A model generated the notes under the pieces. It was not told the origin of the DNA and searched no databases. It saw nothing but the letters and a program-made list of their open reading frames with translations. From Peribacillus simplex NBRC 15720 = DSM 1321 (GTDB lineage: Bacteria; Bacillota; Bacilli; Bacillales; DSM-1321), in assembly GCF_002243645.1 (NCBI RefSeq), contig NZ_CP017704.1, positions 3,242,001 through 3,306,000 of the forward strand: a DNA stretch of 64,000 bases. Direction: 5' to 3'. Shown piece after piece: positions 1-64,000 of the stretch. The first letter of the stretch is position 1. Each line of letters opens with the position of its first letter. A program made the position numbers and the translations under genes.

Positions 1-539
1 TTGATATAACGATTATGCTCAAGGATGCAGGTTTCGATGTGGTTGGACATGCCCGTAACGGCGAGAAGGCGATTGAATTGGCGCATGCACTACAGCCGGA
101 TCTCGTTTTGATGGATATAAAAATGCCTAAAATGAATGGGCTTAAGGCTAGCGATGTGATATCCAATACCTTTCAGATTCCGGTCCTGCTTTTAACTGCA
201 TTCAGCCAGCGTGACTATATCGACGAGGCGAAGCGCGCGAATATCGTCGGATATCTTGTAAAGCCAATTACGGAGGCGAATTTGATTCCGGCAGTGGAAA
301 TAGCTTTGCTGCAAGCAGCCAATACAAAGAAGTATCAGGAACGAAATGCTCAATTGGATGAAACGCTCACAAATCGTAAAGTCATTGAAAAGGCAAAAGG
401 AATCATCATGAAAAGGAAGAATGTAACAGAGGAAATCGCTTACAATAAGTTGAGAAGGCTAAGTATGGATAAGCAGCTTTCCATGGAGACGGTGGCACGC
501 CGAATCATTGCAAATGATCAAAAACAAGTAAATAGATGA
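1..539 (+). CDS. eutV: ANTAR-domain response regulator, EutV-like (5' end cut off by window)
   Basis: C-terminal 179 codons of a two-component regulator of the AmiR/NasT class. The frame is open from base 3, so the ATG at 15 is internal and about 15-20 residues lie outside the window. The receiver domain shows LVLMDIKMP with the phospho-acceptor Asp, then LLLTAF and LVKPI. The C-terminal ANTAR helices (AKGIIMKRKNVTEEIAYNKLRRLS) are the RNA-binding part. In Firmicutes, EutV with the kinase EutW prevents termination in eut leader RNAs when ethanolamine and B12 are present. The gene lies directly before a terminator and eutHABC, which supports EutV; other ANTAR regulators cannot be excluded by sequence alone. 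The kinase should lie just upstream. Confidence 0.8.
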   Translation, partial: DITIMLKDAGFDVVGHARNGEKAIELAHALQPDLVLMDIKMPKMNGLKASDVISNTFQIPVLLLTAFSQRDYIDEAKRANIVGYLVKPITEANLIPAVEIALLQAANTKKYQERNAQLDETLTNRKVIEKAKGIIMKRKNVTEEIAYNKLRRLSMDKQLSMETVARRIIANDQKQVNR

Positions 540-604
540 AGCAATGGCGCTTTGATGGACCAAATTGGTTGTAGGTAGGCATTTCTGCCGAAAAACCTAA
601 GTTT

Positions 605-640
605 GGGCTATAAGAGGCGTCTTTTTTATACCCTTTTTTT
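605..640 (+). terminator. Leader terminator between regulator and eutH
   Basis: A hairpin closed by GGG (605-607) and CCC (631-633), with a UAUAAGA/UCUUUUUUAUA stem, runs into seven T. It lies 45 bases before eutH in the 145-base gap. Placement fits the antitermination target of an ANTAR regulator. Short hairpins sit upstream (for example GGC/GCC at 579-589), but I could not identify two clear hexaloops with the expected A1/G4 bases. Confidence 0.65.
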
Positions 641-684
641 AAAGTCGATAGGCCAAATCAAATCGGAATTCAGGGGGAATATGT

Positions 685-1956
685 ATGGAGATGGTAGGTA
701 AGTTCGTAATTTATATCATTATGGTGTGTGCCGTTGTCGGTGCTATTGCATCGATTAAAGACAGTGAGCAAGGCTTGGGGAAACAGTTCATGGAAGGTTT
801 GCATACCGTTGGCCATATATTTATCCCGGCAGCTGGAATCATGGCCTCGATCCCTTATTTATCATGGTTCATCAATACAGTATGCGGCCCGGTTTTCGCT
901 GCGATCGGTGCAGATCCTGCCCTCGCCGCAACAACGATTTTGGCAACGGATATGGGGGGTTACCAATTAGCTGCCGAGCTGCAGGAATCATATGAAGGCT
1001 GGATCATGGCGATGATTGTTGGCTTTATGTCTGGGGCAACGATTGTATTCTCGATTCCAATGGGGCTTGCGATGCTGGAGAAGCGTGATCATAAATACAT
1101 GGCACTTGGTGTTATGTCAGGAATCCTGACGATTCCGATTGGCGCTTTTATCTCAAGCGTGCTGGTAGTGGCAACGAATTCGAAAATCCGCGAAGTGATT
1201 TCCACGAATGCGGATTCTACATACGAATTCGCATTGAGCTATTTGGAAATTGCCCTGAATCTTTCCCCCCTTCTTATTTTTGTGGTATTGCTCGCGTTAG
1301 GTCTTTATTTCCTGCCGGATTTGATGATCAAAGGTTTCATGTGGTTTGGAAAAATATTGGATGCAGCGATTAAACTTGTACTCGTGTTTTCGATCGTGGA
1401 AATTTTCACCGGACTGTTTTCCAATGTATTTGGTGCTTGGGGGTTCCATCCGATCATGGCCGATAAGGCTGACCAGTTCCGTGCCCTGGAAACGGCGGGG
1501 TATATCGGGATAATGCTGGCAGGTGCTTTTCCAATGATTTACCTGATTCAAAAATATGCAGGCAAGCCGCTTGAAGCGATGGGCGGAAAAATCGGATTGA
1601 GCAAAGCGGGGAGTGCTGGGATATTAGCCACGGTTGCCAATATATTAGCGATGTTCAGGCTTGTTAAAGATATGCCGCCGAAGGATAAGGTCATAAACAT
1701 TTCCTTCGCTGTGTGTGCGGCCTTCCTATTAGGCGATCATTTATCATTCACAGCCAACTTTCAGCCCTCCTTAATATTACCGATCATTGTCGGTAAGCTA
1801 TCTGCCGGAGCGATTGGAATCGGTCTTGCTTACTGGCTGTCCGTTCCGAAAGCTTTGGAATTAGAGGAAAAGGATCGTGCAGCAGGAGTTATCGGCATTA
1901 ATGAATATAAAACGAAAAACGAGGAGGAAGAAAGCAATGAAATCCAAGTGGTGTAA
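685..1956 (+). CDS. eutH: Ethanolamine permease EutH
   Basis: 423-residue polytopic membrane protein of the EutH family, which brings ethanolamine into the cell. About ten or eleven hydrophobic segments span residues 5-390; the charged tail (EEKDRAAGV..KNEEEESNE) should be cytoplasmic. The start follows CAGGGGGAAT at 670-679. It is first in the run eutH-eutA-eutB-eutC and is preceded by the leader terminator, so transport and catabolism are probably switched on together. Gap to eutA is 18 bases. The length is at the upper end for the family because of the acidic C-terminal tail. Confidence 0.93.
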   Translation: MEMVGKFVIYIIMVCAVVGAIASIKDSEQGLGKQFMEGLHTVGHIFIPAAGIMASIPYLSWFINTVCGPVFAAIGADPALAATTILATDMGGYQLAAELQESYEGWIMAMIVGFMSGATIVFSIPMGLAMLEKRDHKYMALGVMSGILTIPIGAFISSVLVVATNSKIREVISTNADSTYEFALSYLEIALNLSPLLIFVVLLALGLYFLPDLMIKGFMWFGKILDAAIKLVLVFSIVEIFTGLFSNVFGAWGFHPIMADKADQFRALETAGYIGIMLAGAFPMIYLIQKYAGKPLEAMGGKIGLSKAGSAGILATVANILAMFRLVKDMPPKDKVINISFAVCAAFLLGDHLSFTANFQPSLILPIIVGKLSAGAIGIGLAYWLSVPKALELEEKDRAAGVIGINEYKTKNEEEESNEIQVV

Positions 1957-1974
1957 AACTGGGGTGTGATTTTA

Positions 1975-3381
1975 ATGAATGAACAGGTGGAACGAATCAT
2001 CAGTGCGGGAATTGATATTGGCACCAGTACGACGAAACTTGTTATCAGCGAGCTTTCGCTTAGGAATGTGGCGGGTGGCGGACAGGTGCCAAAAATCGAA
2101 ATTACCGATAAGGAAATTCTGTATCGAAGTCCCATATTCAGGACCCCGCTTTTATCCGAGACGGTAATTGATATACCGGCTGTTCAAAGAATGGTGGAAA
2201 GTGAATACCATCAAGCAGGGATTACGATCGAAAACATACAAACAGGGGCTGTCATCATCACGGGGGAAACGGCAACCAAACAAAATGCAGAAGAAATGGT
2301 ATACCGGTTATCTAAAGCGGCGGGGGAATTTCTTGTAGCGGCAGCCGGTCCGGATTTGGAGGGAATCATTGCCGCCAAGGGATCCGGCGCCTATCAACAT
2401 TCCATTAAGACAAGAAAGACTGTAGCGAACATAGACATTGGCGGGGGAACGGCGAATATTGCCGTATACCGTTCTGGCATGCTTTGTGGAACTTGCACGC
2501 TGCATGTAGGAGGCCGTTTGGTGGAGTGGGAGGGAGCGAAGGTGAATGTTGCTCCTTCAATAGGGAATTGGCTGAAATCAAAGGGGTTCTCTCCTTTGAT
2601 TGGTGATGGGGCAATCATCGCAAATGAAATGGCGGAGGTGCTTTCGAGGTTTTTGGCTGGTTCATTCACAAAAGAAGATGAACTTCTATTAGTGGGGAAG
2701 GAGCCATCTTGGACCGGACCAATAGATGTGTTGATGTTCTCAGGAGGTGTCAGTGATTGCATTTATCATGAAGAACGGGAGGATAAAAGCTTCCGGGATA
2801 TCGGCATGATGCTTGCCGCCTCTATTAAGGAAAATGAAGAATTGACTGCATGGGAGTGGGAACAGCCCGTTGAAACGGTTCGGGCGACTGTCCTTGGAGC
2901 AGGAGCACATACAACTGAAATCAGCGGAGCTACCATCGAGGTGAATGATTCTCATCTGCCAGTTCGTAATATCCCAGTCTATCGGCTCGATTTTCATGGT
3001 GTGCTTGATGATGTAACCGCGAGAATGGCACAAGCTGTTCAGGATGCGATCACGATATACGATCCCCAGCAGGAGGGCCTAAACTTTGCGTTTTATTTAA
3101 CGAATTTACCTTACCAATCATTTCGGGACATCCACCAGCTCGCAGTCGCTTTTACCGAGGCACTAAAGCAAAAACCGAATCGGCAGCAGCCTCTGATCAT
3201 TGTCATGGATAGTGATTATGGGAAGGCACTTGGTCAAACCATTCTAGCAAACCAACCGGATCTTCCGGTCATCTGCATTGATCAGACAGAAGTGGAACAT
3301 GGTGATTATTTAGATATAGGAAGGCTGCTGCGGACAGGGGTGGTTCCGGTTGTAGTAAAAACGCTAACCTTTCACAGTTAG
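1975..3381 (+). CDS. eutA: Ethanolamine ammonia-lyase reactivating factor EutA
   Basis: Chaperone-like ATPase that exchanges damaged cobalamin in ethanolamine ammonia-lyase. The N terminus carries an actin/Hsp70-type nucleotide motif, GIDIGTSTTKLVIS, and a second, NIDIGGGTANIAVY, lies near residue 145. The open frame extends to a GTG at 1966, but the sequence GGGGTG at 1961-1966 is the likely ribosome binding site, which places the start at ATG 1975 (468 residues). The gene is directly upstream of eutB, whose product is its client. Family length is about 465-475, so it looks complete. Confidence 0.93.
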   Translation: MNEQVERIISAGIDIGTSTTKLVISELSLRNVAGGGQVPKIEITDKEILYRSPIFRTPLLSETVIDIPAVQRMVESEYHQAGITIENIQTGAVIITGETATKQNAEEMVYRLSKAAGEFLVAAAGPDLEGIIAAKGSGAYQHSIKTRKTVANIDIGGGTANIAVYRSGMLCGTCTLHVGGRLVEWEGAKVNVAPSIGNWLKSKGFSPLIGDGAIIANEMAEVLSRFLAGSFTKEDELLLVGKEPSWTGPIDVLMFSGGVSDCIYHEEREDKSFRDIGMMLAASIKENEELTAWEWEQPVETVRATVLGAGAHTTEISGATIEVNDSHLPVRNIPVYRLDFHGVLDDVTARMAQAVQDAITIYDPQQEGLNFAFYLTNLPYQSFRDIHQLAVAFTEALKQKPNRQQPLIIVMDSDYGKALGQTILANQPDLPVICIDQTEVEHGDYLDIGRLLRTGVVPVVVKTLTFHS

Positions 3382-3399
3382 GAAAAGGAGGATTATACG

Positions 3400-4764
3400 A
3401 TGAAATTATCCACTCAATATTTTGGGGAAATCCATCAATTCAAATCGTTGAAAGAAGTCTTGGCCAAAGCGAATGAAGAGAAATCAGGAGATAGGCTTGC
3501 GGGAATTGCAGCAGATTCGGTTCAAGAACGGATTGCTGCGAAAGCGGTGCTTAGCGAATTGACTTTGGCGGACATTAGGAACTATCCCCTGCTCTCCCCG
3601 GAAGAGGATGAGGTGTCGCGGATCATAGATGGTCTCATCAATGGAACCATCTATCAATCTGTGAAGAATTGGAGCGTTGCCGAGCTGCGTGAATATATTT
3701 TGAGTGACGAAACGACCGGCGAGGATTTAAAGAGATTAAGCAGGGGATTGAATAGTGAAATGATTGCTGCGGCAGCCAAGTTAATGTCGAACCTCGACCT
3801 TATCCATGCAGCCAATAAAATCGAAGTGCTCACCAAGAATAATAGCACGATCGGATACAAAGGAACGCTTGCTTCGCGCCTTCAGCCTAACCACCCGACT
3901 GACAATGTGGATGGCATGCTGGCTTCTTTAAAAGAAGGACTCTCCTATGGAATCGGGGATGCACTCATTGGAATCAACCCTGTCGATGATTCAGTCGAAA
4001 GCGTAAAGCGGCTGCTTCATGCGACACAGGATGTCATCCAGAAGTGGAACATCCCGACCCAAAATTGTGTGCTTGCGCATGTGACCACGCAAATTAAGGC
4101 CGTACAGCAGGGTGCGCCTGCTGATATGATCTTTCAAAGCATAGCCGGAACGGAAACGGCCAATCGTTCTTTTGGAATTAACGTTCAATTGCTCGAAGAA
4201 GCTAATGAGGTCGCGAAGGCCTATGGGACCGGCACTGGCCCGCAGCACCTTTATTTTGAAACGGGTCAAGGCTCAGAGTTATCGGCGGAAGCGCATTTCG
4301 GAATCGATCAGGTCACGCTTGAAGCCAGGAACTATGGATTTGCCCGCTATTTTGATCCGTACATTGTCAATACGGTCGTCGGATTCATCGGACCTGAATA
4401 TCTATATAACAGCAAGCAGGTCATCCGCGCCGGGTTAGAAGATCATTTCATGGGAAAAATGCATGGACTGCCGATGGGTGTGGATATTTGCTATACGAAT
4501 CATATGAAGGCGGATCAAAATGATATTGAGGACTTGGGTGTACTTTTAACGGCGGCTGGTGTGAATTTCATCATCGCAACTCCGATGGGGGATGACTGCA
4601 TGTTAAACTATCAGTCTTTGAGTTACCACGACATAGCGACTTTGAGGCAAACGCTGGATAAGCGGCCTGCCCCATTATATGAAGCTTGGCTGGAGAAGAT
4701 GGGGATTATGGAGAATGGAAAATTAACGAAGCGTGCCGGTGATCCAACTATATTTAACCATTAG
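3400..4764 (+). CDS. eutB: Ethanolamine ammonia-lyase large subunit EutB
   Basis: Catalytic subunit of adenosylcobalamin-dependent ethanolamine ammonia-lyase, which turns ethanolamine into acetaldehyde and ammonia. At 454 residues it matches the usual length (453 in E. coli). Family blocks are intact, including SRLQPNHPTDNVDGMLASL and the glutamate-rich substrate region GTGTGPQHLYFETGQGSELS near residues 276-295. Ribosome binding site AAAAGGAGG precedes the ATG by a normal gap. It is followed immediately by eutC, the partner subunit. Confidence 0.96.
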   Translation: MKLSTQYFGEIHQFKSLKEVLAKANEEKSGDRLAGIAADSVQERIAAKAVLSELTLADIRNYPLLSPEEDEVSRIIDGLINGTIYQSVKNWSVAELREYILSDETTGEDLKRLSRGLNSEMIAAAAKLMSNLDLIHAANKIEVLTKNNSTIGYKGTLASRLQPNHPTDNVDGMLASLKEGLSYGIGDALIGINPVDDSVESVKRLLHATQDVIQKWNIPTQNCVLAHVTTQIKAVQQGAPADMIFQSIAGTETANRSFGINVQLLEEANEVAKAYGTGTGPQHLYFETGQGSELSAEAHFGIDQVTLEARNYGFARYFDPYIVNTVVGFIGPEYLYNSKQVIRAGLEDHFMGKMHGLPMGVDICYTNHMKADQNDIEDLGVLLTAAGVNFIIATPMGDDCMLNYQSLSYHDIATLRQTLDKRPAPLYEAWLEKMGIMENGKLTKRAGDPTIFNH

Positions 4765-4775
4765 GAGTGGATGAT

Positions 4776-5522
4776 ATGGGAATGAATAATAAGGAAGATT
4801 TGGATGCCTTGATAGCGAAAACCCCTGCGCGGATAGGGGTAGGCAGGTCAGGCACCCGGCCGAAAACGGATTCTTGGCTGAAATTCCGTTTTGACCATGC
4901 GGCGGCCGTCGATGCTGTATATGGTGAGGTCAGTGATATTCTTTTGAAACGCTTGGATTTATTCAAAGTGAAAACGAAGGCCGATGATAAGGAAGTCTAT
5001 TTACGGCGTCCGGACTATGGTAGGAAGCTTTCGGATGAAGCAAAGCGGGTGATAGAAGCCAAATGCATAAAGGTCCCAACGGTTCAAATCATCATTTCCG
5101 ATGGCTTAAGTGCCAAGGCGATCGAAGAAAATGTGGAGGACGTCTATTTATCTTTCAAACAATCTTTGGTGGTGGCAGGTCTGGATACAGGTACACCTTT
5201 TTATATTGAAAAGGGCCGGGTTGCCGTGATGGATGATATCGGTGAAATCCTTGGACCTGAGGTCATTGTCCTATTGATCGGTGAACGGCCTGGTCTAGTC
5301 AGTGCTGAATCATTGAGCGCTTATATTTGCTATAAACCACGTTTGGGCACAATCGAAGCAGAGAGGATGGTCATTTCCAACATCCATAAAGGAGGGATCC
5401 CCCCCGTTGAAGCTGGAGCACATCTTGGGACGGTCATTCAAAAGATCCTCAAATACCAAGCGAGCGGCATGTCCCTCGTGAAGAAAGAACATGAAGAAGA
5501 AAAGCGTGAAAAACTCGGTTGA
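4776..5522 (+). CDS. eutC: Ethanolamine ammonia-lyase small subunit EutC
   Basis: Small subunit that completes the cobalamin site of the lyase. Conserved blocks RIGVGRSGTRPKTDSWLKFR, RPDYGRKL and IGERPGL are present. The frame extends to GTG 4767, but TAGGAG at 4762-4767 is the binding site, so ATG 4776 is the likely start (248 residues). That is shorter than the E. coli protein (about 295), as the variable N-terminal extension is missing. The eutB stop overlaps this binding site, which suggests translational coupling. No shell-protein, eutD, eutE or eutG gene follows within the window. Confidence 0.94.
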   Translation: MGMNNKEDLDALIAKTPARIGVGRSGTRPKTDSWLKFRFDHAAAVDAVYGEVSDILLKRLDLFKVKTKADDKEVYLRRPDYGRKLSDEAKRVIEAKCIKVPTVQIIISDGLSAKAIEENVEDVYLSFKQSLVVAGLDTGTPFYIEKGRVAVMDDIGEILGPEVIVLLIGERPGLVSAESLSAYICYKPRLGTIEAERMVISNIHKGGIPPVEAGAHLGTVIQKILKYQASGMSLVKKEHEEEKREKLG

Positions 5523-5533
5523 AAAAATAAAAG

Positions 5534-5591
5534 GAGGAGCGAATAGCTCCTCTCAGTTTGTCCTCAAAAAGGGGGGAGCGAATTGCTCCTC
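5534..5591. terminator. Two tandem near-identical hairpins between convergent genes
   Basis: GAGGAGC-gaata-GCTCCTC (5534-5552) and GGGGAGC-gaatt-GCTCCTC (5573-5591) are two copies of one hairpin separated by 20 bases. They separate eutC (+) from the convergent DUF4261 gene (-); the second reaches the latter's stop codon. T-runs are weak on both strands, so termination strength is uncertain. Confidence 0.55.
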
Positions 5592-6316
5592 TATTTACTT
5601 GTCCCTAAATTCCATAATCCAAACGGGTTGTAGAAGGGAAGGTCCTCTTCATATCTAAAGTCCTGAAGGCCAGTCAATATAAAGTCGGGTGCATCTTGTT
5701 GAATGCTAAAGGTTTCGCCATCCTTAAAGAGAGGCCGTTCACCTAAATGGTAATAATTAAATGTGTTAAGCAGAGCAGCCGCCTCTTTCGGACTCATTGT
5801 GTTAAGTGTCACGGCATCCGGAAGACCAAAAGCTTTCATTCCGAATGAACAATAATAATCTTCCTCCCCGATGATCGTGACAAAATGGGCATATACCGAG
5901 AGAATATCCGGGCTATGATGAAGATGCTGCCAATCTTCCTTTGAATGGGCAATTCCTGCCGTTTCTATTTTCACTGCCATTCCGCCTGCCCTTAGGATCG
6001 CAGCCCCGGCATCGATCAAATCGATAACAGTTCCGGTATCGGATACATCGGCTATTATATAAACGGTAAAGGTATGATGATTGATTTCCTCTAATGCACT
6101 CTCTGAAAAGGCGTCTTTACTGGCGTAAGAAAAGCTATCTTTTAAAGTGGGTTCATAATCATGGATCTCCGCCTGAAAAGTAATGTTCTTATCCTTGTTA
6201 TGAAAAACATTCCCGGCTAGCAGATACCCTTCGCTTTGGGAAGCGACCGTTTGAATCAATTCTGTCCGGTCCTTCCATTTACCGGGTATCCCGATGATGA
6301 TTTGGTTGTCCTTCAT
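5591..6316 (-). CDS. DUF4261-type hypothetical protein
   Basis: 241-residue soluble protein with no signal peptide or membrane segment. It resembles the DUF4261 group, whose function is unknown; the assignment rests on overall composition and blocks such as DLIDAGAAILRAGGMAVKIE. Start ATG is preceded by AAAGGAGAG. The gene stands alone: convergent with eutC and divergent from the yebC-type gene. Nothing in the sequence indicates a reaction. Confidence 0.6.
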   Translation of the reverse strand: MKDNQIIIGIPGKWKDRTELIQTVASQSEGYLLAGNVFHNKDKNITFQAEIHDYEPTLKDSFSYASKDAFSESALEEINHHTFTVYIIADVSDTGTVIDLIDAGAAILRAGGMAVKIETAGIAHSKEDWQHLHHSPDILSVYAHFVTIIGEEDYYCSFGMKAFGLPDAVTLNTMSPKEAAALLNTFNYYHLGERPLFKDGETFSIQQDAPDFILTGLQDFRYEEDLPFYNPFGLWNLGTSK

Positions 6317-6576
6317 GGATCATCTCTCCTTTCCGATCACTTCATACTATACCACTACTGATCTTTTCCATAGTATTTCATAAAAATTTGCGCTAAGCTC
6401 CGATAAATGCCAGTGAGGGATGTACAGGACTTTTTCAAAATTATACAATTGATGTATAATATAATCTAGTAAACGTATAGCCTAACTTCAAAGGAATTCC
6501 CCTGGTGGGTTTTCTCGTAGGGCAGTATCTTAATAATCTATTCGTATATATCATTGATGAAAGAGAGTGGAATATA

Positions 6577-7296
6577 ATGGGTCGTAAGTGGAATAACATT
6601 AAAGAAAAAAAAGCGTCAAAAGATGCTAATACTAGTCGAATTTATGCTAAGTTCGGACGGGAAATATATGTAGTGGCAAAACAAGGTGAACCAGATCCAG
6701 AGTCCAATCAGGCATTAAGGGTCGTACTTGAACGTGCGAAAACGTACAATGTTCCAAGAACGATCATTGACCGTGCGATTGAAAAAGCCAAAGGCGGTTC
6801 TGAAGAAAACTATGACGAACTTCGTTATGAAGGATTCGGTCCAAATGGTTCAATGGTCATCGTGGATGCATTGACAAACAACGTGAACCGGACGGCATCT
6901 GATGTACGTGCCGCATTTGGGAAAAATGGCGGGAATATGGGTGTCAGCGGATCTGTTGCTTATATGTTCGATGCTACGGCTGTCATCGGGATTGAAGGTA
7001 AAACGGCTGATGATGTTCTTGAACTGTTAATGGAAGCGGACGTTGATGTACGTGATATCATTGAAGAAGAAGAAAGTGTCATCGTTTATGCCGAACCTGA
7101 GCAATTCCATGCTGTACAACAAGCATTCAAGGATGCAGGAATCAGCGATTTTACAGTGGCAGAGCTGACGATGCTTGCACAAAATGACCTGACCCTTCCA
7201 GAAGATGCACAAGCACAATTCGAAAAAATGATTGATGCATTGGAAGATTTGGAAGATGTTCAACAAGTTTATCACAATGTAGATCTTGGTGAATGA
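6577..7296 (+). CDS. yeeI: YebC/PmpR-family regulatory protein (YeeI-like)
   Basis: 239-residue member of the YebC family, proteins that bind DNA or assist translation of proline-rich stretches depending on subfamily. The hallmark N terminus [20 protein letters not shown] is intact, as is the [20 protein letters not shown] block. The frame is open upstream to 6505, but ATG 6577 follows AAGAGAGTGG and starts exactly where the family starts. A TATAAT at 6455-6460 may be its -10 box, with only a weak -35 upstream. A strong terminator follows. Subfamily role (YeeI rather than YrbC) is inferred. Confidence 0.88.
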
Positions 7297-7302
7297 AAAA
7301 AC

Positions 7303-7347
7303 GAGCAGACCTTTGCTATATGATCAAAGGCCTGCTTATTTTATTTG
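7303..7347 (+). terminator. Intrinsic terminator of the yebC-type gene
   Basis: AGCAG(A)CCTTTG and CAAAGG(C)CTGCT pair around a nine-base loop and are followed by a T-rich run, seven bases after the stop codon. Confidence 0.8.
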
Positions 7348-7352
7348 AATGC

Positions 7353-7387
7353 AAAGAGCCTGTTCCGAATCACGAAACAGGCTCTTT
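7353..7387 (-). terminator. Hairpin downstream of pdaC
   Basis: AAAGAGCCTGTT and AACAGGCTCTTT pair perfectly around an 11-base loop. It lies nine bases past the pdaC stop, on the minus strand, with a modest T-run. Confidence 0.7.
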
Positions 7388-7395
7388 CCTTTTGA

Positions 7396-8802
7396 TTATT
7401 CATTTATGGTGATTCCGGAAAGTTCACGGTCTTTCTTTACCTTTTCCAATTCCGAAATTGTGACGAGTTGATAACCTTGGTCATGCAGTTGTTTGATGAT
7501 TTTTCCTGCAGCCTGGGCGCTAGTTTGATAGATATCATGCATTAATATGATACTGCCATCTTTGGCTTTGCTCATCACTTTATTTACGATTTTTTTATCA
7601 TTGCGTTCTTTCCAATCTTCGGGATCGACATCCCAAAGTGTGACTTTCATATCCTCCATGTATTCACGAACATTATTGTTAATCGCTCCATATGGGGGAC
7701 GGACGAGATTTGGCTCAGCACCTGTAGCTTTTTCTACAGCGTCTTGGGTCTTTTCGATTTGACTTTTGATTTTGTTCTTGCTTAAGCGCGTCAGCTGCGG
7801 ATGATCCCATGAATGGTTGCCGATCTCATTTCCTTGCTGCAGCATTTTTTGCAAAACTTCCGGATAGTGCTGAACGCGGCTTCCAAGCACGAAAAACGTC
7901 GCGTGTCCATCATACTTGTTCAGGTCTTCAAGAATGGACATGGTATGACTTGGATGTGGCCCGTCATCGAACGTCAAGGCAATGACCTTTTTTGAAGGGT
8001 CGATCCATTCATTTTGCACGGGTAGTTTGGCGACGATATGTTTCGGCTGCCATTCCTTTACACGATCCTCATTCAAATCTTGACTTTGATATGAATCTAG
8101 CAAACTATCTTTAAAAAGTTCCTTCTTGATGGCTATTGTATGGGTCTTAGTTGAATCATCAGTCTTAACGTAGAATACAAGCGTATTTTTCAAGACTGAA
8201 AAAGAATTGAAGTTGGCTGCCTTCAGTTTGTTTTCCTTTTTAATGAGACTGTTTGAAATGCCTTCTTCTTCCTTCTCCGTCAACTCTTCAAAAACAATAT
8301 CGGATAAAACGGATAAATAATCAGTATCCGTGGCAAAGATGTCTTCTATAGAGAGCTTTTGCTGAGATGGAATATCATAAGTGAAGATCTGGGATCCAGA
8401 CTGCTTCTTTCCTTCCACTTGCTCATATTTATCGAAGGAAATCGTAATGGTCTGTTTGCTGAAATGGAGGATCGTATAGGTGAGGTTAAGCTCGGAAGCT
8501 TTTCCGTCGGATGCTTTCCATTTCTTTTCATAATCTTTAATTTCTTTCTTTATGTAGGCTTCTAGCTGTTTGTCGATATTTTCTAAATGCAGAACGGGTC
8601 TGCTGGCTGAATATCCGCCTTTCGTATTATCTTTCACATACGTTTGTATATCGGCTTCTGGGTAATTTTTATCGGTTGTATAGGCCGAAACGGTTCTTTT
8701 CTTATCAAAAGCAAGGCTTTTGATGGCTAACCCCAATGTTCCCACAGCAGCTGTTAGACAAAATAGAAAAATAAAGACTTTTTTATAATTTAATTTCCTC
8801 AT
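7396..8802 (-). CDS. pdaC: Peptidoglycan N-acetyl deacetylase, PdaC-like, with DUF4163/DUF3298 region
   Basis: Membrane-anchored polysaccharide deacetylase of 468 residues. A transmembrane anchor lies at about 8-28, a DUF4163/DUF3298-type region at about 45-240, and a NodB domain at about 270-450. Catalytic motifs are TFDDGP (277-282), GNHSWDH with metal-ligand His330 and His334, RPPYG (368-372), and a LMHD block near the end. B. subtilis PdaC (467 residues) has this arrangement and deacetylates MurNAc, giving lysozyme resistance. The frame reaches 8847, but ATG 8802 follows GAGGTGG at a proper gap. It is divergent from sigV-rsiV and has its own matching ECF-type promoter; DUF3298 is also the lysozyme-sensing fold of RsiV. 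Confidence 0.88.
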   Translation of the reverse strand: MRKLNYKKVFIFLFCLTAAVGTLGLAIKSLAFDKKRTVSAYTTDKNYPEADIQTYVKDNTKGGYSASRPVLHLENIDKQLEAYIKKEIKDYEKKWKASDGKASELNLTYTILHFSKQTITISFDKYEQVEGKKQSGSQIFTYDIPSQQKLSIEDIFATDTDYLSVLSDIVFEELTEKEEEGISNSLIKKENKLKAANFNSFSVLKNTLVFYVKTDDSTKTHTIAIKKELFKDSLLDSYQSQDLNEDRVKEWQPKHIVAKLPVQNEWIDPSKKVIALTFDDGPHPSHTMSILEDLNKYDGHATFFVLGSRVQHYPEVLQKMLQQGNEIGNHSWDHPQLTRLSKNKIKSQIEKTQDAVEKATGAEPNLVRPPYGAINNNVREYMEDMKVTLWDVDPEDWKERNDKKIVNKVMSKAKDGSIILMHDIYQTSAQAAGKIIKQLHDQGYQLVTISELEKVKKDRELSGITINE

Positions 8803-8837
8803 GATGCACTCCACCTCGATAATCATTCTACTATATA

Positions 8838-8864
8838 GACGCGCCAAAAGTCTTAAAAGTTTGT
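8838..8864 (-). promoter_or_regulatory. ECF (SigV-type) promoter for pdaC
   Basis: Read on the minus strand: -35 ACAAAC, 17-base spacer beginning TTTT, -10 CGTC followed by TATAT. It matches element for element the promoter facing sigV (8909-8935): both have CAAACTTTT and CGTCTAT with a 17-base spacer. CGTC is the established -10 core of SigV and related ECF sigma factors. Confidence 0.72.
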
Positions 8865-8908
8865 AAAAAATTTCATTTTTTTATATTTATATATTTCCTC
8901 GTTCATTT

Positions 8909-8935
8909 TCAAACTTTTATGGCTGTACGAGCGTC
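8909..8935 (+). promoter_or_regulatory. ECF (SigV-type) promoter for sigV-rsiV
   Basis: -35 TCAAAC (8909-8914), 17-base spacer, -10 CGTC (8932-8935) followed by TATCC. It stands 53 bases before the sigV start, consistent with autoregulation of an ECF sigma factor. Confidence 0.72.
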
Positions 8936-8987
8936 TATCCTTTGTACCTAGGATACGTAATTTAAATGTAAGGAGCTCTATCATGCA

Positions 8988-9503
8988 ATGAAAAATCTAG
9001 ATATGAATCAATTAATAGCGGCCCGGATAACCGAACGGCAAGAAAATTTGTACAGACTTGCTTTTTACTATGTCAAAAATCAAGAGGATGCCCTTGATAT
9101 CGTGCAGGAATCGATCAGGAAAGCGCTAGCCTCCAGCAGCAAAATCAAAGACGCTGCTTCTATAGATAGTTGGTTATATAAGATCATCGTCCGAACGGCA
9201 CTGGATGTTTTGCGGAAGAAAAAGAAACTGACCGTCGCCGATGACGAAACAATAGAATACTTACGCAGCGGTGAGGAAGATCACTATCCTGACCTGGATT
9301 TGCAAAAGGCCCTGGAAGGACTTTCGGTCAAGTACAAAACGGTAGTCGTTCTCCGTTTCTTTGAGGACCTGAAGTTGGAAGAGATAGCGGAAGCGCTGGA
9401 AGAGAACGTAAGCACGATTAAAACGAGATTATATAAAGCGCTGCAACTATTGCGGATCAACATGACTGAACGGGAGGAAACGAAAAGATGGAAAAAAAAT
9501 TAA
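8988..9503 (+). CDS. sigV: ECF RNA polymerase sigma factor SigV
   Basis: 171-residue ECF sigma factor. Region 2 is at about 15-80 (LYRLAFYYVKNQEDALDIVQ and SWLYKIIVRTALDVLRKKKK); region 4 is at about 105-160 (YKTVVVLRFFEDLKLEEIAE, then VSTIKTRLYKALQLLR). These blocks match SigV of B. subtilis closely, as recalled. SigV drives lysozyme-resistance genes once its anti-sigma factor is destroyed. The binding site AAGGAG at 8970-8975 is a little far (12 bases) from ATG 8988; the nearer ATG at 8983 stops after two codons. It overlaps rsiV by 16 bases. Confidence 0.93.
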   Translation: MKNLDMNQLIAARITERQENLYRLAFYYVKNQEDALDIVQESIRKALASSSKIKDAASIDSWLYKIIVRTALDVLRKKKKLTVADDETIEYLRSGEEDHYPDLDLQKALEGLSVKYKTVVVLRFFEDLKLEEIAEALEENVSTIKTRLYKALQLLRINMTEREETKRWKKN

Positions 9504-10357
9504 AAGATCTGCGGGAAGAATATCTTAAAACACCGATACCAAAGGAATTGAATGATGTCGTTCAAGCAGCCTTGAATGAAAAGCCCAGGAGGAAGCCAAG
9601 GGTTGGCGGGAATATCCTCGTATCAGCGGCTGCAGCGCTTCTGATTGTGACAGCTTCCGTAAACATCAGTCCGGCAGTGGCGAAAGCCATGAGTGATATT
9701 CCGATAGTCGATAAGGTCATCGAAGTGATTACCTTCGTCGAATGGAAAGAAGAAGCGAATAATTCCTCGGCAGTAATCAAAACACCAGCTATATCCGGTC
9801 TGGAGAATAAACAGCTCGAAGATAGCTTGAATGATAAATATTTATCGGAAAGCAAGCAGCTTTATAAGGAATTCACTGACTCCATGTCAAAACTGAAGGA
9901 AGGGGAAAAGGGCAATATCTCGGTGGAAAGCGGATATGTGATATTGACTGATAATGAAACGATATTATCCGTACAGCGTTATACGGATACGATTCAGGCT
10001 TCCAGTTCTACAGAAAGTCAATTCGATACAGTCGACAAGAAAAACGAAGTGCTATTAACGCTAAATAGCTTGTTTAAAGATGATCGCTATCTTCATGTGA
10101 TCAGCGAGAACATCAAGGAACAGATGAAGCGGCAGATGGCTGAAGATCCGGAAAAGATATATTGGGTCGAAGAGGATGATCTTACTGCCTTTAAAGGCAT
10201 CGATGAAAAGCAAAACTTTTATATAAACGAAGATGGCAAGCTAGTCATCGCCTTTAACAGCTATGAAGCTGCGCCTGGATATATGGGGGCCGTCGAGTTC
10301 ATCATCCCGACAAAGGTGCTGTCAGATCATCTTGTGGGCGATCAATATATCCATTAA
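9488..10357 (+). CDS. rsiV: Anti-sigma factor and lysozyme receptor RsiV
   Basis: 289-residue membrane-anchored anti-sigma factor. The cytoplasmic part (1-40) holds the sigma-binding region; one transmembrane helix lies at about 42-62 (ILVSAAAALLIVTASVNIS); the extracellular part contains DUF3298 (about 120-285, ending SYEAAPGYMGAVEFIIPTKV). In B. subtilis, lysozyme binding to this domain exposes RsiV to signal peptidase and then RasP, freeing SigV. The 16-base overlap with sigV fits coupled translation. The oatA and yrhK genes that follow in B. subtilis are absent; a terminator and an unrelated minus-strand gene come next. Confidence 0.92.
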   Translation: MEKKLKDLREEYLKTPIPKELNDVVQAALNEKPRRKPRVGGNILVSAAAALLIVTASVNISPAVAKAMSDIPIVDKVIEVITFVEWKEEANNSSAVIKTPAISGLENKQLEDSLNDKYLSESKQLYKEFTDSMSKLKEGEKGNISVESGYVILTDNETILSVQRYTDTIQASSSTESQFDTVDKKNEVLLTLNSLFKDDRYLHVISENIKEQMKRQMAEDPEKIYWVEEDDLTAFKGIDEKQNFYINEDGKLVIAFNSYEAAPGYMGAVEFIIPTKVLSDHLVGDQYIH

Positions 10358-10432
10358 AACGAACTTATTTGCATGGAGCATTAATTATTCTTATGAAGGG
10401 CGGAAGGTTTTTAAAACGGCACAATACCGATT

Positions 10433-10487
10433 AAAAAAGACGAACCAACGTTACTTGATCACAGTAACCTTGGCTCGTCTCTTTTTT
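10433..10487. terminator. Bidirectional terminator after rsiV
   Basis: Long imperfect hairpin: AGACGA, CCAA and GTTACT pair with AGTAAC, TTGG and TCGTCT, separated by single mismatches. It is flanked by an A-run on the left and six T on the right, so it can serve both rsiV and the converging small gene, whose 3' end it overlaps. Confidence 0.8.
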
Positions 10488-10683
10488 GATCGAACTTCAT
10501 CTGATCCAGCTCCAGCCTCATTTTTTCCGTCTCCATAAGAAAGTTTTCATGTTTAAGTTTTTCAAGTTCCAATTCAACTTTGAGCATATTGTGTTTGATT
10601 TTTGACTGTTTTTCGAAATGGCTTGTCAGTATGCCGATTATAGGGATGGAAAAAATCAGCACAACAGTTATGATCCCGAACAT
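10459..10683 (-). CDS. Small membrane protein with charged coiled-coil tail
   Basis: 74 residues: one N-terminal membrane helix (about 2-20, IITVVLIFSIPIIGILTSHF) followed by a highly charged predicted coiled coil (EKLKHENFLMETEKMRLELDQMKF). The layout resembles PspB-type small envelope proteins, but I do not recognise the family. Start is preceded by GAGGAGGCACC-like sequence. It converges on rsiV and shares its terminator, so a link to envelope stress is possible but unproven. Confidence 0.6.
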   Translation of the reverse strand: MFGIITVVLIFSIPIIGILTSHFEKQSKIKHNMLKVELELEKLKHENFLMETEKMRLELDQMKFDQKRDEPRLL

Positions 10684-10981
10684 TATGGTGCCTCCTCATT
10701 TTTTGTTATATCTATTATACGGTGTATATAACGGTTGTGGTTGGGTTTTTTTTCAAAATGATTCTCTCTATTTTTGCGGAATCTCATTAGATGTGCATGG
10801 CAACCAAAGTGATATCAAACGTAATACCATTGGTGAAGTTAGGGCAATATATCATTGATGAATGCTCCCTATTAGACTATAGAGAATGTTTTTTACTTGG
10901 GAATGCGAACTTTTGCTTGCGTGGTGGGAAGCTACTTCTATCTTATTTTGAAATTAATTATTTAAATATACTAAATATTTG

Positions 10982-11010
10982 TTTACAATAGTGAAAATAA
11001 AAGTTATTAT
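10982..11010 (+). promoter_or_regulatory. Sigma-A-type promoter of the peptide transporter
   Basis: TTTACA (10982-10987), 17-base spacer, TATTAT (11005-11010), 25 bases before the start codon. The preceding stretch 10684-10981 is AT-rich and holds only short, unconvincing reading frames; I see no other feature there. Confidence 0.65.
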
Positions 11011-11034
11011 ACAATAATAAAAGGAGGGCTAGGT

Positions 11035-12528
11035 ATGGCAACGATAAATAAACAGAAAATTGTGGATAGTGTACCTCAAAAAGGTTTTTTTGGAAACCCA
11101 AAAGGACTATTCACCCTTTTCTTTACTGAGTTCTGGGAGCGTTTCTCCTATTATGGCATGAAGGCAATTCTTGTTTACTATATGTATTACGAAGTATCTA
11201 AAGGGGGACTAGGTCTTGATGAACCCACAGCCCTTGCCCTTGTATCCATCTACGGATCTTTAGTATATATGTCAGGTATAATTGGCGGATGGTTCGCCGA
11301 TAGGATTTTCGGGACTTCAAAAGCCGTATTTTACGGTGGTATCTTGATCATGCTCGGTCATATTGTCCTTGCTGTACCAGGCAGTCTCTCCATGTTCTTT
11401 GTTTCCATGGTACTCATTGTTCTGGGTACTGGTTTATTAAAACCGAATGTTTCCAGCATTGTCGGTGAAATTTACGCAGAAAATGACGAACGCCGGGATT
11501 CCGGTTTCAGTATATTCTATATGGGTATCAACATGGGTGCATTCCTTTCACCGTTTGTTGTCGGTACAGTCGGAATGGACTACAGCTTCCATCTTGGTTT
11601 TGGACTTGCAGCAATTGGTATGTTGATTGGACTCATCGTCTTTGTTACAACAAAGAAAAAGAACCTGGGCTTGGCTGGAACTCTTCCTGCTAATCCATTA
11701 TCACAGAATGAAAAGAAAGCGACATTCACTAAACTTGGAATAGCTGCGCTTATCATAGCTGCCATCATCGGCATCACTGCTTCTGCAGGCATCTTAACGA
11801 TTGAAACTTTTATTAATCTCGTAGGTATCCTAGGAATCGTTATTCCGACCCTTTATTTCATTTTCATGTATCGCAGCCCGAAAACGACTTCTGTTGAACG
11901 TTCACGCTTGATTGCCTATATTCCTTTGTTTATAGCAGCTGTCATGTTCTGGGCGATTCAAGAGCAAGGTGCAACTATATTGGCAAGCTATGCAGACAAA
12001 CGGACACAGTTGAACTTTGCAGGATTAGAAATAAACCCGGCATGGTTCCAATCTTTGAACCCTTTGTTCATCATTACCCTTGCACCAGTATTCGCCTGGT
12101 TATGGATTAAATTAGGAAAGCGTCAGCCGACCATTCCTCAAAAATTCTCAATAGGTCTACTGTTCGCCGGTTTATCATTCCTGGTGATCCTGCTTCCTGT
12201 TTATTTCGGTGGATCAGACGCATTAGTCAATCCGCTATGGCTTGTACTTAGCTATTTCCTTGTAGTACTTGGAGAACTTTGCTTATCTCCTGTTGGACTC
12301 TCAGCAACTACAAAATTGGCTCCGGCCGCATTCTCGGCACAAACGATGAGCCTGTGGTTCCTGGCAAGTGCAGCAGCACAAGCACTGAACGCACAAATCG
12401 TTAGATTCTACACACCTCAAACCGAAATGGTTTATTTTGGAGTGATCGGTGTTGCTTCAATAGTCCTTGGACTGGCCCTGATGGCCTTATCACCAAAGAT
12501 TCAAGGTTACATGAAAGGCATTCGCTAA
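11035..12528 (+). CDS. dtpT: POT-family di-/tripeptide:proton symporter
   Basis: 497-residue transporter of the proton-dependent oligopeptide family, with about 14 membrane segments. The family hallmark ExxERFxYY is present as EFWERFSYYG (32-41), and the second signature FSIFYMGINMGAFLSP lies near 160-175. It imports di- and tripeptides using the proton gradient. The start follows AAAGGAGGG. It has its own promoter and a terminator directly after the stop, so it is monocistronic. The symbol follows the DtpT name used for Firmicute homologues; substrate range cannot be read from the sequence. Confidence 0.92.
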   Translation: MATINKQKIVDSVPQKGFFGNPKGLFTLFFTEFWERFSYYGMKAILVYYMYYEVSKGGLGLDEPTALALVSIYGSLVYMSGIIGGWFADRIFGTSKAVFYGGILIMLGHIVLAVPGSLSMFFVSMVLIVLGTGLLKPNVSSIVGEIYAENDERRDSGFSIFYMGINMGAFLSPFVVGTVGMDYSFHLGFGLAAIGMLIGLIVFVTTKKKNLGLAGTLPANPLSQNEKKATFTKLGIAALIIAAIIGITASAGILTIETFINLVGILGIVIPTLYFIFMYRSPKTTSVERSRLIAYIPLFIAAVMFWAIQEQGATILASYADKRTQLNFAGLEINPAWFQSLNPLFIITLAPVFAWLWIKLGKRQPTIPQKFSIGLLFAGLSFLVILLPVYFGGSDALVNPLWLVLSYFLVVLGELCLSPVGLSATTKLAPAAFSAQTMSLWFLASAAAQALNAQIVRFYTPQTEMVYFGVIGVASIVLGLALMALSPKIQGYMKGIR

Positions 12529-12550
12529 CACTTAGCAAGCAGCAAAAGAA

Positions 12551-12586
12551 AGATGACCTCTGAATAAATCGGGGTCATCTTTTTTG
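12551..12586 (+). terminator. Terminator of the peptide transporter
   Basis: AGATGACC (12551-12558) pairs with GGTCATCT (12573-12580), followed by six T. The remaining bases to 12798 carry no convincing gene. Confidence 0.85.
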
Positions 12587-12798
12587 TTATATCTCGTGCA
12601 CTGCAACTTCCTGAATGGGTGCTATATATATTCCAAAAGTGATCAGTGGAATTTCAGAAATGATACGGTTCTGCAAAGTTTTCTTAAGAGGAAACAGATC
12701 GAAGGTTTGCTAATATTGGTTCACCAAAGGTTACCGCCATTTAACGATTACGCCGCAAACATGAATTGTATATTTTGATGAAGGCCAATCTGAGAAGT

Positions 12799-13005
12799 TT
12801 AATTTTTCAACAGATATCTTCCAACCGCTGCAAGCTGTAAATGTAAAAAAGAGCATCCTTTATAGGACTGCTCTTTTTTCCGGTTGTAAGAACCTTTTCC
12901 TTTTTTGTTTTTAATAATACGGGTGGAGGGGTCAAACGCCCAACGCATTCGGCTATTTGTCATTTCACCAATGGTTTTCTTATTGGTTTTATTCGTTTTA
13001 GTCAT
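12799..13005 (-). CDS. brfA: ArfA/BrfA-type alternative ribosome-rescue factor, with in-frame terminator
   Basis: 68 codons. Residues 28-45 (TRIIKNKKGKGSYNRKK) carry the NKKGKGSY-x-RK block that I recognise from E. coli ArfA (NKKGKGSYMRK), which recruits release factor 2 to ribosomes stalled on broken mRNA. ATG 13005 follows GTAGGA at a normal gap; the upstream ATG 13026 has no binding site. A complete intrinsic terminator lies inside the frame (12845-12879), about 15 codons before the stop, so most transcripts should end near codon 53 (..KGCSF) and lack a stop codon. That is the known control of arfA/brfA: tmRNA destroys the product unless trans-translation fails. The unused tail LQLAAVGRYLL is hydrophobic, as in ArfA. 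Confidence 0.8.
   Translation of the reverse strand: MTKTNKTNKKTIGEMTNSRMRWAFDPSTRIIKNKKGKGSYNRKKEQSYKGCSFLHLQLAAVGRYLLKN
12845..12879 (-). terminator. Intrinsic terminator inside the brfA reading frame
   Basis: On the minus strand AAAAAAGAGCA pairs with TGCTCTTTTTT, with inner TCC/GGA pairs around a six-base loop. It ends in six U and lies 46 bases before the stop codon at 12799-12801, so it makes a nonstop mRNA. Confidence 0.85.
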
Positions 13006-13044
13006 TGTATATATTCCTACTTTCATAGTGATTTGAATAAAATT

Positions 13045-13317
13045 CTAGCTTTGCACACCTTTGTTTTTACTCGCAATAATTGAAGCCACAATTGCAAAGG
13101 GAAGTAAAAAGAAAGCCAGTATTCCATATCCAGCTCCTTCAAAACCTCTGATGTTCACAAAACCAATGTAAAACAAAATAATTGAAGTTATGACGGTTAA
13201 TATGCCTGGTAAAAGCCTAACAAATAAAGATAAATGTAATTTCCTAAACCACCACGATAAAAGTATTACTAGCAATCCAGGGACACAAGCAACTAGGAGG
13301 GGAACTCCCAACATCAT
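13045..13317 (-). CDS. Small four-helix membrane protein, YesK-like
   Basis: 90 residues with three to four hydrophobic segments (about 2-20, 28-50, 62-84) and almost no soluble part. Length and layout resemble the YesK-like family, whose function is unknown; the match is tentative. The start ATG 13317 (or the next ATG, 13314) follows AAGGAGG at seven bases. It lies upstream of brfA on the same strand with a 40-base gap, but brfA has its own binding site. Confidence 0.6.
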   Translation of the reverse strand: MMLGVPLLVACVPGLLVILLSWWFRKLHLSLFVRLLPGILTVITSIILFYIGFVNIRGFEGAGYGILAFFLLPFAIVASIIASKNKGVQS

Positions 13318-13514
13318 TTTGTAACCTCCTTAAAGTCATTATGTAAATAATACCATAATTAGTAAATTTATTCTTTTTTATTTAAAGAATGAAAAAGGCA
13401 GCCGGGGGTAGCTGCCTCCTTCAAAATGGAGTCCATTAATGGTGCGTCATGAAGAAGTGGGTGTTATATTTTACTAATATCTTACTCAACTTCAAAAATA
13501 GAAAGAAGGTAAAA

Positions 13515-13796
13515 ATGAAACTTTTACTTAGAATTTGCATATCCCTGCAAATGACTTTCGTTCTGCTTTTCATCACGGGAATTACTCCAAAGTTGAATTC
13601 ATATGCTGGAGCCAGCATTTATTTGATCATTGGCTTTACAAGTCTGGTGATCAGCTTATATTTAGCAGGTAAGAAATTTCTCTTGGGCATTTCGTTTATT
13701 GCAATCATCTTTTCCTTGCTTATCATTTGTTTCACCATTTTCATTTATTTCTTGCCAGAAGCCGGGATGCCCCCGGAAATCCCTTTGTTTGAGTAG
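13515..13796 (+). CDS. Small three-helix membrane protein, unknown
   Basis: 93 residues with three membrane segments (about 5-25, 32-52, 58-82) and a short proline-rich end (LPEAGMPPEIPLFE). The frame is open from 13449, but ATG 13515 follows GAAGGT and is the better start. I do not recognise the family. It stands between two minus-strand genes and a small plus-strand gene. Confidence 0.5.
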   Translation: MKLLLRICISLQMTFVLLFITGITPKLNSYAGASIYLIIGFTSLVISLYLAGKKFLLGISFIAIIFSLLIICFTIFIYFLPEAGMPPEIPLFE

Positions 13797-13960
13797 AGTG
13801 ACATCATCCAATATTTCTTGGAGAAAAACGGCATCCCATCGAGGGTGCCTTTTCTAATGCCATCGATTCATTGAAGAAGATGACCAATGGCTGCGCATAA
13901 AAAAGTCATTTAAACATAATTATATATAACGATAGGTGTTTTATGGGTAGGAGGGAAGAT

Positions 13961-14152
13961 ATGGAGGGAAGGAAGTATAAGTATGAGCTACTATTGAGAA
14001 GCGCTAGGAAAGTCGGGTCCAAACCTAAAGGTATTGAAATGCCATCTTCACCTGTATGGAGTCCCGATCATATAAAATCAGCTAAGGATTGGATCGGCAG
14101 GAGCCCTATTCTGGAACCGTATATTAATACATATCTTGGACTTAAAAAATAA
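13961..14152 (+). CDS. Small basic protein of unknown function
   Basis: 63 residues, rich in Lys/Arg, with no membrane segment. ATG 13961 follows TAGGAGGG; the upstream ATG 13943 lacks a site. Its N-terminal part (RKYKYELLLRSARKVGSKP) shares the pattern RKY..L..SA.KVG with the convergent 53-residue protein at 14178-14339. Function unknown. A terminator follows directly. Confidence 0.55.
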   Translation: MEGRKYKYELLLRSARKVGSKPKGIEMPSSPVWSPDHIKSAKDWIGRSPILEPYINTYLGLKK

Positions 14153-14179
14153 CCCCGTGAGTCATCAGGGGTTATTTTT
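14148..14179 (+). terminator. Terminator between convergent small genes
   Basis: AATAACCCC (14148-14156) pairs perfectly with GGGGTTATT (14168-14176), followed by T. It overlaps the end of the 13961 gene and reaches the stop codon of the minus-strand gene at 14178. Confidence 0.85.
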
Positions 14180-14339
14180 AATTTACATTTGATAATACTT
14201 TTTTTACTGACGGACTATTCGGTGTCAACTTGTTCGAATGATAAGTTGGAATAACGACCTCGTGAGGCTGTGACTTACCAACCTTACTTGCGGATTTAAA
14301 TAGTTTGGATTTACTATATTTTCTTTTAGGTAAAGACAT
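14178..14339 (-). CDS. 53-residue basic hypothetical protein
   Basis: ATG 14339 follows AGAGGTG at a good gap. The product is basic (MSLPKRKYSKSKLFKSASKV at its start) and has no membrane segment. It lies 23 bases after the 315-residue membrane protein gene on the same strand; both genes are preceded by the same 13-base binding-site stretch GGAAAGAGGTGAX, which suggests one operon. Its first 25 residues align with those of the convergent gene at 13961. Function unknown. Confidence 0.5.
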   Translation of the reverse strand: MSLPKRKYSKSKLFKSASKVGKSQPHEVVIPTYHSNKLTPNSPSVKKVLSNVN

Positions 14340-14362
14340 CGTTATCACCTCTTTCCTTTATT

Positions 14363-15310
14363 TTACTTAATTTCTTCCTCAGATTCAACATCTTCCTCTT
14401 CTTGAATAGCCAAAGATGTGTGATATCTTCGGTATAATTCATATGTTAATGAAGCTAAGCCTGATACTAAATGGCCGTCATATTCATCAAAAATGGTTCG
14501 ATAGCTCTTTAGGACAATGACATAAGTAATTAAGCATTCTTCCTCAGTCAGCAGATTTTCTTCGACGTTAATTGTATGGATCATAAAGTTTTTAAAGTGT
14601 ATGTATCTATCATTCTCTTTATTGATAGGAAGCCCGATTCCTTTCACTTTTGCTGAGGGAAGAGATTTTTTAACAAGTTTAGGAGCTGAATAATTCTGTT
14701 TAAACTTGGTTTCCGTCACTATATCAAATTCAAAATGGGAGTCCCAATTATTTTTATAGTGATCTCTCATGTAAAAGAGCATTTCTTCAAGAAAGTCCTT
14801 ATAGCTTGTATTATCCCTTTCAACTTCTAAAAACAATGATTTAAAATCCTCTTTTAACCAGTAAGAGAGAAGTCCGAATTTATCTTGTTGAATGGTCAAA
14901 TTCTTAGCTACCTCGATGGCTTGAGATTCTCTTTCAACTTCGAGGGTCATGAATTTAAATCTTTTAACGCTCAATAGCGGGATTGGTATGAGTATAAAAA
15001 GGAATAGCAGGATTAAAAAGTAACCGACATGTTCAAATATGATTTTTGCTTTTGGTGATTCCGCTAATGGTTTTAAAACCAGTGATGTAACGGTGGGATC
15101 CTTTTCAATGACTTTACTTTCATTCACTTTTTCACTTTTACTTGATTGTTCCTGTTTCGACTCTTGAACATTACCAGCAGGTGCCTGAAAATAGCGAATA
15201 ATTCCAGAGACGATAATTAGAATGAGCAGACTTATATAAGCAAAAGTATAAAAAGTCCTGATCCAGTCTTTTCTGGTAGGGGAATCATACTCTTTTTCTA
15301 TGCCTGACAA
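14363..15310 (-). CDS. Two-helix membrane protein of unknown function
   Basis: 315 residues. Membrane helices lie at about 20-40 (FAYISLLILIIVSGIIRYF) and 93-113 (VGYFLILLFLFILIPIPLL); between them is a short Lys/Ser/Glu-rich outer loop. The remaining 200 residues form a soluble, probably cytoplasmic domain ending in an acidic tail (EEEDVESEEEIK). The start is TTG 15310, supported by GAGGTG upstream; no ATG alternative has a site. I do not recognise the family. It is followed by the 53-residue gene, and that pair looks like an operon. Confidence 0.65.
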   Translation of the reverse strand: MSGIEKEYDSPTRKDWIRTFYTFAYISLLILIIVSGIIRYFQAPAGNVQESKQEQSSKSEKVNESKVIEKDPTVTSLVLKPLAESPKAKIIFEHVGYFLILLFLFILIPIPLLSVKRFKFMTLEVERESQAIEVAKNLTIQQDKFGLLSYWLKEDFKSLFLEVERDNTSYKDFLEEMLFYMRDHYKNNWDSHFEFDIVTETKFKQNYSAPKLVKKSLPSAKVKGIGLPINKENDRYIHFKNFMIHTINVEENLLTEEECLITYVIVLKSYRTIFDEYDGHLVSGLASLTYELYRRYHTSLAIQEEEDVESEEEIK

Positions 15311-15494
15311 AACGGTTCACCTCTTTCCTTTTACCCTGATTATAGCAGAAATACCCAAAAATATTAAAAATATCTAGGTCAATCTATAGGTTTGTAAAAC
15401 TGAAAAAGAGGCTAATGATGATTTTAGCCGTGCAGACAATGGAAGGAAATCAGCATATGTACTCCGTATATCAAGGTGCTTTGTGAAGAAAGCA

Positions 15495-15531
15495 AGGAAC
15501 CGGAATGAGCTCTGCCCTTCCGGTTCTTTTT
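15495..15531. terminator. Hairpin at the end of the bioYDA operon
   Basis: GGAACCGGAA and TTCCGGTTC pair around a 12-base loop, right after the bioA stop. The T-run is better on the plus strand, so minus-strand termination may be partial. Confidence 0.65.
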
Positions 15532-15534
15532 GAA

Positions 15535-16917
15535 TCAGTTTGCTGCTGGGATCAATCCTTTATAAATGGAGACTTCCTGAATGGCACGGTAGACGGTTTC
15601 GACCATGAAATCGAGTTCCTTTTCTGACATGGAAAGGATCGGCATCATCGTGATGACTGGACCAAGTTCCCGAATGATCAGGCCATTTTCCCGTGCTGTA
15701 TGGATGATTCCGGAAACGACGCTCTCTTGGAGGGTGAACGTTTCTTTTGTTTGGCGGTTTTTAACGATTTCCACTCCAATCATGAAGCCGCGCTGGCGGA
15801 TATCGCCGACTATCGGAAGTTCGTATAGCGTTTGCAGTTTTTCGGATAGATATTTTGATTTTTTCTGGATGTCTTTAATGAGATTGCGGCTTTCCATTAG
15901 CTCGATATTCTTCAGGGCCAGGGCACAGGCTAGCTGATTTCCTGTATAGGTGTGGCCGTGATAGAAGGTTTTATGTTCTTCTCGTTCCCCCAAAAAGGAT
16001 TGAAAGATTTGCTCGGTCATGATGGTGGCTGCGAGTGGCATATATCCCCCAGTAATCCCTTTGCCCATGCACATGATATCAGGGACGACATCTTCCTGTT
16101 CGCAGGCAAACATTGTACCGGTGCGACCGAACCCTACGGCCACCTCGTCACAAATTAAGAGGATGTTGTACTTTTTGCATAATTGTTCGACCTCTTTCAA
16201 AAAGCCCTGGGGATGGGTTATGATGCCTGCTGCTCCCTGCACAAGCGGTTCGATGATCAATCCTGCAATTTCCTCTGATTGTTCTTGCAGTAACTTCTCC
16301 AGTTCCGTCAAGCAATGGTTTTTCACGGCTTCCTGATCTCCATACTCAGTCATGTGATAGGCATATGGTGAAGGAGCGGAAATCCGTTGAAATAAGAGGG
16401 GCTTAAAGATTCTATGGAATAGATCCATTCCGCCCACACTCACAGCTCCGACAGTATCGCCGTGGTATGCTTCGTCAAGTGAAACAAATTTGTTTTTATT
16501 CTGATACTTGACGGGATCGATATTCTGCCAATATTGATAAGCAACTTTAAGGGCGATTTCCACAGCTGCAGATCCGGTGTCAGAGTAGAAGACTTTCGAT
16601 AAAGAACCAGGAGTGATCTCTGCCAGTTTTTTTGCCAGTAAGATCGATGGTACATTCGCAGATCCCAGCAGCGTGGAGTGCGCTACTTTATTCACTTGTT
16701 CAATAAGTGCGCCGTTTAATTCCGGCTCGTTATGCCCGTGCACATTCACCCATAATGAAGCATAGCCGTCGAGATAGCGTTTTCCATCTACATCAATCAG
16801 GTAGCTGCCTTCGCCGCGTTCGATGATCAACGGTTTACTTTCCCGATACGTTTTCATTTGAGTGAACGGATGCCATACATATTCCTTATCCCATTGTTCT
16901 AAATCTTGACTGTTCAT
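15535..16917 (-). CDS. bioA: Adenosylmethionine-8-amino-7-oxononanoate aminotransferase BioA
   Basis: PLP enzyme that makes 7,8-diaminononanoate from KAPA, the third-last biotin step. 460 residues is a full length. Family features are the N-terminal KEYVWHPFTQMK, the PLP-phosphate region DTGSAAVEIALK, the Asp block LLICDEVAVGFGRTG, and the Schiff-base Lys in MGKGITGGYMPLAA. It overlaps bioD by four bases (ATGA), so the two are co-translated. Bacillus BioA may use lysine instead of S-adenosylmethionine as amino donor; that cannot be decided here. Confidence 0.95.
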   Translation of the reverse strand: MNSQDLEQWDKEYVWHPFTQMKTYRESKPLIIERGEGSYLIDVDGKRYLDGYASLWVNVHGHNEPELNGALIEQVNKVAHSTLLGSANVPSILLAKKLAEITPGSLSKVFYSDTGSAAVEIALKVAYQYWQNIDPVKYQNKNKFVSLDEAYHGDTVGAVSVGGMDLFHRIFKPLLFQRISAPSPYAYHMTEYGDQEAVKNHCLTELEKLLQEQSEEIAGLIIEPLVQGAAGIITHPQGFLKEVEQLCKKYNILLICDEVAVGFGRTGTMFACEQEDVVPDIMCMGKGITGGYMPLAATIMTEQIFQSFLGEREEHKTFYHGHTYTGNQLACALALKNIELMESRNLIKDIQKKSKYLSEKLQTLYELPIVGDIRQRGFMIGVEIVKNRQTKETFTLQESVVSGIIHTARENGLIIRELGPVITMMPILSMSEKELDFMVETVYRAIQEVSIYKGLIPAAN

Positions 16918-17621
16918 GCTTTGAACACCTCTTTCAGTTGTTGGGTATAATCTTGGTCATCAAGCAAATCAAGGATGCAGCTCCTCAAGTCTTTTCTAAC
17001 ATCGGCCAGTGTTGGGATGCAGGCGAGGCTATTCAGCCCAGTCAGCTTTTCAATGGTTTCGATATTGTCTTGATGAATACGATCTTCTGGCCGGTAATGG
17101 TTATACAAAATGGTTTTCACGTTTATATCATGAACTTGGGCATAAGAATGGGTCGTCACGACATCATGAATCGCCCCTAAACCGCTTGTAGATACGAAGA
17201 GGACTGGCATGCTGCAATCCCTTATGAAATCCGCCGTCATATAGAAACCCTCCGTTCGTTCAATAAGCGGCACAGCCAATCCGCCAGCGCCCTCGACTAA
17301 TACGATGTCATACATTTCCTCGAGTTCATGAACCCTTTCCACGACTTGCTTCTCATCGATTAGACTACCGGTTAATTTAATCGCCAAATGTGGGGAGGTT
17401 TCGGGTTCCAGTGTGTAAAACCCTGATTCCTTTACACCGAGTTCCTGCTCAAACCAAAATATATCCGGGTATGTATTATTTTCCTTATTGATTCCAGTTT
17501 GAAATGGCTTGAATATCGTGACGCTTTTTCCCAATGTTTGAAGAGACAGATAGAGTGCACTCGTGACGATGGTCTTTCCAATATCCGTGCCAGTTCCAGT
17601 TATAAAGTAGGCTTGGCCCAT
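16914..17621 (-). CDS. bioD: Dethiobiotin synthetase BioD
   Basis: ATP-dependent ring closure of diaminononanoate to dethiobiotin. The 235-residue protein begins MGQAYFITGTGTDIGKT, the family P-loop. VEGAGGLAVPL is also typical. The frame extends to 17702, but ATG 17621 follows AAGGAG and starts where the family starts. It overlaps bioY by 22 bases upstream and bioA by four bases downstream, so it is the middle gene of a tight operon. Confidence 0.95.
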   Translation of the reverse strand: MGQAYFITGTGTDIGKTIVTSALYLSLQTLGKSVTIFKPFQTGINKENNTYPDIFWFEQELGVKESGFYTLEPETSPHLAIKLTGSLIDEKQVVERVHELEEMYDIVLVEGAGGLAVPLIERTEGFYMTADFIRDCSMPVLFVSTSGLGAIHDVVTTHSYAQVHDINVKTILYNHYRPEDRIHQDNIETIEKLTGLNSLACIPTLADVRKDLRSCILDLLDDQDYTQQLKEVFKA

Positions 17622-18184
17622 GGATGATTCAGCTCCTTTACGTTTATATATTTTGCAATGCGGGGACGTACTTGTTGAATGATGACAGCACAAAGAATGC
17701 ATAGCATTAAATCACCGGGTACAGGTAATAAGAAGCCGTAAAGAATCGTTTGGTTGATTGAAAGCGGCGTTTCCACAATCCACTTCATCGCACCATACAG
17801 CCAGATGCAGCCGAAAAGGTAAACTGTCAGCAAAGAGGCGGCATTAGCAAAGAATATGGAACGAATCGTGGAGAGGGAAAACCGGTTGATCAGCCATCCA
17901 TTTACATAGGCTCCCAGTATATATCCGAGTAAATAGCCGAAAGTGGGTTTGAATATATAGCCGAATCCCCCGCCTTCAGCAAACACGGGCACTCCGACAA
18001 GTCCGATCAAGACGTAGCATAACTGACTGAGCATCCCGAGCCGGGGCCCCAATAATGCGCCTGCCAAATAGACTGCCAGAATTTGCAGTGTGAATGGTAT
18101 GTATGGGATAGGTATCTTAATAAAGGCGCCAATGGCAGTTAACGCGGTAAAAAGGGCCACATAAGAAATTGTCCTTGCTTTCAA
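17600..18184 (-). CDS. bioY: Biotin transporter BioY
   Basis: 194-residue S-component (substrate-binding membrane subunit) for biotin, with about six helices. Typical BioY blocks include FTLQILAVYLAGALLGPRLG and FKPTFGYLLGYILGAY. The start is taken as TTG 18184, eight bases after AGGAGG; the longer frame to 18259 would run through that site. It is first in bioY-bioD-bioA and lies below a BirA-type operator. Biotin uptake and synthesis are therefore likely repressed together. Confidence 0.92.
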   Translation of the reverse strand: MKARTISYVALFTALTAIGAFIKIPIPYIPFTLQILAVYLAGALLGPRLGMLSQLCYVLIGLVGVPVFAEGGGFGYIFKPTFGYLLGYILGAYVNGWLINRFSLSTIRSIFFANAASLLTVYLFGCIWLYGAMKWIVETPLSINQTILYGFLLPVPGDLMLCILCAVIIQQVRPRIAKYINVKELNHPWAKPTL

Positions 18185-18246
18185 GTTTTTAACCTCCTTT
18201 TTAGAAATGCCAGCATAATGCCCACTATTAGTTTGCCTGATTCCTA

Positions 18247-18288
18247 TTTTATATGTCAACTAATTTATAGTTTAGTTAACATATAAAA
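18247..18288 (-). promoter_or_regulatory. BirA-type operator in front of bioYDA
   Basis: Arms TTTTATATGTCAACTAA (18247-18263) and TTAGTTAACATATAAAA (18272-18288) are inverted repeats with one mismatch around an eight-base centre. AT-rich arms with a GTTAAC core are typical of Bacillus BirA operators. Confidence 0.82.
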
Positions 18289-18383
18289 TGCCAGCTTTCT
18301 CAGGATTTAAAGAACAGACTAGGAAAATATTGAAAAAAGACCATTGAATAATATTTTGTTTGTATGTTATTATTCAATCGATA

Positions 18384-18411
18384 TGTTAACTTAAAATATT
18401 TTAAGTTAACA
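18384..18411 (+). promoter_or_regulatory. BirA-type operator in front of bioB
   Basis: A perfect 28-base palindrome with half-site TGTTAACTTAAAAT. It shares the GTTAAC core with the bioY operator 96 bases away. The rest of the gap to bioB (18412-18675) holds no complete gene. Confidence 0.8.
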
Positions 18412-18675
18412 AATTAAAAGTTCTATTTTGTCTGGAGAACTATTTATATCGTTTTCATTACCAGGCATTGTTGATCTTTCTCCTTCCAAAGTATTACATA
18501 GTCACGGAATCAATAAACCGGCGATTCGTCACACATTAATGGCAACACATCAGGAACAACAGATTTGATTTAGCGTGTGCAAAATTATCCAATCGGTTCC
18601 AAGGGGTTCTGGTAATTAATCGCGGAAGATTTATGGGAATGAATATACAACATTAAAAGAAAAGAGGGATTAGGT

Positions 18676-19668
18676 TTGGAAACATTGGTAAGGGATTGGA
18701 AGATGTTAGCGGAGAACGTTATCAAAGGATATAAAGTGACGGAGGAAGAGGCATTATCCATCGTACAAGCCCCAGACGAAGAGGTTTTGGAAATTTTGAA
18801 TGCAGCCTATCTCATACGCAAGCATCATTATGGGAAAAAAGTTAAATTAAATATGATAATCAATACGAAATCAGGATTATGTCCTGAAGATTGCGGCTAC
18901 TGCTCACAGTCGATCGTGTCGGAGGCCCCAATCGATAAATATGCTTGGCTGACTAAAGAAAAGATTGTCGAGGGAGCGCAAGAATCAATTCGCCGCAAAG
19001 CGGGTACTTATTGCATCGTTGCGTCTGGCCGTCGTCCGACCAACAGGGAAATCGATCATGTCATTGAAGCGGTAAAAGAAATCCGCGAAACGACGGATCT
19101 TAAAATCTGCTGCTGTTTAGGTTTCCTGAATGAGGAACATGCCGGTAAACTAGCGGAAGCAGGCGTCCATCGCTACAACCACAACTTGAATACATCACAG
19201 GAAAACTACAGCAAAATTACATCGACACATACATATGAAGACCGGGTAGATACGGTCGAAGCTGTGAAAGATGCCGGAATGTCCCCATGTTCTGGTGCCA
19301 TTTTCGGTATGGGGGAATCTGAGGCGGAAGCGGTGGAAATCGCTCTATCCTTACGCAGCCTTGATGCAGATTCCATACCTTGTAACTTTCTCAATGCAAT
19401 TGACGGAACGCCGCTTGAGGGAACTTCCGAGTTAACCCCCACTAAATGCCTGAAATTGATTTCGATGATGAGATTCGTTAATCCGAGTAAAGAAATCCGT
19501 CTGGCTGGCGGTCGTGAGGTCAATCTCCGTTCTATGCAGCCCATGGCACTTTATGCAGCCAATTCCATCTTCGTCGGCGATTATTTAACGACAGCCGGTC
19601 AAGAACCCACAGCGGATTGGGGAATTATCGAAGACCTGGGTTTTGAAATTGAAGAATGTGCCCTTTGA
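18676..19668 (+). CDS. bioB: Biotin synthase BioB
   Basis: Radical-SAM enzyme that inserts sulfur into dethiobiotin. 330 residues; the 4Fe-4S motif is CPEDCGYC (Cys69, Cys73, Cys76). The 2Fe-2S ligands lie in the CIVASGRR, CCCLGFL and CSGAIFGMGE blocks and in RLAGGRE. Start is TTG 18676 after AAAGAGGGA. It is transcribed alone, away from bioYDA, and ends in a strong terminator. bioF, bioW and bioI are not in the window. Confidence 0.96.
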   Translation: METLVRDWKMLAENVIKGYKVTEEEALSIVQAPDEEVLEILNAAYLIRKHHYGKKVKLNMIINTKSGLCPEDCGYCSQSIVSEAPIDKYAWLTKEKIVEGAQESIRRKAGTYCIVASGRRPTNREIDHVIEAVKEIRETTDLKICCCLGFLNEEHAGKLAEAGVHRYNHNLNTSQENYSKITSTHTYEDRVDTVEAVKDAGMSPCSGAIFGMGESEAEAVEIALSLRSLDADSIPCNFLNAIDGTPLEGTSELTPTKCLKLISMMRFVNPSKEIRLAGGREVNLRSMQPMALYAANSIFVGDYLTTAGQEPTADWGIIEDLGFEIEECAL

Positions 19669-19698
19669 TAAAGAAGATTATAGGAAAACAATATGGAT

Positions 19699-19728
19699 TT
19701 AAAAAACACCCTTAGGGTGTTTTTTTTC
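19699..19728 (+). terminator. Terminator of bioB
   Basis: AAAAAACACCC pairs with GGGTGTTTTTT around a TTA loop, with eight T at the end. Confidence 0.85.
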
Positions 19729-19730
19729 TG

Positions 19731-19791
19731 TTTGTCAGCAAAAGGGAGTTCGGATTGGTCTCATCCCGAACCACGATTTTAAAACAAGACT
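19731..19791 (+). repeat. Intergenic repeat, copy 1
   Basis: About 61 bases that align with 45519-45579; shared blocks include GTTTGT, TCGGA, GTCTCA, CCCGAACCA and a final AAGACT. Both copies begin just after a terminator hairpin. No coding potential. Confidence 0.55.
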
Positions 19792-19847
19792 AGATTATCC
19801 TTCATGTTTTTTTACTGTACTCCTCACTGGATTGAAGAAATTTGCGA

Positions 19848-19935
19848 CACTCCTGCCGAATAACTGGCTAGTCGAGACACCAAAGGCGCTTGGCAGGCAG
19901 TCGGCGGAAAGGGAGCGGATATCTGAAATCAACTG
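19848..19935 (+). repeat. Degenerate Bacillaceae-type dispersed intergenic element
   Basis: The stretch with CACTCCTGCCGAATAACT, GAGACACCAAAGGCGC and GGCGGAAAGGGAGCGGAT resembles, with decay, a GC-richer intergenic element that I know from many Bacillaceae genomes (CTCCTGCGGGAA ... GAGACCCCGCAGGCG ... GCGGAAAGCGAG). This is recognition from memory. The remaining bases 19936-20220 are AT-rich, with no gene I can support. Confidence 0.45.
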
Positions 19936-20220
19936 GAACTTTCCTTAAAGAAAAACATAGGCAACCTGCTTTCTTCAAATTTCTCTACAGTCTGGGGGTT
20001 TTATTTTTTTACTGTAAGAGAGCTAATGGTCATTCAACCTTTACAAAAATAAAAAAATGATTGATAAGTGAAAATAATGAAAAAAAAATGCTAAATTGTA
20101 AGGAGAGGTTTTTTTAATGAATTACCTGAATACAATAACATTTGCTGCATTGTGGTAAATGCTGATGATATAGGGAAAGGATCAGTATTGGTAATATCAA
20201 TAATGAGAGGATAGTTTTGT

Positions 20221-20922
20221 GTGATGCATATATGGCTGATTAGTTTTATTATTTTATTATTGCTATTAATATTTTATACTATTATCCCAACGGTGCTTAT
20301 TCGTGTATGCAGTCTGGGAATAACAAAAAAAATCAATTCGAATAATGGGGTAGCGCTAACTTTCGATGATGGCCCAAACCCTGAATATACAATAAAATTA
20401 CTTGATCTTTTAAAAGAGTATGAGATAAAGGCCACATTTTTTGTTGTTGGCAGTAAAGTGAAAAGTAATCCTGAAATTATTAAAAGAATGCATGAAGAGG
20501 GACATACTATAGGGATCCACCATTTTCACCATGTTTCAAGCTGGGTGCTATCACCAATCCATCTACGGAACCAGTTGGAAATGACTGAAAAGGCGATAAA
20601 TGAATGTACGAATGAAACGGTGATTTTTTATAGACCGCCATGGGGCCATTTTAATATATTCACCCCACTTTTCAGTAAGAAATATAGAGTGATAATGTGG
20701 TCCGGCATCTTCGGGGATTGGAAAGTCGAAAAATGCAGAAATACTTTGCTTGATCAACTGCGAAGCACTTCAACAGAAGGTTCCATTCTGTTGCTGCATG
20801 ACTGTGGTGAAACCTTGGGGGCGGATAAAGAAGCACCAGGCCATATGATTGAAATGTTAAAAATTTACCTGCAGGAGAGTAAGGAAAAAGGAATACACTT
20901 TATTACTTTAAAAGACTTATAA
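20221..20922 (+). CDS. Membrane-anchored polysaccharide deacetylase
   Basis: 233 residues: an N-terminal membrane helix (about 4-27) and a NodB domain. Motifs are TFDDGPNPEYT (Asp49, Asp50), IHHFHH in the place of GNHxxxH (metal ligands His100 and His104; Ile99 replaces Asn), RPPWG (138-142), and LLHD near the end. Likely substrates are N-acetylated cell-surface glycans. Start is GTG 20221 (or ATG 20224) after GAGAGG. Together with the next two genes it forms a run like B. subtilis ykoP, ykoX and ykoN, suggesting an envelope-glycan task. Confidence 0.82.
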   Translation: MMHIWLISFIILLLLLIFYTIIPTVLIRVCSLGITKKINSNNGVALTFDDGPNPEYTIKLLDLLKEYEIKATFFVVGSKVKSNPEIIKRMHEEGHTIGIHHFHHVSSWVLSPIHLRNQLEMTEKAINECTNETVIFYRPPWGHFNIFTPLFSKKYRVIMWSGIFGDWKVEKCRNTLLDQLRSTSTEGSILLLHDCGETLGADKEAPGHMIEMLKIYLQESKEKGIHFITLKDL

Positions 20923-20939
20923 CTAATTCTGGGGGTATT

Positions 20940-21539
20940 ATGAATATAGATACGCTTTTACATTTTATTGATTCATATGGATACCTGATCATTTTTCTTT
21001 TTTTATTCTTCGGCATTGTGGGAGTGCCTGCTCCAGAAGAATCACTTCTATTTCTAATTGGGGTGTTGGTTGTCCAAGGTAAGCTCTCAATGGGTTTAGC
21101 AATGCTGTGTGCAATTCTCGGCGCTTTTATCGGAATGCTTGCAGCTTATGCATGCGGAAAATATGTGGGGTATCCATTTATAAATAAATATGGAAGATTC
21201 ATTGGAATTACGAGTGAACGCTGGGAGAAAGCAAAGAAAAACTATACGGATAATGCAGAAAAAACCTTAGTATTGGGATTTTACATTCCGGGAATAAGAC
21301 AAATTAGTCCATACTTTGCAGGAATCTCTTCAATACCCTTTCGGAAATACTTCCTATTTTCCCTATTAGGCACTATACTCTGGACCGTCCCTTTTATAGT
21401 GGCCGGTTATTATGTGGGGGATGCTTTTAATGTTAATCCCAAATATGTTCCATATTTAGGTGTTGTATTTTTAGTTATTTTTGTACTATATGTTACTATC
21501 AAATACTTTAAAAAGAGAAAACAAATGTCCAAAAGTTGA
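20940..21539 (+). CDS. DedA-family membrane protein
   Basis: 199 residues with five to six hydrophobic segments. The DedA blocks GIVGVPAPEESLLFLIGVL (about 28-46) and the glycine-rich FAGISSIPFRKYF region are present. Recent work makes DedA proteins lipid transporters, some for undecaprenyl phosphate; which lipid this one moves is unknown. It lies 17 bases after the deacetylase gene and starts at ATG after GGGGGT. The partnership with a deacetylase and a lipid-type glycosyltransferase fits carrier-lipid handling. Confidence 0.85.
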   Translation: MNIDTLLHFIDSYGYLIIFLFLFFGIVGVPAPEESLLFLIGVLVVQGKLSMGLAMLCAILGAFIGMLAAYACGKYVGYPFINKYGRFIGITSERWEKAKKNYTDNAEKTLVLGFYIPGIRQISPYFAGISSIPFRKYFLFSLLGTILWTVPFIVAGYYVGDAFNVNPKYVPYLGVVFLVIFVLYVTIKYFKKRKQMSKS

Positions 21540-21674
21540 GTCGGCTCCTTAGTATAAAGCGTTGGAAATGAAAAAATCCATTTAAAGGAATTTTTCCAAC
21601 GATATTGTAAGAGGAAGATATCATGAACTATAAATTTTCGTATTTTCAGAATGATTTCTTAGGAGATGACATAT

Positions 21675-22841
21675 ATGAAGAAGATTTTGTTTTTACCTCT
21701 CTTTCGAATGCAGTCGGGACATCATCAAGTTGCAGAGGCATTAATGGATATGTTAAAAAAGCATTCAAATGGGATTACCTATAAAAAAATCGATCTAATC
21801 AGTTATACCAATACCTCTCTAGAAAAAATCATTGTAAATAGTTATCTAACATGGATCCGTTATGCGCCGGAAACCTATAATCTTGCCTACAAAAATCTGT
21901 TTTATGTTCACTCGCCAAAGGAACGGATATTTAAGTGGTATCAGCAATTATTCATGAATAAGATGGAACAATTGATAGCCGAAGAAAAGCCTGATTTAAT
22001 TGTGTGTACTCACGGCTTCCCTTCATATCTTTTGAGTCAGTTAAAGATGAAAGGGAAGTGCAGTACACCGGTTATAAACGTGTACACCGACTATTTTATT
22101 AATAATGTTTGGGGAAGCGAAGGGATAGATGCCCATTTTCTACCTAGTCAAGAAGTAAAAGAAAAGCTGATGAGTAAGCGTCAAATACCAAAACAAACGA
22201 TGATGGTCACTGGCATCCCCGTGCACGAGGAAATCACTAAAAATGCCCGTGTACAAAGAAACACAGAACGACCAAAAATTTTGATATCCGGAGGAAACAG
22301 TGGTCTGGGAGGGATTTTGAACTTAGGTGATGAGTTGAAGAATTCAACCGACTTTGATTATTTAGTCCTTTGCGGAAATAACAACAAGCTTTATGAAGAA
22401 ATCGATACATGGAACTTACCTCATATCAAACCATTGCCTTATATCTCATCAAGGTCTGAAATGAATAAGCTTTATGAAGAAGTTGACGCAATTGTTACGA
22501 AACCGGGCGGTGTCACGATTAGCGAGGCATTGCGAAAAAGGCTTCCCATTTTTGTTCATTCAAGGCTTCCCGGGCAGGAGGAAATTAATCTACAGTATTT
22601 AAAACAACAAGGACTTGTATTTAAACTTAATCAGAAAACGCCTTTTGAAAAACAATTGTTGAGTGTATTGAAGGATCAGAAAAAAATGAAAAAATGGAAC
22701 ACATCCATGGAATCTTATCATAAGGAAATAGAGTTGGAGAAACCTGAGGGAATAGTGGAGGTCATGAAATTCATCCTTAATCTTAATCAAAATGGTACGC
22801 CTTCCTATCTAGCCCGACAGCCCAAACTTCTTTATAGCTGA
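21675..22841 (+). CDS. MGDG-synthase-type glycosyltransferase (YkoN/UgtP group)
   Basis: 388-residue GT-B enzyme related to monogalactosyldiacylglycerol synthase and UgtP. The N-terminal block LFRMQSGHHQVAEALMDML is the family start (usually GxGHxxAA); ISGGNSGLGGI and the donor-binding region VTKPGGVTISEALRKRLPI follow. The expected reaction is transfer of a sugar from a UDP-sugar to a lipid. ATG 21675 follows AGGAG at nine bases, better than ATG 21666. It closes the deacetylase-DedA-glycosyltransferase run. UDP-glucose could come from PgcA/GtaB encoded at 58-61 kb. Confidence 0.82.
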   Translation: MKKILFLPLFRMQSGHHQVAEALMDMLKKHSNGITYKKIDLISYTNTSLEKIIVNSYLTWIRYAPETYNLAYKNLFYVHSPKERIFKWYQQLFMNKMEQLIAEEKPDLIVCTHGFPSYLLSQLKMKGKCSTPVINVYTDYFINNVWGSEGIDAHFLPSQEVKEKLMSKRQIPKQTMMVTGIPVHEEITKNARVQRNTERPKILISGGNSGLGGILNLGDELKNSTDFDYLVLCGNNNKLYEEIDTWNLPHIKPLPYISSRSEMNKLYEEVDAIVTKPGGVTISEALRKRLPIFVHSRLPGQEEINLQYLKQQGLVFKLNQKTPFEKQLLSVLKDQKKMKKWNTSMESYHKEIELEKPEGIVEVMKFILNLNQNGTPSYLARQPKLLYS

Positions 22842-22906
22842 TCTCAGTAAGAAAAGGCTTTTTATGCTAGTGAAGTCATTGCCATAGTTTGATGCATACT
22901 TAACAG

Positions 22907-22938
22907 GAAGGCTGCTGAATCAGAAGCCTTCCTGTTTA
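22907..22938. terminator. Terminator between convergent genes
   Basis: CAGGAAGGCT pairs with AGCCTTCCTG around a short loop. It separates the glycosyltransferase from the convergent regulator gene and touches the latter's stop codon. Confidence 0.75.
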
Positions 22939-23862
22939 AAATGTCTCGTAAATGATAGAGCCTGTCTGAGAAATATCATAATCACCTAAAGCTTTGATTT
23001 CAGCTTGAAATGGATTCGATGATAAAATGCGCTTAACAACGTTTATGAGCTGTTCGTTTTTTGGAGATTTTAAAATAACAAGGTCATAACGTTCTGTAAT
23101 TAATGGGACAAAGTCAATTCCAACGATTTTTGCAGCTTTTTCAATTCCCACACCCACATCCGCTATCCCAGCAGAAACAGCTGAAGCCACACTTAAGTGG
23201 TTGGTCTCTTCGTTTTCATATCCCTTAAGATTTTTAGAAGATATATTGTGAATCCTTAGCTGCTCATCAAGGAGAATTCGTGCTCCCGATCCCCTTTCTC
23301 GATTGATGATGGCCAAGTCTTTATGTTTTAAATCAGTCCAATTTGTGAGGCCAAAAGGATTTCCCTTTTTAACATATAAACCAGCTTTCCTTGAAACAAG
23401 ATTAAGTAAAATATAAGGATAACCCACCAAAATCTTTTTTATATAAGGAAGATTATATTCCCCAGTATCTCCATCGAACATATGCAAACTAACGATGTCG
23501 GAATCCCCATTGTACATGGATATAAGACCGCTTAGACTTCCAGTGTTAGAGCGTAATGTTTTATAGCTGGAGTCCTTCTGAATGTGCTGCCCTAGTATAT
23601 CTAACACCATGTCTTGACCGCTTATGACAAGGTTAAGGGAATCCTTCATTTCGTTTTTAGGGGATTCGGCAACAGGAACTGGGGATGCACTGGACTTATG
23701 GTTATTAATATACAACTCCAAGTCTTTTGCATCCATTCTCATCTGCCTTCCCACACGGAATACTGGGAGTTCCCCTTTTTTAACAAGATCATAAATTGTC
23801 AATTTAGATACCTTTAAAAGCTGTGACACTTCCTCGATCGTATAGGAAAGCTCTTTTGACAT
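22936..23862 (-). CDS. yvgK: YvgK-like regulator: excisionase-type HTH plus PBP-like domain
   Basis: 308 residues. A MerR/excisionase-type helix-turn-helix lies at about 7-50 (YTIEEVSQLLKVSKLTIYDL), then a linker, then a periplasmic-binding-protein-like domain at about 75-300 (blocks GSGARILLDEQL and ADVGVGIEKAAKIVGIDF). This architecture is known from molybdate-linked regulators such as B. subtilis YvgK. ATG 23862 follows GGAGGG at six bases; the ATG six bases upstream abuts that site. It is divergent from modA across a 157-base gap holding a repeated operator-like motif. Confidence 0.82.
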   Translation of the reverse strand: MSKELSYTIEEVSQLLKVSKLTIYDLVKKGELPVFRVGRQMRMDAKDLELYINNHKSSASPVPVAESPKNEMKDSLNLVISGQDMVLDILGQHIQKDSSYKTLRSNTGSLSGLISMYNGDSDIVSLHMFDGDTGEYNLPYIKKILVGYPYILLNLVSRKAGLYVKKGNPFGLTNWTDLKHKDLAIINRERGSGARILLDEQLRIHNISSKNLKGYENEETNHLSVASAVSAGIADVGVGIEKAAKIVGIDFVPLITERYDLVILKSPKNEQLINVVKRILSSNPFQAEIKALGDYDISQTGSIIYETF

Positions 23863-23955
23863 GTGCATCCCTCCGTTCTTTATTGTATCTTAGAGTCCTT
23901 AAAAAAGTAAATTCACAGCAAAAAGGCATTGATTAAAACCTTTTATACCTCTTAT

Positions 23956-24001
23956 ACTAGTTATAATTAGATATAACTAGTTATAACTTATTATAGCTAG
24001 T
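23956..24001 (+). promoter_or_regulatory. Operator-like repeat upstream of modA
   Basis: ACTAGTTATAA occurs at 23956-23966 and 23976-23986, exactly 20 bases apart, and a related inverted TTATAGCTAGT follows at 23991-24001. Spacing of two helical turns and the position between a PBP-domain regulator and modA suggest the regulator's binding sites. Confidence 0.6.
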
Positions 24002-24019
24002 AAGAAAGGGAGAGAGACT

Positions 24020-24823
24020 TTGAAAAAAATATATCTTATGATTTTTTCGATAATGATGCTTGTGATAGTGGGTGCAGGGTGTTCAAGTGATGAAGAAAAA
24101 AGCACAGAAAAGCAGACGCAACAAGCTGACGAGAAAGTGGAATTGACGGTTTCCGCAGCTGTAAGTTTGCAAGATGCCTTAAATGATATAAAAGATTCTT
24201 TTGAAAAAGAGAATGCGAATGTGAAAGTTCATTATAACTTTGGAGCCTCTGGAGCTCTTCAGCAACAGATATCCCAAGGCGCACCTGTTGACCTGTTTTT
24301 CTCAGCTGCAGAAGATAAATTTGATAAATTAGTAGAGGAAGATCTTATTGAAGAGAAAAACGGAATCGATTTAGTCGGCAATGACCTGGTGCTGGTGGTG
24401 CCAAAGGATTCCAAAAAGGAAATCGGATCGCTGGAAGACCTCGCAAAGGCCGCTAAAATTTCGATTGGCACTCCAGAGTCTGTACCGGCAGGGCAATATG
24501 CGAAACAAACTTTGGAAAACATGAACCTCTTTAAAGAGGTTGAAGATCGATTGGTATATGCCAAGGATGTCCGGCAAGTGCTTACATATGTGGAAACTGG
24601 AAACGTGGACGCAGGCCTCGTCTATAAAACGGATGCGATCAACTCATCAAAAGTTGAAATCATTGCAACAGCCCAGGCAGATTTACACGACCCGATCATA
24701 TATCCCGTCGGAATGATCAATGACCTGGATCATGCCAAGGAAGCCAAACTATTCTATGACTATCTCCAAACGGAAGCCTCCATGGAAATCTTTGAAAAAT
24801 ACGGATTTAAGAATTTAAAATAA
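24020..24823 (+). CDS. modA: Molybdate ABC transporter substrate-binding lipoprotein ModA
   Basis: 267 residues: lipoprotein signal peptide with Cys near residue 21 (VGAGCSSDEE), then the ModA fold. Typical blocks are VSAAVSLQDALNDI, FNFGASGALQQQI-like YNFGASGALQQQI, PVDLFFSAAEDKFD, and VETGNVDAGLVYKTDA. It captures molybdate or tungstate outside the membrane for an ABC importer. The start is TTG after AAGGGAGAGAG. No modB permease follows: a terminator comes eight bases after the coding end, so the permease must be encoded elsewhere or is lost. Confidence 0.93.
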   Translation: MKKIYLMIFSIMMLVIVGAGCSSDEEKSTEKQTQQADEKVELTVSAAVSLQDALNDIKDSFEKENANVKVHYNFGASGALQQQISQGAPVDLFFSAAEDKFDKLVEEDLIEEKNGIDLVGNDLVLVVPKDSKKEIGSLEDLAKAAKISIGTPESVPAGQYAKQTLENMNLFKEVEDRLVYAKDVRQVLTYVETGNVDAGLVYKTDAINSSKVEIIATAQADLHDPIIYPVGMINDLDHAKEAKLFYDYLQTEASMEIFEKYGFKNLK

Positions 24824-24848
24824 CCACCAATCTGGTGGTCTTTTTTTT
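24823..24848 (+). terminator. Terminator of modA
   Basis: ACCACCA pairs with TGGTGGT around ATC, followed by C and eight T. Bases 24849-25114 contain no supported gene. Confidence 0.8.
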
Positions 24849-25114
24849 GAACATCTCAAGTAATATTAGGTATATTTTCCTTTATATTGAAACCTTATCT
24901 CACTTTAAACGTAAGTATAAGGACATGCATGTATTCATCTTTCAACATAAGTGGATAATTCGGCCGCTGCTAAAAGGACTTTTACAAAAATTTTCATGAT
25001 ACAGCTCCAATATTAAAGTAGGAAATATTTATCATTTTATCATAAATGGTATATGATGAGTTTAATGTAATATTTTTCAAGTTTTTAAGAACAAATGACC
25101 AAGGAGGAGTAAAA

Positions 25115-25486
25115 GTGGAGGAAGCAATAATTGATTTTCTCATTGTAGTCATGTTAATTATTGGTTTCACATACGGTCTGATTAGGCAATTTAGACAATG
25201 TGTCAGTATCAGAAATGGAAATAAATCAGATTATGCACATTACAAAAGGGTACTGATTGGAAACTATCTGATTTGCCTATCCTATTTGGGTTTTCTTTTT
25301 TCCTACATTTTGAATTCATTACTGGCATCTCGTATTATACCGGCTTCATTTATTACAAGTGATAATACTAGTTTTTGCTGTTTCAGTTTTCTTGCCATTC
25401 TATTAATCGCTAAATTTGGAATTATTCCAAAGGAAAATGAACAAGTTGGATTACAAGAATACATAGTTGAGAAAGAGGAAATATGA
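25115..25486 (+). CDS. Small three-helix membrane protein, unknown
   Basis: 123 residues with membrane segments at about 4-22, 48-72 and 82-104 and a charged end. The frame is open from 25046, but GTG 25115 follows AAGGAGGAG, so it is chosen as the start. It overlaps the next gene by four bases (ATGA), forming a coupled pair. Family not recognised. Confidence 0.6.
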   Translation: MEEAIIDFLIVVMLIIGFTYGLIRQFRQCVSIRNGNKSDYAHYKRVLIGNYLICLSYLGFLFSYILNSLLASRIIPASFITSDNTSFCCFSFLAILLIAKFGIIPKENEQVGLQEYIVEKEEI

Positions 25487-25983
25487 AGAAAATTTCGCTT
25501 ACTTTATTAATCGTATGTATATCGATCACCTTTCTATTGAATTTTGCCATGCCTGAATTTGCTGGCAAAATGAAAGACAATATAAGTTCCATGAATATCC
25601 TGTATTCATACAGTGTCACAAAATCATTCTCGGAACAAACCCAAGAAACGATCGAAATGGCATCCGTGCCTTCAGGGAAAGCCGAGACTAGGAGCGCCGA
25701 TTTCCGAAGTGATGTTAAGCTTGAGGGAACTCCGCTGAATATTAGAAGTGTAGTGAAAGAGAGCTTGAACAAGCCACACGCGTATAAAGCCAAAGAGAAA
25801 TTAACCGGCCCCGAAAAAGGGTTTTCATACCGGAAATATTATCTTACCAAAAATTATGATAAAGGAAGATATACAGTCAACCGAACGAATAAAATAACCG
25901 GAAAAGAAAAGGTGTATGTCGGAACTTACTATGAGCCGAGCACGCAAGATCCGATCGTCAAATGGTCACGTGATGAGAAATAA
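25483..25983 (+). CDS. Secreted or membrane-anchored hypothetical protein
   Basis: 166 residues: hydrophobic N terminus (KISLTLLIVCISITFLLNFA) acting as signal or anchor, then a basic, soluble outer part rich in Lys, Tyr and Thr. No lipobox, known motif or catalytic pattern was seen. The ATGA overlap couples it to the upstream membrane protein, so the two may act together at the envelope. Confidence 0.6.
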   Translation: MKKISLTLLIVCISITFLLNFAMPEFAGKMKDNISSMNILYSYSVTKSFSEQTQETIEMASVPSGKAETRSADFRSDVKLEGTPLNIRSVVKESLNKPHAYKAKEKLTGPEKGFSYRKYYLTKNYDKGRYTVNRTNKITGKEKVYVGTYYEPSTQDPIVKWSRDEK

Positions 25984-26023
25984 TGGCTGATAATATCTTT
26001 TACCTGAAAAGTTGAGTGATTAT

Positions 26024-26548
26024 ATGGAGAAAACAGTAAAGATCGAGGATTATAACCCTAATTGGGTTAGCGAATTTCAACAGGAAAAAGCGAGGATAAT
26101 GGAGGTTTTAAAGAACTCCCCCCTTTGTGTTGAGCATATTGGAAGTACTTCTGTCATAGGGTTGGGGGCAAAACCGATTTTGGACATCATGGCTGGCGTC
26201 CGGCATTTAGATGAAGCTGACACATTCATTGAACCCTTGAAATCGATTGGGTATGAATTTGTCCCGCATCAGGAATTTCCCGAAAGGCGTTTTTTTAGAA
26301 AAGGCCAATGGAGAGCGGGGACACATCATCTGCATATCTATAGATTCGGAAGTGAACAGTGGAAGAATCACCTTTCATTTAGGGACTATCTAAGAAATCA
26401 TCCTGACGTAAGGAAACAATATCAGGAATTAAAAAAATTATCCTTAGCTCAAAAGCATCCTGCAGATATAGTCGGGTACACGGAAGCGAAAGCACCATTT
26501 ATCCAAAATGTCATAAAATTAGCTAAAAATGAAGTGAATGGCAGGTGA
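26024..26548 (+). CDS. GrpB/UPF0157-family protein, copy 1
   Basis: 174-residue member of the GrpB (UPF0157) group, related to the nucleotidyltransferase fold. Typical motifs are VEHIGSTSVIGLGAKPILDI (metal-binding Asp in LDI), ERRFFRKG and HHLHIYR. The biological substrate is unknown. The frame opens at TTG 26012; ATG 26024 is preferred, though neither has a strong binding site. A paralogue is at 32016-32555. A terminator follows. Confidence 0.8.
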   Translation: MEKTVKIEDYNPNWVSEFQQEKARIMEVLKNSPLCVEHIGSTSVIGLGAKPILDIMAGVRHLDEADTFIEPLKSIGYEFVPHQEFPERRFFRKGQWRAGTHHLHIYRFGSEQWKNHLSFRDYLRNHPDVRKQYQELKKLSLAQKHPADIVGYTEAKAPFIQNVIKLAKNEVNGR

Positions 26549-26599
26549 TTTCCAAGGTGAAAGATTTAGCCATGTTTCTGTAAATTACCTGAAAGATGG

Positions 26600-26631
26600 T
26601 AACGGCAGTGAATGTAAACTGCCGTTTTTGT
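26600..26631 (+). terminator. Terminator between convergent genes
   Basis: ACGGCAGT pairs with ACTGCCGT around a seven- to eight-base loop, followed by five T, between the GrpB-type gene and kdgR. Confidence 0.8.
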
Positions 26632-26639
26632 ATGATTAA

Positions 26640-27647
26640 TTAGCATGAACTTCGAACAATGAGTTCGGGGGCAAACCGATATGTAATGTACGGGGTCTGA
26701 TCTGAATTGGTTATCCGGTTCAATAATAACTCTGCTGTTTTAATGCCCATTTGTTGTATTGGTTGTCCGATTGTTGTAATGGATGGTTCATAAAACTCCG
26801 TATAAGCGACATCATCAATGCTGACAATGGCCACTTCCCCAGGGATCGAGATTTTTTGCTTTTTCAAATAGCTAAGGATTTCACGTAACACTAAATCATT
26901 TCCTGCCACTATGGCTGTTGGAGGTTTTTCTGCATCGAATATCTGGGCCAATTTTTCTTGAATTCGATTTCTGGGTAAAGAATGAATATCATCCTCCCTG
27001 ACTTCCAATTTATGAGATGCCATCGCTTTTTTAAATCCTTCGATTCTCTCCAATCTTGGTGTGATCGGGATATCAATCGGTAAGGTTAAAAAAGCAATAT
27101 TTTCGTGTCCTTTTTCAGCCAGCATGGAAACAGCTAAAAAGATTGCAGCATGATTGTCCAAAAGAACGGAATCGGATGTAACTCCATCAACTAATCGATC
27201 AACGAATACCATTGGAATTGAATGATCGATCAAGTAATTATAGACTTTAAAATCATTTCCTACCGGAAAAATGATGATTCCATCTACTTGTGTAGAAACC
27301 AGCAAATCAAGGTATTCCTTTTCTTTCTCTGGATCATCGGCAGAGTCACATATGAATACTTTCATGCCATGCTGCTGAAGCTGTTGTTCAACGGTACGAA
27401 TGATTTCAGTGGATAAAGTATGTAAAATATTAGCTACGAGTATGCCTATCACTTTTGTTTTTTTTACTTTTAAATTCCTGGCATTATCATTGGGACGAAA
27501 GTCAAGTTCTTGGATGACTTGCTCGATTCTTTCTTTTGTTTCAGCACTCATATAACGAAAACGTTGGTTAATATATTGAGAAACCGTACTTTTGGAAACA
27601 CCGGCCTTCTCAGCAACATCTGATATGGTAGTTTTCTTTTTTTTCAT
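26640..27647 (-). CDS. kdgR: LacI-family regulator KdgR
   Basis: 335 residues: LacI-type helix-turn-helix at 7-30 (TISDVAEKAGVSKSTVSQYI), hinge, then a sugar-binding periplasmic-type domain. It is the third gene on the minus strand after kduI and kduD, separated from them by a weak hairpin. Context and length match KdgR, the repressor of pectin- and ketodeoxygluconate-utilisation genes, released by KDG or KDPG. LacI-like operator motifs lie in the kduI/kdgK intergenic region. Confidence 0.85.
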   Translation of the reverse strand: MKKKKTTISDVAEKAGVSKSTVSQYINQRFRYMSAETKERIEQVIQELDFRPNDNARNLKVKKTKVIGILVANILHTLSTEIIRTVEQQLQQHGMKVFICDSADDPEKEKEYLDLLVSTQVDGIIIFPVGNDFKVYNYLIDHSIPMVFVDRLVDGVTSDSVLLDNHAAIFLAVSMLAEKGHENIAFLTLPIDIPITPRLERIEGFKKAMASHKLEVREDDIHSLPRNRIQEKLAQIFDAEKPPTAIVAGNDLVLREILSYLKKQKISIPGEVAIVSIDDVAYTEFYEPSITTIGQPIQQMGIKTAELLLNRITNSDQTPYITYRFAPELIVRSSC

Positions 27648-27764
27648 GATGTTCTCCTAAAGGATATTATTTCTTGAAATTGAATGGGATACCTTCATCA
27701 TAACAAAGGAGCATTACGATTCCAACGCTAGTTAGCTGATTTTGTTAAACATTGGATGTAAGAA

Positions 27765-27797
27765 ACACCCTAAGCACTTTGGCTAAGGGTGTTAACC
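27765..27797 (-). terminator. Hairpin between kduD and kdgR
   Basis: AACACCCT and AGGGTGTT pair, with an inner AGC/GCT. The T-run is poor, so read-through into kdgR is likely. Confidence 0.5.
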
Positions 27798-27832
27798 TTA
27801 AACATATTCATTTGCAAATCTTAATCAGTGGA

Positions 27833-28609
27833 TTAACGAACGAGCCAGCCTCCATCAACAGCGAGGATATGGCCATTCATATAGTCAGAGGCCTTGCTTG
27901 CAAGAAAAACGACGGTCCCCATGACATCAAAGGGTGTTCCCCATTTTTCGGCTGGGATCCTTGAGAGAATGTCTTTGTTTCTTGACTCATCTGCACGAAG
28001 CGCATCAGTATTGGCCGTTTCAATATATCCTGGGGCAATCGCGTTTATTTGAATATTTTTAGACGCCAATTCATTAGCGAAGGCTTTAGTCAGCCCGGCA
28101 ACGCCATGTTTACTCGCTGTATATGCCGGAACGAACTTGCCTCCTTGGAATGTGAGCATTGAAGCGATATTTATGATTTTTCCGCTGCCTTGTTCAACCA
28201 TTTCTTTAGCAACGAGCTGACTAAGAAAGTACAGGGAATTAAGGTTAATGTCCATTACTGCATTCCAATCTTCGTCCTTATATTCCAATAAAGGAGCTCG
28301 GCGAATCGTTCCTGCATTATTAACAAGGATATCGATTTTCCCGTAAGCATCAAGACAGCCTTTTACAACACCTTTAAGGCTTTCCTTATTCGTAAGTTCT
28401 GCTTGATAAAAGACTGCTTTTTGGCCGGTGGTTTCGATTAAATCCTTTGTTTCTTGCCAATTATCACCATGGGCAACGATAAAAACATCTGCACCTGCTT
28501 TTGCTAATGCAACCGCATATCCTTGTCCTAATCCAGTATTTCCTCCTGTTACGATGGCAACTTTACCTTTTAAACTGAAAAAGTCCATTGAAAAATCCAG
28601 TAAACTCAT
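27833..28609 (-). CDS. kduD: 2-dehydro-3-deoxy-D-gluconate 5-dehydrogenase KduD
   Basis: 258-residue short-chain dehydrogenase that reduces 2,5-diketo-3-deoxygluconate to 2-keto-3-deoxygluconate (KDG). The NAD(P) motif TGGNTGLGQG is at about 22-31, NNAG near 97, and the catalytic Ser/Tyr/Lys are in IASMLTF and PAYTASKHG. It follows kduI by 46 bases in the same operon; KduI and KduD act in succession on unsaturated uronates from pectin or related polysaccharides. Confidence 0.93.
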   Translation of the reverse strand: MSLLDFSMDFFSLKGKVAIVTGGNTGLGQGYAVALAKAGADVFIVAHGDNWQETKDLIETTGQKAVFYQAELTNKESLKGVVKGCLDAYGKIDILVNNAGTIRRAPLLEYKDEDWNAVMDINLNSLYFLSQLVAKEMVEQGSGKIINIASMLTFQGGKFVPAYTASKHGVAGLTKAFANELASKNIQINAIAPGYIETANTDALRADESRNKDILSRIPAEKWGTPFDVMGTVVFLASKASDYMNGHILAVDGGWLVR

Positions 28610-28655
28610 CTAATTTCCTCCATCCCCATATGGATTAATAACCACTCTTTGCATG

Positions 28656-29492
28656 TTACTTCATTTCTGAAATAGAAAAGGTATCCATATCTTCATATGT
28701 ATAATTCTCTCCAGCCATTGCCCAAATAAATGTGTAGTTGCTTGTAGCAGAACCACTATGTATGGACCACGGAGGTGAAATGACAGCTTGTTCATTTTTC
28801 ATTACTATATGTCTTGTTTCATCGGGTTCACCCATCATGTGGAACAAAATGGCATCTTTAGCTAAGTCAAAATACATATAAACTTCCACTCTGCGGTCAT
28901 GAACGTGAGGAGGCATGGAGTTCCAGACATTTCCTGGAGCCAATTCAGTCATACCCATACACAGTTGGCAGCTTTGGATTCCTTTTTCATGAATCATTCT
29001 GCGAATCGTCCGCTTATTTGCCGTTTCCTGCGACCCCATTTCATCTCCTTGCACTTCCTTGAAAGCTACGTGTTGAACGGGGTAATTTTTATGTGCTGGA
29101 GCAGAGGCTAAATAAAATTTGGCGGGCTCGGTGTTTGAATCACTAGTGAAAATCAGCTCTTTACAGCCTAATCCTATATACAGACAATCGCGATTTTGAA
29201 GGGTAAATACTTCCCCATCAACTGAAATCTTCCCTGATCCCCCTATATTAAATACACCTAATTCTCTTCGTTGAAGAAAATAATCAGCTTTTATGAAATC
29301 ATGTCCCTCAAGCTTAACCCCTTTAGAAACAGGTTTGATTCCCCCTATGATGATCCTGTCATCCAGGGAATAGCATAAAGAAACGTCATCATCGAGAAAT
29401 AAATTTTCCACTAAAAAGTTTTTGCGGATTTCACTTGTATCAAAGTGTTTGGCTTGTGACGGATGAATGGAATAACGTTTTTCCATTTGCAT
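28656..29492 (-). CDS. kduI: 4-deoxy-L-threo-5-hexosulose-uronate ketol-isomerase KduI
   Basis: 278-residue cupin-fold zinc isomerase that turns 5-keto-4-deoxyuronate into 2,5-diketo-3-deoxygluconate. The family end MAGENYTYEDMD is present, as are the metal-binding region WNSMPPHVHDRRVEVYMYFD and SPPWSIHSG. ATG 29492 follows AGGAGG at eight bases. It is the first gene of kduI-kduD(-kdgR). A KdgR-like site and a cre box lie directly upstream. Confidence 0.94.
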   Translation of the reverse strand: MQMEKRYSIHPSQAKHFDTSEIRKNFLVENLFLDDDVSLCYSLDDRIIIGGIKPVSKGVKLEGHDFIKADYFLQRRELGVFNIGGSGKISVDGEVFTLQNRDCLYIGLGCKELIFTSDSNTEPAKFYLASAPAHKNYPVQHVAFKEVQGDEMGSQETANKRTIRRMIHEKGIQSCQLCMGMTELAPGNVWNSMPPHVHDRRVEVYMYFDLAKDAILFHMMGEPDETRHIVMKNEQAVISPPWSIHSGSATSNYTFIWAMAGENYTYEDMDTFSISEMK

Positions 29493-29510
29493 ATAAATAA
29501 CCTCCTAATT

Positions 29511-29529
29511 TAGTAAAACGGTTTATCGG
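29511..29529 (-). promoter_or_regulatory. KdgR-like operator upstream of kduI
   Basis: TAGTAAAACGGTTTATCGG contains an imperfect palindrome TAAAACGGTTTA with a LacI-family CG centre. It lies just above the kduI ribosome binding site. A related motif occurs before kdgK. Confidence 0.6.
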
Positions 29530-29541
29530 AATTTTCCAAAA

Positions 29542-29555
29542 TGTTAGCGCTATCA
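29542..29555 (-). promoter_or_regulatory. Catabolite-responsive element (cre) of kduI
   Basis: TGTTAGCGCTATCA matches the cre consensus TGWAAGCGYTWNCA at 13 of 14 positions, so CcpA repression by preferred sugars is expected. Confidence 0.72.
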
Positions 29556-29687
29556 ATATTAAAAATATATATAATATTTTCCAAATAGTCAATGATAATA
29601 GAAAATTTTAGTAGATATATCAGTGTAAAAGAGGAAATATATGATAAATACTATGTTTTAAGCAAAATAAAAATATAAAGATTAGTA

Positions 29688-29716
29688 TTGTTAAAAACTG
29701 GTTTATATGATAATCT
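29688..29716 (+). promoter_or_regulatory. Putative kdgK promoter with embedded KdgR-like site
   Basis: TTGTTA (29688-29693), 17-base spacer, TAATCT (29711-29716). The spacer contains AAAACTGGTTTAT, which resembles the AAAACGGTTTAT at the kduI operator, so repressor would cover the promoter. Confidence 0.45.
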
Positions 29717-29728
29717 GATTTCATTCAA

Positions 29729-29744
29729 AAGAAAGCGCTTTCTT
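29729..29744 (+). promoter_or_regulatory. cre-like palindrome upstream of kdgK
   Basis: AAGAAAGCGCTTTCTT is a perfect palindrome with the AAGCGCTTT core of cre sites; the outermost consensus bases differ. Confidence 0.6.
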
Positions 29745-29752
29745 ACAGTTTA

Positions 29753-29765
29753 GGTTTACTAAACC
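29753..29765 (+). promoter_or_regulatory. Palindrome upstream of kdgK, possible second operator
   Basis: GGTTTACTAAACC is a perfect 13-base palindrome, 31 bases before the kdgK start, with GGTTTA half-sites like those of the nearby KdgR-like motifs. Confidence 0.5.
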
Positions 29766-29796
29766 GTAATACACCTTTTTTCAGGAGGAATTGGGA

Positions 29797-30762
29797 ATGA
29801 AAGATTTAGATGTGATCACCTTTGGGGAACCGATGACCATGTTCTATGCAAATGAAGTTGTGCCTTTACATGAGGTTAAATCCTTTTCCCGAGCGATTGC
29901 GGGAGCAGAATCAAACGTAGCATGCGGATTGGCGCGTCTTGATTTAGATGTTGCTTATATGACGAAACTTGGCAACGACAGTTTCGGTAAGTTCATCATC
30001 GGAGAATTGAATAAAGAAAAGGTCGACACGACAGGTATCCGTTTTACAAGTGATCATCCGACAGGAATGCTAATTAAGTCTAAAGTGCATGACGGAGACC
30101 CAGAAGTGGAATATTTCCGAAAAAATTCCGCTGCTTCCACTCTGAATATTGACGACCTCTCAGAAGAATATTTTCGGCAAGCTAAACATCTGCACGCAAC
30201 AGGTATCCCATCCGCATTATCTGAAAGCTGCCACGAATTTACAGTTGCTGCCATGAAATTTATGAAGAACCAAGGAAAAACGGTTTCATTTGACCCGAAC
30301 TTACGGCCTAGCCTATGGCCGGATAAACAAAAAATGGTGGATTGCATTAATCAGCTTGCTTACATTTGTGATTTCTTTCTTCCAGGCATGTCTGAAGCGG
30401 AAGTTTTAACAGGACTCCAAACACCTGAGGAGGTGGCCGAATTTTATTTGAACAAAGGAGTTAAAATGATCGTAATCAAGCTTGGAGCAGAGGGAGCCTA
30501 TTATAAAAATGCGAATGAAGAAGGGTATGTTAAAGGATTCGTACCTGAAAAAGTCATTGATACGGTAGGTGCTGGCGATGGTTTCGCCGTCGGTGTGATC
30601 AGCGGCTTGCTTGACGGGAAATCCACGATGGAAACCGTTACTCGGGGTAATGCGATTGGCGCCCTTCAAGTCATGGCTCCCGGTGATATGGATGGCATGC
30701 CCAGCCGGAAAAAATTACAGGACTTTATTGAAAGCCAGAGCAAACTATTAAACGTTGAATGA
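29797..30762 (+). CDS. kdgK: 2-dehydro-3-deoxygluconokinase KdgK
   Basis: 321-residue PfkB-family sugar kinase that phosphorylates KDG to KDPG. The start region ITFGEPMTMF and the PfkB signature DTVGAGDGFAVGVISGLLDG (catalytic Asp in GAGDGF) are intact. ATG 29797 follows AGGAGG; the TTG at 29791 is too near that site. It is followed by kdgT. In B. subtilis kdgA (KDPG aldolase) lies between kdgK and kdgT; here it is missing. Confidence 0.93.
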   Translation: MKDLDVITFGEPMTMFYANEVVPLHEVKSFSRAIAGAESNVACGLARLDLDVAYMTKLGNDSFGKFIIGELNKEKVDTTGIRFTSDHPTGMLIKSKVHDGDPEVEYFRKNSAASTLNIDDLSEEYFRQAKHLHATGIPSALSESCHEFTVAAMKFMKNQGKTVSFDPNLRPSLWPDKQKMVDCINQLAYICDFFLPGMSEAEVLTGLQTPEEVAEFYLNKGVKMIVIKLGAEGAYYKNANEEGYVKGFVPEKVIDTVGAGDGFAVGVISGLLDGKSTMETVTRGNAIGALQVMAPGDMDGMPSRKKLQDFIESQSKLLNVE

Positions 30763-30846
30763 TCGATAACAGCAACCAGTTAACTCCACAACTAGACTTC
30801 CAATTACAAATAATCATAAATTTGATAATGAAGTGGAGAGATTGTG

Positions 30847-31872
30847 ATGAGAATAAAAGCCGCAATAGAAAAAATCCCTGGTGGCATGATGGTTGTCCCT
30901 TTGTTCATAGGTGCTTTGATACATACTATTTTTCCTGACACAGCAACCTTCTTTGGAGGATTTACAGGTGCGATGCTAACAGGTACCGCATCGATATTAG
31001 CCGTCTTTTTCTTTTGTGTCGGAGCTACGATAGATGTTAAGCAATCCGGGTATATTGCAAGAAAAGGATTTACATTGCTTATCGGTAAAGTCGTATTTGC
31101 GGCATTATTAGGATATGGGGCAGCTTTGCTACTTCCAGAGAATGGGATTCAAACTGGTCTCTTTTCCGGTCTTTCGGTTTTAGTGCTGATAGCAGCTTTT
31201 AATGAAACGAACGGCGGTCTTTATACCGCACTCATGACAAAATTGGGCAGAACGGAAGATGCTGCAGCATTCCCGTTCATCAGTATTGAAAGCGGACCGT
31301 TCTTCACGATGATCATCCTCGGTGTTGGAGGCCTTGCTACGTTTCCATGGCAAACAATTGTCTCCACTTTGATTCCATTTGCAGTCGGTATGATTGTAGG
31401 TAATATTGATAAAGAATGCCGGGAATTCTTTGGACAGGCCGTACCGGTCCTTATCCCGTTCTTCGCATTAGCTCTAGGATTCGGGTTGGATTTTGGCATG
31501 ATCTTAAAATCTGGATTCATGGGTATTTTAATGGGTGTTGCTGTCGTCTTTCTTTCCGGAGGTGTCTTATATCTACTGGACCGTTATGTTACAGGCTCAG
31601 ATGGTGTTGCCGGGGTCGCCGCTTCTTCAACAGCGGGTGCCGCAGTTGCAGTACCTTTCATTATTGCCGAGTTAAACCCGCAATTTGCTCCTGTCGCAGA
31701 ATCGGCAACGGCGATCATCGCGACAAGTGTATTGGTAACGGCGATTCTAACACCCATGCTGACGATGTGGGTTGCAAAGAAACAAGAAGAAAGAGGCATT
31801 CCGCAGCGAAGAGTCAAGAAACCAACAATTTTGAAAGATTCAAATGTTACTTCCATACAAAAAGCGGAGTAA
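30847..31872 (+). CDS. kdgT: 2-keto-3-deoxygluconate permease KdgT
   Basis: 341-residue membrane transporter with about ten hydrophobic segments. KdgT-family blocks include KIPGGMMVVPLFIGALIHT near the start, FCVGATIDVKQSGYIARKG, and FNETNGGLYTALM. It imports KDG by proton symport. ATG 30847 follows GGAGAG at seven bases; GTG 30844 is the alternative. Second gene of the kdgK operon, 84 bases after kdgK, with a terminator after it. Confidence 0.93.
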   Translation: MRIKAAIEKIPGGMMVVPLFIGALIHTIFPDTATFFGGFTGAMLTGTASILAVFFFCVGATIDVKQSGYIARKGFTLLIGKVVFAALLGYGAALLLPENGIQTGLFSGLSVLVLIAAFNETNGGLYTALMTKLGRTEDAAAFPFISIESGPFFTMIILGVGGLATFPWQTIVSTLIPFAVGMIVGNIDKECREFFGQAVPVLIPFFALALGFGLDFGMILKSGFMGILMGVAVVFLSGGVLYLLDRYVTGSDGVAGVAASSTAGAAVAVPFIIAELNPQFAPVAESATAIIATSVLVTAILTPMLTMWVAKKQEERGIPQRRVKKPTILKDSNVTSIQKAE

Positions 31873-31901
31873 AACAAAATAAAATGTAAGCGTTATCTAA
31901 A

Positions 31902-31937
31902 AAGCAACTGGGGTTATTGTCCCGGCTGCTTTTTTTG
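31902..31937 (+). terminator. Terminator of kdgK-kdgT
   Basis: AGCA-C-GGG pairs with CCC-G-TGCT in an imperfect stem followed by seven T. Confidence 0.7.
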
Positions 31938-32015
31938 TGATACATGCACTTTGATGTTAAAATAAGGAAATAACAAAAAGGGATGTTAATGCCAATTCCT
32001 ATCAAGGAGGCTTTC

Positions 32016-32555
32016 ATGAGAAAGGTCGAGGTCGTACCATATAAGAAAGAATGGTCCAAGCTATTTCATGATGAATGCCAAAAATTACAGGATATTTTCG
32101 GGTCTGAAATGATAAAGTTATACCATATTGGCAGTACGGCCATACCGGCCATCCATGCCAAGCCAGTAATAGATATTTTGGCAGTGGTTATGGATGTGGA
32201 ATGTGTCGCTGATTATAATAAAGAGATGGAAGAGATAGGGTATGATGCCAGGGGTGAGAACGGAATCGCCGGACGACGTTTTTTTCGTAAAGGCGGGGAT
32301 GAGAGGACGCACCATATTCACATGTTCCAAAAAGGACATGAAGAAATAGCCAGACACCTCGCTTTTCGGGTTTATTTGCTGGCACATCGTGATGAAGCAC
32401 AAAAGTATAGTAGGCTGAAGCAGCGCTTGGCAGCGGAATTTCCAGATGATATCAAAGGATATGTAAACGGAAAAAATGCTTTTATAAAAAAGGTTGACGA
32501 AAAAGCGAAACATTGGGCGAAGCGCGGGGATCATCATGTTAATGAAGTGGATTAA
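32016..32555 (+). CDS. GrpB/UPF0157-family protein, copy 2
   Basis: 179 residues with the family motifs LYHIGSTAIPAIHAKPVIDI, GRRFFRKG and HHIHMFQ. ATG 32016 follows AAGGAGG; the frame upstream to 31983 is not needed. It overlaps the next gene by 20 bases. Clearly related to, but diverged from, the copy at 26024, so not a recent duplication. Substrate unknown. Confidence 0.82.
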   Translation: MRKVEVVPYKKEWSKLFHDECQKLQDIFGSEMIKLYHIGSTAIPAIHAKPVIDILAVVMDVECVADYNKEMEEIGYDARGENGIAGRRFFRKGGDERTHHIHMFQKGHEEIARHLAFRVYLLAHRDEAQKYSRLKQRLAAEFPDDIKGYVNGKNAFIKKVDEKAKHWAKRGDHHVNEVD

Positions 32556-33153
32556 ATGCCAAGTGAATGAGGAAAACAAGCGTTCATTTTCAAAAGCACA
32601 AGAGGGATGGGGAGAATTGCGTCATTCGGCTGGTTTCGTTGGTCAAATCGGAGGGTGGAATAGATCTGAACCCTTTGAAGCAGGCATTCTCTCCGTTTGG
32701 AAAGATCTCCATTCCTATCAAATTTTCATGCAGCATCAGCATGATGAAATATTCGGGAAGAGTGACCAAGGAAGTACTTATACAAATATTTCTGTCGATA
32801 TATTCGAGAGGATATTCAATATAGGAACAACGGACATTACGGATTTTTTTGGCAAGGGAAAATTACTTCGAGTGGCTGACTGTTCTGCTGAAAATGATAA
32901 ACAAGCCCATTTTGAGCAGGTGCAAAAAGGCGTATGGAACAAGGGGATGACACCGGGTATGATGTCAGGCGCATTCGGTAAAAGGCAATACGGGAGATAC
33001 CTGGTTGTCTCATTATGGGACAGTGAATATTTACATCAACGGTATTTGGATAAGGAATTGCCCGCTCTGATAAAGGAATCGGGAGTGAAAGATACAATCC
33101 AACACATTACAGGAAGTTTAATTGAATTGCATCCAAAGTGGGCGGTCATTTAG
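32536..33153 (+). CDS. YdbC-like DUF4937 protein
   Basis: 205 residues. The N terminus (MLMKWIKCQVNEENKRSFSKAQEGW) and the SVWKDLHSYQIFMQHQHDEI block fit the YdbC/DUF4937 group with an antibiotic-biosynthesis-monooxygenase-like (dimeric ferredoxin) fold. Function is unknown. ATG 32536 (or 32542) lies within the end of the GrpB-type gene, 20 bases of overlap, suggesting co-translation. Confidence 0.72.
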   Translation: MLMKWIKCQVNEENKRSFSKAQEGWGELRHSAGFVGQIGGWNRSEPFEAGILSVWKDLHSYQIFMQHQHDEIFGKSDQGSTYTNISVDIFERIFNIGTTDITDFFGKGKLLRVADCSAENDKQAHFEQVQKGVWNKGMTPGMMSGAFGKRQYGRYLVVSLWDSEYLHQRYLDKELPALIKESGVKDTIQHITGSLIELHPKWAVI

Positions 33154-33271
33154 AATCAAACATTATCAATCTATCAATTTGGCTAATTAATGGTGTCTTG
33201 GATTGCAGTCTTAATGGAATGTAAGAAGGACATATCAGCGCTCTAAATTATTCTACAGAAGGTGATAACAA

Positions 33272-34027
33272 ATGAAACTAGATTATGATACACAGTACAT
33301 CAGGGGCATCTACCTGAATAAAGATCGAATATCTTCGTATGACCATTTCCCTCTTGATCTGCCGGTTATCAAGCACCTTCAAGAAGTGACTTTTCATCCT
33401 AGTGTTACCTATGTTATCGGGGAAAATGGAATGGGGAAGTCCACTTTGCTTGAAGGTATTGCGATTGCGTATGGCTTCAATCCAGAAGGCGGAACGTTGA
33501 ATTTCAATTTTTCCAATTATGATTCACATTCCAATTTGGACGAATACCTCCGTTTGAAAAAAGGCGTGTACAAACCGAAGGATAATTTTTTCTTTAGGGC
33601 GGAAACCTTTTATAATTTAGCTACGAATATAGAGGAATTAGACAGGGAGGCATCGTTTGGGTCAAAAATCATCGATTCCTTCGGTGGAAAGTCACTTCAC
33701 CAGCAATCTCATGGGGAATCATTTTTTTCAGCCTTTATAGAACGATTTCAAGGCAATGGATTGTATATCCTTGATGAGCCTGAAGCTGCTTTGTCGCCAT
33801 TAAGACAAATGTCGATGCTGGCCAGGATAAATGAGCTTGCCAAACAAGGTTCCCAATTCATCATTTCCACACATTCACCGATCATCATGGCCTACCCGGA
33901 TGCTAAAATCCTCCAAATTTCAGATGAGGGAATGAGTGAGGTGACTTTAGAGGAGTCCAATCACTATTTGTTAATGAAACAGTTTTTTGAAGATAAAGAT
34001 CGGCTGCTTCATCATCTATTCGAATGA
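33272..34027 (+). CDS. AAA/ABC-type ATPase, stand-alone
   Basis: 251-residue soluble ATPase. Walker A is GENGMGKS (50-57), the ABC-like signature is SHGES (146-150), Walker B with catalytic Glu is LYILDEPEAALS (164-175), and the switch His is in STHSP (199-203). The group of small predicted ATPases near RecF/OLD type has no settled function in Bacillus. No nuclease or toxin partner is adjacent, so a defence role is not supported. Start ATG follows AAGGTGAT. A terminator follows. Confidence 0.8.
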   Translation: MKLDYDTQYIRGIYLNKDRISSYDHFPLDLPVIKHLQEVTFHPSVTYVIGENGMGKSTLLEGIAIAYGFNPEGGTLNFNFSNYDSHSNLDEYLRLKKGVYKPKDNFFFRAETFYNLATNIEELDREASFGSKIIDSFGGKSLHQQSHGESFFSAFIERFQGNGLYILDEPEAALSPLRQMSMLARINELAKQGSQFIISTHSPIIMAYPDAKILQISDEGMSEVTLEESNHYLLMKQFFEDKDRLLHHLFE

Positions 34028-34045
34028 GATTTTAGCATCTCCTTT

Positions 34046-34082
34046 AAAAAACCCCCCGACTGCACTGCGCATCGGGGTTTTC
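34046..34082 (+). terminator. Terminator after the AAA ATPase
   Basis: AAACCCC and GA pair with TC and GGGGTTT around a 12-base loop, with a two-base bulge, then T. Confidence 0.78.
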
Positions 34083-34101
34083 ATATTGTTGAAATTCATT
34101 A

Positions 34102-34131
34102 TTGACAGTTTTAGTGTATTACGGGTATAGT
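34102..34131 (+). promoter_or_regulatory. Sigma-A-type promoter of the GntR-ABC operon
   Basis: TTGACA (34102-34107), 18-base spacer, TATAGT (34126-34131). It is followed at 12 bases by the operator palindrome. Confidence 0.72.
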
Positions 34132-34142
34132 ACATCTATAAG

Positions 34143-34168
34143 GTGTATGAACCACTTGGTACATACAC
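34143..34168 (+). promoter_or_regulatory. Operator palindrome, likely for the GntR regulator
   Basis: GTGTATGAACCA and TGGTACATACAC form a 26-base inverted repeat with one mismatch in the arms. It lies just downstream of the -10 box, where a bound repressor would block transcription. Confidence 0.7.
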
Positions 34169-34207
34169 GCATATCAGGCTTTTTTTAATAAATAGGGGGT
34201 GGTTTTA

Positions 34208-34588
34208 ATGAACGTAAATACCCGGGAACCGGTATATCTGCAAGTCGTTAGGCATTTCAAAGAACAAATAGCCATTGGTAATTTCGTGGCGGGGCAGGAA
34301 ATTCCCTCCCGAAGAGAACTGGCGGCTTCACTTAATATAAATCCCAATACCGCTCAAAAAGCGTATAAAGAAATGGAGGAACAGGGCTTGATTCATACAG
34401 AACGAAATTTCCCCAGTCAAATCACGACGAATGAAACGATTTTACAGGCTGTAAGGCAGGAATTGATTTTGGCAGCCGTCGATACGTTTGTCGATGCGAT
34501 TCGTCCGATTAATGTACCGGTTGATGAACTGCTTCGTGTGGTTAAAGAAAAATACTCGGAAGAAATAAGGGAGGAGGAAGAACAATGA
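34208..34588 (+). CDS. GntR-family (YtrA-type) repressor
   Basis: 126 residues: winged helix (PVYLQVVRHFKEQIAIGNFV ... ELAASLNINPNTAQKAYKEM) at about 8-75 and the short YtrA-type C-terminal helical part. YtrA repressors sit at the head of ABC-transporter operons that often answer cell-wall antibiotics. ATG 34208 follows AGGGGGTGG; GTG 34199 would overlap that site. ATGA overlap with the next gene. Confidence 0.85.
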   Translation: MNVNTREPVYLQVVRHFKEQIAIGNFVAGQEIPSRRELAASLNINPNTAQKAYKEMEEQGLIHTERNFPSQITTNETILQAVRQELILAAVDTFVDAIRPINVPVDELLRVVKEKYSEEIREEEEQ

Positions 34589-35271
34589 TAGAAGTAAAAA
34601 AGATCTCCAAGAATTATGGACGGAAAAAGATCTTGGATGTTGTTTCATTTACAGCCAATAAAGGGGAAGTCACTTGTCTGATCGGGATAAATGGTGTCGG
34701 TAAAACGACTACACTCAAAGCGATCATGGGGTTGACGCCATATAAAGGTGAAATCCTGATTGATGATCAAAAGATGACAAAGGACAGTTATGAAAAAATC
34801 ACCTTCATTCCGGACGCACCGACCATGCTTCCGCAAATGACCATTAAACAGGCCATGGTTTTCATGTCGGATTTCTATACCTCCTGGAATCCGGAAAGAG
34901 CTAACCAACTAATGGGGTTTTTCAAGCTTAAAGAGGAGAATCGCATTTCGGAATTGTCAAAAGGGAATACAGCTAAGCTCAACCTGATGCTTGGTTTGTC
35001 CCTTGACGTCGATTATGTACTGATGGACGAACCATTTTCGGGAATCGATATGTTTAGCCGCGAGCAAATTGCCGATGTTTTTGCGAGCCACCTAATTGAA
35101 GATAGAGGAGTCATCATCACGACCCATGAAATCGGTGATATTGAACATTTGATCGATAAGGTCATTTTATTGGATAACGGTACAGTGCTTAAAGAGTTCA
35201 ATACAGAAGAAATGCGTGAAGAGGAAGGGAAATCGGTAGTCGATGTAATGAGAGAGGTGTATCAATCATGA
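34585..35271 (+). CDS. ABC transporter ATP-binding protein, YtrB-type
   Basis: 228 residues. Walker A is GINGVGKTT, the signature is degenerate (LSKGNTAK instead of LSGGQ), and Walker B is YVLMDEPFSGID. The altered signature is usual for ATPases in YtrA-type operons. It overlaps the regulator and the permease by four bases each, so the three are coupled. Substrate unknown; drug efflux or lipid-linked detoxification is likely from context. Confidence 0.87.
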   Translation: MIEVKKISKNYGRKKILDVVSFTANKGEVTCLIGINGVGKTTTLKAIMGLTPYKGEILIDDQKMTKDSYEKITFIPDAPTMLPQMTIKQAMVFMSDFYTSWNPERANQLMGFFKLKEENRISELSKGNTAKLNLMLGLSLDVDYVLMDEPFSGIDMFSREQIADVFASHLIEDRGVIITTHEIGDIEHLIDKVILLDNGTVLKEFNTEEMREEEGKSVVDVMREVYQS

Positions 35272-36095
35272 TGCGATATATAAAACTAGTGAACTTTGAA
35301 ATCAACCGTTTCAGTAAAATCTATCTTAGCCTATTGTTGATAACCTTGGTTTCGCAATTTGCCGGAGTGATCATCGTAACGAAGAGCCTTCTTAAAGATG
35401 CCAGGGATATCATGTCGGAAGAAAGACTATCTGAAGCCGCTTATATTACCAATTATGGAAGCATTGAGTTTAGCCATATCGCCCATACCCTTTTGTTTGT
35501 AGGACCGATAGCGCTGAGTGCGGTTGCCCTTATTTTTTACATTTTCCTTATTTGGTATCGTGATTGGTTTGGAAAGAATACGTTCATTTATCGTCTATTG
35601 ATGTTGCCAACATCCAGATTATCAATCTACCTTTCAAAAGCTACGGCCATTTTCCTGATGGTATTAGGGTTGATTGCTTTCCAGATCATCATTTTACCAA
35701 TGGAAAATGCCCTATTTAATTCAAATGTGCCGGAAGCGCTCTTGAATGAAATGTCAACTTTTGCCATTGCGAAAATCAGTCCGATTTTGTCATTGATCAT
35801 CCCAAGCACGTTCACGCAATTCCTGCTTTCCTATGGCATTGGTCTTATGATCATGTCGATATTATTCACGGCGATCATGTTTGAAAGAAGTTTCCGCATA
35901 AAAGGAATCATTTTGGGCTTGGTATATTGCGGAATCGCTGCTGTGTTGTTTTTAGCTCCAGTTTTAATGGGAATCGGGAATTTCTATTTCTATCCTAATG
36001 AATTATTTGGCCTGATGCTCGCATTAGGAATCATTTTGACAGGATTATCAGTTTGGCTTGGTGCTTGGTTATTGAAAAATCGCGTTACCGTATAA
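35268..36095 (+). CDS. ABC transporter permease
   Basis: 275 residues with six membrane segments (about 17-37, 65-90, 110-140, 160-190, 195-222 and 235-265). It pairs with the ATP-binding protein encoded just upstream (ATGA overlap). It belongs loosely to the ABC-2 type. No substrate signature is visible. Confidence 0.82.
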   Translation: MMRYIKLVNFEINRFSKIYLSLLLITLVSQFAGVIIVTKSLLKDARDIMSEERLSEAAYITNYGSIEFSHIAHTLLFVGPIALSAVALIFYIFLIWYRDWFGKNTFIYRLLMLPTSRLSIYLSKATAIFLMVLGLIAFQIIILPMENALFNSNVPEALLNEMSTFAIAKISPILSLIIPSTFTQFLLSYGIGLMIMSILFTAIMFERSFRIKGIILGLVYCGIAAVLFLAPVLMGIGNFYFYPNELFGLMLALGIILTGLSVWLGAWLLKNRVTV

Positions 36096-36122
36096 CAACA
36101 ACTTTAAAGGAGAGTGAACAAG

Positions 36123-37334
36123 GTGAAACGTTATTTATGCAGCATCATTATTGGAATGGTTGTCATCTTAAGCATCGGGACCTATTATGTCAAAGTAGCT
36201 TCCTCCGCTTCCAGCCTTCCAAAGTATACGTTCAAGACACTGGAAGGCAGCGATAAAGAGCTTGATCCGGTGATCATAAATGCTTCGCTTCAAAATGGCA
36301 GTAATTTTTATGAACCATTAACAATTGAATCCAATACAACGACATATGAAAGCGAAAAGTCTTACTTGGAGAACTTAACTGGAAGACAAGACCAGCAAAT
36401 TGAAAGATTGGTAAAAGAACATCGTTCGTTTATGCGTGGTAAGGATTCCATTAGTTCTTTATATGAAGACGATGATTTTCTCGCTTACGCTTTGGTGAAT
36501 AGCGAATTTACAAAGAGAGGGAAAATGGAAGCGGAGTTTGATATCGGTTTACTGGAGAAGAAGGACGAAGAGGAAACTTCTTTCCAAATCGAACTTCCGC
36601 ATCAAGAGAGAATCATGAATGTTGATGTCAGGGATGTGCAATTGGTCCATTCAAAACTACAGGTTTTAACGATGAATGATGTGAATTCCAACAATGAGAA
36701 GCAGACAAAAGAGGTTCATCTGTATACGATCGATGTAGCCAATAAAAAAGTCTTGAGCGATAAAACCCTTGTATCTGAAACCTTTACTTACCCAGATCAA
36801 GTTGATTTTCAGATGCCAATCGATGTTGCTCCCTCCCAGCCAAACAACATGGTATTAATTTCGTCAATTAAAGGGGTAAATCATGAGGATGGTCCCTTTG
36901 AGGAAAAACTAAAAGAAAGCAAGCTTTTATCTTATAATTATGAAACGGAAAAATTAGAAACGGTTAAAAAAGAATCGCTTAGCCTTGATATGGTAGGATC
37001 AGGATATGTGGACGGGAAAAACCTTTATGTAGTTGAAACGGAATCAGATGCCTATCACCTTAAAACGTTTGACCTCAGCAGTCAAAAGCTAACGAATGAC
37101 ACGGAGCTGGATATAGCTGCTAATAAAGAAGAGCAATATACCGCTGCCTTTAAGAACGGGCGTGTGTACTTCCTATTGAACGGAATGAATCAAGAGGGCA
37201 AAACATCCAAGCCTGCCAAACTTCTGATTGCAGATATAAAGACTGGAAAGACTTTATATAAAGGTGAAGCAGTCATAAATAAAAAGAACAGCAAAAGTTT
37301 TGGACTTTTTATAGATGACTTGGAAATAAAATAA
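36123..37334 (+). CDS. Membrane-anchored extracellular protein of the GntR-ABC operon
   Basis: 403 residues: N-terminal signal anchor (YLCSIIIGMVVILSIGTYYV), then a long outer region in which strand-like segments recur (VHLYTIDVANKKVLSDK, LKTFDLSSQKLT), suggesting a beta-propeller-like fold. GTG 36123 lies ten bases after AAAGGAG; GTG 36114 is too close. It follows the permease by 27 bases and ends at a strong terminator, so it is probably the fourth gene of the operon, perhaps an accessory that senses or binds the substrate. Family not recognised. Confidence 0.65.
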   Translation: MKRYLCSIIIGMVVILSIGTYYVKVASSASSLPKYTFKTLEGSDKELDPVIINASLQNGSNFYEPLTIESNTTTYESEKSYLENLTGRQDQQIERLVKEHRSFMRGKDSISSLYEDDDFLAYALVNSEFTKRGKMEAEFDIGLLEKKDEEETSFQIELPHQERIMNVDVRDVQLVHSKLQVLTMNDVNSNNEKQTKEVHLYTIDVANKKVLSDKTLVSETFTYPDQVDFQMPIDVAPSQPNNMVLISSIKGVNHEDGPFEEKLKESKLLSYNYETEKLETVKKESLSLDMVGSGYVDGKNLYVVETESDAYHLKTFDLSSQKLTNDTELDIAANKEEQYTAAFKNGRVYFLLNGMNQEGKTSKPAKLLIADIKTGKTLYKGEAVINKKNSKSFGLFIDDLEIK

Positions 37335-37374
37335 GGACCACTATCACTATAAGCTGTCTCAAAAAGCTTTAAAT

Positions 37375-37411
37375 AAAAAAGGGATATCCCCCAATGGGAT
37401 ATCCCTTTTTT
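37375..37411. terminator. Bidirectional terminator
   Basis: AAAAAGGGATATCCC pairs with GGGATATCCCTTTTT around CCAAT, with A- and T-runs on both sides, between convergent operons. Confidence 0.9.
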
Positions 37412-37413
37412 AT

Positions 37414-38613
37414 TTAAATGGAAGCTAAGTTCGTTTTAGTTGCACGTTCCTTCTTGCCGTGCAAGAAGTAGTAAAGGACGGAGGTTGCGATGACCAAAAC
37501 GCCCAGGATGATATAAAGTGTGCTATAACCTGTTACTGGAATGATGAATCCCAGAATATAAGGGCCGAATCCAAGTCCTGCATCAAGCATGATAAAGAAG
37601 GTGGACGTTGCCATCCCCATTCGGTGAGGCGGTGTCAGTTTAACGGCAATCGCCTGCGAGCTTGATTGCATATTACCGAATCCAAGGCCAATGAGGAAAC
37701 CAGCTGCCAGTAAAGTGAAACTATTGGTTGTTATACTTAGAAGCAGCAAACCAATTCCGAAAATCATGAAAGCCGGATACATAATGAAGTTCGATCCTTT
37801 GCGGTCCATTAACGGTCCTGAGAAAGGACGTGATAATAATACGGCTACTGCGTAAACGACAAAGAAGAAGCTTGCTGTATTGACCAAATCGATTTCTATG
37901 GCATAGAAACTGATGAAAGAAAGGACGCTGGAATAACAGAATGCCAATAACAGAGTGATGATCGAGATGGGCAGTGCCTTAGGTTCAATGAAATTGGAAA
38001 GCTTGAATCCTTTGCTTTCCGTAACTTTGGCCGTCACTTTCAATGCCGGGACATATAGGAAGAATGCTGTAATCAGGGAGATCACCCCTAAAGCCAGGCA
38101 GAAACTGAAAATGACTTGGAAGCTTGTATGCTGAGCCATATACAGACCGATGAAAGGACCGATTGCCGTCGCAAGTGTTGCGCTCATGCTGTAATAGCCG
38201 ATGCCTTCTCCCTTTCTTGTTGCCGGGATGATCTGGGCGACAATCGTGCCTGTCGCAGTACTTGCCATGCCCATCGCCATACCATGGATCAGGCGGTTAA
38301 CAAGCAGGAAGCCAATTCCAAGGTCCACAAAATAAAGAAGTGTTGTCAAAGTGAAAAAGATCAAACCTATGAATAATGTTTTCTTGCGGCCGATTGAATC
38401 AATGAAACGGCCGATGAACAGACGTCCAATTAACGTCCCGATTATGAAAATACCTGATATGAGTCCGGCTTCGCTTGTAGAAGCATCCAATTCATTTACG
38501 GCATAGATGGCAAGTGTCACCATCAATAAATAAAAGATTAATGTTATGAAAAAATTAATGGAAGAAACGATGACAAAATCCTTCGTCCACAGTCTAGGTC
38601 TGGATTGTTCCAT
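37414..38613 (-). CDS. MFS-type efflux transporter
   Basis: 399 residues with 12 membrane segments. The loop-2/3 motif GRLFIGRFIDSIGRKKTLF is the major-facilitator signature, and a weaker one (RPFSGPLMDRKGSNF) marks the second half. It lies 12 bases after a marR-type gene on the same strand, a common arrangement for drug efflux pumps controlled by their own repressor. Substrate cannot be inferred. Confidence 0.85.
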   Translation of the reverse strand: MEQSRPRLWTKDFVIVSSINFFITLIFYLLMVTLAIYAVNELDASTSEAGLISGIFIIGTLIGRLFIGRFIDSIGRKKTLFIGLIFFTLTTLLYFVDLGIGFLLVNRLIHGMAMGMASTATGTIVAQIIPATRKGEGIGYYSMSATLATAIGPFIGLYMAQHTSFQVIFSFCLALGVISLITAFFLYVPALKVTAKVTESKGFKLSNFIEPKALPISIITLLLAFCYSSVLSFISFYAIEIDLVNTASFFFVVYAVAVLLSRPFSGPLMDRKGSNFIMYPAFMIFGIGLLLLSITTNSFTLLAAGFLIGLGFGNMQSSSQAIAVKLTPPHRMGMATSTFFIMLDAGLGFGPYILGFIIPVTGYSTLYIILGVLVIATSVLYYFLHGKKERATKTNLASI

Positions 38614-38625
38614 TTTATTATCTCC

Positions 38626-39054
38626 TTACTTTATAATGTTATTTCTAATTTCGCCCATGATGCGTATGGCTGCGAGTTGTTCCTCTTCAGTGATTCCTTT
38701 CAAGATATCCTGTTCGTATTGATCGATTGTCACGCGGACTTCACTGTAGACCTTTTTTCCATGCTCCGTAAGCCGCATTCTTTTTTCGCGTTTATCTTTG
38801 CTTGGCACATGCTCGACATACTCCAGCTCTTCCAAGCGGGCAATGGTCCTCGTAATCGTGGGTTTTTCCACGCTTTGGTAAGTGGCAAGCTCTACAAGCG
38901 TCGCCGAAACATAATTGGTTAAGTAATACAAAATGGACCATTGCGCTCTGTGTAAATCATGCTTGCCCAGCTGTATATTAAGATTATTTTCAAAAGGTCG
39001 GTACAGCAGTAATAATTGCTGAAAGAATTTTTGGTAAGTCTTTATCAGAAACAC
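38626..39054 (-). CDS. MarR-family regulator
   Basis: 142 residues with the winged-helix block VSATLVELATYQSVEKPTITRTIARLEELEYVEH and the wing DKREKRMRLTEHG. First gene of the pair with the MFS transporter, so it probably represses both. The start is uncertain: GTG 39054 overlaps AAGGGG, and no ATG is available nearby; an internal alternative start around 39048 is possible. Two tandem palindromes lie just upstream. Confidence 0.85.
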   Translation of the reverse strand: MFLIKTYQKFFQQLLLLYRPFENNLNIQLGKHDLHRAQWSILYYLTNYVSATLVELATYQSVEKPTITRTIARLEELEYVEHVPSKDKREKRMRLTEHGKKVYSEVRVTIDQYEQDILKGITEEEQLAAIRIMGEIRNNIIK

Positions 39055-39071
39055 CCCTTAAATTAATATAT

Positions 39072-39104
39072 AGTTACCATGAGTAACTGTTACCCTGAGT
39101 AACT
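39072..39104 (-). promoter_or_regulatory. Two tandem palindromes, likely MarR operators
   Basis: AGTTAC-CATGA-GTAACT (39072-39088) and TGTTAC-CCTGA-GTAACT (39088-39104) sit end to end with a 16-base period, 18 bases upstream of the regulator's start. Confidence 0.72.
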
Positions 39105-39212
39105 ATAATAACAAAAAAAATCCTTTCTGTCTACTCGGATTTGAATGGTTTAGTTAAATCAGGTTTTTAGTTAAAATGAATGGGAATATAGGAATAGGAG
39201 ATGATGTGAAGC

Positions 39213-39614
39213 ATGTATAAATCTATGATCGCATTGATTGCCGCAGCAACAATGCTAACTGCTTGCAATAATGACAAAGCGGATGAAAACGGGGGAAAAT
39301 CTGTGCAAACAACAGATGAAAATCAAACCCAAACTGAAAATGAAGAACAAAAACAACCCTCGCAAACAGACACTCAAACAAGTCCTAAACATGAGAAGTG
39401 GTCTTCTTTGCCCGAATATGACAAAATCATCGAGCAAATCGGCAACGAAGACTATACTTTCAATAAGGAAACGGATAACGATGGTAAACGAGTATTCCTT
39501 ATTGAACTGAACGGTGAAAAACAATATAAAACCGTTTTCGTCAAAAATACCAATCGCCTGAAAATTATCAAAATAAATGGCGGCGGAGAGGTTTATGACG
39601 AAATCTTAAAATAA
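39213..39614 (+). CDS. Small lipoprotein, unknown function
   Basis: 133 residues: signal peptide with lipobox LTAC (Cys about 18), a Gln/Thr/Glu-rich linker (about 30-60), then a small folded domain of about 70 residues (LPEYDKIIEQIGNEDY ... KTVFVKN). ATG follows GGAGATGATG. It is divergent from the marR-MFS pair. Function unknown. Confidence 0.7.
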   Translation: MYKSMIALIAAATMLTACNNDKADENGGKSVQTTDENQTQTENEEQKQPSQTDTQTSPKHEKWSSLPEYDKIIEQIGNEDYTFNKETDNDGKRVFLIELNGEKQYKTVFVKNTNRLKIIKINGGGEVYDEILK

Positions 39615-39667
39615 GTGGACCTGCGTAATATAGAGACCTTTATTGGTTTTGATAAAGGAGGCGGGGG

Positions 39668-39697
39668 AAAAAGGGCTGTAATGCAACAGCCCTTTTT
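39668..39697 (+). terminator. Terminator after the lipoprotein gene
   Basis: AAAAAGGGCTGT pairs with ACAGCCCTTTTT around a six-base loop. Confidence 0.85.
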
Positions 39698-39698
39698 G

Positions 39699-39796
39699 GT
39701 TCTGCCGACAAGCACCCATTCGCCGGCGGGGAGAATCATTATGCGGTATATTTTGAAGATCCTGATCGGATGAAGATCGAACTCGTGGCCCCCTAA
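39699..39796 (+). pseudogene. 3' remnant of a glyoxalase/VOC-family gene
   Basis: One frame reads GSADKHPFAGGENHYAVYFE and then DPDRMKIELVAP before TAA at 39794-39796. This is the usual C-terminal strand and metal-Glu block (YAVYFEDPDxxKIELVAP) of small VOC-fold proteins. No start codon or N-terminal half precedes it; the terminator hairpin lies immediately upstream. The TAA abuts the stop of the next, convergent gene. Confidence 0.7.
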
Positions 39797-40447
39797 TCAT
39801 ACGCAATAGTTGGCATAGCTATAATGGCCGTTATGTCCATCCTTACCTTCCTCAGGTTGTTCGGGTTCCGGGCCAAGTGAAAAGGCATCGATCAATATAA
39901 ATGCACCGAAAACTTGGGTCCAGCTGCCTAGTAAAAGAATTTGTTCTCCCAAACGTTGTTTTTCATTTAAAATGAAAATATTTCCGACCGATTCCAAAAA
40001 AGAGCCGGCTGCAATGAGGCTATTTCCCTTGATCTCAAAAGAGCGTGAAATGGTCTCCTCCGTCAGTGATGCCCCGAATGCTTCAAAAGCGGCACCTAGG
40101 CCTTGGATTCCACTGCCGATCGCATCCGTTCTGGTGCCCTCCTCCACTGAACCACTCAATTGCATATCTATTCCAACTGCATTTGCGATATTGCCAACAG
40201 CCTCAAGCCAAGCCCCGAATATGAAATAAGTTTCCGAACGTTCATTTTCCGGGTTCAGCATTTTCGAACGGCCGATTGCTTGCAGCGAATTTCCAACGGC
40301 TTCGATGCCATTCCCTTTGAGGACCAGGTCTTTTCCGAGGTTAGTGCCCGTTAAAGTTTGCCGGGTTTGCCCGATTGCACCTACAAGTGTGCCGATGCCA
40401 AGTAACCATGCTCCTGAATAAAGGAGGTCATCTCCATGAGTGATCAT
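39797..40447 (-). CDS. Glycine-rich six-repeat protein (DUF6944-like)
   Basis: 216 residues made of about six copies of a 30-35 residue unit: GAWLLGIGTLVGAIGQT, GNGIEAVGNSLQAIGRS, GAWLEAVGNIANAVGID, GSGIQGLGAAFEAFGAS, GNSLIAAGSFLESVGNI, GSWTQVFGAFILIDAF. The pattern is G-x-x-(I/L)-x-x-(V/I/F)-G, so each unit should form an amphipathic helix pair. I believe this is the repetitive group called DUF6944, function unknown. The tail is acidic, then His/Tyr-rich. ATG follows AAGGAGC at ten bases. Confidence 0.72.
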   Translation of the reverse strand: MITHGDDLLYSGAWLLGIGTLVGAIGQTRQTLTGTNLGKDLVLKGNGIEAVGNSLQAIGRSKMLNPENERSETYFIFGAWLEAVGNIANAVGIDMQLSGSVEEGTRTDAIGSGIQGLGAAFEAFGASLTEETISRSFEIKGNSLIAAGSFLESVGNIFILNEKQRLGEQILLLGSWTQVFGAFILIDAFSLGPEPEQPEEGKDGHNGHYSYANYCV

Positions 40448-40581
40448 ATCTCAAACGCTCCTTAAAAGTGGTTACATTATATTATTCAGGAAACAGTGTT
40501 TGTTTACATATGGCTTTAACACCGGGAATTTGGTTGAAAATTAACCACTTATTGGTATAATGACAGCTGGAGGAGATGATA

Positions 40582-41061
40582 TTGACTTTTAACAAATTTT
40601 TGCAAATGATTATCGCTGCACTTTTCTTAATGGTTTTTACGTTTTGTACCTGGTATGAAGGCAGTGAAATTCTGGATAGACCTTGGGAATGGGGGTATTC
40701 CACGCATTTCACACAAGTTAATGCTGATCAGGCGATGGATACAGATGATATTTCGAATTTCGATTATTTGGTTTATGCCGCAAAATTCAAACCGTTATTT
40801 CCATTTCTGATGGTCCTCGCAGCATCATATTTAATCATACTTACGGGATATATCCTATTCAAAAGAAGTATTAAAAAAATGGCACTATTCTTGTTGGGAC
40901 TGGGTATCCTTTTTCTGCTTTCAAGTGGTTTTGTATCCAATTCCCCGACTGTTGGAGGAAATATCTTTCAATCATTTTTTCTGATAGGCGGAATGATAGC
41001 CATATTAAGTGCAGCTCTATATTATTTCAGGATACCAACAGGATTCCATACTGAAATTTAA
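40582..41061 (+). CDS. DUF4306-type four-helix membrane protein (YjdJ-like)
   Basis: 159 residues with membrane segments at about 5-25, 70-92, 98-118 and 128-148. The loop WYEGSEILDRPWEWGYSTHF is typical of the YjdJ/DUF4306 group, whose role is unknown. TTG 40582 lies six bases after AGGAG; ATG 40576 directly abuts that site. Divergent from the DUF6944-like gene; a terminator follows. Confidence 0.72.
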   Translation: MTFNKFLQMIIAALFLMVFTFCTWYEGSEILDRPWEWGYSTHFTQVNADQAMDTDDISNFDYLVYAAKFKPLFPFLMVLAASYLIILTGYILFKRSIKKMALFLLGLGILFLLSSGFVSNSPTVGGNIFQSFFLIGGMIAILSAALYYFRIPTGFHTEI

Positions 41062-41068
41062 AGTCACA

Positions 41069-41094
41069 AGGCTGCCGATGAGGCAGCTTTTTTT
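41069..41094 (+). terminator. Terminator after the DUF4306 gene
   Basis: GCTGCC pairs with GGCAGC around GATGA, followed by seven T. Bases 41095-41358 hold only a plausible leader for the next gene. Confidence 0.82.
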
Positions 41095-41358
41095 GTAAAG
41101 TGATGATTGTAATTGACACAAAAGAACGAAAAATAATAGTCATTTTCGCGAAATTCTTAGATTGAACTTCACTGGAATTTAGTTTATATTTAAGCCGAAA
41201 TTGAGTACCAGTTGCTATATTACCAAAGGTGGACCCTTATCGGTTCAATGCACGCACCTTTCAAATAAAGGGATATGCTGTTAAAAGCAAAACGTCCAGT
41301 TTCCTGTAAAGAAGTGTGATGCAGATGGGAAAAAGAAATAAAGCGAAAAGGTGATAAT

Positions 41359-42006
41359 ATGTCAGGCAAAATCAAAATTGAACAGCCAAAGATCCCCCAA
41401 GACTTAACTCAAGCTAACTTTCAGGAAATATATTATCAAGATGAGCCTTATCTTGATTCCTGTATCATAACCAATTGCACGATCGATAGAGAAAAGATGG
41501 ACAAAATCGTATTATCACAGGTTGTTTTTAAAAATGTGACATTCAGCGATGTATCTTTCAGGAATATCGAGCTGACGGATGTCATTTTTGATCATTGCGA
41601 TTTGACGAATGCCGATTTCATGGGTGGCTCGATTCATCGGGTGGAATTCAAAGAATCCAAACTTTTAGGCATTAACCTGTCTGACGCAAGTTTAGGGAAT
41701 GTCTCCTTTGAGAAATGCAACTTGAATTTAAGTGCTTTTGGTTATTCCAGTTTAAAGCAAGTGAAGTTCGATCATTGCTCATTGGAAAGTGCTGATTATT
41801 ATGAGTGTAAATTCATCAAAGTGAAGTTCGAAACATGTAGGTTAAATGAAGTGAACTTTTCCCGGACACCGCTCAAAGGAATTGATATTAGCAGTTCTAC
41901 ATTTCAAAGGCTTACCGTATCCATGGAAGATTTAAATGGATGCGAAGTTTCCCCGGACCAAGCGATAGTCTTTGCAGCCATGCTTGGACTGAAAATTAAA
42001 GAGTGA
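41359..42006 (+). CDS. Pentapeptide-repeat protein (Qnr/McbG-like fold)
   Basis: 215 residues with about 25 pentapeptide units of type A(D/N)LxX, here often (V/A)xFxx: LTDVIFDHCDLTNADFMGG, VSFEKCNLNLSAFGYSSLKQ, VNFSRTPLKGIDISSSTF. They should form a right-handed beta-helix. The C-terminal helix block SPDQAIVFAAMLGLKIKE resembles that of Qnr-type proteins that bind DNA gyrase. Protection from gyrase inhibitors is a possibility only. Start follows AAAAGGTGATA. Confidence 0.82.
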   Translation: MSGKIKIEQPKIPQDLTQANFQEIYYQDEPYLDSCIITNCTIDREKMDKIVLSQVVFKNVTFSDVSFRNIELTDVIFDHCDLTNADFMGGSIHRVEFKESKLLGINLSDASLGNVSFEKCNLNLSAFGYSSLKQVKFDHCSLESADYYECKFIKVKFETCRLNEVNFSRTPLKGIDISSSTFQRLTVSMEDLNGCEVSPDQAIVFAAMLGLKIKE

Positions 42007-42098
42007 ACCTTTTAAGATGAAAAGAATGACCTAATGGAGAGTAAACTGCGCTGGCGGAGAGATCTTCCAATAAAGCTGCCATTACTATAAGAAAACGA

Positions 42099-42125
42099 GG
42101 GGCCACCGATTAGGTGGCCCTTTTT
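42099..42125 (+). terminator. Terminator after the pentapeptide-repeat gene
   Basis: GGGCCACC pairs with GGTGGCCC around GATTA, followed by five T. Confidence 0.82.
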
Positions 42126-42288
42126 GAGTTGGTTTGTAGCTAATTAAGGGAAGTTTTGTTGGGGTTTTGTGGTAAAAACAGGCGAGGTGAATATGAATAT
42201 ATAGATTTTGAGGAGTAGGAATGTTTGCACAAATACAGGATTACTTTACAATATTTGTTAGGTGGATTGAGATAAGGGGGATTGAACG

Positions 42289-42975
42289 TTGATTATCAAT
42301 AAGGTCACTTTGTATAGTCATGCATGGAATGAAATGCGGAATTTTTATGTTGATGTGCTAGGCTTTGAGTTAATATCGCAAACTGATGATGGTTTTGAAA
42401 TGAAGGCAGGGGAAAGTGTGCTAGAAATCAAAAAATATCATCACCAAGAAAAGCCTTTTTATCATTTTGCCATGAACATACCGACCAATTTATTTACTTT
42501 GGCAAAAGCATGGGCGAAATCAAAAGTGGAATTGACTAGGGAAGATGATGAGGACGAAGTTTTTTTCAGCTATTCAGATGCACATGCTTTTTATTTTTTA
42601 GACCCATCAGGCAACATTGTCGAGTTCATATCGAGATATTCCGTATCACCCACATCCGAGGCTGAGTCTTTTTCAGTCCAAGACGTCCTGTGCATTAGTG
42701 AAATAAACATTACGACAGATGAAGTGAGGGTTTTGGGAAATCAGTTGATCAGTAATGGTGTACCTGTAAGGAGTGGTGAGGCGATAAGTGAAGATGGATT
42801 GAATTTCATGGGGGAACATGAAGCAGGTGCGTTTTTACTTTTAGGTCCAAGGAAACGGCGTTGGATTTTCTCGGATAAGGTGTCGGAAATCTTTCCGCTT
42901 TCGCTAGTCATAAATCAGCAACTAGATATTTCATTGGATGGCGAAGGATTAATGGAATTGAAAAAAGTGGAATGA
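42289..42975 (+). CDS. Two-module VOC (glyoxalase/bleomycin-resistance) protein
   Basis: 228 residues with two halves of the vicinal-oxygen-chelate fold: about 1-118 (KVTLYSHAWNEMRNFYVDVLGFEL ... YFLDPSGNIVEFISRY) and 130-225. The first half has the standard strand order and metal-Glu region; the second is more diverged. Start is TTG 42289 after AAGGGGG. Substrate unknown. Downstream bases up to the zinc-ribbon gene contain no supported gene. Confidence 0.78.
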   Translation: MIINKVTLYSHAWNEMRNFYVDVLGFELISQTDDGFEMKAGESVLEIKKYHHQEKPFYHFAMNIPTNLFTLAKAWAKSKVELTREDDEDEVFFSYSDAHAFYFLDPSGNIVEFISRYSVSPTSEAESFSVQDVLCISEINITTDEVRVLGNQLISNGVPVRSGEAISEDGLNFMGEHEAGAFLLLGPRKRRWIFSDKVSEIFPLSLVINQQLDISLDGEGLMELKKVE

Positions 42976-43119
42976 TATAGATTTATATTTTGGTAATAAA
43001 ATTCATAAGACCGATTCAATCATGAAAGCGAACGCAGAAGCAGGGCTGCCTGCCATTATGTATCTCAAACCACGATTTAATCTCATTACTGATGCAAGTC
43101 ATATGATAATAAGCTTGTT

Positions 43120-43150
43120 ACTCCTAATATATAATTAGGAGTTTCACTTT
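43120..43150. other. Palindromic hairpin in a gene-poor stretch
   Basis: ACTCCTAAT and ATTAGGAGT pair around ATATA, followed by TTCACTTTTTTT. It could terminate transcription from the left. The surrounding 42976-43329 shows no gene. Confidence 0.5.
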
Positions 43151-43371
43151 TTTTAAATAAGGCTATGTTAAAATTTTGAATAAATCGTAATCATTTATGG
43201 TAATCTGATTTATTTTAGAAAACAAAAGGTACAATTCGGATACTATGGCAACGATATTAGCTGAGCTTGTTAACTCACCATTTACTCCTTCTGCTCACAA
43301 ATGTCGGTTAGTTGTGTATATTTATATTTTTACTTTTTAAATTCTCTAAACTCATCAACATAGAAAGCTAC

Positions 43372-43530
43372 TTAACCACAATTTGGGCATACAGATGCTT
43401 TAGGGTTTGCAGAAACACTACTGAAAAGTCCTTTCTTTTGACTAATCTTTATCCCATACATTCCGCCCTGAACATTTACTTTGCAATCATCTATCATTTC
43501 AGTTTGGCATTGATTACAAATTCGATTCAT
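43372..43530 (-). CDS. Small zinc-ribbon protein with premature stop
   Basis: 52 residues, ATG 43530 seven bases after AAAGGAG. Two Cys-x2-Cys pairs (CNQC near the start, CPNC at the end) flank QGGMYGIKISQKKGLFSSV, the pattern of small nucleic-acid-binding zinc-ribbon proteins of Bacillus. The frame stops at TAA (43372-43374) right after CPNCG, yet the same frame continues as VAFYVDEFREFKK and ends at TAA 43330-43332. That extension looks like the normal family C terminus, so one codon has probably mutated to stop. The zinc site itself stays complete. Confidence 0.65.
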   Translation of the reverse strand: MNRICNQCQTEMIDDCKVNVQGGMYGIKISQKKGLFSSVSANPKASVCPNCG

Positions 43531-43767
43531 GAAAACACTCCTTTTTCATTTAAAAAACTACTTAAGTAGAAACACTCAGAATTCAATGTTGATTTTAACA
43601 TAAATATCCAAAAGAGCTTGTGACATTTTGGAATTACATAAGAAAAGTCATGTTTAATAGAGGAAAAATTGTTTAGCAGTCTAAAAGAATTTAACAACAC
43701 CATTTTCATGTTCCTAACCGAACATAAAAATAAAGTGAATACTGCACCATAACCGAAGGAGCCAGCC

Positions 43768-45045
43768 ATGAAAAAAAGAAGTTTATTGATAACGATGGGC
43801 GTGATCATTTTCGGGATCATTGCCTCGATAGCATTGGTATCTCAAACCAAAAAGAAAGAGATCGCCGGTAAAAGGGTATTTCCACAGCATACAGTCTATC
43901 AAGCGGGTACGATAAAACCTGACAATCTTTTACAGGAGGAGATGGATGCTGCCGTAGCGAATTTTTATGAAACCTGGAAAAGTGAATATCTTAAGGAGCC
44001 TGCGGATAAAAATGATCAATTTTATATTTTTTACAATGATAAAGGTTATGCAGAGCCCAAAAACGCAGTGACCGTTTCTGAAGCGCATGGTTATGGGATG
44101 ATGATTACGGCGATCATGGCAGGCAGCCAGGACAAGCAGTACTTCGATGGGCTTTATCGTTTTTATAAAGCACATGGAAGTGATAATGACCCTTCATTAA
44201 TGGCATGGCAGCAAGTAAAGGATAAATCGGGTAAAATCATCAATACGCCAGGGGATGCCGATTCAGCAACTGATGGCAATATGGATATCGCCTATTCGTT
44301 ATTATTGGCCGATCGCCAGTGGGGAAGTGAAGGGGAAATCGACTATCTTGCCAGTGCAAAGGACATCTTGGATGCGATCATGTCGAATGAGATAAATCGG
44401 TCGCAGTCCCTGGTTAAACTGGGGGACTGGGCGGATGATAAAGATGACGTATACGGACAATCGACTCGTTCATCTGACCATCTTCTCAATCATTTTAAGT
44501 CATTTGAGGCGGCAACTGGGAATGATGAATGGAAAGATGTAACGGATAAGGCCTATGCGGTCATTCATTCGATTTATGAGGAGAAAAGCGGCAATACTGG
44601 CCTCGTCCCGGACTTCATCGTACAATTCAAGGGAGAATACCAGCCGGCAGAAGCTGATTTTTTAGAAGGGGAGAATGACGGCAATTATAGCTGGAACAGC
44701 AGCAGGACCCCTTGGCGCTATACGCTCGATTTCTTACTGACTGGTGATGAAAGAGCGCTGCCGCAATTAAAGCGGATGAATGCTTGGATTAAAGCAGAAA
44801 CGGATGGCAACCCTGAAAATATCCAATCCGGCTATACGCTAAGCGGAAAAGCCGTGGAAGAAGGGAATAGTACAAGCTTCGTTGCTCCATTCATGGTGAG
44901 TGCCATGGTTGATTCCTCCAATCAGCAATGGATTAACATGTTATGGAATCGGACGATACAGGAACAAGATGATGATGATTATTTTGCCAATACGGTAAAA
45001 TTACAGACAATGATCGTGGTTTCAGGTAACTGGTGGGCGCCATGA
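43768..45045 (+). CDS. Glycoside hydrolase family 8 (endo-beta-glucanase type)
   Basis: 425 residues: N-terminal membrane anchor or signal (about 5-26), then a GH8 (alpha/alpha)6 barrel. The general-acid Glu is in VSEAHGYGMM (Glu105), and the conserved ATDGNMDIAYSLLLAD follows at 167-182 with Asp169 and Asp173. GH8 members cut cellulose, lichenan, xylan or chitosan; which one is not decidable here. Start ATG lies six bases after AAGGAG. Its neighbours are unrelated. Confidence 0.88.
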   Translation: MKKRSLLITMGVIIFGIIASIALVSQTKKKEIAGKRVFPQHTVYQAGTIKPDNLLQEEMDAAVANFYETWKSEYLKEPADKNDQFYIFYNDKGYAEPKNAVTVSEAHGYGMMITAIMAGSQDKQYFDGLYRFYKAHGSDNDPSLMAWQQVKDKSGKIINTPGDADSATDGNMDIAYSLLLADRQWGSEGEIDYLASAKDILDAIMSNEINRSQSLVKLGDWADDKDDVYGQSTRSSDHLLNHFKSFEAATGNDEWKDVTDKAYAVIHSIYEEKSGNTGLVPDFIVQFKGEYQPAEADFLEGENDGNYSWNSSRTPWRYTLDFLLTGDERALPQLKRMNAWIKAETDGNPENIQSGYTLSGKAVEEGNSTSFVAPFMVSAMVDSSNQQWINMLWNRTIQEQDDDDYFANTVKLQTMIVVSGNWWAP

Positions 45046-45082
45046 CAATGAAGAAACTTAATTAAAGATGAAAAGGAGTTTG

Positions 45083-45484
45083 ATGAGAATGATGAAGGTC
45101 ACACCGTTCTTGATGTTCGAAGGTAAGGCGGAGGAAGCAATGAATTATTACACATCTTTAATCGAAGGATCGAAAATAACCAGCATGATCCGGTATGGTG
45201 CAAATGAAGCAGGTACAGAGGGAAGTGTCATGCAGGCTACCTTTACCTTGAAGGATCAGGAATTTATGTGCATCGATAGCTATGTTAAGCATCAATTTAC
45301 GTTTACACCTTCGTTTTCAATATTCCTTACATGTGATAGTGAAGAGGAAATTGACAGGCTTTATTCGAGGTTAACTGATGGCGGACAAGTGCTGATGCCA
45401 TTGGGTGATTATTCCTTTAGTAAGAAGTTCGGATGGATATCTGATAAATTTGGTGTTTCCTGGCAACTTACTCTCCCAATATGA
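45083..45484 (+). CDS. PhnB/3-demethylubiquinone-methyltransferase-like VOC protein
   Basis: About 133 residues of the PhnB-type VOC fold: KVTPFLMFEGKAEEAMNYYT at the start, FMCIDSYVKHQFTFTPSFSI, and the end FGWISDKFGVSWQLTLP. Function of this group is unknown. The start could be ATG 45083 (four bases after AAGGAG) or ATG 45089. It lies 37 bases after the GH8 gene and may be co-transcribed. Confidence 0.8.
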   Translation: MRMMKVTPFLMFEGKAEEAMNYYTSLIEGSKITSMIRYGANEAGTEGSVMQATFTLKDQEFMCIDSYVKHQFTFTPSFSIFLTCDSEEEIDRLYSRLTDGGQVLMPLGDYSFSKKFGWISDKFGVSWQLTLPI

Positions 45485-45488
45485 ATGT

Positions 45489-45515
45489 AAAAAGGCCACT
45501 GAATAGTGGCTTTTT
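45489..45515 (+). terminator. Terminator after the PhnB-like gene
   Basis: AAAGGCCACT pairs with AGTGGC and TTT around GAAT, then T. Confidence 0.8.
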
Positions 45516-45518
45516 AGT

Positions 45519-45579
45519 TTGTTGACTAAAGGAGATTCGGAAGTGTCTCACCCCGAACCATAATTTTTAAAAGAAGACT
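45519..45579 (+). repeat. Intergenic repeat, copy 2
   Basis: Aligns over about 61 bases with 19731-19791, including CCCGAACCA and GAAGACT. As with copy 1 it starts directly after a terminator. The following bases up to 45747 carry no gene. Confidence 0.55.
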
Positions 45580-45747
45580 TTGCGAGGCTTTTCCCGAAGC
45601 ATAGATAAGGTACATAAACCGGGAAAGAGTTAGATAGATCCAGGATAAACCGTTTGTGCTGTAAAGGAATTAATTATATATTAATCCTTGAGTACATTAA
45701 TTCATGGATTAAAGTATGATGATAAGAAAAGCCCGGAGGAGACGATC

Positions 45748-46062
45748 ATGAAAAATATCAATACTGAACAAGAATACCGTGAACAAATCAACCAAGAGGG
45801 ACTGACGGTCGGGATTTTTACGACTACATGGTGTCCGGACTGCAAACGTTTAGACATGTTCATCGATGAGATCACTCAAGAACATCAAGACAAACAGTGG
45901 TTTACAATCGATCGTGATGATTTCCCTGAGATTTCTGAAGAGCAAACGGTAATGGGAATTCCATCATTATTAGTATTTAAAAATGGAGAAAAGGTTGCAC
46001 ACCTGCACAGTGCAAATGCTAAAACTCCAGAAGCGGTCAATGAATTTCTAAAAGACCTATAA
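45748..46062 (+). CDS. Thioredoxin-like protein with WCPDC site
   Basis: 104 residues with the thioredoxin fold. Active site is TTWCPDCKR (Cys29, Cys32) and the cis-Pro lies in VMGIPSLLVFKNG. No signal peptide, so cytoplasmic thiol reduction or disulfide relay. WCPDC is unlike the WCGPC of the main thioredoxin. ATG 45748 follows CGGAGGA; the open frame from 45688 is not used. A long perfect terminator follows. Confidence 0.86.
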   Translation: MKNINTEQEYREQINQEGLTVGIFTTTWCPDCKRLDMFIDEITQEHQDKQWFTIDRDDFPEISEEQTVMGIPSLLVFKNGEKVAHLHSANAKTPEAVNEFLKDL

Positions 46063-46074
46063 AAGATCCCTAAC

Positions 46075-46122
46075 AAAGGTGAACCCCGAATGGTGCTGTA
46101 ATAAGGGGTTCACCTTTTTTTT
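46075..46122 (+). terminator. Terminator of the thioredoxin-like gene
   Basis: AAAGGTGAACCCC pairs with GGGGTTCACCTTT around a 15-base loop, with eight T. Confidence 0.9.
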
Positions 46123-46185
46123 AGAAATTTTTTCTAGAAATAACTTGATTTCTAAGATGAAACGGGTTTTAATTATAGATACTGA

Positions 46186-46220
46186 ATATCCATTATGGAT
46201 ATCGAATATCCATATAGATA
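46186..46220 (+). promoter_or_regulatory. Operator-like palindrome upstream of rrf2-yhgE
   Basis: ATATCCATTATGGATAT (46186-46202) is a perfect 17-base palindrome; ATATCCATATAGATA (46206-46220) repeats half of it 20 bases further. They lie just before the binding site of the Rrf2-type gene, suggesting autoregulation. Confidence 0.6.
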
Positions 46221-46239
46221 CTGAAAGAGGTGAACTGAT

Positions 46240-46746
46240 TTGCAATTTACAAAAGGGGTAGAGCAAGCTATATGCATTATTGTTATACTCTCTACCCAGG
46301 ATAAAAATGTACCGCTTTCGTCAAATGAGATCAGCAGGCGATTAGAAGTGTCTCCTTCTTATTTGAAAAAAATCATAAGGAAATTGGTCGTTAAGCAGAT
46401 AATCACTTCCGTTCCTGGTAACAATGGCGGCCTTACTCTTGCCAAAAGTGTAGATAAGATTAAAAACCTTGAAATTATTGAGGCGATGGAAGGCCCCATT
46501 TCGATGTTTCCGGATACAGGACTTATAGAAAAAGCGTTTAAAGATGGAGAGTATGCAGAGAAGGGGATGGACGTCCTTCGTCGGATGTTTTCTCGGGCGG
46601 ATCAACTATTAGTGGATTTCTTTTCCAGTCAAACAGTGGCTGATTTGCTTAAAGAAAGCTTTGGCACCACGGACATACCGACTCTTAATTGGAATTCGGG
46701 GTCATTGAGTGAAGTACTGCGTGAAAAGAAAGGTGAAAAGAAGTGA
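46240..46746 (+). CDS. Rrf2-family regulator
   Basis: 168 residues. The winged helix (about 1-65) includes LSSNEISRRLEVSPSYLKKI and VPGNNGGLTLAKSV. The usual three-Cys Fe-S motif is absent; the only Cys is residue 12, so an iron-sulfur sensor is unlikely. The TTG start follows GAGGTGA. It overlaps the YhgE-type gene by four bases, so it probably controls that gene. Confidence 0.82.
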   Translation: MQFTKGVEQAICIIVILSTQDKNVPLSSNEISRRLEVSPSYLKKIIRKLVVKQIITSVPGNNGGLTLAKSVDKIKNLEIIEAMEGPISMFPDTGLIEKAFKDGEYAEKGMDVLRRMFSRADQLLVDFFSSQTVADLLKESFGTTDIPTLNWNSGSLSEVLREKKGEKK

Positions 46747-49598
46747 ACATGCTTAAACAAGAATGGAAGCTTTTCCTTACAAATCGAAAACTGGTCGGTG
46801 TGGCAATAGTTTTACTGTTCGTTCCGATTATTTATGGGGGGTTATTCCTTAGTTCTGCCTGGAATCCATACGGGAATACAGGTAAATTACCTGTTGCGGT
46901 CGTGAATAAGGATGTGAAGGCGGAATATGAGGGGAAAACCTTAACAGTCGGTAATGAGCTAATCGAGCAATTAAAGGACAATGATGATTTAGAATGGCAT
47001 TTCGTAACGGAAAAAGCGGCGAAAAAAGGATTCGATGATGGTACATATTATATGGTCGTTACCATTCCGGAAGACTTTTCAAAAAATGCTTCAACCGTCA
47101 TGGATGATAAGCCAAAAAAAATGAATTTAACGTATGACGTGAATCCTGGACGCAGTTTCGTTTCTGAAACGGTCGGAAAACAGGCAACGAATAATTTGAA
47201 AACGGAAATTGCCGAAAGTGTCACAAAAGAATATGCGGAAGCGATCTTCTCACAACTGGATGAAATCGGAGAAGGATTCGGCGATGCAGCAGATGGGGCA
47301 TCAAAACTGGATGACGGTGCTGAAAAACTGCATGATGGAAACAAAGAAGTGACAGAAAATCTGAATAAATTAGCTTCCAGCACATTAACCTTTAAAGATG
47401 GGGCGAATAAACTTCAAGTTGGCGTCGGCGAGTTTTTGGAAGGAGCAAATAAGCTTGAAAGTGGCGCGTCGGAATTAAATAAGGGAATTTCACAATACAC
47501 TTCCGGTGTCGGTGAGTTGCAAAAGGGTGCGGACGAACTCGCATCAGGCACAGGGGAATTAACTAATAATAGTGAAGCACTTATACAAGGTTCTTCTCAG
47601 CTTTCCACTGGGCTGGCCAAAGTGGTTCCAGGAGCCCAAAGTTTAAATACTGGTTTGGCACAAGCGCAAACAGGCAGTGCGAATTTGAATGATGGGTTGA
47701 ATCAATTATCACAAAATGCAAGCCAGCTGACGGACCAATCGACAGGAATTCCAAAATTGGCAGCAGGTCAGCAGAGTTTAAATGAGGGAATCAATAAATT
47801 GGCAGAAGGAAGCCAGGCGTTAAATGACGGCCTGAAAAAAATGGATGGCCAATTACCAGCAGAGGATCAGCTAAGTCAACTTAAGCAAGGACTGACTAGC
47901 ATTCAAAGCGGTGTAAATCAATTGCAAGAAGCGGTTCCCGCAGGAAGCAGCACGTCCGGTACCGTATCAGGCATTACTGAAGACCTCAAGAATAGCCAAG
48001 CGGCTTTAACGGAACTTCAATCAACGATTGCGAATAATGGGCAAAGCACAATCAATGCCGTTCAAAACACGGAAGCGTTCAAAAGCATGGCCAGTGAACA
48101 ACAATCCGAATTAATCGGAGCCATTCAAAATGAACTTCAAAACCAAGCGGGAGCACAAAAACAAATTGCATCGACTCTTGCTGCAAGTGTATCCGACTTA
48201 TCGACGCAATTAACGGATAAAGTAATGCCAGTATTGAATGGATTAGGCCAGCTTCCGGAACAAGTGGCCAATTTAAATAATGCGGTGAATAAGGTCAATC
48301 CAAACGCCGTTTCAGCGTTAAACGGATATACGGCAATAAGGAACGCACTGGAAGAACAATTGATTCCTGGTGCAACCCAATTAAACGGCGGCTTGAATGA
48401 AGCTGCTGAAGGCAGCAATCAATTAACGGCGGCAACACAAAGTTTAAATGAACGTACACCAGAATTAGTGAAGGGGATCAACCAGTTAGCACAAGGCGGT
48501 TCCTCGTTAAATAATGGCCTTTCAAAACTATCTGAGGGATCTGGTCAGTTGGTTGATGGAGTATCACAACTTCAATCAGGGTCATCCTCCTTTGGGAATG
48601 GTCTTGAGAAGTACGCATTCGGTGTTAGCCAAGTTGGCGAAGGGGCAAACAAACTTGCTAATGGGGCCAATCAACTGAATGCCAACTCAGCTGCCTTGAA
48701 CGAGGGCTCATCAGCACTTGTTAAAGGCACTGAACAATTGGCAAGCAATCTGCCTACTTTAAGCAATGGAGTCATCCAGCTTGCTGATGGCGCAGGTAAA
48801 ATCAATGAAGGCTCATCAGCACTTGCTGAAGGTTCCGGTAAATTGGGTGATGGAATTTCCTCACTTAAAGATGGAACGGTCGAGCTTTCGGAAAAACTCA
48901 GTGATGGTGCAGAAGAAATAAGTGAAAATAAAACAACCGATAATAATTACAGCATGATTGCTGAGCCGACACAGGTTAAAGAACAAAAAAGCAGTGACGT
49001 GCCGAATTATGGTCATGCACTGGCTCCTTATGTATTGTCTCTTGGGTTATTTGTAGGAGCTATTGCCTTCAATATGGGATTCCCGACAGGCTTGCCTTCT
49101 ACAAGGCCTACATCTGGAGTGGCATGGTGGTTCAGTAAATTTACGGTCCTATTTATCCAAGCGACGCTTTCGGCATTAGTGTTGGATGCGATCATGATTT
49201 GGGGAATGGATTTACAGGTCGAGAACATGGGACAATTCATTGGGGTTTCCATACTGACTTCCCTTACCTTCATGTTCATCGTTACCTTCTTGACCGTAGG
49301 ATTTGGAAATCCAGGTCGTTTATTGGCGATGATATTCCTTGTATTACAGCTAGGTGCAAGCGGAGGGATGTTCCCAGTGGAACTGACCAATAACTTCTTC
49401 AGTCATGTTCACCCGTTCATACCGATGACATACTCTGTCATGGGCTTCCGTCAGGCGATGAGTACGAGCCTTGGAGCGGATGCATTGACAACGAGTATAG
49501 TATTCCTTACTGGATGCATCATTGTCTTTAATCTACTGTTATTGCTAACGATGGTCATCAAGAAGCGCAAAGCGCACAATATTGAGCTGGATGCATAA
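46743..49598 (+). CDS. yhgE: YhgE/Pip-family membrane protein
   Basis: 951 residues. A membrane helix lies at about 15-37, followed by a large extracellular region of about 720 residues and five or six helices at the C-terminal end (about 755-945). The middle is a long run of an approximately 7-10 residue repeat of type L-x-x-G-(A/S/T)-x-x-L (for example GANKLESGASELNKGISQYT), typical of YhgE/Pip. In Lactococcus, Pip is a phage receptor; related proteins (EsaA/YueB) serve type VII secretion. The start is GTG 46743, seven bases after AAGGTG; ATG 46749 is possible. Coupled to an Rrf2 regulator. Confidence 0.88.
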   Translation: MNMLKQEWKLFLTNRKLVGVAIVLLFVPIIYGGLFLSSAWNPYGNTGKLPVAVVNKDVKAEYEGKTLTVGNELIEQLKDNDDLEWHFVTEKAAKKGFDDGTYYMVVTIPEDFSKNASTVMDDKPKKMNLTYDVNPGRSFVSETVGKQATNNLKTEIAESVTKEYAEAIFSQLDEIGEGFGDAADGASKLDDGAEKLHDGNKEVTENLNKLASSTLTFKDGANKLQVGVGEFLEGANKLESGASELNKGISQYTSGVGELQKGADELASGTGELTNNSEALIQGSSQLSTGLAKVVPGAQSLNTGLAQAQTGSANLNDGLNQLSQNASQLTDQSTGIPKLAAGQQSLNEGINKLAEGSQALNDGLKKMDGQLPAEDQLSQLKQGLTSIQSGVNQLQEAVPAGSSTSGTVSGITEDLKNSQAALTELQSTIANNGQSTINAVQNTEAFKSMASEQQSELIGAIQNELQNQAGAQKQIASTLAASVSDLSTQLTDKVMPVLNGLGQLPEQVANLNNAVNKVNPNAVSALNGYTAIRNALEEQLIPGATQLNGGLNEAAEGSNQLTAATQSLNERTPELVKGINQLAQGGSSLNNGLSKLSEGSGQLVDGVSQLQSGSSSFGNGLEKYAFGVSQVGEGANKLANGANQLNANSAALNEGSSALVKGTEQLASNLPTLSNGVIQLADGAGKINEGSSALAEGSGKLGDGISSLKDGTVELSEKLSDGAEEISENKTTDNNYSMIAEPTQVKEQKSSDVPNYGHALAPYVLSLGLFVGAIAFNMGFPTGLPSTRPTSGVAWWFSKFTVLFIQATLSALVLDAIMIWGMDLQVENMGQFIGVSILTSLTFMFIVTFLTVGFGNPGRLLAMIFLVLQLGASGGMFPVELTNNFFSHVHPFIPMTYSVMGFRQAMSTSLGADALTTSIVFLTGCIIVFNLLLLLTMVIKKRKAHNIELDA

Positions 49599-49609
49599 AT
49601 TAATGAAGA

Positions 49610-49643
49610 AAACCCCCGGTGCAATGCGCCGGGGGTTTTTCTT
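49610..49643. terminator. Terminator between convergent operons
   Basis: AAACCCCCGG pairs with CCGGGGGTTT around a nine-base loop. It touches the stop codon of the ArsR-type gene. Confidence 0.88.
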
Positions 49644-50013
49644 ATGATGTTTCATCCGTGTCCTTTTCTTTTTCGATGATTTTCAATCCATTTTCCCCTG
49701 AACTTTCAATCACATGTTTAAGGATGGATAGTTTGTTATCCCAAAAATGATCGTAAAAGGAAAGCCACTGTTTCAATTCCGCTAAAGGTTCTGGCTGAAG
49801 CCGAAAGCGTTTTTCTCTTCCTACCTTCCGGCCACTGACCAATTCAGCTTCAGAAAGGATATGAAGATGCTTGGCAATCGCTGTACGGCTCATGGAAAAG
49901 TGAGAAGTGATTTCTGAAATGGGTAAATCCCCTTCAGCAAGCAATTGCAGGACCTTTCTGCGTGTTGGGTCGGCGATAGCCTGAAATACATCATGCTTTT
50001 CTGCTGCAGACAC
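49642..50013 (-). CDS. ArsR-family regulator
   Basis: 123 residues. The block DPTRRKVLQLLAEGDLPISEI with FSMSRTAIAKHLHILSEAEL is a typical ArsR winged helix without a metal-binding Cys pair. GTG 50013 directly follows the stop of the SRPBCC gene (zero gap), so the two are co-translated. ArsR/SRPBCC pairs of this type are common in Bacillus; the regulator is expected to act on the palindromes at 50472-50517. Confidence 0.85.
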   Translation of the reverse strand: MSAAEKHDVFQAIADPTRRKVLQLLAEGDLPISEITSHFSMSRTAIAKHLHILSEAELVSGRKVGREKRFRLQPEPLAELKQWLSFYDHFWDNKLSILKHVIESSGENGLKIIEKEKDTDETS

Positions 50014-50442
50014 TTAGCCCTCAACAGCCTTTTTAAGTTTTTGATTAACGATCTGTTCCCAGCCATGATCCATTCTATCGCGAATGACTGAGCTTTTTTC
50101 GTTCGGTTTCGGAAGAATCGTTTCAGGCTCTTTCCAACCACCATGAATAAGGGTGAACTCCGTTTTGTCATCCAGTTCTTTTAAAATGAACGAAATGAAC
50201 CAACCGTCCGTATCCCAACTGAATGAGAGCCGATGAGGAGCATCTAACTCCATTACCTTACAAGGAGAAGGACCAAAAGGTGATTGCACATGGAACTCAT
50301 GTCCCACTTTCGGTTGAAAATCATTTGGCATGAACCATGAAGCTATGCCCTCAGCAGTCGAAACTGTATCCCAAACTTTTTGGATAGGAGCTTCAAGAAT
50401 AATCGTCTTCTTGATATCCTGTAATGTATGTTGATTTTCCAT
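50014..50442 (-). CDS. SRPBCC (AHSA1-type) ligand-binding protein
   Basis: 142 residues: [20 protein letters not shown] at the start, EGIASWFMP, and the terminal helix block [18 protein letters not shown] are the usual START/AHSA1 landmarks of a hydrophobic-pocket protein. Ligand unknown. First gene of the operon with the ArsR-type regulator. Start ATG follows AAAGGAGAATC. The promoter and two palindromes lie upstream. Confidence 0.85.
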
Positions 50443-50471
50443 ACTGATTCTCCTTTTTAATTAAAGATATG

Positions 50472-50485
50472 AAACCAATTGGTTT
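50472..50485 (-). promoter_or_regulatory. ArsR-type operator 1
   Basis: AAACCAATTGGTTT is a perfect 14-base palindrome located downstream of the promoter's -10 box. Confidence 0.68.
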
Positions 50486-50495
50486 TGCTTTGTTG

Positions 50496-50525
50496 ATTAT
50501 ATAAAACCTTTTGGTTTCATGTCAA
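50496..50525 (-). promoter_or_regulatory. Promoter of SRPBCC-arsR with embedded operator 2
   Basis: On the minus strand: TTGACA (50525-50520), 18-base spacer, TATAAT (50501-50496). The spacer holds AAACC-N4-GGTTT (50504-50517), the same half-site as operator 1; the centres are 32 bases apart, about three helical turns. Confidence 0.75.
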
Positions 50526-50567
50526 TAATTTGTTTCAAGCGACTCCTTTTTATTCATTGCAGCCTGC

Positions 50568-51011
50568 TTAATTACCCAAGTCTTCAATTTGTTTTGCCAA
50601 TCCAGTTATATTATCGATTGATTTCATAATCTCTGAGTCTTCTAATGCATTAGGATCAATTTGACCATTTTCAATATTATTTAGATATAATTCAATGCCC
50701 TCTGAAAGCTGTTGATTTGAGCTGACGATCTTCTCGTGGATGCCTTCAGCGATTTGGGGTGGTTCAGTTGCATTGAATTCTTCAATCTCCGTTTTCATCA
50801 ATTCCAGTTCTTTTTCAAGATTTGCTCTTGCATCAGCATTCGTGACGGCGTCTTGTGACAATGCGGGCACCTCATTGGAAAAATCCTTAACGGTATTTAC
50901 ATACTCCGTAGCATTATCTGCATACTCCAATGATGAATTGACTTCTCCCAAAAGCGAGCATCCGCTTAATGTAAGGATGGACAGTACAGCAATGGTCATT
51001 ATTTTTTTCAT
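50568..51011 (-). CDS. DUF6376-like lipoprotein (possibly YybP-like)
   Basis: 147 residues: lipoprotein signal peptide with LSGC (Cys18), then a helical, acidic domain (NSSLEYADNATEYVNTVKDF, LEKELELMKTEIEEFNATEP). This resembles the DUF6376 group, and from memory B. subtilis YybP, whose gene gave the yybP-ykoY riboswitch its name; that link needs a search. The start ATG 51011 follows GGAGG. It lies 34 bases after the kinase-like gene on the same strand and so probably shares its riboswitch-controlled transcript. Confidence 0.7.
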   Translation of the reverse strand: MKKIMTIAVLSILTLSGCSLLGEVNSSLEYADNATEYVNTVKDFSNEVPALSQDAVTNADARANLEKELELMKTEIEEFNATEPPQIAEGIHEKIVSSNQQLSEGIELYLNNIENGQIDPNALEDSEIMKSIDNITGLAKQIEDLGN

Positions 51012-51045
51012 ATGTGCCTCCAATGTAATTTATTTATAGTAATGA

Positions 51046-51651
51046 TCAAATAGGCAGAAATCTCTTTTTGTAAATCGCTGCAATGGAATTCAGTATGAAG
51101 CCAGGGATCTTCTTCGGGAAAAATGACTTCGAATAGAAAAGGTGAAATGCACTTTTCAAGTCGTGCCACTGATTGCAGGATTTCACTTGCTTAAACCTTG
51201 CAACGTCAATGATCTTCACCTTTTTTTCGGAAGTGATGAAGATGTTTCGTAAATGGATATCCGAAGGATTCAATCCCTCTTTCCTTGCCAATTGCAGAGC
51301 ATGGTCTATCTCCGCGATGTTTTCTTCCGTTATCGGGATTCCCAATGTTAAACATTCAAAAAGAGTGTTGCCTTCAATATGATCTATAACCAGGTAATTT
51401 ACCCCCGCATCATATAAGGTTGGATAGTATTCGATGGATTGGACGGTTTTGTATATTTCAGCTTCAATTTTAGCTGTGTGAGTATGATCCGGGAAAAACA
51501 CTTTTAGTGCTTTATTGGTGGAATGTATTCTGAATACATATGCGCTGCGGCCTTTTCCGATTAGTGATAAAGATGGGTCGGCATCAAGCAATATATGCTT
51601 TTTATCATCGGAAATCTTAACGCTTTGAGCTAATTCATTATAGTTCTGCAT
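51046..51651 (-). CDS. RIO/Ser-Thr-kinase-like protein (YrzF-like)
   Basis: 201 residues of a compact kinase fold. The glycine loop is GKGRSAYVF (32-40), the ATP-binding Lys is Lys50 (ALKVFF), a helix-C Glu is in KIEAEIY, the catalytic loop is DIHLRNIF (Asp131, Asn136), and the metal Asp is in IIDVARF (Asp149). All key residues are present, so it may be active; the target is unknown. The frame extends to 51687, but ATG 51651 follows GAGGTG. It is the first gene below the yybP-ykoY riboswitch and its terminator, so manganese probably governs its expression. Confidence 0.8.
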   Translation of the reverse strand: MQNYNELAQSVKISDDKKHILLDADPSLSLIGKGRSAYVFRIHSTNKALKVFFPDHTHTAKIEAEIYKTVQSIEYYPTLYDAGVNYLVIDHIEGNTLFECLTLGIPITEENIAEIDHALQLARKEGLNPSDIHLRNIFITSEKKVKIIDVARFKQVKSCNQWHDLKSAFHLFYSKSFFPKKIPGFILNSIAAIYKKRFLPI

Positions 51652-51684
51652 ACTTTTCACCTCTATTGTGCAATTTTTTCGAAT

Positions 51685-51727
51685 CAAAAAAGACGGTATA
51701 ACCGATTATTGGTTATACCGTCTTTTA
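51685..51727 (-). terminator. Riboswitch-controlled terminator
   Basis: Perfect stem AAAAGACGGTATAACC / GGTTATACCGTCTTTT with a seven-base loop and a U-run. The segment ACCAAUAAUCGG of its loop and 3' arm is complementary to CCGAUUAUUUGGU in the aptamer (one bulge), giving a mutually exclusive antiterminator. Confidence 0.85.
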
Positions 51728-51734
51728 AAAATTA

Positions 51735-51848
51735 AAAGACCTCACCAAATAATCGGCAAGGTCTTGCAAACAACTAAAATCAGTTGCCAATAAAGCCGAG
51801 GATTCAATCCTGTACTGACGACTTTATTGTATAGCTACTCCCCTTAAC
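51735..51848 (-). ncRNA. yybP-ykoY (manganese) riboswitch aptamer
   Basis: On the minus strand the conserved elements appear in order: GGGGAGUAGC (51843-51834), GUCGUCAGUAC (51822-51812), then GCAAGACCUUGCC (51767-51755) and GGUGAGGUCUU (51746-51736). These are the diagnostic loops of the yybP-ykoY class, which binds Mn2+. It is followed by a terminator with an alternative pairing and by the kinase-like gene. Members usually precede manganese exporters, TerC proteins or YybP. Confidence 0.85.
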
Positions 51849-51877
51849 AGAAGGATTCTTATAAGTTATATACAGTA

Positions 51878-51907
51878 ATTATATAGGTTATTGCCTCGAT
51901 CCGTCAA
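51878..51907 (-). promoter_or_regulatory. Sigma-A-type promoter of the riboswitch transcript
   Basis: TTGACG (51907-51902), 18-base spacer, TATAAT (51883-51878), about 25-30 bases before the aptamer begins. Bases 51908-52240 otherwise hold only AT-rich sequence and the upstream region of the autolysin gene. Confidence 0.72.
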
Positions 51908-52240
51908 ATATAAGGATCGTGTGCTCACTCTTTATGTATATTCGGTAAATGCAGAAAGATGCTCGTCTCATAAGGATTAATTTGAGAGCTAAGTAATTAT
52001 ATCAATATACTTTATTTTCATTATTGGCTTGTCGCGTAAGCTCCATTACGAATATTTCTAATTAATTACTAAAATGTCTAATAGTTTACTATTGTGTTAC
52101 AATCTCCTTCATCTCCCTATAGATCTAAAGGAATATGATATATTTTAGACGAATGAGCATAAATGCCTATATTATTATACTAATTTTAACCGATATTTAA
52201 ATAAATGTTAAAAACATAATTCTTTAGTAGGGAGAATGAG

Positions 52241-55111
52241 GTGAAGAAATTAATTATACCAACTTTCTGTTTTGCAGTGTTGTCTACAGTTGCTTTCGAA
52301 GAAAAAATATCTGCAGCTCCACTACATGCTGAACAGGCCAATATTGAAGACGTCATGTTTGTAGATGTGAATTCCGGTTCGCTCAATATGAGAAAAACCG
52401 GGGCGGAAGGTGCAAGCATAGTTGCAAAGCTGGCAAATGGCACACAGGTAACGGTGTATTCGGAATCTAAAGGCTGGGCGAAGATCAAAGCCAACGGAAA
52501 AGATGGATATGTTAGTACCAAGTATTTATCGGCAACAAAGCCAGGGACTTTAACGAAAGCTGCAGTAACCATTAAAACGACAACGAAATATGTGAATTTG
52601 AGCACAGGTTCACTAAAAATGCGAAAAAGCGGCAGTGATAGTGCCGGCATAGTCGCGAAGCTGACAAGGGGCACACAGGTGGCGGTGTATTCGGATTCCA
52701 AAGGCTGGGCGAAGATCAAAACCAATGGAAAAGAAGGATATGTCAGTACCAAGTATCTATCGGCAACGAAGCCAGGAACGGTAACCAAAGCTACGGCGAC
52801 CGTTAAAACGACAACGAAATATGTGAATTTGAGCACAGGTTCACTTAATATGCGAAAAAGCGGTAGTGATAGTGCCGGCCTGATCGCGAAGCTGACAAGA
52901 GGCACACAGGTAACGGTGTATTCGGAATCGAAAGGCTGGGCGAAAATCAAAGCTAATGGAAAAGAAGGATATGTCAGTACCAAGTATCTATCGGCAACGA
53001 AGCCAGGAACGGTAACCAAAGCTGCGGCAACGGTTAAAACGACAACAAAATATGTGAATGTCAGTACGGGTTCACTTAATATGCGAAAAAGTGGAAAAGC
53101 TACCGCAAGCATTGTGGCAATACTTTCAAAAGGAACGAAAGTGACGGTTTATTTGGAATCGAAAGGCTGGGCGAAAATCAAAGCCAATGGAAAGGACGGA
53201 TATGTCAGCACCAAATATCTGTCTGCTGCAAAGCCAGGATCGGGATCAACGGCAGCCACACCTGAAAAAACGACGACAAAATATGTAAACGTAAGCTCTG
53301 GAACGCTCAATATGAGAAAAAGCGGATCGGAAAGCGCGAGCTTGGTCGCGAGGCTTTCAAAAGGAACGAAAGTGACGGTCTATTCGGAATCCAAAGGCTG
53401 GGCCAAAGTCAAAGCAAATGGAAAAGACGGCCATGTCAGTGCCAAATATCTATCGATAACAAAACCAGGAACGGAAACGAAGCCTTCCATACCTGAAAAA
53501 ACGACGACGAAATATGTAAACGGAAGCTCTGGAACGCTCAATATGAGAAAAAGCGGGTCGGAAAGCGCGAGCATAGTCGCAAAGCTGTCAAAAGGAACGG
53601 AAGTGACGGTGTATTCGGAATCCAAAGGTTGGGCGAAGATCAAGGCCAATGGGAAGGATGGATATGTCAGTACTGCCTATCTTTCAACGACAAAGCCTGT
53701 AACGGATTCCAAACCATCCATACCTGAAAAAACGACGACTAAATATGTAAATGTCAGCTCGGGTTCTCTGAATATGCGGAATAAGCCGTCAGATAGTGCT
53801 TCCGTCATTGTGAAATTGGCAAGGGGTGTAGAGGTAGAAGTCATCTCGGAATCAAATGGCTGGTCAAAAGTTAAAGCGTATGGCGGAGAAGGTTATGTCA
53901 GTACGCAATATCTATCAGCAACGAAGCCTGGTTCTTTACCGGGGCTGAATCCGGACAAAGAAGAAAACACGGTAGTTAAATATGTAAATGTGAATGATGG
54001 CTCCAGTCTGAATATGCGGTCTGCTGCATCAGCTTCCGCTTCAATTATAGCCAAGCTTATAAACAATACGGCCGTAACGGTGTATTCAGAGTCTAATGGC
54101 TGGTCAAGAGTCACGGCCAATGGAAAAACGGGATATGTAAGTTCACAATATTTAACGGTCAAAGCACCGGAAGGTCCAGGAAGTTCGAATGGATCGATAA
54201 TCAGGATTGATAAAGAGTATAATCTTTCGATGGAAAAAATGGTTGAAATTCAAATGGCCGTAAATGGGCAAACGGATAAAAAGTATAAAACCTACATACG
54301 TGAAGATGGGCTAACTTTAATCAATTCAACAAAAGGTACGGTAAAAGGAACCGGATGGCGTGTCAGGGGCGGAGCTGGATCTAATTATTGGGTAGTCGGT
54401 CCAGTCAGCAATAATCAATCTATGAATATTAAATCAAAAGTAAAGGGCTCTGACGGATACTATTGGTATGAGGTGGACTATAACAAGACATGGGTAAATG
54501 CCAATCCGGAAGATATAGAATATAATCTCAACCCAATTAATTTTGTGAATGATCCAATCGATTCATTTCAATTCGTCAAGCTCTCCCAAGTCACCAGTAT
54601 GAACGTTTCTGAAGTGAATAATAGAATCCTTTCAGGTAAGGGAATTTTACAAGGCCAAGCTGCAACCTTCACTGCGGCAGGGGAAAAATATGGGGTCAAT
54701 GAAATCTACCTGATTTCACATGCTTTGCTGGAGACCGGGAATGGCACTTCTCCGTTAGCGACTGGCGTAAAGGTGAGCGGGAAAACGGTCTATAATATGT
54801 ATGGAGTGGGAGCCTTTGACGGAACGGCGGTAAGCAGCGGTGCTCAATACGCCTATAATGCAGGCTGGTTCACTCCGGAAGCGGCCATCATAGGCGGTGC
54901 CGAATTCATCGCCAAAGGATATATCTCTGCTGGACAGGACACGCTTTACAAAATGAGATGGAATCCTACAGCTGCAGAGAAATATGGATATGCTTCACAC
55001 CAGTATGCAACTGATATTGGCTGGGCAACAAAACAAGTGAAACAGATTTATAATTTGTATAGTTTATTAGATTCCTATAAATTGACGATTGAAGTTCCTA
55101 AGTACAAATAA
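52241..55111 (+). CDS. Autolysin: eight SH3-type repeats plus glucosaminidase domain
   Basis: 956 residues. Signal peptide (about 1-27), eight bacterial SH3 repeats starting near residues 40, 113, 189, 266, 343, 420, 496 and 577, a linking domain (about 650-780), and a LytD/FlgJ-type N-acetylglucosaminidase domain (about 785-945; SHALLETGNGTSPLATGVKV includes the catalytic Glu). SH3 repeats bind wall peptides or glycans, and the enzyme cuts glycan strands. Repeats 2-6 are nearly identical. Start is GTG 52241 after GGGAGAATGAG. It lies divergent from the riboswitch operon; a strong terminator follows. Confidence 0.9.
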   Translation: MKKLIIPTFCFAVLSTVAFEEKISAAPLHAEQANIEDVMFVDVNSGSLNMRKTGAEGASIVAKLANGTQVTVYSESKGWAKIKANGKDGYVSTKYLSATKPGTLTKAAVTIKTTTKYVNLSTGSLKMRKSGSDSAGIVAKLTRGTQVAVYSDSKGWAKIKTNGKEGYVSTKYLSATKPGTVTKATATVKTTTKYVNLSTGSLNMRKSGSDSAGLIAKLTRGTQVTVYSESKGWAKIKANGKEGYVSTKYLSATKPGTVTKAAATVKTTTKYVNVSTGSLNMRKSGKATASIVAILSKGTKVTVYLESKGWAKIKANGKDGYVSTKYLSAAKPGSGSTAATPEKTTTKYVNVSSGTLNMRKSGSESASLVARLSKGTKVTVYSESKGWAKVKANGKDGHVSAKYLSITKPGTETKPSIPEKTTTKYVNGSSGTLNMRKSGSESASIVAKLSKGTEVTVYSESKGWAKIKANGKDGYVSTAYLSTTKPVTDSKPSIPEKTTTKYVNVSSGSLNMRNKPSDSASVIVKLARGVEVEVISESNGWSKVKAYGGEGYVSTQYLSATKPGSLPGLNPDKEENTVVKYVNVNDGSSLNMRSAASASASIIAKLINNTAVTVYSESNGWSRVTANGKTGYVSSQYLTVKAPEGPGSSNGSIIRIDKEYNLSMEKMVEIQMAVNGQTDKKYKTYIREDGLTLINSTKGTVKGTGWRVRGGAGSNYWVVGPVSNNQSMNIKSKVKGSDGYYWYEVDYNKTWVNANPEDIEYNLNPINFVNDPIDSFQFVKLSQVTSMNVSEVNNRILSGKGILQGQAATFTAAGEKYGVNEIYLISHALLETGNGTSPLATGVKVSGKTVYNMYGVGAFDGTAVSSGAQYAYNAGWFTPEAAIIGGAEFIAKGYISAGQDTLYKMRWNPTAAEKYGYASHQYATDIGWATKQVKQIYNLYSLLDSYKLTIEVPKYK
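52579..53730 (+). repeat. Direct DNA repeats encoding SH3 units (about 228-231 bases each)
   Basis: Units beginning with the codons for TTTKYVN occur at about 52579, 52807, 53038, 53271 and 53499. Stretches such as TATGTCAGTACCAAGTATCT recur unchanged, so the copies duplicated recently and copy number may vary between strains. Confidence 0.85.
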
Positions 55112-55121
55112 GAAAACGGTA

Positions 55122-55157
55122 AAAAAAACACATGAGTCCGACTCATGTGTTTTTTTG
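55122..55157. terminator. Terminator between convergent genes
   Basis: AAAAAACACATGAGT pairs with ACTCATGTGTTTTTT around CCG; A- and T-runs on both sides serve the autolysin and the Rrf2-type gene. Confidence 0.9.
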
Positions 55158-55592
55158 CTATTTAGTTTTATCCTTTTCCAGAATACCCCTAACGACATCT
55201 TCGATCGTTACCACTCCCAATGCCTTTTCCAAGGCAAGTTCAGCAACTGAAAAGATGGGTTCTATTGTATCTTGTATATTTCTTCCAACAGTGCATGCTG
55301 GATTAGGATTTTCATGGATTCCAAATAATTCTTTATCGGAGACAACATTAACAGCCTGATAAACATCGAGCAAAGTAATATCCGATAAGCTCTTGGCCAA
55401 TGTCGCTCCGGCGATACCCGGCCGAACGTTCACTAAACCTGCATTCTTCAGCATGCCGGTGATTTTTCTAATTAAGGCTGGGTTCGTGTTTACACTTTTT
55501 GCTATAAAATCAGAAGTGTTAACGCCTTCTTTGTTTATTTCTAAAAGAGATAATATATGGATTCCTACGGAAAAGCGGGTACTGATGGACAT
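55158..55592 (-). CDS. ywnA: Rrf2-family regulator, YwnA-like
   Basis: 144 residues. Winged helix at about 1-65 (ISTRFSVGIHILSLLEINKE, NTNPALIRKITGMLKNAGLV). The single Cys is Cys100 in NPNPACTVGRNIQ; the three-Cys Fe-S pattern is absent, so a one-Cys thiol switch is plausible, as in other YwnA/HypR-type members. ATG 55592 follows AAAGGAG at ten bases. In B. subtilis ywnA and ywnB are neighbours; here the bdbD-bdbC pair is inserted between them. A 23-base motif at its own promoter recurs before bdbD and ywnB. Confidence 0.85.
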   Translation of the reverse strand: MSISTRFSVGIHILSLLEINKEGVNTSDFIAKSVNTNPALIRKITGMLKNAGLVNVRPGIAGATLAKSLSDITLLDVYQAVNVVSDKELFGIHENPNPACTVGRNIQDTIEPIFSVAELALEKALGVVTIEDVVRGILEKDKTK

Positions 55593-55644
55593 CTCTTTTT
55601 TCTCTCCTTTAAAATCTCTATTCTTATATAGTATAAATTATTTA

Positions 55645-55667
55645 ACATGTAATTCAAGTGGTTACAA
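55645..55667 (-). promoter_or_regulatory. YwnA-type operator, copy A (own promoter)
   Basis: ACATGTAATTCAAG followed by TGGTTACAA. It shares ACATGTAA and GTTACAA with copy C and GTTACA with copy B, at the same spacing. Confidence 0.65.
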
Positions 55668-55762
55668 GTTATAATGGCCTGCAAGAATAATATTTATCCA
55701 TTAAACGTTTCCTTGTCAAGTCACGCCGTTTCTGCAAGAGCAAAAATAAAAGGTATGTGTAA

Positions 55763-55818
55763 TTGACAAACCATCATGATGAAACTTATATTATAACGTG
55801 TAAATGAATCAGTTACAG
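55763..55818 (+). promoter_or_regulatory. bdbD-bdbC promoter with YwnA-type operator, copy B
   Basis: TTGACA (55763-55768), 18-base spacer, TATATT (55787-55792), then ACGTGTAAATGA...CAGTTACAG (55796-55818). The -10 region AACTTATATTAT is identical to that of ywnB, and the operator directly overlaps the start of transcription. Bases 55819-55906 carry no gene. Confidence 0.68.
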
Positions 55819-55906
55819 GTGAAAACGTGCAGGAAGGGGGAACTGAAATCGGCCGCTATGGCTGGAGAAGGAATATCGACACAACTACAAGTGATGGAGG
55901 TATATG

Positions 55907-56596
55907 ATGGCTAATAAAAAAAAGGGTAATCAAAAACAATCTTCTGCATTCACGTTTTGGATCATAGGCTTAATCGCTGTAATCATTATTGGCTTTATAT
56001 TTTTGGCAAATGGGAAAGACGAAGATACAGCCGTTAATGAAATCGATTATAAATCACAGCCTTATTTGGGAGAAAAATCGGCTCCTGTCCAAATAGTGGA
56101 ATTTGGTGATTATAAATGTCCAGTCTGCAAGACATTCGAGGAACAATTCTTTCCTTCTATACAAAGTGAATTGATTGATACAGGAAAAGCGCAATTTTAT
56201 TTCATGAATTATTCGTTCATTAACGTCGATTCAACCAGATCCGCTAAATTTGCGGAAAGCGTTTATCAGGAATTGGGAAATGATACCTTTTGGAAGTTTC
56301 ATGAGCTGTTGTACGATAAGCAGCCAGCTGACCTGAAATATGAAAAGGAAGATGTCTTTACGGACAAATTCTTAGAAGAAACATTGAAAGAAATCGCAAA
56401 TGACAAAGATGTGAAAAAGGTCGTTTCCTCTTTTAAAGCCGATAAGTCCGAGGACCAATGGAACAAGGATATGGAGTTGGCCGACGAATTGGGCGTTTCG
56501 GGAACTCCTTCCTTATTTGTCGATGGCAAGAAGTTTGAAGGAAATACAATTGATGATTTAGTGAAAATGGTTGATGATGCAGCGAAGGAGAAATAG
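55907..56596 (+). CDS. bdbD: DsbA-type thiol-disulfide oxidoreductase BdbD
   Basis: 229 residues: membrane anchor (about 16-35), then a DsbA-like thioredoxin domain outside the membrane. Active site is YKCPVCKTF (Cys71, Cys74) and the cis-Pro lies in GVSGTPSLFVDG. It oxidises cysteines of exported proteins. ATG 55907 follows GGAGG at six bases; ATG 55904 is too close. Partner BdbC is encoded next and re-oxidises it. The promoter carries the YwnA-type motif. Confidence 0.92.
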   Translation: MANKKKGNQKQSSAFTFWIIGLIAVIIIGFIFLANGKDEDTAVNEIDYKSQPYLGEKSAPVQIVEFGDYKCPVCKTFEEQFFPSIQSELIDTGKAQFYFMNYSFINVDSTRSAKFAESVYQELGNDTFWKFHELLYDKQPADLKYEKEDVFTDKFLEETLKEIANDKDVKKVVSSFKADKSEDQWNKDMELADELGVSGTPSLFVDGKKFEGNTIDDLVKMVDDAAKEK

Positions 56597-56598
56597 TG

Positions 56599-57009
56599 AT
56601 GAACAAGCCACTATTATTTTCTTGGCTCCTGTCCATCATGGCCACTGCTGGAAGTCTCTACTTTAGTGAGATTCTCCATTATGTACCCTGTACCTTTTGT
56701 TGGTATCAAAGGATCTTGATGTACCCGCTCGTTATTTTATTGGGCCGGGCCTTTTATGAGCAAGACCTGAAAATTTATCGATACATCCTCCCATTATCGA
56801 TTCTGGGCATGTTGGTGTCAGGGTATCACTATTGTCTGCAAAAAATTCCAGCCCTACAGCATTTCGAAATGTGCCAAAGCGGTATTCCCTGCTCAGGTGA
56901 GTATATAAACTGGCTAGGATTCATCACGATCCCGTTTTTGGCCTTTATCGCTTTTACTCTCATCACTATCTGCATGGGACTGCTAATGAAAAAGAAAATC
57001 AACATGTAA
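56599..57009 (+). CDS. bdbC: DsbB-type quinone-coupled disulfide oxidase BdbC
   Basis: 136 residues with four membrane helices. Two redox Cys pairs on the outer side are PCTFC (Cys31, Cys34) and CQSGIPC (Cys92, Cys98). It passes electrons from BdbD to quinones. ATG 56599 lies eight bases after AAGGAG; GTG 56596 overlaps the bdbD stop. It forms an operon with bdbD and ends at a terminator. Confidence 0.93.
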   Translation: MNKPLLFSWLLSIMATAGSLYFSEILHYVPCTFCWYQRILMYPLVILLGRAFYEQDLKIYRYILPLSILGMLVSGYHYCLQKIPALQHFEMCQSGIPCSGEYINWLGFITIPFLAFIAFTLITICMGLLMKKKINM

Positions 57010-57015
57010 TTAAGC

Positions 57016-57045
57016 GCACCATTCTAAAAGGAATGGTGCTTTTTT
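57016..57045 (+). terminator. Terminator of bdbD-bdbC
   Basis: GCACCATTC pairs with GAATGGTGC around TAAAAG, followed by six T. The tandem array begins directly after it. Confidence 0.88.
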
Positions 57046-57047
57046 AT

Positions 57048-57332
57048 ATATATCGACGAAAATCTGCAATATATCTACGAAAAACAGGATATATCTCCGA
57101 AACTTGCGATATATCTCCGAAAATCTGCAATATATCTCCGAAACTTGCGATATATCTCCGAAAATCTGCAATATATCTCCGAAACTTGCAATATATCTCC
57201 GAAGAACTGCAATATATCTACGAAAAATAGGATATATCTCCGAAACTTGCAATATATCTACGAAAATCTGCAATATATCGACGAAAAACAGGATATATCT
57301 CCGAAACTTACGATATATCGACGAAACACCTC
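57048..57332 (+). repeat. Tandem array of fourteen 20-21 base units
   Basis: Each unit starts ATATATC, then (T/G)(C/A)CGAA, then a variable end such as ACTTGC or AATCTGCA; the mean length is 20.4 bases. Units of 20 and 21 bases alternate, so no frame is kept, and the reading frames crossing the array are low-complexity artefacts. GATATATC at many junctions is itself a palindrome. The array fills the space from the bdbC terminator to the -35 box of ywnB. Confidence 0.9.
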
Positions 57333-57345
57333 TAAATAATAAAAG

Positions 57346-57400
57346 TTGACAAACGGCAACCTGTAACTTATATTATTACATGTAATCAATTAAGTTACAA
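57346..57400 (+). promoter_or_regulatory. ywnB promoter with YwnA-type operator, copy C
   Basis: TTGACA (57346-57351), 17-base spacer, TATATT (57369-57374), then ACATGTAATCAATTAAGTTA and CAA (57378-57400). Layout and -10 region match those of the bdbD promoter. Confidence 0.7.
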
Positions 57401-57437
57401 TTAAAGTTTCAAAGAAAATATATAGGAGGAATTTAAA

Positions 57438-58079
57438 ATGAAAATCGGTATTATTGGTGCGAGCGGAAAAGCTGGAAGTCTGATTTTGAAGGAAGCATTG
57501 ACTAGGGGACATGAAGTTACGGCTATTGTCAGGGATGAAGCTAAAGTCCAAATTCAAGGAGCATCCGTACTGGAAAGAGACGTATTCGATCTGAAAGCAG
57601 AAGATATTAAAGAATTTGATGTGGTAGTGAATGCCTTTGGCGCTGCTCCAGGGAAAGAACATCTGCATGTCGAGGCAGGAAGAATTTTGATTGAGGCAAT
57701 GAAAGGGGCTCCTCAAACTAAACTGATTGTTGTTGGCGGAGCTGGAAGCCTTTTCGTTGACGAGGCAAAAACGATCCGTGTACTGGATACGCCTGAGTTC
57801 CCTAAAGAATACTATGCAACAGCCTTTAATCAATCCAAGAACCTTGGAGATCTACAAAATGCAACTGGCATCCAATGGACGTTCATCAGTCCTTCCGCCT
57901 TCTTTGATCCGCAAGGAAATAGAACAGGCGGGTATAAACTGGGTAAAGACAACATTCTTGTAAACTCAAAGGGTGAAAGCTATGTAAGTTATGCCGATTT
58001 TGCCCTTGCAGTACTTGATGAAATTGAAAATCCGCAGCACATCAACCAACGCTTTACCGTTGTTGCCGAGGCTGAATAA
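57438..58079 (+). CDS. ywnB: NAD(P)H-binding protein YwnB-like
   Basis: 213 residues with an atypical short-chain dehydrogenase/NmrA-like fold. The dinucleotide loop is IGIIGASGKAGSLI (3-16). The end PQHINQRFTVVAEAE is typical. Function is unknown; in B. subtilis ywnB neighbours ywnA and this locus keeps both. ATG follows AGGAGG. It has its own promoter with the YwnA-type motif and its own terminator. A redox-stress role is inferred from the company of BdbC/BdbD. Confidence 0.85.
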   Translation: MKIGIIGASGKAGSLILKEALTRGHEVTAIVRDEAKVQIQGASVLERDVFDLKAEDIKEFDVVVNAFGAAPGKEHLHVEAGRILIEAMKGAPQTKLIVVGGAGSLFVDEAKTIRVLDTPEFPKEYYATAFNQSKNLGDLQNATGIQWTFISPSAFFDPQGNRTGGYKLGKDNILVNSKGESYVSYADFALAVLDEIENPQHINQRFTVVAEAE

Positions 58080-58094
58080 TTTGTAAGGTTTTAG

Positions 58095-58129
58095 TGGACG
58101 TCGCTCCTTGTGGTGACGTCCATTTTTTT
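58095..58129 (+). terminator. Terminator of ywnB
   Basis: TGGACGTC pairs with GACGTCCA around a 12-base loop, with seven T. Confidence 0.85.
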
Positions 58130-58172
58130 GCCTCCATTTAAATGCATTTACAACAAATTTTTGCTAAAAATA

Positions 58173-58201
58173 TTGACTGATGTCCATTTCTTGCTGATAA
58201 T
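58173..58201 (+). promoter_or_regulatory. Sigma-A-type promoter of pgcA
   Basis: TTGACT (58173-58178), 17-base spacer, GATAAT (58196-58201), about 110 bases before the start codon. Confidence 0.6.
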
Positions 58202-58313
58202 ATAGCAAGAAAGTCCTATGAACGGATTTTTTCATTTATGGTAACTGTTATTTTTTTTGGTGAAAATACATATATTCCCCAACGGGAAACAAAGAAAGAA
58301 GGACTATGCGAAG

Positions 58314-60056
58314 ATGGATTGGAAATGTTCTTATGACTCATGGGTGAATTTCGAAGCCCTTGATAATGAAATGAAATCATTACTTAACGAGATGCAAGAT
58401 AATGAAAAAAATATAGAAGATGCGTTTTATAAGAACTTGGAATTCGGCACAGGCGGTATGCGCGGGGAAATTGGGGCAGGTACCAATCGGATGAATCTAT
58501 ATACAGTCCGTAAAGCAACATTGGGATTAGCCCATTATCTGCAATCCATGGGTGATGAAGCAAAACGCAGAGGTGTCGCGATTGCCTACGATTCACGTTT
58601 TAAATCGCCTGAATTTGCCTTGGAAGCAGCCAAAACCCTGGCCACAGAAGGAATCAAGGCTTATCTATTCGATGAGTTAAGACCAACGCCGGAGTTATCC
58701 TTTGCCGTTCGTGAACTGAATGCCTATGCGGGGATCGTAATCACAGCAAGTCATAATCCCCCTGAATATAATGGCTATAAAGTGTACGGGCCAGATGGTG
58801 CACAGCTTCCTCCGGCAACGGCTGATAAAGTGATTGAATTCGTGAATGCGATTGAAAACGAACTTGCCATTTCGGTAAAAGATGAAGAGACATTGAAGGA
58901 GCAAGGCCTCATCGAGATTGTTGGTGAGGAAATCGATGCCGCTTATAATGATAAATTGCTTACTGTGCCCGAAAACAAAGATCTAAGTGAAGAAGTTGAT
59001 GTGACGGTAGTATTCACACCTCTTCATGGCACGGCAAATAAGTCTGTCAGACGGGCTTTACAAGATCTGGGATACGACAAGGTACATGTTGTAAAAGAGC
59101 AGGAATTGCCTGATCCCAATTTTTCGACAGTTCAATCCCCGAACCCGGAAGAGCATGCAGCATTTGAAATGGCCATTGAATTAGGAAATGAGGTATCGGC
59201 AGACCTGTTGATCGCAACAGATCCGGATGCAGACCGACTCGGTATCGCCGTTAAAAATAAAGATGGCGAATATGTGGTGCTAACTGGTAATCAGACAGGT
59301 GCACTAATATTGGATTATCTTTTAAAAGAAAAGAAAGCGAAAGGCACTTTACCTCCCAACGGAGTTGTCTTAAAAACGATAGTAACTTCTGAAATCGGGC
59401 GCAGGATCGCAAAGGAATATGGTTTAGGGACCGTTGATGTATTGACGGGTTTTAAATTCATCGCTGAAAAGATCAATGAATATGAGGAAAGCGGTAAGCA
59501 CACGTTCTTATTTGGATATGAAGAAAGTTATGGCTATTTAATCAAGGATTTTGCCCGTGATAAAGATGCGATCCAAGCGGCCGTTCTTGCGGTGGAGGTT
59601 TGTGCCCACTATAAAAAACAGGGCATGGACCTATATGAAGGATTGCTTACCATCTTTGAAAAGTACGGATATTATCTGGAGGGACTTCAGTCAATGACCT
59701 TAAAGGGGATTGAAGGCGCCGGGCAGATTCAAGGAATACTGAATCAGTTCCGTGAGGCTCCTCCAAAACAAATTGCGGGAAAAGCTGTAACGATCCAGGA
59801 GGATTATCAAAGCGGTGTGAAGCTGACGGTGGGCACCAATAAGGAAGAAGTCATTGATTTACCTAAATCAAATGTAATTAAATACTTCCTTGAAGATGGC
59901 ACATGGGTATGCTTGCGGCCATCTGGTACAGAACCTAAAATCAAATTCTATTTCGGTATCCAAGGTGAAACGATGGAAGAAGCCGAGCTGAAATTGAATC
60001 AGGTCATGAATGCTTTCATGGAAAATATTAATGAGATGATCAATAGCGCTAATTAG
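58314..60056 (+). CDS. pgcA: Alpha-phosphoglucomutase PgcA
   Basis: 580 residues, matching B. subtilis PgcA (581). It interconverts glucose 6-phosphate and glucose 1-phosphate. The phospho-serine loop is [13 protein letters not shown] (Ser146), the Mg loop is [10 protein letters not shown], and the phosphate-binding end is [12 protein letters not shown]. The frame is open to 58257, but the family starts at ATG 58314 ([10 protein letters not shown]). Its product feeds GtaB, encoded next, so the two supply UDP-glucose for teichoic acid decoration, glycolipids and other glycans. Confidence 0.94.
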
Positions 60057-60090
60057 TTAGGTCTTAGGACCTATCGGTTATATAATGAAA

Positions 60091-60138
60091 AAAAATAAGG
60101 CCTTTTCCTGAAATATCGGGGAAAGGCCTTATTTTTTT
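60091..60138 (+). terminator. Terminator of pgcA
   Basis: AAATAAGGCCTTTTCC pairs with GGGGAAAGGCCTTATTT around a short loop, with seven T. Confidence 0.9.
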
Positions 60139-60223
60139 CAAGCAGAAAGCGGGATATTGAATTGGGTGGAAGTTTTAACTTTGGATGCGCTTACAAATGA
60201 AGGGTATTTTTTCCGCTAATATA

Positions 60224-60251
60224 TTTACAAAAAACGAGTCTATGTTACTAT
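60224..60251 (+). promoter_or_regulatory. Putative gtaB promoter
   Basis: TTTACA (60224-60229), 16-base spacer, TACTAT (60246-60251). The spacer is one base short of ideal. In B. subtilis gtaB is also under SigB; no clear GTTT/GGGTAT site was found here. Confidence 0.45.
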
Positions 60252-60309
60252 GAAAAGGGTGAATAAGTAAAATTTATAGTTTTATCTTAATATGAAGGAG
60301 TTACAAAGA

Positions 60310-61197
60310 ATGAAAAAAGTTAAAAAGGCCATTATACCTGCAGCGGGATTGGGAACTAGATTTTTGCCCGCAACGAAGGCAATGCCTAAAGAAATGCTGC
60401 CAATAGTGGACAAACCAACTATTCAATATATTATAGAAGAAGCCGTGAGAGCGGGAATTGAAGATATAATCATTGTCACAGGAAAGAATAAACGAGCGAT
60501 AGAAGATCATTTTGATAATGCATACGAACTAGAGAATAACTTGAGGGATAAAGGGAAATTCGATTTATTGGAGAAGGTGCAATACCCATCCAATTTAGCT
60601 AATATCCACTACATTAGGCAAAAAGAACCGAGAGGCCTCGGACATGCTGTTTGGTGTGCACGTAACTTTATTGGTGATGAGCCTTTTGCTGTCCTTTTAG
60701 GCGATGATATCGTAGAAAGCGATGTGCCCTCCCTACGCCAATTAATCAACGAATATGATGCGACAGGTTCGTCCATAATTGGAGTGCAGCCGGTAAATGA
60801 GAACGAAACACATAGATACGGCATTATTGACCCGCTTATGCAAGAAGGCAGAAGATACGAAGTGAACCGTTTCGTTGAAAAACCAAAGCAAGGAACGGCA
60901 CCATCCAATTTAGCCATCATGGGAAGGTACATACTGACCCCGGAAATATTCGATTTCCTAGCCAAGCAGGAAACAGGGGCTGGCGGTGAAATCCAGTTAA
61001 CGGATGCCATCCAAAAACTGAATGATATCCAAAAAGTCTTCGCTTACGATTTTGAAGGAAAACGCTATGACGTCGGTGTTGTCGATGGCTTTGTGAAAAC
61101 GACAATTGAATTTGCCCTGCAACATCCAGATTTAAGAGACGACATTATAAAAGTAATGGAAAATATCCTCGAACTGCACAAGACAGTGGACAAATAA
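60310..61197 (+). CDS. gtaB: UTP-glucose-1-phosphate uridylyltransferase GtaB
   Basis: 295 residues of the GalU/GtaB family, which makes UDP-glucose from UTP and glucose 1-phosphate. The nucleotide loop is [20 protein letters not shown] (10-29); [13 protein letters not shown] and FVEKP follow. ATG 60310 lies nine bases after AAGGAG. It stands between pgcA and a teichoic-acid-type polymerase gene, which suits UDP-glucose use in wall polymers. Confidence 0.95.
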
Positions 61198-61370
61198 ACT
61201 TTTACTGCCAAACATAATCATACTGAATTTATTAAGTTTTAATTTAATAGAGTAATTATTTTTATAAAATCTCCAACTATTGATCATTCATAGTTGTTAT
61301 TTTTGGTTAATGGAAGGCAAACATAATTTTGAATGATGAATATAAATCCATAAAAGGGGATGCCTATTTA

Positions 61371-64000
61371 GTGAATAAGAAGGTAATAAAAAGAAAAGTC
61401 GATTTCCTCAAACAGCCGATCGCCAATTTCCTAATGAAGGAAAATCATCAGCGTGTAAATAGATATGCAAAGTATTATGAGAAATTAAGCGTACAAAAAA
61501 ACACAATTCTATATGAGAGTCGTGATGGAAACAGTATGACTGACAGTCCATACGCGATGTTTAAATATATGGTGGAAAATCCAGACTATCAAGATTTTAT
61601 GCACATTTGGTCCATCCAGGATTTCCGTGTTCTCTCAGGTGTAATAGCGAAGTATAAGGATATGCCGAATGTTCAATTTGTTCAACGTAATTCAAAGGAA
61701 TACTTAAAATGGTTGGCAACAAGTGAGTATTTAATCAATAACTCCACATTCCAGTCGTTCTTCATCCCTAAAAGCGATCAAATTTACATCAATACTTGGC
61801 ATGGAACGCCCCTTAAGAATATGGGCTTTGATATACCTGGTAACCCTTCGGTCTCCCAAAACGTTGTCAGGAACTTTTTGAGTGCAGATTTCATTTTGAG
61901 CCCTAATGCCCATACCACCAACATATTTACACATAGCTATAAGTTAAATGGATTGTATAAAGGTGAAATTATAGAAGAAGGATATCCGAGGATCGATTTG
62001 ACGCTGAATACGAATCCGGGGGAGTATAAGGAATATCTAAGAACTCTAGGTTTGAAAATCAGTGATGCTAAGGAAAATATTTTATATGCTCCGACTTGGA
62101 AGGGGACGAATTTGGCCAAAGTAGATAACGATCTTCTTCAAATCATTGCAGATATTAATTATTTACAAAGTCAAATTGGTGAACAATATAACCTATTTAT
62201 TAAGGTGCATCCATTTCTATATAAAGAGGCTGCCAAGCATTCGGAAATCAAGGATCGACTAATACCTGACCATGTGGATACAAATGAATTGCTTTCTGCA
62301 GTTGACTTGCTTATCACGGATTATTCCAGCATTTTCTTTGATTACCTTGTTACCGATAAGCCCATTCTATTTTACACATGGGATACGGACGTTTATGCAG
62401 AGGAAAGGGGACAATATCTCCAAAATGACGAACTCCCGGGACCAATGCTTTTTAACTCAAAAGAATTGGCACTAGCCATTAAAGATATTAAAAATGTGAA
62501 ATTGAGATATTCCGATAAATATAAAAAAATGCAGGGGAAATTCACAAACCATGAGGATGGAAAAGTAACAGAGAGAATAGTCAATAAAATTTTCAATAAG
62601 TCTACGAAACAACTAAACACAATTACTGGGCTGGATTCCGCAAAGGAAAAAATATTAATTTACCCGGGCGGATTGAGGGATAACGGAATTACATCCTCTT
62701 TCCTTAACTTAATGAATAATATTGATTATGATAAATATGATGTCAGCTGTTTTACTGCCACTCCCCACTCGCACGAGGTTTTGAAAAACATGGGCAAGGT
62801 TAATAAGAATGTGCGCTTTCTATTCAAACCTGGCCTGCCTGTGTATAAATTTTTGGAAGTATACAAAGACAAATTCATCCATAACAGAGGGGAAAGAGGT
62901 TTCCTAGGGAAGAAGCTTTACCCGGAAAATGCCTATAATAGAGAGCATGCACGTTTATTCGGTAAAACAAAGTTTGATTTTGTTATCGATTTTAGCGGTT
63001 ATAGCCATTATTGGGCTAAATATCTGCTGACGGCAGACGCAAAAAAGAAAGTTTGTTATATGCATAATGATTTGCTTTCTGATAGTGAGCGCATCATTAA
63101 TGGAAAGAGACCTCACCGTATTAATTTAAGAGGGATTTTTTCGGTATACAATCGATTTGATAAACTGGTAAGTGTTTCTGAGGGAACGATGGAATTAAAC
63201 CGAAAGAATCTATTGGAGTATGCAGACTACGATAAATTTGATTATGTAATGAATTCTATCAACCCGGATAAAATCCTTCAAATCGAGTCAAATGAATCTG
63301 AAGTTATCGAAAATGATGAAAAGGCACTGTTCACAGAAAACTTCAAAGCAAGGGCGATATTAAGGGATGTTAAGGATAATCAAGTTTGGAATACCCTTCC
63401 GGGAATTTCGAATGCCACTCAATTTCCACTGGAAGAACGATTTGAAGACGCTGAAATCGTGATTTCGAGAAAAGCCTATGCTGATCAAAAGACTTTTTAC
63501 AAATTCAGTCATAACAATCAAGTAATTGGCTGGATTAGTGAAGAAGCTGTGGAGCTGTTGCCAGACAGTATCATTTATGAAAAAGAAGTCGATAAAATTG
63601 CGAGGTTAGTAAGACCTCGTTCGAACTATATTTGGTCCTTGCCGTACAAGGTTGAAGGAACGTACAAAGTTTCCGGCAGTCATGATTTTAAAGGGATCAT
63701 TGTAAAAGTCGATAGGGAAGCAAAAACCCAGCATTCGATTTATAGCAGAATATCTGTAAAAAACAAGATAATAGGGTGGATAGATAATTCTGCTTTATCC
63801 ATGCTTGAACATTGTACAATCAATGAAGACATGAGCTTTAATGACAAGCTGCAAATCATGATGAAAAGAAAGTATATAATATCCAGAAACTATAAAAACA
63901 ATAAAAAATTCATTGATAAGATTGAGAATAGAACGCTAAAGGAAATAAACACCGGTAATCAGAAGTACGGAAAAATAACCAACCCGGAAGACCATACAAT
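61371..64000 (+). CDS. CDP-glycerol glycerophosphotransferase fused to glycosyltransferase with GW modules (3' end cut off)
   Basis: One open frame of 876 codons from GTG 61371 (after AAAAGGGG) to the window edge. Residues about 40-395 form a TagB/TagF-type domain: NTWHGTPLKNMGF (His143 region), KVHPFLY (about 280) and ITDYSSIFFDYL (about 314). Residues about 425-640 look like a GT-B glycosyltransferase: YPGGLRDNGITSSFLNLM, FSGYSHYWA, VSVSEGT. Then two GW-type SH3-like modules follow: about 670-735 (VWNTLPG ... VIGWISEEAVEL) and 750-812 (IWSLPYKVEGTYKVSG ... IIGWIDNSAL). It probably builds and sugars a glycerol-phosphate polymer. How it ends is unknown. Confidence 0.85.
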   Translation, partial: MNKKVIKRKVDFLKQPIANFLMKENHQRVNRYAKYYEKLSVQKNTILYESRDGNSMTDSPYAMFKYMVENPDYQDFMHIWSIQDFRVLSGVIAKYKDMPNVQFVQRNSKEYLKWLATSEYLINNSTFQSFFIPKSDQIYINTWHGTPLKNMGFDIPGNPSVSQNVVRNFLSADFILSPNAHTTNIFTHSYKLNGLYKGEIIEEGYPRIDLTLNTNPGEYKEYLRTLGLKISDAKENILYAPTWKGTNLAKVDNDLLQIIADINYLQSQIGEQYNLFIKVHPFLYKEAAKHSEIKDRLIPDHVDTNELLSAVDLLITDYSSIFFDYLVTDKPILFYTWDTDVYAEERGQYLQNDELPGPMLFNSKELALAIKDIKNVKLRYSDKYKKMQGKFTNHEDGKVTERIVNKIFNKSTKQLNTITGLDSAKEKILIYPGGLRDNGITSSFLNLMNNIDYDKYDVSCFTATPHSHEVLKNMGKVNKNVRFLFKPGLPVYKFLEVYKDKFIHNRGERGFLGKKLYPENAYNREHARLFGKTKFDFVIDFSGYSHYWAKYLLTADAKKKVCYMHNDLLSDSERIINGKRPHRINLRGIFSVYNRFDKLVSVSEGTMELNRKNLLEYADYDKFDYVMNSINPDKILQIESNESEVIENDEKALFTENFKARAILRDVKDNQVWNTLPGISNATQFPLEERFEDAEIVISRKAYADQKTFYKFSHNNQVIGWISEEAVELLPDSIIYEKEVDKIARLVRPRSNYIWSLPYKVEGTYKVSGSHDFKGIIVKVDREAKTQHSIYSRISVKNKIIGWIDNSALSMLEHCTINEDMSFNDKLQIMMKRKYIISRNYKNNKKFIDKIENRTLKEINTGNQKYGKITNPEDHT

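Follow-up and report, generated by a model that had tools for sequence, protein, structure and literature searches.

A P2-less yybP-ykoY-type riboswitch that probably governs two serial terminators before kinase-like and DUF6376 genes in Peribacillus simplex

Introduction

Riboswitches for Mn2+ are among the commonest metal switches. A leader carried by a soil relative of Bacillus, Peribacillus simplex NBRC 15720 = DSM 1321, raises the question of how such a switch would come to stand before a gene for a kinase-like protein, and of what the terminators that follow its aptamer would contribute to control. The leader lies within a 64,000-nucleotide stretch of contig NZ_CP017704.1 (positions 3,242,001 to 3,306,000), termed here the window; coordinates given below are positions within it unless stated otherwise. 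An earlier note on this DNA had proposed a Mn2+-sensing yybP-ykoY riboswitch with a single terminator, followed by a RIO/YrzF-like kinase gene and a DUF6376-type lipoprotein gene, and had called the kinase an unusual target. In the accessible portions of the open-access literature, the targets given for Mn riboswitches are TerC, exporters, YybP and unknown transporters, and we found there neither a Mn riboswitch with a kinase target nor one with two terminators under one aptamer. As developed below, the leader is likely to be a P2-less yybP-ykoY (Mn2+) riboswitch in which a single aptamer governs two serial intrinsic terminators before the kinase-like and DUF6376 genes.

Architecture of the leader and its operon

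All elements lie on the minus strand, in the order promoter, P2-less aptamer, terminator T1, terminator T2, ribosome site, kinase-like frame and DUF6376 frame. The promoter-like sequence TTGACG-18-TATAAT (51907-51878), which the earlier note had rightly placed above the aptamer, agrees with the consensus at 11 of 12 positions, and sites of the form TTGACN-16..18-TATA[ACT]T were found in 54 of 65 riboswitch-linked relatives vs 1 of 1300 shuffles. The aptamer (51755..51845), identified from the order of its motifs, a leader model described below and a class core kept among relatives, comprises the P1.1 5' strand AAGG (51845-51842), the L1 motif GGGGAGUAGC (51843-51834), the L3 region GUCGUCAGUAC (51822-51812) and the 3' strand GCAAGACCUUGCC (51767-51755); the loops quoted in the earlier note are all found on this strand, where it had located them and in the order of the yybP-ykoY type. 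The fold of the leader has a z of -8.28, and none of 200 shuffles reached a value as low.

The hairpin that had been described as a perfect terminator corresponds to T2 (51726-51688), a near-perfect hairpin with a 16-bp stem and a U-tract extending to 51686. A further terminator, T1 (51764-51737), had been overlooked; it has GACCUU in common with P1.1 of the aptamer, and because it overlaps the aptamer 3' strand, the leader contains two terminators in series. This alters the reading of the complementarity reported earlier between the 3' segment of the aptamer and the terminator: the complementarity is real, but the segment is part of T1, which is itself the canonical terminator. The mutually exclusive pairing is likewise borne out by an exact 9-nt match between the two apexes (51756-51748 with 51710-51702), although it constitutes only the outer half of a predicted antiterminator joining T1 and T2. 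Inside the apex pair lies a second exact 9-nt pair (51740-51732 with 51728-51720). As predicted, the antiterminator pairs the T1 apex and 3' arm with the T2 5' arm and apex: the outer portion of strand A, at the T1 apex (GCCGAUUAUUUGGU, 51744..51757), would pair with the T2 apex (51713-51701; outer portion of strand B, ACCAAUAAUCGGU, 51701..51713), and its inner portion, formed by the T1 3' arm and U-tract (GUCUUUUAA, 51732..51740), with the base of the T2 5' arm (51728-51720; inner portion of strand B, UUAAAAGAC, 51720..51728).

Downstream, the kinase-like gene (51046..51651, 201 aa) starts with ATG preceded by GAGGTG, and the DUF6376 lipoprotein gene (50568..51011, 147 aa) follows it. A promoter between riboswitch and kinase gene, which the earlier note had named as evidence against its proposal, was sought in a promoter scan of the minus strand from T2 to the kinase start codon; no promoter-like site was found there, and an internal promoter for the kinase gene was rejected. 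Past the DUF6376 gene, a promoter-like site matching at 12 of 12 positions (50525-50496, minus strand) precedes frames 50442-50014 and 50013-49642, which suggests that the operon ends there. Elsewhere in the window, a plus-strand frame of 956 aa (52241-55111) contains many SH3-type repeats as judged by eye, and its start is overlapped on the opposite strand by a 308-aa frame.

Assignment to the yybP-ykoY class

Nothing in the window reaches an Rfam gathering score. In a permissive search of 401 bases, the leader scored 28.2 bits with the class model, RF00080, vs a gathering score of 45, and the window site is absent from the matches listed for RF00080 in a whole-genome search; the three other sites listed in this genome also fall below gathering, at 42.2, 36.8 and 29.9 bits. 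The TerC riboswitches of this genome, two in number and P2-bearing, likewise miss the cut-off in that search. The covariance search that the earlier note had proposed as a check therefore fails at the gathering score, yet the same model misses 20 of 20 related leaders. Indeed, the RF00080 gathering score was reached by none of these 20 kinase leaders and by none of 10 other P2-less leaders but by 9 of 10 leaders with a longer L1-L3 gap (P2), so that the Rfam miss is a property of the model. An unrelated family, RF02634 (EF3314_EF3315), scores about as well as RF00080 in the permissive search; identity as this sRNA was rejected, since 33.2 bits falls far short of that family's gathering score of 100 and the match contains many non-standard pairs.

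A covariance model of our own, built from 37 leaders including that of the window, gave 125.3 bits on the window, a value that is high by construction, and 68-93 bits on six riboswitches outside the model. The class core of L1 GGGGAGUAGC, L3 CGUCA and 3' strand GC[AG]AGACC occurs in order in the window, and 64 of 65 riboswitch-linked relatives, all but locus L099, retain GGGGAGUAGC, CGUCA and GC[AG]AGACCT. With the class core present in 64 of 65 and RF00080 failing all 20 related leaders scanned, the proposition that there is no real riboswitch was rejected. The P1.1 3' strand is common to aptamer and intrinsic terminator (T1), as in the class; a four-helix junction with P2 is lacking, for the gap of about 12 nt between the L1 and L3 motifs leaves no room for P2. 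The crystal structures of yybP-ykoY riboswitches described in the accessible text of PMC6754395 display a four-way junction, and a member from Streptococcus pneumoniae is described in the accessible text of PMC9495176 as a three-way junction; P2 therefore may not define the class, and its loss alone is not new. The earlier claim of a yybP-ykoY-type riboswitch accordingly holds on the strength of the core motifs and of our own model (in which the window is included), and the element represents a known riboswitch class in a widespread variant form. Judged by its sequence, its ligand would be Mn2+.

Conserved predicted pairing between the two terminators

For comparative analysis, 67 leaders were assembled, comprising the window, 65 relatives and the Spo0M leader of the same genome (66 kinase leaders plus one). 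Both T1 and T2 are present in 66 of the 67, as parsed automatically in 61 and judged by eye in five; L099, whose aptamer is degenerate, is the sole leader without both hairpins. When GACCUU was withheld, as P1.1 would withhold it, every one of the 66 leaders gave 10 nt or more of pairing between the T1 remnant and the T2 5' half (median 19 of 25). Pairing over at least 15 nt was obtained in 63 of 66, vs 84 of 330 and 73 of 330 after shuffling of either part; in two leaders (L143 and L154) the predicted fold retains the T1 apex hairpin instead.

Cognate apexes also pair better than non-cognate ones, at -11.6 kcal/mol vs -8.9 kcal/mol, and none of 20,000 permutations was as good. With 13-18 representatives less than 90% alike, 0 of 2000 permutations were as good in each draw; smaller sets weaken the test (7-11 representatives: up to 21 of 2000), and trimming of the apex ends lets p rise to at most 0.04 at 14-18 representatives and at most 0.43 at 5-7. 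In an alignment of 31 rows, 86.9% of antiterminator cells are paired vs 26.5-52.5% in slid controls, and changes on both sides are found in 9 of 19 antiterminator pairs. For example, columns 12-68 hold A-U 12 times, G-C 10 times and G-U six times, a pattern that neither hairpin alone explains. Five antiterminator measures were reached by 0-2 of 500 shuffles, a test in which related rows can exceed shuffles even without structure. Pairing is weak halfway along the apex helix, where columns 16-63 are unpaired in 15 of 30 cells and columns 17-62 in 18 of 31. The inner helix GUCUUU/AAAGAC is paired in 88.2% of cells. Co-variation within T2 is strong, and within T1 it does not go beyond shuffles.

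A proposed mechanism and its alternatives

In the switching scheme that we favor, GACCUU would enter T1 when Mn2+ is scarce, and most transcripts would end there; T1 would at the same time sequester the antiterminator strand, so that polymerases reading through would meet a free T2 and stop again. When Mn2+ is present, the aptamer would dock, P1.1 would retain GACCUU and T1 would be blocked, whereupon the freed T1 apex, 3' arm and U-tract (GCCGAUUAUUUGGU...GUCUUUUAA) could pair with the emerging 5' arm and apex of T2 (UUAAAAGAC...ACCAAUAAUCGGU). T2 would then also be blocked and the operon read, one decision opening two gates. Termination at both T1 and T2, like this order of folding, is what the leader's architecture would predict, and an arrangement of one sensor with two gates would be expected to lessen leakage at low Mn2+ rather than to sharpen the dose curve.

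Predicted folds place constraints on the scheme. The energies are -22.5 kcal/mol for finished T2, -22.0 kcal/mol for the antiterminator and -16.8 kcal/mol for T1 alone; locking GACCUU does not keep the full leader from favoring T2 (-27.2 kcal/mol). Because the energies do not favor the antiterminator over finished T2, switching must be kinetic, and on a kinetic model the antiterminator must form before the T2 3' arm emerges when Mn2+ is high. Additionally, a transcript halted at the T2 apex takes the antiterminator fold even without the lock (-22.2 vs -16.8 kcal/mol for T1 alone), from which it follows that, at low Mn2+, T1 has to act, or still be in place, by the time T2 emerges.

The same energies would suit a rival arrangement, an ordinary Mn2+ riboswitch with T1 as its one working terminator. 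T2 would then serve, unregulated, as a back-up or attenuator, and the complementarity would be a leftover of hairpin duplication. In many non-kinase leaders the arms of T2 do resemble those of T1, as duplication would give, and in 290 of 330 tries a non-cognate T2 part still finds 15 nt or more of pairing with the T1 remnant. Such an origin would nonetheless leave the compensatory T1-T2 co-variation unaccounted for, and a strong terminator that is always active would silence the gene, yet T2 is kept in 65 of 66 kinase leaders; we consider this arrangement unlikely. The complementarity might instead act while the switch is OFF, the two finished hairpins meeting in a loop-loop or kissing contact, and it is indeed richest at both apexes; this we regard as highly improbable, since the predicted T1 loop is often only 4 nt and the conserved inner helix GUCUUU/AAAGAC sits in the arms, which would play no part in a kissing contact. 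Finally, switching might proceed as described but with an aptamer variant that senses another divalent metal. Variants of yybP with altered specificity are expected by Sherlock and Breaker (PMC7266159, accessible text), and the three-way-junction member of S. pneumoniae is reported to bind Ca2+ more tightly than Mn2+ in vitro (PMC9495176, accessible text). Against a change of ligand stand the near-constant GGGGAGUAGC, CGUCA and GC[AG]AGACCT of 64 of 65 leaders and the occurrence of the same P2-less type before TerC genes in 40 of 99 survey cases, which make it rather improbable. The single Mn2+ aptamer with two regulated terminators is the likely explanation and the reading carried forward here.

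Relation to known systems

With the yybP-ykoY riboswitches (RF00080) of the Lactococcus lactis type, as represented in the accessible texts of PMC11087558 and PMC6754395, the leader shares the L1 and L3 motifs, the exchange between P1.1 and terminator, a promoter-proximal position and an expected ON switch; it differs in lacking P2 and in possessing a second terminator and a conserved T1-T2 antiterminator. For L. lactis there is experimental evidence that aptamer and terminator exchange the P1.1 3' strand (PMC11087558, in part). The ykoY riboswitch of H. halodurans is, in what is accessible of PMC10898510, likewise a Mn2+-responsive ON switch with an intrinsic terminator, as seen by in vitro transcription, but a single natural terminator is described for it and its target is TerC. 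The S. pneumoniae mgtA Mn2+ riboswitch has a Ca2+/Mn2+ ATPase as its target, and the portions of text available on it do not mention two terminators. A 324-nt leader of the yybP-ykoY class stands before yybP in Bacillus licheniformis (PMC3871023, in part).

A further parallel is with tandem riboswitches of the pseudo-cooperative kind, in which two serial terminators also precede one operon; in those systems, however, each terminator has an aptamer of its own (PMC9481103, accessible text), whereas in the window one aptamer appears to serve two. That Mn2+ riboswitches are lacking among tandem arrangements is called surprising in the same survey, and the text of its table lists no single aptamer with two platforms (PMC9481103). 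Two terminators under one aptamer would, if confirmed, represent another route to a tight OFF state.

Association of riboswitch, kinase and DUF6376 genes

The earlier note had proposed to look for the same order of riboswitch, kinase and lipoprotein genes in other genomes, and this order was indeed recovered in 30 of 36 genomes of the genus when coordinates were compared by hand. Among the nearest kinase relatives (the best 80 of 238, which make up the 80 named loci), a riboswitch motif lies at most 1.5 kb upstream of the kinase gene in 65 of 80; the leader model added five, giving 70 of 80 with a Mn-riboswitch match upstream. One of the five (L118) lies just upstream, and four (L119, L127, L133, L137) lie at 1.5-2.0 kb with a TerC gene between. 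On the same strand in an even genome sample, compared by hand, the riboswitch precedes 11 of 23 strong kinase homologs vs 0 of 13 weak ones. A chance kinase neighbor was rejected on these three comparisons. Of 59 parsed leaders, 45 have a T2 that ends no more than 62 nt from the kinase start. The DUF6376 gene adjoins the kinase gene in 25 of the 80 (best 80 of 238), after it in 21 and before it in four, and 6 of 18 DUF6376 genes in the even sample follow a riboswitch.

Riboswitch-bearing rows are spread throughout the kinase tree (64 of 79, at least nine changes; the labels predate the five added matches, and L090 was left out), which suggests that the link is old or has often been exchanged. 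The kinase is thus, when set against the targets in the accessible literature, unusual as the earlier note had held, but its recurrence in 70 of the 80 nearest relatives (best 80 of 238) shows that it is no oddity of one genome; it is a recurrent and apparently undescribed target of Mn riboswitches.

Several loci at the margins of this pattern deserve mention. Of two genus genomes that lack a DUF6376 match, one (L032, the place of L099) has a degenerate aptamer and the other (L037) only a T2-like relic. At L037 / L144 (Bacillus massiliglaciei) the kinase gene has a T2-like hairpin upstream and no aptamer match, the leader having apparently decayed. In genus g4 (L041, L044, L040), a TerC gene with a P2-bearing Mn riboswitch is followed, a few hundred bases on, by a more distant kinase homolog, and at L041 a terminator-like hairpin, read by eye, seems to separate the two genes. 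The assembly that holds L128, titled Pseudomonas sp. ISL-84, looks mislabelled or contaminated, its kinase grouping with Cytobacillus.

The kinase-like and lipoprotein products

The kinase-like frame (51651-51046) encodes the catalytic set claimed for it, with a Gly loop, a VAIK-type Lys, the catalytic Asp, the Asn and the metal-binding Asp; G32, G34, K50, E63, D131, N136 and D149 are invariant in 47 kinase-family sequences. PF00069 is matched by 46 of 47 family members at E <= 0.01 and is best or among the best, although the window protein itself scores 26.6 bits, below the cut-off of 31.7. Other families matched at E <= 0.01 are ABC1 (12 of 47), WaaY (6 of 47), APH (4 of 47) and RIO1 (PF01163; 4 of 47). 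Identity as a RIO kinase, as the earlier note had suggested, is not supported, the window protein having no PF01163 match and only 4 of 47 family members matching, vs 46 of 47 for PF00069. Profile searches of the PDB place Ser/Thr kinases nearest, S6K1 included (best 3.7e-7).

Protein kinases usually carry D-F-G where the window protein has D-V-A, a departure that, together with a length of only 201 aa, a subthreshold PF00069 score and the scattered ABC1, WaaY and APH matches, would suit a small-molecule or lipid kinase or a pseudokinase. We regard this as a serious if less probable option, compatible with the RNA explanation, given that PF00069 is matched by nearly all members, that S6K1 and other Ser/Thr kinases head the PDB matches and that the seven catalytic-set residues are invariant. 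The product is best described as an unassigned member of the protein-kinase superfamily with putative kinase activity.

The claim of a DUF6376-type lipoprotein is upheld by PF19903, which frame 51011-50568 matches with 140.7 bits (cut-off 27.3). B. subtilis, examined as a control, also gave a DUF6376 match above the cut-off, and its YybP is probably a lipoprotein of this type. The products would have a part in handling manganese at the envelope, in view of the repeated occurrence of the kinase family next to genes for TerC and for DUF6376 (probably YybP).

Two further kinase observations were made. At L191 (G045:C38), a P2-less Mn riboswitch and a His/Lys-rich frame of 57 aa precede a different protein kinase of 227 aa, with a PF00069 score of 74.3 bits on its first 120 residues; since this kinase is unrelated to the present family, it hints that manganese-controlled kinases arose more than once. 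A distant kinase paralog cluster occupies G000:C1 5331457-5344573, with two matches inside one 396-aa frame.

Distribution across Bacillales

Across the order, the 37-leader model yielded 138 riboswitch matches, distributed over 60 of the 61 genomes surveyed. P2 was judged in this survey by the L1-L3 gap alone, and 130 of the 138 entered the count of second terminators, those left out being four loci, L036, L282 (no nhmmer hit) and two without a measurable gap. A second terminator follows 84 of 99 P2-less vs 6 of 31 other Mn riboswitches in the 61 genomes; in shuffled downstream DNA the corresponding counts are 58 of 396 and 19 of 124, about 15%. Cognate T1-T2 pairing in the 84 was better than in 1000 of 1000 shuffles in every draw, including the smallest (23-25 representatives less than 85% alike). 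The two-terminator form is therefore general to the P2-less type, TerC and Spo0M leaders included, rather than confined to kinase leaders. TerC genes stand behind 40 of the 99 P2-less cases, and a Spo0M-type gene is the first recognized gene in 13.

As RF00080 under-annotates the P2-less form, part of the manganese regulon of Bacillales may so far be unseen. A broader synthesis, put forward tentatively, is that a large P2-less Mn2+ subclass of Bacillales, with one sensor and two gates, drives a kinase family that would form, together with YybP, TerC and small basic proteins, a manganese signaling module of the envelope, coupling manganese to phosphorylation through RNA. The kinase family offers in any case a concrete entry to the function of YybP-type lipoproteins and to a possible link from manganese to phosphorylation.

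Other genes found behind P2-less riboswitches add to the variety of this subclass. In the same genome, a P2-less riboswitch with T1 and T2 (L003 1505-1624, C1:5408969-5409088) precedes a Spo0M-like gene. FbpB-type small basic proteins come first behind P2-less riboswitches in 7 of 99 cases (L175, L190, L201 and others), and the one such protein tested matches PF13040 with 40.2 bits, a possible manganese-iron link. At L217 (G062:C3), two Mn riboswitches (330-438 and 838-951) share a strand at a spacing of about 0.5 kb; a DUF1232-type frame separates them, and FbpB-like and Spo0M-like frames come after.
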